Source: Pseudomonadota bacterium
GTDB taxonomy: Bacteria > Pseudomonadota > Gammaproteobacteria > UBA5335
Direction: 5' to 3'
Length of the DNA: 12,468 nucleotides
NCBI GenBank assembly: GCA_021783685.1
Contig: JAJXTQ010000023.1
Span: 1 to 12,468, forward strand
The stretch's first letter is position 1. Every line of letters starts with the position of its first letter. The notes below the pieces were generated by a model, which saw only the letters and a list, made by a program, of their open reading frames with translations, was not told the origin of the DNA and made no database searches. Positions 1-12,468 of this stretch are shown here, piece by piece. The translations under genes and the position numbers were made by a program.

Positions 1-72
1 GAAATCGGTACAGCCGTGCTTTCCTTCCCGACGGGATCGAACCCAAGCTCCGTAGCCATTGCCTGGCCTTGA
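1..72 (+). CDS. 3' end of an unidentified gene, possibly a beta-propeller protein
   Basis: Frame 1 is open from the first base to a TGA at 70-72 and gives 23 residues ending SNPSSVAIAWP. The stretch with PTGSNPSSVAIA resembles the blade consensus of YVTN/NHL-type beta-propeller repeats, in which a valine-rich strand is followed by P-x-G-x-x-P-x-x-V-A. That resemblance is the only evidence, and 23 residues are too few to name a family. If real, the gene begins outside the window and reads toward the small ORF at 115. It could also be a chance open frame. Confidence is low. Confidence 0.35.
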   Translation, partial: EIGTAVLSFPTGSNPSSVAIAWP

Positions 73-114
73 GCATTGCAAATCGGGCGTGGTGATCACG
101 GCAGCGGCTGGGTG

Positions 115-333
115 ATGCTCAAAGGCTGGCTGGCTCTGACCCTCGGGACGGGCATGATCCTCGTCGCCGCCCAGGGTCTTGTCACGGGAGCGTTGCCGGC
201 AGGAAGGAACGGGTGGGGGCGCTCGCAAGGCCGGGTTCGCCGTGCGGATCAACCGCTGCTGTTTTGGGCCATGTTTGCAATGGACGTCACCATTGGCATC
301 GTGGCCGTTCGGTACGGCGGCCGCTTGATTTGA
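115..333 (+). CDS. possible small two-helix membrane protein
   Basis: An ATG at 115 opens a 72-residue frame ending in TGA at 331-333; a GTG at 112 is an alternative start. The protein has two hydrophobic stretches. The first is near residues 4-24 (WLALTLGTGMILVAAQGLV) and the second near 48-66 (LLFWAMFAMDVTIGIVAV). They are separated by a short basic linker (GRNGWGRSQGRVRRADQP). This is the pattern of a small inner-membrane hairpin protein with the basic loop probably cytoplasmic. No clear Shine-Dalgarno sequence precedes the start and I recognise no family. It lies between the partial gene ending at 72 and the lipoprotein gene, both on the same strand. A chance ORF is possible, although the two well-spaced hydrophobic segments argue for coding. 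Confidence 0.4.
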   Translation: MLKGWLALTLGTGMILVAAQGLVTGALPAGRNGWGRSQGRVRRADQPLLFWAMFAMDVTIGIVAVRYGGRLI

Positions 334-404
334 ACGCACAGTTTTTTTTCGAAGACTCCGAGTTCATCGGGGAATGTCGGTGGTTCGCCTATATGGATCG
401 AAAC

Positions 405-1150
405 ATGAAGATGAATAAATTTCTTTGCTTCCCTTTCTCTGTGTGTCAACGCTTTGTGCGTTCTTGACCGCTTGCGGCGGCGGGTCCGGATCGGCGCCAC
501 TCGCTACAACGACACACACCGTTGGCGGAACGGTTTCTGGGTTGATGTCCGGCTCACATGTCACCTTGCTCGATAACGGGGGAAATGCGCTGCTGGTGAG
601 TGGCGACGGGGGCTTTCAGTTTTCCATTGGAATCGCCAGCGGAAGCACCTATGCAGTGACGGTTGGCACGCAACCAATCGGGGAGACCTGTTCCGTCAAT
701 AGCGGTTCGGGGACCATCTCCGCAAACGTTGGCGGTGTCTCCGTTACCTGTTCGACCACCACCTATACCGTCGGCGGCAATGTCGCGGCCTTGCCAAGCG
801 GAGGCAGCGTGGTTCTCAAGAACAACGGGGCGGACCCGCTCACGGCGACCGCCACCGGGGCCTTCACGTTCTCCAATGCGGTCGCATATGGCGCGGGATA
901 TTCCGTAACGACATATGCTCCGGGTGAATCTTGCACGGTCACGAACGGCTCGGGAACCGCGAGCGCCAACGTAGCCAATGTGTCGGTAAGTTGTGCCGCT
1001 GGCACCGAGTCCGTCCTCTGGTCTTTCGGCGGAACCGGCGATGGCCAACTTCCCTACACCGGCCTCGTCATGGACAGCGCCGGAAACCTCTACGGGACGA
1101 CCTACAATGGCGGCGCCCACAGCTCCGGCACGGTGTTCAAGATCAATTGA
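405..1150 (+). pseudogene. secreted lipoprotein with two tandem repeats and one GloVer repeat; frameshifted in the signal peptide
   Basis: From ATG 405 the frame reads MKMNKFL and then runs out of frame to a stop at 465-467. The body of the protein is in another frame (425-1150), which can only start at a TTG. Adding one T to the T run at 424-426 joins them into a 248-residue protein. It begins MKMNKFLLLPFLCVSTLC and has a lipobox FLTAC with the modified cysteine at residue 24, so it would be exported and lipid-anchored. In the joined numbering, two repeats of about 79 residues follow (about 38-117 and 120-197). Each has TVGG near its start, a G-x-F-x-F core, GE(S/T)C(T/S)V and a final VSVxCx. 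Residues 202-248 form a single GloVer-type repeat (SVLWSFGG, then GLVMDSAGNLYGTTYNGGA, then GTVFKI). Proteins with this repeat usually carry many copies, so the C-terminus looks truncated. The role is unknown, probably cell-surface. Translation from TTG 425 would still give a shorter signal peptide and is an alternative. Confidence 0.7.
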
Positions 1151-1389
1151 CGCTCGGGCCCCGCGTTGCGGTCGTGACGTGGGGCACTGAGAACTCGGAG
1201 CGCGGCGCGTCCGGCTCGCCAGAGGCTCCACGTCTCGAGTAGCCGTTGGTCCGAGGGGCGATTGACGGACCGAACGTCGGCTGCGGTGGTCTACGGCGAC
1301 CGGTATTCGGATGCCGCCAGCGGCGGCTCCGGGTCGTGTGGTTGCGCTCGCGAGCGTTCTGTTTGGGGCGGTCTGATTTTCCGGTCTGG

Positions 1390-1410
1390 CTGCCAGTTCC
1401 ACACTGGCAG
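1390..1410. repeat. perfect 8-bp inverted repeat (hairpin) upstream of the toxin operon
   Basis: The arms are CTGCCAGT (1390-1397) and ACTGGCAG (1403-1410), with a 5-base spacer. No T run follows, so it is not a typical intrinsic terminator. The 9-base word CAGTTCCAC also occurs twice in direct orientation, at 1394-1402 and 1408-1416. Possible roles are an accessory operator or a transcript hairpin; neither is shown. Confidence 0.45.
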
Positions 1411-1428
1411 TTCCACGTCTTGCGTTGC

Positions 1429-1446
1429 GGTAACGTATCCGTTACC
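1429..1446. promoter_or_regulatory. probable autoregulatory operator of the toxin-antitoxin operon
   Basis: A perfect inverted repeat, GGTAACG-TATC-CGTTACC, ends 8 bases before the toxin ATG at 1455. Type II toxin-antitoxin operons of the HigBA/RelBE kind are normally repressed by their antitoxin at palindromes overlapping the promoter, and the position here fits. The intact downstream antitoxin with its helix-turn-helix-like region is the likely binder (inference). I could not define confident -35 and -10 boxes. Confidence 0.6.
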
Positions 1447-1454
1447 ATTGCGCC

Positions 1455-1810
1455 ATGAGCATCAAACTCGAAGAGTACGTCCGCGAGGACGGATCCAATC
1501 CGTACCAGACATGGTTCAACGGGCTCGATGCACAGGCGGCGGCGAAGGTGACCGTCGCGAAGACGCGGCTTGGGCTCGGCAATACCTCGAATGTCGAATG
1601 GTTCCGGGTGTCGGTGAGTACAAGATCGACTGGGGGCCGGGATACCGCATTTACCTGGCCAGGGACGGCGACTCGCTGATCGTTTTGTTTGGGGGTAGTA
1701 CCAAAAAAGGCCAGCAAAAGGCCATCGATCAGGCCGTGGCGTTGCATGAAGAATACAAGGCGAGAAAGAAGGCTCTCGCGAGTGGGATCAAGAAGGGGAA
1801 GAAGATATGA
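1455..1810 (+). pseudogene. RelE/HigB-like type II toxin (Gp49/DUF891 kind), frameshifted
   Basis: ATG 1455 opens MSIKLEEYVREDGSNPYQTWFNGLDAQ and continues to GNTSNVEWFR, then goes out of frame at the GGG run 1606-1608. The rest lies in another frame, with GEYKIDWGPGYRIYLARDGD, then LIVLFGGSTKKGQQ and the helix AIDQAVALHEEYKARKKA, ending in TGA at 1808-1810. Adding one G to the run gives an uninterrupted WFRGVGEYKID and a normal-length protein of 118 residues. The GPGYRIY segment, the hydrophobic strand ending in FGG and the lysine-rich C-terminal helix are typical of the RelE-superfamily toxins annotated as addiction-module killer proteins. Those toxins act as ribosome-dependent mRNA interferases in the cytoplasm. 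The toxin gene precedes the antitoxin and overlaps it by ATGA, as in higBA operons. As sequenced, the product would be truncated and probably inactive. Confidence 0.85.
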
Positions 1811-2130
1811 CGCTGACCCGCGATTTCAAACAGACTGTCGCCGAGCGTGCTGCTCGTGACCCCGATTTTGCAAAGGCGCTTCTGGACGAGGCCGCGACGC
1901 TTTTCCTCAGTGGGGAACCGGACGCCGCGCGTGTCATCCTGCGGGACCTCGTGAATGCGACGGTTGGATTCGAGAGCCTTGCCGAACTGACGCACAAACC
2001 CAGCAAGAGTCTGCACCGGATGCTATCGCCGAAGGGCAACCCCAGCATGGACAACCTGGCGGCGATCTTCGGAGCGATGAGGGACTGGCTGAAGGTCACC
2101 TTCGACGTGCGCGTCGTAGAGGCGGCGTAG
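1807..2130 (+). CDS. HigA-like antitoxin and transcriptional regulator
   Basis: This 107-residue protein starts at ATG 1807, which overlaps the toxin stop as ATGA and so implies translational coupling. A purine-rich AAGGGGAAGAAG just upstream serves as the ribosome-binding site. Residues about 50-95 (VGFESLAELTHKPSKSLHRMLSPKGNPSMDNLAAIFGAM) have the form of a Cro/XRE helix-turn-helix: helix, turn, a recognition helix with SKSLHRML, then NPSMDNLAAIF. This is the DNA-binding signature of the antidote proteins paired with Gp49-like toxins. The N-terminal half is helical and acidic and is the likely toxin-binding part. The protein should neutralise the toxin and repress the operon through the palindrome at 1429-1446. 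The reading frame is intact although its toxin is frameshifted. Family assignment is fairly sure; the exact subfamily name is not. Confidence 0.85.
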   Translation: MTLTRDFKQTVAERAARDPDFAKALLDEAATLFLSGEPDAARVILRDLVNATVGFESLAELTHKPSKSLHRMLSPKGNPSMDNLAAIFGAMRDWLKVTFDVRVVEAA

Positions 2131-2149
2131 ACGCGCTACGCGTTTCTTT
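2131..2149 (+). terminator. weak candidate terminator after the antitoxin gene
   Basis: Directly after the antitoxin stop, ACGCG-CTA-CGCGT forms a 5-bp hairpin followed by TTCTTT. The stem is short, so this is only a candidate intrinsic terminator. A second small palindrome, TCAAC-GT-GTTGA, follows at 2174-2185. Confidence 0.35.
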
Positions 2150-2262
2150 CGGAGATCCGGGCGCCGTCTGTTCTCAACGTGTTGATTCGTTGATGAAAAT
2201 TGGGCTGCCGGGCACCGGACGCTGATAGGGGTCACCGGCCGGCCAGATGCGGTCGCTCGAAG

Positions 2263-2664
2263 TCACGAAACCCCCTCTCCCGCGACGGCGGGAGAGGGCG
2301 GGGGTGAGGGCCGTCGCAAGAGCGATGTCGTGCGAATTTGCTCGAGCACGGCCGTGGTCTGCGTCAAGACATCGTTATTCCAGAATCGCATCACCACGAA
2401 GCCCCGCTTGCAAAGGAATGCATCCCGCGAAGCGTCGTAGCGGCATGCTTCCTGATGTTGTGAGCCGTCCACCTCGACGATGAGGTGTTGTTCCATGCAG
2501 ACGAAATCGACGATATAAGGACCGATCGGTTGCTGCCGACGGAACCTCCATCCCATGAGGCGACGCGATCGCAGTTCTTGCCAGAGGCGCCGTTCGGCGT
2601 AGGTGGATTTCGCGCGCAGCGAACGTGCCTTCAGCCATGAAGGCGTTCGGCTGGGTGTTTCCAT
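2263..2664 (-). CDS. DUF559 endonuclease-domain protein
   Basis: From ATG 2664 this gives 133 residues. A TTG at 2751 in the same frame would add 29 N-terminal residues of low-complexity basic sequence; I prefer the ATG because family members begin shortly before the conserved ARSLRAKSTYAERRLWQELR. Core motifs follow the family order: GWRFRRQQPIGPYIVDFVC (38-56), LIVEVDGSQH (61-70), YDASRDAFL (76-84), and GFVVMRFWNNDVL (88-100). The acidic residues D53, E64 and D66 with Q69/H70 match the PD-(D/E)xK-like nuclease fold related to very-short-patch repair (Vsr) endonucleases. Substrate and role of the family are not established. The last 15 residues or so (PSPPPSPAVAGEGVS) are encoded by the palindromic repeat, not by the domain. 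Identical inverted repeats bound the gene, suggesting a mobile cassette. It has no same-strand partner. Confidence 0.85.
   Translation of the reverse strand: METPSRTPSWLKARSLRAKSTYAERRLWQELRSRRLMGWRFRRQQPIGPYIVDFVCMEQHLIVEVDGSQHQEACRYDASRDAFLCKRGFVVMRFWNNDVLTQTTAVLEQIRTTSLLRRPSPPPSPAVAGEGVS
2269..2311 (+). repeat. left copy of a 43-bp palindromic (REP-like) repeat
   Basis: The element contains a palindromic core, CCCTCTCCCGC-GAC-GGCGGGAGAGGG, followed by a GGGGTGAGGG tail. It is identical over 43 bases, in inverted orientation, to 2754-2796. It overlaps the 3' end of the DUF559 gene. The shape (GC-rich hairpin plus a short conserved GTGAGGG flank) is that of REP-family elements, which occur in many scattered copies in proteobacterial genomes. 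Confidence 0.85.
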
Positions 2665-2753
2665 ACGGAATGGGGCACTGCGTCGGAGAGAGGTGCGAAG
2701 TTTGTGTTGCCGGGTGGTATGGGGCACTACCGTCGACAGCAGCAATGGCAACC

Positions 2754-2796
2754 GCCCTCACCCCCGCCCTCTCCCGCCGTCGCGGGAGAGGGGGTT
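2754..2796 (-). repeat. right copy of the 43-bp palindromic (REP-like) repeat, inverted
   Basis: This is the exact reverse complement of 2269-2311 over all 43 bases; identity stops immediately outside on both sides. Together the two copies enclose 442 bases holding only the DUF559 gene, with the upstream TTG of that frame (2751) directly abutting this copy. Confidence 0.85.
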
Positions 2797-3157
2797 GCAG
2801 TGCTTCGCGCCGAAGCAGTCCGGGGTGGCCCTCAGCGGCCGCTCAGGGTCGATTCGGAATTCTGGCCCATCGAATTTGAATGTCGGAAAGGGAATGCTGC
2901 ACGGCTCGCTCGCGAGTGCATTATGGAACCATTCGAGATGGATGACGACCGCCTCGCATTCGTGGTCCGCTTGTCGCGCCACCCTCTGGCGCTCGTCCCC
3001 ACGACGGGAACCGGGGAGGTCACCCCGGAAGCCGCTTGAACCCCTTATCCCGCCTGACACGCCCCCTTCAGAGGGGGGCGGATAGAACGTGCGTCGGATG
3101 CTGCGGCCGACCGTGGCGTACCGCGGACCGGCGTGGTGGAACCGGATGCGGGGCCGG
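2797..3157. other. intergenic stretch with hairpins and no clear gene
   Basis: Frames here are open on both strands but show no recognisable motif, no plausible ribosome-binding site and strongly arginine/serine-rich translations, so I call no gene. Two hairpins are present. CCGGGG/CCCCGG lies at 3011-3028. CGCCCCCT-TCAG with a GGGGGGCG arm lies at 3060-3080 and is listed separately. Confidence 0.5.
3060..3080 (-). terminator. C/G-rich hairpin downstream of the diguanylate cyclase gene
   Basis: The sequence CGCCCCCT-TCAG-AGGGGGGCG folds into a strong stem about 80 bases past the stop of the minus-strand diguanylate cyclase gene. No T tract follows on the minus strand, so it is at best a rho-independent-like pause or 3' end-protecting hairpin. 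It may instead be another dispersed palindromic repeat. Confidence 0.3.
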
Positions 3158-4498
3158 CTACCGCACGACCCGATTGCGCCCCGCCATTTTGGCCCGATAC
3201 ATCGCCCGATCCGCGGCGTTCAGGACGGCGTCTTCATTGGGGTCGTCGAGACCCGCCACTGCGACCCCGACGCTGACGGTGAGATTGCCGACGGTGGGGA
3301 TCGTGCTGTGGGCAATGGCGGCGCGGACCTTTTCGGCAAACACCACCGCGTCCTCGGCCGTGTTGGGCAGCAGGACGACGAATTCCTCTCCGCCGAGGCG
3401 GGCGGCAAAGTCGGTCATCCGGGAAGAGTCCTGGATGATCGACGCCACGTGCGTCAGGGCGGTGTCGCCGGCTCGGTGGCCGTGGGTGTCGTTGATGGCC
3501 TTGAAATGGTCGATGTCGAGGAAGACCAGCGCGTAGCACTCGCCGGTTCGCCCCATGCGGAGATACTCTTCCCGCAGACGTTCGATGAATGCCCGGCGGT
3601 TGTGCAGGCCGGTCAGGGCGTCGTGACGGGCCAGGTGATCCAGCGCGCGGTTGGCGGCCAGCAGGGCTTCCGTGCGCTCCCGGACGATCCGGTCGAGAAC
3701 CCGGTTGAGCGATTCGGCGCGCTCGAGCTTCTTGCGCTCGCTGATGTCGACGACGGTGGCAATGACCCGGAACGAGCCGTCATCGCAGCGTATGTGGTTG
3801 AGGCCGATCTCGACCGGGATGAAGTGGCCGTCCTTGTGCCGGCAGCGCAGGCTCATGCCTCTTCCCGCCTGTCGGGAGGTGGGGGCCGTCGCATACGCCG
3901 AGCGGAGATGGACGTGCTGCTGCCGCAGGCTCTCGGGGACCAGGACTTCGATCGACGAGCCGATCAGTTCTTCCACCGGGTATCCGAACAGGGTTGCGGA
4001 GGCCGGGTTGGCAAAGAGAATCTCGCCGTCCTTGTCGGTCATCAGCATCGCAACCTGGGCGCCCTCGACCACGCTGTGCGAAAGATCCATCTGCTTGCGC
4101 TGCGCCGCGTCTGCCTGCAGCCGCTCGCTGACGTCGCGAGCGATGCAGCCCAGCGCGATGGTCGTGCCATCGTTGTCGTGGATCGGAAACGTCGACGTCG
4201 CGAACATCCGCGGCATGCCGTGGACGTGGAGCACCTCCTCGAATTCCTGCGGCTTGCCATCCCGGAGAGCCTGGGAGAAGTGCTCCAGGAGCTTCGGCGC
4301 GCGATCATGCGGGAGCAGTTCGGCGACATGCCTGCCGAGGGCATCCGCCAGGGGAATGCCGAGGTTGGCTTCCGCGGCCTGGTTCATGGCCAGGATCCGG
4401 AAGTCGAGATCCACCCCGATGAAGCAATCGGTCGTCTGATCGGCAATGGCCAGGAATACGTTCTGGACGACACTGGGGAGCGCACGTTCTTCTCGCAT
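3158..4498 (-). CDS. PAS-PAS-GGDEF diguanylate cyclase
   Basis: This 446-residue cytoplasmic sensor enzyme should condense two GTP into cyclic di-GMP. A first PAS domain covers about 10-125 (FIGVDLDFRILAMNQAAEANLG to GCIARDVSER). A second PAS domain covers about 140-255 (MLMTDKDGEILFANPASATLFGY to VVDISERKKLER). A short coiled-coil linker (about 256-290) leads into the GGDEF domain (290-446), which opens DALTGLHNRRAF. The active-site loop is GGEEF (369-373), a catalytically competent variant, and the allosteric inhibition site RxxD is present as RMTD (360-363), five residues upstream. The metal-binding FLDIDHFKAIND is intact. There are no transmembrane segments, so it should sense a cytoplasmic ligand or redox cue through the PAS domains. 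The ATG has a GGAG nine bases upstream. It lies 302 bases downstream of the ATPase gene on the same strand, so it probably has its own promoter. Confidence 0.95.
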   Translation of the reverse strand: MREERALPSVVQNVFLAIADQTTDCFIGVDLDFRILAMNQAAEANLGIPLADALGRHVAELLPHDRAPKLLEHFSQALRDGKPQEFEEVLHVHGMPRMFATSTFPIHDNDGTTIALGCIARDVSERLQADAAQRKQMDLSHSVVEGAQVAMLMTDKDGEILFANPASATLFGYPVEELIGSSIEVLVPESLRQQHVHLRSAYATAPTSRQAGRGMSLRCRHKDGHFIPVEIGLNHIRCDDGSFRVIATVVDISERKKLERAESLNRVLDRIVRERTEALLAANRALDHLARHDALTGLHNRRAFIERLREEYLRMGRTGECYALVFLDIDHFKAINDTHGHRAGDTALTHVASIIQDSSRMTDFAARLGGEEFVVLLPNTAEDAVVFAEKVRAAIAHSTIPTVGNLTVSVGVAVAGLDDPNEDAVLNAADRAMYRAKMAGRNRVVR

Positions 4499-4800
4499 TC
4501 TTCACGTCTCCACCTGCGATGGCAGACCCGGGTCTGGCTCCGAATCTGCAACAACATACTGCAGCCCGCGACAGGCACCAACGGCCATGTCTGCGCGGAA
4601 TGCGGGCGGCAAACCGGATCGCGCTCGCGATATGGGAACGGTACGCGCCTATGCGATGGTAATCAATAATCGCTACCGCATCAGAGGTACGAGGATCCTT
4701 GACGTTTCGGCGTCAAGGGGATGCAGGCGCGCGCCTCTGCGCGTCGCGGTTCGCGAAGACCCGCGATGGCGATGCAGGCAAAGGGCGCGATGCTTTGGGA
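4499..4800. other. intergenic region between the ATPase and diguanylate cyclase genes
   Basis: I see no gene in these 302 bases. The minus strand carries an AT-rich patch around 4655-4685 (including TTGATT) in an otherwise GC-rich region, a plausible place for the diguanylate cyclase promoter, but I cannot fix the boxes. A hairpin at 4697-4718 and a perfect 12-base palindrome AGGCGCGCGCCT at 4725-4736 lie between this patch and the end of the ATPase gene. Confidence 0.45.
4697..4718. repeat. 8-bp inverted repeat downstream of the ATPase gene
   Basis: The arms CCTTGACG (4697-4704) and CGTCAAGG (4711-4718) flank a 6-base loop. The element lies 83 bases beyond the ATPase stop and 198 bases before the diguanylate cyclase start. 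It lacks a T tract on either strand. It could be a transcription attenuating or 3'-end hairpin of the ATPase message, or a regulator binding site. Confidence 0.4.
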
Positions 4801-7494
4801 TCATGCGCGGCGTCGGTACCATCGCATCACCGCCTTGCGCAATTCCTCGACCCACAGCACGCAACTGGCGAACGCCAGGATCGGCAGCAGATCGCCGGCC
4901 GGGATCGGCACCGTATGGAATAGACGGTTGAGGGGCGGCCAGTACAGCACCGCCGCCTGCAGTGCCACGCTGAGCGCGAGTCCGCCGGTCAACCAGCGAT
5001 TCCGGAGCATGCCGAGTCGCGACACCGAGCGCGTCGCCGATTGGCAGTTCAGCACGTTGAACCACTGGCACGTCACCAGCACGGTGAAGGTTTCCGTGCG
5101 CACCACGTCCAGTGGCGCGCCCTGCGATAGACGCGATACGAACCAGCCGAAGGTGATCGCCACCGAAATCGGCGCGAGCAGCGCCATGCGCGAGGGCATC
5201 GCCCGGTCGAGCAGAGGGTCATCGCGGGGCACCGGGGTGCGCGCCATCTCGTCGCCGTCGGGTGGGTCGATCACCAGGTTCACCGTCAGCGTGCTCTCCG
5301 TGACGATGTTGATCCAGAGGATCTGCACCGCGGTCAGCGGCAGGGCGTAGCCTCCCAACAATGCCAGCAGCAGCACCAGCACTTCGTCGACCGAGGTCAC
5401 GAACAGGAAAAGGATGACTTTTTTCAGGTTGGCGTAGACCACGCGTCCCTGCTCGACGGCGGCGACGATGGTGGCGAAGTTGTCGTCGGAGATCACGATC
5501 TTGGCCGCGCTCTTTGCCACTTCGGTGCCGCTGATGCCCATCGCCACGCCGACGTCGGCGCGCGCCAACGCGGGGGCATCGTTGACGCCGTCGCCGGTCA
5601 TGGCAACGACGTCGCCGCGGGCCTGCAAGGCCTCGACGATGCGCAGCTTCTGCGCCGGATGCACGCGCGCGAACACCGCGATGTGGGGCAGGGCGTCGAG
5701 CAGTTCGGCTTCGTTGAGGTGATCCAGTTCGATGCCGTCGACGGCCTGGTCCTGCGCCCCGGCGATTGCCAGCGTGCGCGCGATCGCCAGACCGGTGAGC
5801 TTGTGGTCGCCGGTGATCATGATGGGACGGATGCCGGCGGCGCGGCATGCGCGGACCGCCGCGGCAACTTCGTCGCGCGGCGGATCGATCTGACCGATCA
5901 GGCCGAGCAGGTGCATGTGGCCCATGAGTGCGTCGAAGCCCCCGTCGAGCGCCGGACTGCGGCCGGACCGATGCGGTGCGAGCGCGGCCACGGCGAGGAC
6001 GCGCAAGGCGCGTTGCGCCATCGCTTCCGCCGTCGCGCGTGCCGCCTGCAGGGTCCGCGGCGCATCGGCGCTGCAGAGCCGCAGCACCGCCTCCGGCGCG
6101 CCCTTGACGAAGATGGCGGCGGATTCGCCGGCATGGCTCGTCGCCATCATCCGGGTGTCGGAGTCGAATGGGATCTCCGCGCGGCGCGGCCGCGCGCTGC
6201 GCAGCGCCTGCACGTCGGTTCCCGCCTTGGCCGCGGCCACCAGCAAGGCGCCTTCGGTCGGGTCTCCGAGCACGCGCCACGCCGCGCCGCCGTCGGTCGG
6301 CGGGAGCAGTTCGGCATCGTTGCAGAGCACCGCCGCGGCGAGCAGGGCGCGCACCGCGGGGTCGTCCGCGGCCACGTCGTGTCCGCCTTCGCGCAGGCTG
6401 CCGGCAGGGGCGTAGCCGGTGCCGCTCACCGCGATCGTGCGGTCCGAGGGAAGCCAGAGGTCGCTCACCGTCATTTCGTTGCGGGTCAGCGTGCCGGTCT
6501 TGTCGCTGGCGATCACCGTCGTCGAGCCCAAGGTCTCGACCGCCGACAGGCGGCGCACGATGGCGCCGCGCGCCGCCATGCGCTGGATGCCGACCGCCAG
6601 CGCGATGGTCATCGCCACCGGCAGCCCTTCCGGCACCATCGATACCGTCTGGCTGATCGCCACCATCAGCAGTTCGACCAGCGGCATTCCCCGCAGCATG
6701 CCGAAGGCCATCACCGCGATGAACAACACCAGCGCGGCGACCACCAGCTGGCGGCCGAAGCCGGCGAGGCGAACTTCGAGCGGAGTTTTCGGTTCGCGGG
6801 TCTGCTGGGTCAACCGGGCGATCGCGCCAACCTCGGTGTGGGTGCCCGTTGCCGTGACCACCGCGCGGCCATGGCCGGCCGTGACCAGGGTGCCCGAGAA
6901 CACCATGTTGTGGCGATCGGCAAGCGCGGTTGCCTCGGACATGCGGCCCGCCTGCTTGGTTACCGGCGCCGACTCCCCGGTGAGGGCCGCTTCAGCGGTC
7001 ATCAACGCCGTCGCCTCGAGCAGGCGGGCATCGGCGCCGACCGCGTCGCCCGCCGCGAGCAGCAGCAGGTCGCCTGGAACCAGGTCGCGCGCCGCGATCG
7101 GCTGCTCCCGGCCGTCGCGCAGCACGCGCACCTGCAGTTCGGCGAGCCGGCGCAGCGCCGCCATCGAAACCTCGGCGCGTCGCTCCTGGTAGGCGCCGAT
7201 CAGCGCATTCGCGAGCACCACCCCGAAGATCACGGCGGCATCGGCCCAATGCCGGAGCGCCGCGGAAAGTGCGGCGGCGCCGAACAGGACGTAGATGAGC
7301 GGGCTTTTGAACTGATGGAGCAGGAGGCGCCCGGCCGAGGGCCTTGGGTCCTCGGGAAGCGCATTGGGCCCGAATTCGGCGCCGCGCCGCGCCACCGCTG
7401 CCGGGGTCAGCCCGGTTGCGGTATCCGAATCCAGCCGTTGGACGACGGTTGCGGCGTCAACGGCGTGCCAGCGCGGAGACGGCGTCGTGGACAT
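4801..7494 (-). CDS. P2-type cation-transporting ATPase
   Basis: This 897-residue integral membrane pump uses ATP to move cations. I start at ATG 7494 (MSTTPSPRWHAVDA), preceded by AAGG at suitable spacing; an upstream start at 7599 would add 35 residues unlike the family. Motifs in order: cation-ATPase N-terminal domain (8-70), actuator loop LTGES (171-175), M4 PEGLP (288-292), phosphorylated DKTGTLT (Asp 331), nucleotide-binding KGAPE (464-468), TGDH (561-564), and GDGVNDAPAL (634-643). About ten membrane helices fit the hydrophobic pattern. The PEGLP motif and the M6 NxxT pattern place it near Ca2+-type P2A pumps. However, M6 reads WINIVTES, with Glu 733 where SERCA has Asp 800, and M5 reads TSVDEV, with Ser where SERCA has Asn 768, so the transported ion is uncertain (Ca2+, Mn2+ or another cation). 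It lies 139 bases downstream of galU. Confidence 0.93.
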   Translation of the reverse strand: MSTTPSPRWHAVDAATVVQRLDSDTATGLTPAAVARRGAEFGPNALPEDPRPSAGRLLLHQFKSPLIYVLFGAAALSAALRHWADAAVIFGVVLANALIGAYQERRAEVSMAALRRLAELQVRVLRDGREQPIAARDLVPGDLLLLAAGDAVGADARLLEATALMTAEAALTGESAPVTKQAGRMSEATALADRHNMVFSGTLVTAGHGRAVVTATGTHTEVGAIARLTQQTREPKTPLEVRLAGFGRQLVVAALVLFIAVMAFGMLRGMPLVELLMVAISQTVSMVPEGLPVAMTIALAVGIQRMAARGAIVRRLSAVETLGSTTVIASDKTGTLTRNEMTVSDLWLPSDRTIAVSGTGYAPAGSLREGGHDVAADDPAVRALLAAAVLCNDAELLPPTDGGAAWRVLGDPTEGALLVAAAKAGTDVQALRSARPRRAEIPFDSDTRMMATSHAGESAAIFVKGAPEAVLRLCSADAPRTLQAARATAEAMAQRALRVLAVAALAPHRSGRSPALDGGFDALMGHMHLLGLIGQIDPPRDEVAAAVRACRAAGIRPIMITGDHKLTGLAIARTLAIAGAQDQAVDGIELDHLNEAELLDALPHIAVFARVHPAQKLRIVEALQARGDVVAMTGDGVNDAPALARADVGVAMGISGTEVAKSAAKIVISDDNFATIVAAVEQGRVVYANLKKVILFLFVTSVDEVLVLLLALLGGYALPLTAVQILWINIVTESTLTVNLVIDPPDGDEMARTPVPRDDPLLDRAMPSRMALLAPISVAITFGWFVSRLSQGAPLDVVRTETFTVLVTCQWFNVLNCQSATRSVSRLGMLRNRWLTGGLALSVALQAAVLYWPPLNRLFHTVPIPAGDLLPILAFASCVLWVEELRKAVMRWYRRRA

Positions 7495-7550
7495 GCCATG
7501 CCTTGCCGGGTTGCAAGACAGGCAGCGTAGCCCATCCCGCGCCGCGCCGG

Positions 7551-7567
7551 TTTGCGCCATGCGCAAA
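7551..7567. promoter_or_regulatory. perfect 7-bp inverted repeat upstream of the ATPase gene
   Basis: TTTGCGC-CAT-GCGCAAA lies 57 bases upstream of the ATPase start and 66 bases past the galU stop, in the 139-base gap. No T tract follows on either strand, so an operator is more likely than a terminator. No regulator is identifiable in the window. Confidence 0.35.
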
Positions 7568-7633
7568 AAGCGTGTCTTGCGCGGCACCCTCGGGCCCATG
7601 CCCGACGGATTGCCGGGCGCCCGGACGCGCCGA

Positions 7634-8482
7634 CTAGTCGATCAGTCCGTGCTTGCGGCCGAACGCGATGTTGGCGGCCAGGAATCCCGCCTTCGAGCCG
7701 CAGTCGTAGCGCGTGCCGGAAAAGCGGTGCGCCACCACGTCGCCCTGCGAGACGCGCCGCGCTATGGCGTCGGTGAGCTGGATCTCGCCGCCGCGCCCGC
7801 GCTGCGTGCGGGCGAGCTCGCCGAAGATTTCCGGGCGCAGCACGTAGCGGCCGACCACCGCCAGCGTCGAGGGCGCCTCTTCGGGCGACGGCTTTTCGAC
7901 GATGTGGGTCACACGTTCGTCCCGATCCGAGAGCGCCTGGGTGGCGACGATGCCGTATTTTCCCGTGTCCGCCAGGGGAATGTCCTCCACGCCCAGCACC
8001 GAAGCGCCGTGCTGCTCGTAGCTCTGCACCAGCTGCGCGGTGACGCCGGGCTGCGCGTCGATCAGGTCGTCGGCGAGGATGACCGCAAACGGTTCGTCGC
8101 CGACCACCGACTGCGCGCACAGGACGGCGTGACCCAATCCCAGCGGCTCGGGCTGGCGGATGAAGACGAAGTTCACCCCGGGCGGCGTGGCGCTGCGCAG
8201 CGCGTCGAGCAGCATGGTCTTGCCCTGCGCCTGCAGCAGCATTTCCAGTTCCGGGTTGCGGTCGAAGTGGTCTTCGATGGCGCGCTTGTGCCGCCCGGTG
8301 ACGAAGATCATCTGTTCGATGCCGGCCGCCGCCGCTTCCTCGACCGCGTACTGGATGAGCGGCTTGTCGAGCACCGGCAGCATCTCCTTGGGCATGGCCT
8401 TGGTGGCGGGGAGGAAGCGGGTGCCGGATCCGGCAACCGGGAAAACGGCTTTGCGAACTTTGTGAGGCCTATTGGGCCAAAT
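7634..8482 (-). CDS. galU: UTP-glucose-1-phosphate uridylyltransferase (start codon unclear)
   Basis: This cytosolic enzyme makes UDP-glucose and pyrophosphate from UTP and glucose-1-phosphate. The N-terminal nucleotide-binding loop [20 protein letters not shown] is complete. Further GalU signatures, numbered from position 8482, are PLGLGHAV (113-120), ILADDLI (135-141), GKYGIV (174-179), VEKP (195-198), GRYVL (211-215), GEIQLTDAI (232-240) and [10 protein letters not shown] (258-267). The protein is nearly full length at about 282 residues. There is no ATG, GTG or TTG in frame between the upstream pgi stop and the first conserved residues. The nearest in-frame candidate is an ATT at 8480-8482, giving nine residues before KAVFP, close to the family norm. 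The first in-frame ATG would delete the nucleotide-binding loop. It follows pgi by 62 bases and is probably cotranscribed with it. Family identity is very sure, the start is not. Confidence 0.93.
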
Positions 8483-8544
8483 TTGACCGGAGGGGGGGGG
8501 GGATGGGACGGCGCCGAGGTCGAGTCCCTCGGCCGGCCGGCCGG
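8483..8544. other. pgi-galU spacer with an 11-G tract and a GGCC palindrome
   Basis: The plus strand carries 11 consecutive G (8492-8502), read as C on the galU strand. Directly after the pgi stop is CGGCCGGCCGGCCGG (8530-8544), a self-complementary run. Together they sit where galU's ribosome-binding site and start codon should be. No Shine-Dalgarno sequence is visible on the minus strand. Confidence 0.6.
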
Positions 8545-10065
8545 TCAGCGCAGCGTTCCCTGTTCCAGCCGCTGCTGCAGCATTTTCTTGCCGACTTCCA
8601 CCCCCCATTGGTCGAAGGCGTTGATGTCCCAGAGCACGCTTTGCACGAACGTCCGATGTTCGTAGAGCGCGATCACGGCGCCGAGCGCGCGGGCGTCGAG
8701 CTTCGGGACCGACAGCACGTTGCAGGGCCGGCCGCCCGGCGCCGCGCCGTGTGGGGTGGTGGGGCGCTGCGCGCCCAGCACGGTGTCGCCGCGGGACAGC
8801 GCATCGGCCTGCGCCAGCGCGTAGGCGTGCAGCAGCCGGTGGCGCTTGTCGGCGCTCTGCTCGTGCTCGGCGACGACGAGGAAGTCGATGGGGACCCAGT
8901 GCGTCCCCTGATGCAGGAACTGGAATACGCTGTGCTGCGCGGTCGTTCCGACCTCGCCCCAGACCACGGCGGCGGTGTCGTACGTCAGCAGGCGGCCGTC
9001 GTGGGTGACGCGCTTGCCCAGGCTCTCCATTTCGAGCTGCTGCAGGTAGGGCGGCAGGTTCTTCAGGCGCTGGGCATACGGGAACACCGCGCGCGCACGC
9101 GCGCCCCAGAAATTCACGTACCACGCGCCGAGCAGGCCGAGGATCACCGGCAGGTTGGCATCGAGCGGGGCCTGGGCGAAATGCCGGTCCATCTCGGATG
9201 CACCGGCGAGCAGTTCCAGGAACTGGCGATGGCCGTGCGCGATGGCGATCGGCAGTCCGCAGGCGGACCACAGCGAGTAGCGTCCGCCCACCCATTGCGG
9301 GAAGGAGAAGATTCGCTTGTCGTGGATGCCGAAGTCCCGCGCCCGTTCGGGCTGTGCCGTGACCGCGGCGACGTGATGCGTCGGGTCGAGCGCGACATCC
9401 GTCGAGGCCAGCCATTCGCGGGCGGCCCGCACGTTCTCGAGCGTCTCGAGCGTGGTGAAGCTCTTGGAGATCGCGATGATCATCGTCGCCGCCGGCCGCG
9501 CGCCGGTGAGCGCCGTGTCGAGTTCCGCCGGATCGAGGTTGCTCACGAAGTGCACGGCAACGGGGCCGGTGGCCGGGCCCAGCGCCTCGGTCATCAGGCG
9601 GGGTCCCAGGTCGGAACCGCCGATGCCGATGCACACGACCGTTTCGATCGCCTCTCCGGTCGAGCCGTGGATGCGCCCCTCGCGCAGCGCCTCGGCGAAC
9701 CCGAGAAAGCGCGTCTGCTCCTCGTGCAGGCTGCGCGCGACCGACGGATCGTCCGGCGGCGTGCGCAGCGCGGTATGCCATGCCGGCCGATGTTCGGTGT
9801 TGTTCACCGCCTCGCCGGCGAGGAGCGCGGCGCGCGTCTTTTCGAAGTTCCGCGATTCGAGCCAGGCGAGCAGGGCCGCGAAGCTGTCTTCATCGATCCA
9901 GTTGCGCGAACAGTCGGCATGGACATGCGGCGCCTCGAACGTCCAGCGCTGCGCGCGCTCGGGCTCGACGCGGAACAGGGTGTCGATGGTGCGCGCGTCG
10001 AAAGACCGGCGGCAGGCTTCCAGGGTTTCCCATACGGGGGACGGAGCGGTTTCGGGGTTCGTCAT
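8545..10065 (-). CDS. pgi: glucose-6-phosphate isomerase
   Basis: This 506-residue cytosolic enzyme interconverts glucose-6-phosphate and fructose-6-phosphate. I start at ATG 10065 ([12 protein letters not shown]); an in-frame ATG at 10116 would add 17 residues and run almost to the divergent algC gene. Sugar-phosphate binding motifs GIGGSDLGP (147-155) and SKSFTTLET (about 200-208) are present. PGI signature 1, [13 protein letters not shown], lies at about 260-272. The catalytic glutamate is in WGEVGT (Glu 371), followed by [12 protein letters not shown], and [15 protein letters not shown] supplies the conserved His. Signature 2, from [14 protein letters not shown] to [16 protein letters not shown], contains the catalytic lysine at about 493. 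The length is slightly below the usual 540-550 residues, but no motif is missing. It is the first gene of a minus-strand run with galU and diverges from algC, so the two probably share the 71-base control region. Confidence 0.97.
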
Positions 10066-10136
10066 GGTCGTGGGATGGCGAGCGTGTATTCTCTGGCTGT
10101 TGGGTTTCGTACCCATTCTATTGGATAGGAGCGGGT
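10066..10136. promoter_or_regulatory. divergent promoter region between pgi and algC
   Basis: These 71 bases separate the two divergent start codons, so promoters for both directions should lie here or slightly within the genes. A relatively AT-rich stretch with TATTCT and ATTCTATTGGATAG is present, and TGGGT-TTCGT-ACCCA forms a small hairpin at about 10100-10114. AGGAG at 10127-10131 is the algC ribosome-binding site. I cannot assign -35/-10 pairs with confidence. Confidence 0.5.
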
Positions 10137-11546
10137 GTGGTGCACGATCTCGATCCCGGAATTTTCAAGGCGTATGACATCCGGGGAGTCGTCGACCGCA
10201 ATCTCACACGCGATGCGGTGCAGGCCATCGGCGCCGCGCTGGGAACCGAAGCCCGCGAGCGCGGCGTGCGCGAGATCGCCGTCGGGCGCGACGGCCGGCT
10301 CTCGGGGCCGATGCTGCGCGATGCCCTGATCGCCGGCATCCGCAGCGCCGGGGTGGACGCCGTCGACATCGGTCTGGCCGCGACGCCCACGCTGTACTTC
10401 GCAACCTATCATTTGAACACCGGTTCGGGCGTGGCGATCACCGGCAGCCACAATCCTCCCGAGTACAACGGCCTGAAGATCGTGCTCGCCGGCGAGGCGA
10501 TGTACGGGGAGGGCCTGCAGCGGCTCCATCGGCGCATCGTCGAAGGCCGGCTCCACGTCGCGGAGCGGCCGGGTGCGCTGCGCAGCGCCGACGTGCGGCA
10601 GGCCTACCTCGATCGCATCGTCGGCGACGTGCGCCTGGCGCGGCCGATGCGCGTGGTGATCGATTGCGGCAACGGCGTTGCCGGGGCGGCGGCGCCGCAG
10701 CTCTACAAGGCGCTGGGCTGCGAACTTACGGAGCTCTTCTGCGAGGTCGACGGCCGCTTTCCCAATCACCATCCGGATCCGGCGCACCCGGAAAACCTGC
10801 GCGACCTCATCGCCACCGTGCAGCGGACCGGGGCTGAACTGGGCCTCGCGTTCGACGGTGACGGCGACCGGCTGGGGGTCGTGACCCGCGGCGGCCGGAT
10901 CATCTGGCCCGATCGCCAGCTCATGCTCTTCGCCAAGGACGTGCTGGCGCACAAGCCCGGCGCGGAAGTGGTGTTCGACGTCAAATGCACGCGGCTGCTC
11001 GCGCCCTGGGTGCGGCAGCACGGCGGACGCCCGACGATGTGGCGCACGGGCCATTCCGTCATCAAGGCGCGGCTGCGCGAGAGCGGCGCAGCGCTCGCCG
11101 GCGAGATGAGCGGCCATACCTTCTTCAACGACCGCTGGTACGGGTTCGACGACGGCATGTACGCCGGGGCGCGCCTGCTGGAAATCCTGAGCCGCGAAGC
11201 CGATCCCTCGGCGGTGCTGGAAGCGCTGCCGGATGCGCCGAACACGCCCGAGTTGCAGTTGCGTACCGCGGAAGGGGAGAATTTCGCCGTGGTCGACGCG
11301 TTGCGGGCGGTGGCGCAGGATGGCGCGCGGGCGCGGGAGGTCTTCGCCGGCGCGGTCGAATTCATCACCATCGACGGCTTGCGGGTCGAGTACGCCGACG
11401 GGTTCGGCCTCGCGCGCCCGTCGAACACCACGCCGGTCGTGGTGCTGCGCTTCGAGGCCGATGGCCCCGCGGCGCTGGCGCGGATCCAGGACGATTTCCG
11501 GCGGGCGCTGCGGGCGGTGAAGCCCGATGCGGCGTTGCCGTTTTGA
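10137..11546 (+). CDS. algC: phosphomannomutase/phosphoglucomutase (AlgC type)
   Basis: This 469-residue cytosolic alpha-D-phosphohexomutase moves phosphate between C6 and C1 of mannose or glucose, supplying glucose-1-P to GalU and glycogen synthesis and mannose-1-P to GDP-mannose. Start: tandem GTG GTG at 10137 and 10140, with AGGAG 5 or 8 bases upstream; either could be used. Motifs: FKAYDIRGVV (10-19), GRDGRLSGP (50-58), the phosphoserine loop TGSHNPPEYNG (Ser 104), the Mg2+ loop DGDGDR (240-245), the sugar-specificity loop GEMSGH (322-327) and the phosphate-binding RPSNTTP (427-433). The length and the order of conserved blocks (NHHPDP, DVKCTR, GFDDGMY, ending VLRFEAD) closely match Pseudomonas AlgC as I remember it. 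It is divergent from pgi and precedes glgB by 73 bases, likely an operon. Confidence 0.96.
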   Translation: MVHDLDPGIFKAYDIRGVVDRNLTRDAVQAIGAALGTEARERGVREIAVGRDGRLSGPMLRDALIAGIRSAGVDAVDIGLAATPTLYFATYHLNTGSGVAITGSHNPPEYNGLKIVLAGEAMYGEGLQRLHRRIVEGRLHVAERPGALRSADVRQAYLDRIVGDVRLARPMRVVIDCGNGVAGAAAPQLYKALGCELTELFCEVDGRFPNHHPDPAHPENLRDLIATVQRTGAELGLAFDGDGDRLGVVTRGGRIIWPDRQLMLFAKDVLAHKPGAEVVFDVKCTRLLAPWVRQHGGRPTMWRTGHSVIKARLRESGAALAGEMSGHTFFNDRWYGFDDGMYAGARLLEILSREADPSAVLEALPDAPNTPELQLRTAEGENFAVVDALRAVAQDGARAREVFAGAVEFITIDGLRVEYADGFGLARPSNTTPVVVLRFEADGPAALARIQDDFRRALRAVKPDAALPF

Positions 11547-11567
11547 AACATGGCAGGACAGCTTTTT

Positions 11568-11606
11568 TCGCGCTCCGCTTGCGCGAGAGGGCCGGGGTGA
11601 GGGGGG
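11568..11606 (+). repeat. diverged third copy of the REP-like repeat, upstream of glgB
   Basis: Bases 11581-11603 match the right half of the 2269-2311 repeat at 21 of 23 positions (GAGAGGG, then GGGGTGAGGG). The hairpin here is TCGCGC-TCCGCTT-GCGCGA. It occupies the algC-glgB gap, and its GAGGGGGG tail (11599-11606) is the only purine-rich stretch before the glgB ATG, 13 bases away. Confidence 0.65.
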
Positions 11607-11619
11607 TCACACAAAACCG

Positions 11620-12468
11620 ATGCTGACAGACCACGATATTTATCTTTTCCGCGAAGGCACCCACGCGCGCTTGTATGAGCGCATGGGTTCGCACCTCGAG
11701 GTGCGCGACGGCGTCGCCGGGGCCCACTTCGCCGTATGGGCTCCCAATGCCCGGTCGGTGGCCGTGATGGGCCAATGGAACAATTGGGATCCGGAGGCGC
11801 ATTTCCTCGCGCCGCGGCACGACAGTTCGGGCATCTGGGAAGGGTTCGTTCCCGGCGTCGCGCACGGCGACGCCTACAAATACCGCATCGCCTCGCATTT
11901 CCACGGCCAGACGCGGACCAAGGCCGATCCGTTCGCGTTTTATTCGGAGACGCCGCCGGCCACCGGTTCGCGGGTCTGGGGCCTGGACTACACGTGGGGC
12001 GATTGCCACTGGATGCGCGAGCGCGCCCGCGCCAATGCGCTCGACGCGCCGATGAGCATCTACGAGGTCCATCTCGGCTCCTGGCGCCGCGTGCCGGAAG
12101 AGGGCAACCGGTCGATGACCTACCGCGAGATCGCGCAGCCGCTCGCCGAATACGTCGTCGAGATGGGGTTCACCCACGTCGAACTGCTGCCCATCACCGA
12201 GCATCCGTTCTACGGTTCCTGGGGCTATCAGACGACCGGGTATTTCGCCCCGACGGCGCGCTATGGCACGCCGCAGGATCTGATGTACCTCATCGACGTG
12301 CTGCACCAGCACGGCATCGGCGTGATCCTGGACTGGGTCCCGTCGCATTTCCCCGGGGACGATCACGGCCTGGCGCGGTTCGATGGAACCCACCTCTACG
12401 AGCACTCCGACCCGCGGCAGGGCTTCCATCCGGAATGGACGAGCTACATCTTCAACTACGGAGTTCGG
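11620..12468 (+). CDS. glgB: 1,4-alpha-glucan branching enzyme (5' part, cut by window end)
   Basis: GlgB cuts alpha-1,4 glucan chains and reattaches them as alpha-1,6 branches in glycogen; it is cytosolic and belongs to GH13. ATG 11620 opens MLTDHDIYLFREGTHARLYERMGSH, and the frame stays open to the window end (283 codons); the rest lies outside. The carbohydrate-binding CBM48 domain covers about 33-120, with FAVWAPNARSVAVMGQWNNWD and WEGFVPGVAHGDAYKYRI. The catalytic barrel begins near 145 with MSIYEVHLGSWRR, followed by YREIAQPLAEYVVEMGFTHVELLPITEHP, GSWGYQTTGYFAPTARYG and GVILDWVPSHFPGDDHGLARFDGTHLYEH. The catalytic Asp and Glu are beyond the window. The start lacks the longer extra N-terminal module seen in E. 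coli GlgB, as in many shorter GlgB proteins. It follows algC by 73 bases and is probably cotranscribed with it, with a REP-like element between them. Confidence 0.96.
   Translation, partial: MLTDHDIYLFREGTHARLYERMGSHLEVRDGVAGAHFAVWAPNARSVAVMGQWNNWDPEAHFLAPRHDSSGIWEGFVPGVAHGDAYKYRIASHFHGQTRTKADPFAFYSETPPATGSRVWGLDYTWGDCHWMRERARANALDAPMSIYEVHLGSWRRVPEEGNRSMTYREIAQPLAEYVVEMGFTHVELLPITEHPFYGSWGYQTTGYFAPTARYGTPQDLMYLIDVLHQHGIGVILDWVPSHFPGDDHGLARFDGTHLYEHSDPRQGFHPEWTSYIFNYGVR

Follow-up and report, generated by a model that had tools for sequence, protein, structure and literature searches.

A DUF559 nuclease gene between inverted triplex-motif palindromes and the recurrent pairing of such nucleases with these repeats across bacterial phyla

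The window analysed here is a stretch of 12,468 nucleotides from a gammaproteobacterium of the UBA5335 lineage (contig JAJXTQ010000023.1 of assembly GCA_021783685.1), in which a single DUF559 nuclease gene lies between two inverted copies of a palindromic repeat. The features of this cassette include:

2269..2796, whole inverted-repeat unit of 528 bp, delimited by pairwise alignment of the arms
2263..2751, minus strand, DUF559 (PF04480) gene, a 162-aa ORF with a TTG start at 2751
2269..2311, plus strand, downstream arm on the 3' side of the gene, 43 nt, palindrome head plus tail toward the gene
2754..2796, minus strand, upstream arm on the 5' side of the gene, the same 43 nt inverted, tail toward the gene
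2273..2298, strand-less, palindrome head CCCTCTCCC-GCGACGGC-GGGAGAGGG, by repeat detection and DNA folding
2767..2792, strand-less, inverted copy of the palindrome head, by repeat detection and DNA folding
2300..2310, plus strand, tail GGGGGTGAGGG, near mirror of the purine arm (triplex third strand), by sequence, mirror-tail test and covariation
2755..2765, minus strand, tail of the upstream arm, by sequence and mirror-tail test
2240..2268, outer segment common to other copies, ending CTGGCCG in the direction of the gene, by copy comparison
2797..2852, probable 5'-side outer segment, diverged in the window copy and of uncertain end, read by eye against L217-L219 and L230-L232

The two arms are identical at 43 of 43 nt in inverted orientation, and each consists of a hairpin, then C, then GGGGGTGAGGG, with both tails pointing inward. 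As DNA, the segment 2269-2298 forms a stable hairpin (-14.8 kcal/mol, z -5.1, equalled by 0 of 200 shuffles). A chance origin of the arms is excluded, since an inverted-repeat score of at least 30 is reached at 2 of 1280 control positions in related loci, while 43 identical bases would score 43. The ORF starts 3 nt in from the inner end of the upstream arm, and its frame spans the entire downstream arm to a stop codon 3 nt past it; thus, the last residues of the protein (...PSPPPSPAVAGEGVS) are encoded by the arm. DUF559 is the sole gene between the arms, and no transposase is found inside the unit. The 43-bp inverted identity and the 528-bp unit described in a first-pass annotation are borne out by alignment of 2269-2311 with 2754-2796, as is its statement that the unit holds a DUF559 gene alone (one ORF, PF04480, E 3.3e-41).

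The predicted protein matches PF04480 over residues 41-141 with 140 bits (cut-off 20.6), and its model adopts, among the folds listed by VIA-align, the PD-(D/E)XK fold of the homing endonuclease I-Bth0305I and of Vsr. I-Bth0305I (PDB 3r3p), which has a Vsr-type catalytic domain, shares this fold at an identity of 20%; by contrast, no intron or intein is recognised in the window unit and no separate DNA-binding domain is seen in the 162-aa protein. Conserved acidic residues of the window protein include D82, E93 and D95. According to passages of PMC12907096, the Caulobacter DUF559 protein VsrA is a nuclease of the repair type with a link to a methyltransferase. The partial match to DpdF (E 9e-4) is the only one returned by PADLOC. 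Proline-rich C-termini are recurrent, with at least four prolines in the last 45 residues of 74 of 131 DUF559 frames, in agreement with the PSPPPSPAxAGEG-like tails that the annotation had ascribed to other DUF559 proteins. In many relatives, as in the window, the downstream motif is translated as the C-terminal end of the protein. The dN/dS of the window copy versus L217 is 0.45, on 12 synonymous and 16 nonsynonymous changes; values for other copy pairs were set aside because these contain upstream frame that does not align or, with L227, a copy that carries a frameshift.

The window arms belong to the BoxC/PIT/triplex-motif (TM) class of repeats. In the mirror-tail test both comprise a pyrimidine arm, a loop, a complementary purine arm and a mirror-image purine tail, a three-block layout that is the same as that of the E. 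coli motif in passages of PMC4666352. Among hairpins near DUF559 genes the tail covaries with the arm: its match to its own arm averages 7.22 of 9 versus 6.52 of 9 for the arms of other loci, and the own mirrored arm beats the mean of the others in 200 of 254 hairpins, which are partly non-independent. The same passages of PMC4666352 report that: (i) BoxC/PIT/TM repeats have been known from E. coli since the 1990s, (ii) the G/C-rich TM is present in more than 260 genomes, (iii) an E. coli TM sequence forms an intrastrand triplex in vitro, (iv) E. coli TM loci show more rearrangement, the repeats being tied to genome instability, (v) PIT elements lack promoter or terminator activity, and (vi) transposase or integrase remnants were never found near TMs. 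The motif is described there as intergenic with no mobile gene attached, whereas here a nuclease partner is proposed; DUF, ycjD, Vsr and endonuclease are not mentioned in the main text of that paper. Among the matches listed from open-licence papers, none pairs a DUF559 nuclease with the BoxC/TM motif, and no open-licence paper was found that names DUF559 together with 'inverted repeat'.

TMs are frequently paired as doublets whose tails face inward, at a spacing of about 30 bp (e.g., G363 C4, G292 C9 and G176 C39), a REPIN-like arrangement that resembles the cassette minus its gene. Elsewhere in the window, a partial TM at 11581-11611, 84-89% like parts of the arm, lies just past a long plus-strand ORF ending at 11546, with no full hairpin partner noticed alongside. 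A C/G-rich hairpin without a mirror tail (3059-3081) stands between the cassette and the end of the next minus-strand gene.

The flanks of DUF559 genes were compared at 136 domains in 133 loci, which are phylogenetically non-independent and derive from relatives, a one-genome-per-GTDB-species set (the best 80 of at least 516 confirmed relatives) and the class of the window (loci for 30 of its matches). With a fixed 300-bp domain core, a hairpin sought within 250 bp and at least 250 bp of flank, 124 of 136 domains were usable, and 1240 control positions were drawn from the same loci. A pyrimidine/purine hairpin is found on either side in 119/124 DUF559 cases versus 108/1240 controls and on both sides in 99/124 versus 14/1240, so that flanking by palindromes far above other positions, which the annotation had put forward as a check, is upheld. 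Full TMs follow suit, at 100/124 versus 57/1240 for either side and 73/124 versus 8/1240 for both. Both tails point toward the gene in 63 of the 73 two-sided full-TM cases, the other 10 having another orientation. By source, hairpins on either and on both sides occur at 17/20 and 15/20 of relatives, 74/75 and 60/75 of named species, and 28/29 and 24/29 of the Pfam-chosen loci of the class. The alignment that found the 80 named loci (A1) was built after palindromes had been seen at many members; without A1 members, the counts are 108/113 for either side and 88/113 for both.

Inverted-repeat scoring of 128 domains, 8 of 136 being dropped for short flank, gives a score of at least 18 in 74/128 cases versus 11/1280 controls, and the match is mostly confined to palindrome plus tail. 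Direct repeats between the flanks are also enriched (43/128 versus 6/1280 at score 18), partly because palindromic heads match both ways. Arms fit their own partners, with 48/125 at a score of at least 25 versus 7/1000 for arms of other cassettes. The inverted palindrome match is seen in Proteobacteria, Chloroflexota, Desulfobacterota, Nitrospirae, Methylomirabilota, FCPU426 and Planctomycetota and is weaker in Aminicenantes, while inverted matches score 9 at most at the Dadabacteria locus L131 and the deltaproteobacterial loci L071 and L124. Full TMs are found at none of the seven helicase-size frames (L036-L042) among the 60 Pfam-chosen loci; these seven fall below the A1-profile threshold and were tallied separately. 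Related palindromes lie close to the DUF559 loci of N. gonorrhoeae and Sinorhizobium. Of the inward-tailed TM pairs, too few of which were listed for a count, one (G419 C13 63445/63816) contains a DUF559 match and another, with a gap of 1.4 kb (G225 C1 1305209/1306690), has none inside. A relative is also present in 39 plasmid and 2 phage collection records, several of the 'plasmid' records being chromosome-sized. A recurrent pairing of nuclease and palindrome, with a prevailing polarity and across phyla, is thus established.

The abundance of TMs in whole genomes was surveyed in 369 genomes of the class using a strict TM pattern, whose backward control is zero in the listed rows, together with DUF559 matches at E up to 1e-15 and Y1_Tnp matches at E up to 1e-10. 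At least 10 TMs are present in 30/78 genomes with DUF559 versus 12/291 without, and in 32/185 genomes with Y1_Tnp versus 10/184 without; among genomes that lack a Y1 match, the figures are 7/30 with DUF559 versus 3/154 without. In 38 mixed families, compiled by hand from the survey tables, TMs are more numerous in the DUF559 genomes in 24, fewer in 6 and equal in 8 (Wilcoxon p 2.7e-4), and the cassette itself contributes only about two TMs to such a count. Solo motifs and inverted doublets are scattered in DUF559 genomes and also in some without the gene. DUF559 is absent at E 1e-15 from 12 of 42 genomes with at least 10 TMs, and the strict TM, a pattern that misses variant motifs, is absent from 25 of 78 DUF559 genomes. 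Individual TM-rich genomes with no DUF559 match at E 1e-15 include G333 (62 TMs), G107 (44) and G153 (47).

The REP/RAYT system likewise has one gene between inverted palindromes, with the same palindromes found solo and as doublets elsewhere. Its enzyme is a Y1 HUH transposase, whereas here a PD-(D/E)XK nuclease is the only gene in the unit. The repeats also differ: REP has GT(A/G)G at the foot of the palindrome, while the window arms have AACC outside the head and a purine tail inside. When the same flank test was applied to the 30 best-scoring RAYT-type Y1_Tnp loci (5 dropped, 25 usable), a full TM was found near 0/25 and any hairpin near 4/25, so that the RAYT genes of this set lack TMs. 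The first-pass annotation had noted that no RAYT gene is present, which is correct for the unit; the genome of the window does have 3 Y1_Tnp matches. Its suggestion of a non-RAYT counterpart to the REP/transposase pairing fits both the RAYT loci and the ability of DUF559 to predict palindrome abundance in genomes without a Y1 match.

Further copies are found in the genome of the window (G000, 146 contigs) and in a congener (G001, one contig). In G000, contigs C53, C67 and C44 each end in a gene-3' part and C64 has one close to its end, while gene-5' parts terminate C40, C82, C70 and C30; C53 plus C40 form the window copy. As the halves of the unit sit at contig ends, the assembly seems to be interrupted by about four copies. 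In G001, three copies are complete, with 93.5-94.8% identity to the window copy, and another has an internal 222-bp deletion. Two of the G001 copies, separated by 1.3 Mb, share 99.7% identity across 592 bp. One of their sites matches G000 on both flanks (with a ~900-bp difference in one of these) and the other on a single flank, which points to gene conversion between old sites. Part of the similarity between G000 and G001 units is therefore descent plus conversion. The annotation had identity ending sharply outside the repeats; this holds for arm versus arm, but the G000 and G001 copies have a further ~43-45 bp in common past each arm. The true unit is thus about 600 bp, from about 2240 to ~2852, its upstream outer limit in the window copy being read by eye where that end has diverged. 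Inverted matches longer than the palindrome are also found at L127, L144, L151 and L160. Two candidates were rejected as evidence of insertion: the flanks of L217, a supposed empty site, map to two places in G000 and reflect a rearrangement, and a 65-bp difference between L224 and L225 is unrelated intergenic sequence.

Presence and absence of the unit at syntenic sites were compared in another genus, that of G225, in which 41 genomes were searched. Site A (L250) is represented by 20 loci in 19 of the 40 other genomes. The unit is present in G437, G455 and G449 as in G225, and in G463 contigs break at the site, one of them at a TM. One tail-less palindrome head stands alone in G450 and in G445, and a decayed one in G459. 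In the remaining 12, both flanks are conserved and a full TM is absent from the fetched stretch, with a tail-less chance hairpin in L300. A tree of the flanks places G450 beside G463 (bootstrap 97), the branches of G445, G437, G455 and G441 being weakly supported; because G450 pairs with the contig-broken G463, its solo head suggests a loss more than a target. At site B (L247), the unit is present in G225 between two full TMs in the same direction (i.e., not inverted), while 14 loci were fetched, of which 10 have both flanks and a full TM in 0/10, the other 4 being without the right flank. Four paralogous units of G225 are strongly diverged, which argues against a recent burst. The unit thus comes and goes at syntenic sites. 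Terminal repeats are present in the unit, no target duplication is recognised by eye at sites A and B, and no precise recent insertion with a defined target was caught among the sites compared. The proposal of a mobile cassette is accordingly sustained in that copies have moved on an evolutionary scale, but not for a fresh insertion with a clean target; likewise, the empty sites sought in relatives exist as unit-less sites A and B, but precise insertion is not seen. Recombination hotspots of Legionella include a transposase/DUF559 segment in passages of PMC12308824, a hint that DUF559 loci recombine.

Ten long DUF559-bearing frames were scanned for other families. In L045, L047 and L032, DUF559 separates the catalytic part of methionyl-tRNA synthetase (MetRS) from the part that binds tRNA. 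These in-frame MetRS units, with palindromes, come from three genomes, all of the window's family. In L025, DUF559 is beside split glutamine-amidotransferase matches of asparagine synthase (AsnB), and in the Rickettsiales locus L108 (3612-7991) a DUF559 unit lies within the Mfd frame. DUF559 is also found in methylase and DUF1156 frames (L153 and L105) and ahead of a RecF/SMC-type domain in L119, which may be read-through; the long frames of L113 and L129 have no family besides DUF559. Rickettsia palindromic elements similarly place palindromic DNA in frame in unrelated protein genes, according to passages of PMC10969869, but are ~150 bp and without a nuclease. The Mfd-borne unit of L108 may be linked to these Rickettsia elements. 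We know of no mobiliser of the Rickettsia elements.

The window cassette is probably (at roughly 0.6) one copy of a widespread, autonomous, non-RAYT element made of palindrome and nuclease. Such an element would consist of one PD-(D/E)XK nuclease gene of the Vsr/homing fold and two inverted TMs whose heads face out and whose tails face in. Counting against it are the failure to catch an insertion with a defined target, the loss-like solo head of G450, the diverged paralogues of G225, the share of descent plus conversion in G000 and G001, the TM-rich genomes that lack DUF559 and the DUF559 genomes that lack a strict TM, the units of another orientation, the enriched direct repeats and the repair-type role of VsrA. 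Action of the nuclease on the TM is the simplest reading and a favoured one. The nuclease may recognise a TM extruded as a hairpin or triplex (e.g., at replication forks) and nick or cut there. The break would then be repaired from another copy, guided by the common palindrome, and repair would copy the unit into the broken motif or convert copies in the style of a homing endonuclease. Most solo heads would then mark losses, in which the palindromic cores recombined or slipped, and the doublets would be derivatives without the gene that are served in trans. Judged from anatomy, fold and distribution, the odds that the nuclease drives the spread of the unit are about even. The broader proposal is evenly balanced too: DUF559 may be the missing enzyme of BoxC/PIT/TM, forming a new class of selfish element whose solitary nuclease recognises and cuts a triplex-forming hairpin and homes into such motifs. 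It would leave behind solo motifs and doublets devoid of the gene, and at times settle in frame within essential genes. With such a partner, a common family of unknown function would gain a candidate role, the RAYT/REP way of life would have a second solution of unrelated chemistry, and palindromic DNA that settles in frame in essential proteins would have a model.

Of the alternatives, one takes the nuclease for a structure-specific enzyme of repair or control, which retains TMs beside its gene as binding sites for autoregulation or as a sink for the protein, while TMs spread by slippage or recombination and the gene is passive. This is unlikely; it does not alone explain in-frame units in MetRS, AsnB and Mfd, and it sits poorly with multicopy units that have common outer ends and with the two-sided polarity (63/73). 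It is less probable still that the unit is MITE-like cargo moved by some other transposase through recognition of the outer ~45-bp segments, DUF559 being a passenger. The outer segments common to G000/G001 copies and the longer inverted matches at L127, L144, L151 and L160 would suit this, while the confinement of the inverted match to palindrome plus tail in most loci and the lack of any other gene in the window unit argue against it. Over-long REPINs, in which the palindromes would be moved by RAYT (Y1 HUH) transposases with DUF559 carried along as cargo, are very improbable. Inverted REPs do flank RAYT genes in passages of PMC2817692, TM doublets are REPIN-like, Y1_Tnp is present in the genome of the window, and TM abundance is somewhat higher in Y1-positive genomes (32/185 versus 10/184); against this, full TMs are absent near the 25 usable RAYT loci, the DUF559 association stands without Y1 matches (7/30 versus 3/154), and the TM tail is GGGTGAGGG after the hairpin rather than a REP-type GT(A/G)G head. 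GC-rich bidirectional terminators that flank a small gene by chance deserve scarcely any weight, for while hairpins could terminate transcription and 100 such palindromes of Enterobacter sp. 638 are so read in passages of PMC2869309, the flank counts (73/124 versus 8/1240) speak against this as a full explanation, as do the polarity of two-sided placement, the covarying mirror tail, the 0/25 at RAYT loci, the in-frame units and the inactivity of PIT elements as promoters or terminators in passages of PMC4666352.

The proposed gene partner of these repeats has a relative in E. coli K-12, ycjD, which makes the spread and instability of BoxC/TM directly testable. The DUF559 gene of E. coli is ycjD, in the order sapF-ycjD-fabI, and in 3362 of 5426 genomes at least 80% of the query region is covered at one place. 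BoxC was, we presume, first described beside fabI. In L244, a TM lies ~167 bp downstream of ycjD and the downstream motif adjoining the gene is decayed; in L245, a TM whose tail points inward directly adjoins the end of a gene marked as incomplete. YcjD and N. gonorrhoeae NGO0050 (PDB 3hrl) are DUF559 relatives of the window protein, but ycjD differs in that no TM was found upstream of it at L244 and L245; no function assigned to YcjD or NGO0050 was found in the parts of the literature covered. As a clean empty site, ycjD was rejected: four ycjD-minus strains carry efflux genes in that interval, identified in passages of PMC12817139 as the eefRABCD operon, so that ycjD-plus and ycjD-minus states differ by a large replacement. 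Between sapF and fabI, ycjD replaces the eefRABCD of other phylogroups and adjoins TM motifs (L244, L245). In the window, two small plus-strand ORFs (1455-2130) adjoin the cassette; by sequence impression they may be toxin-antitoxin-like, and the homologue of this pair in G001 sits elsewhere (C1:989002).
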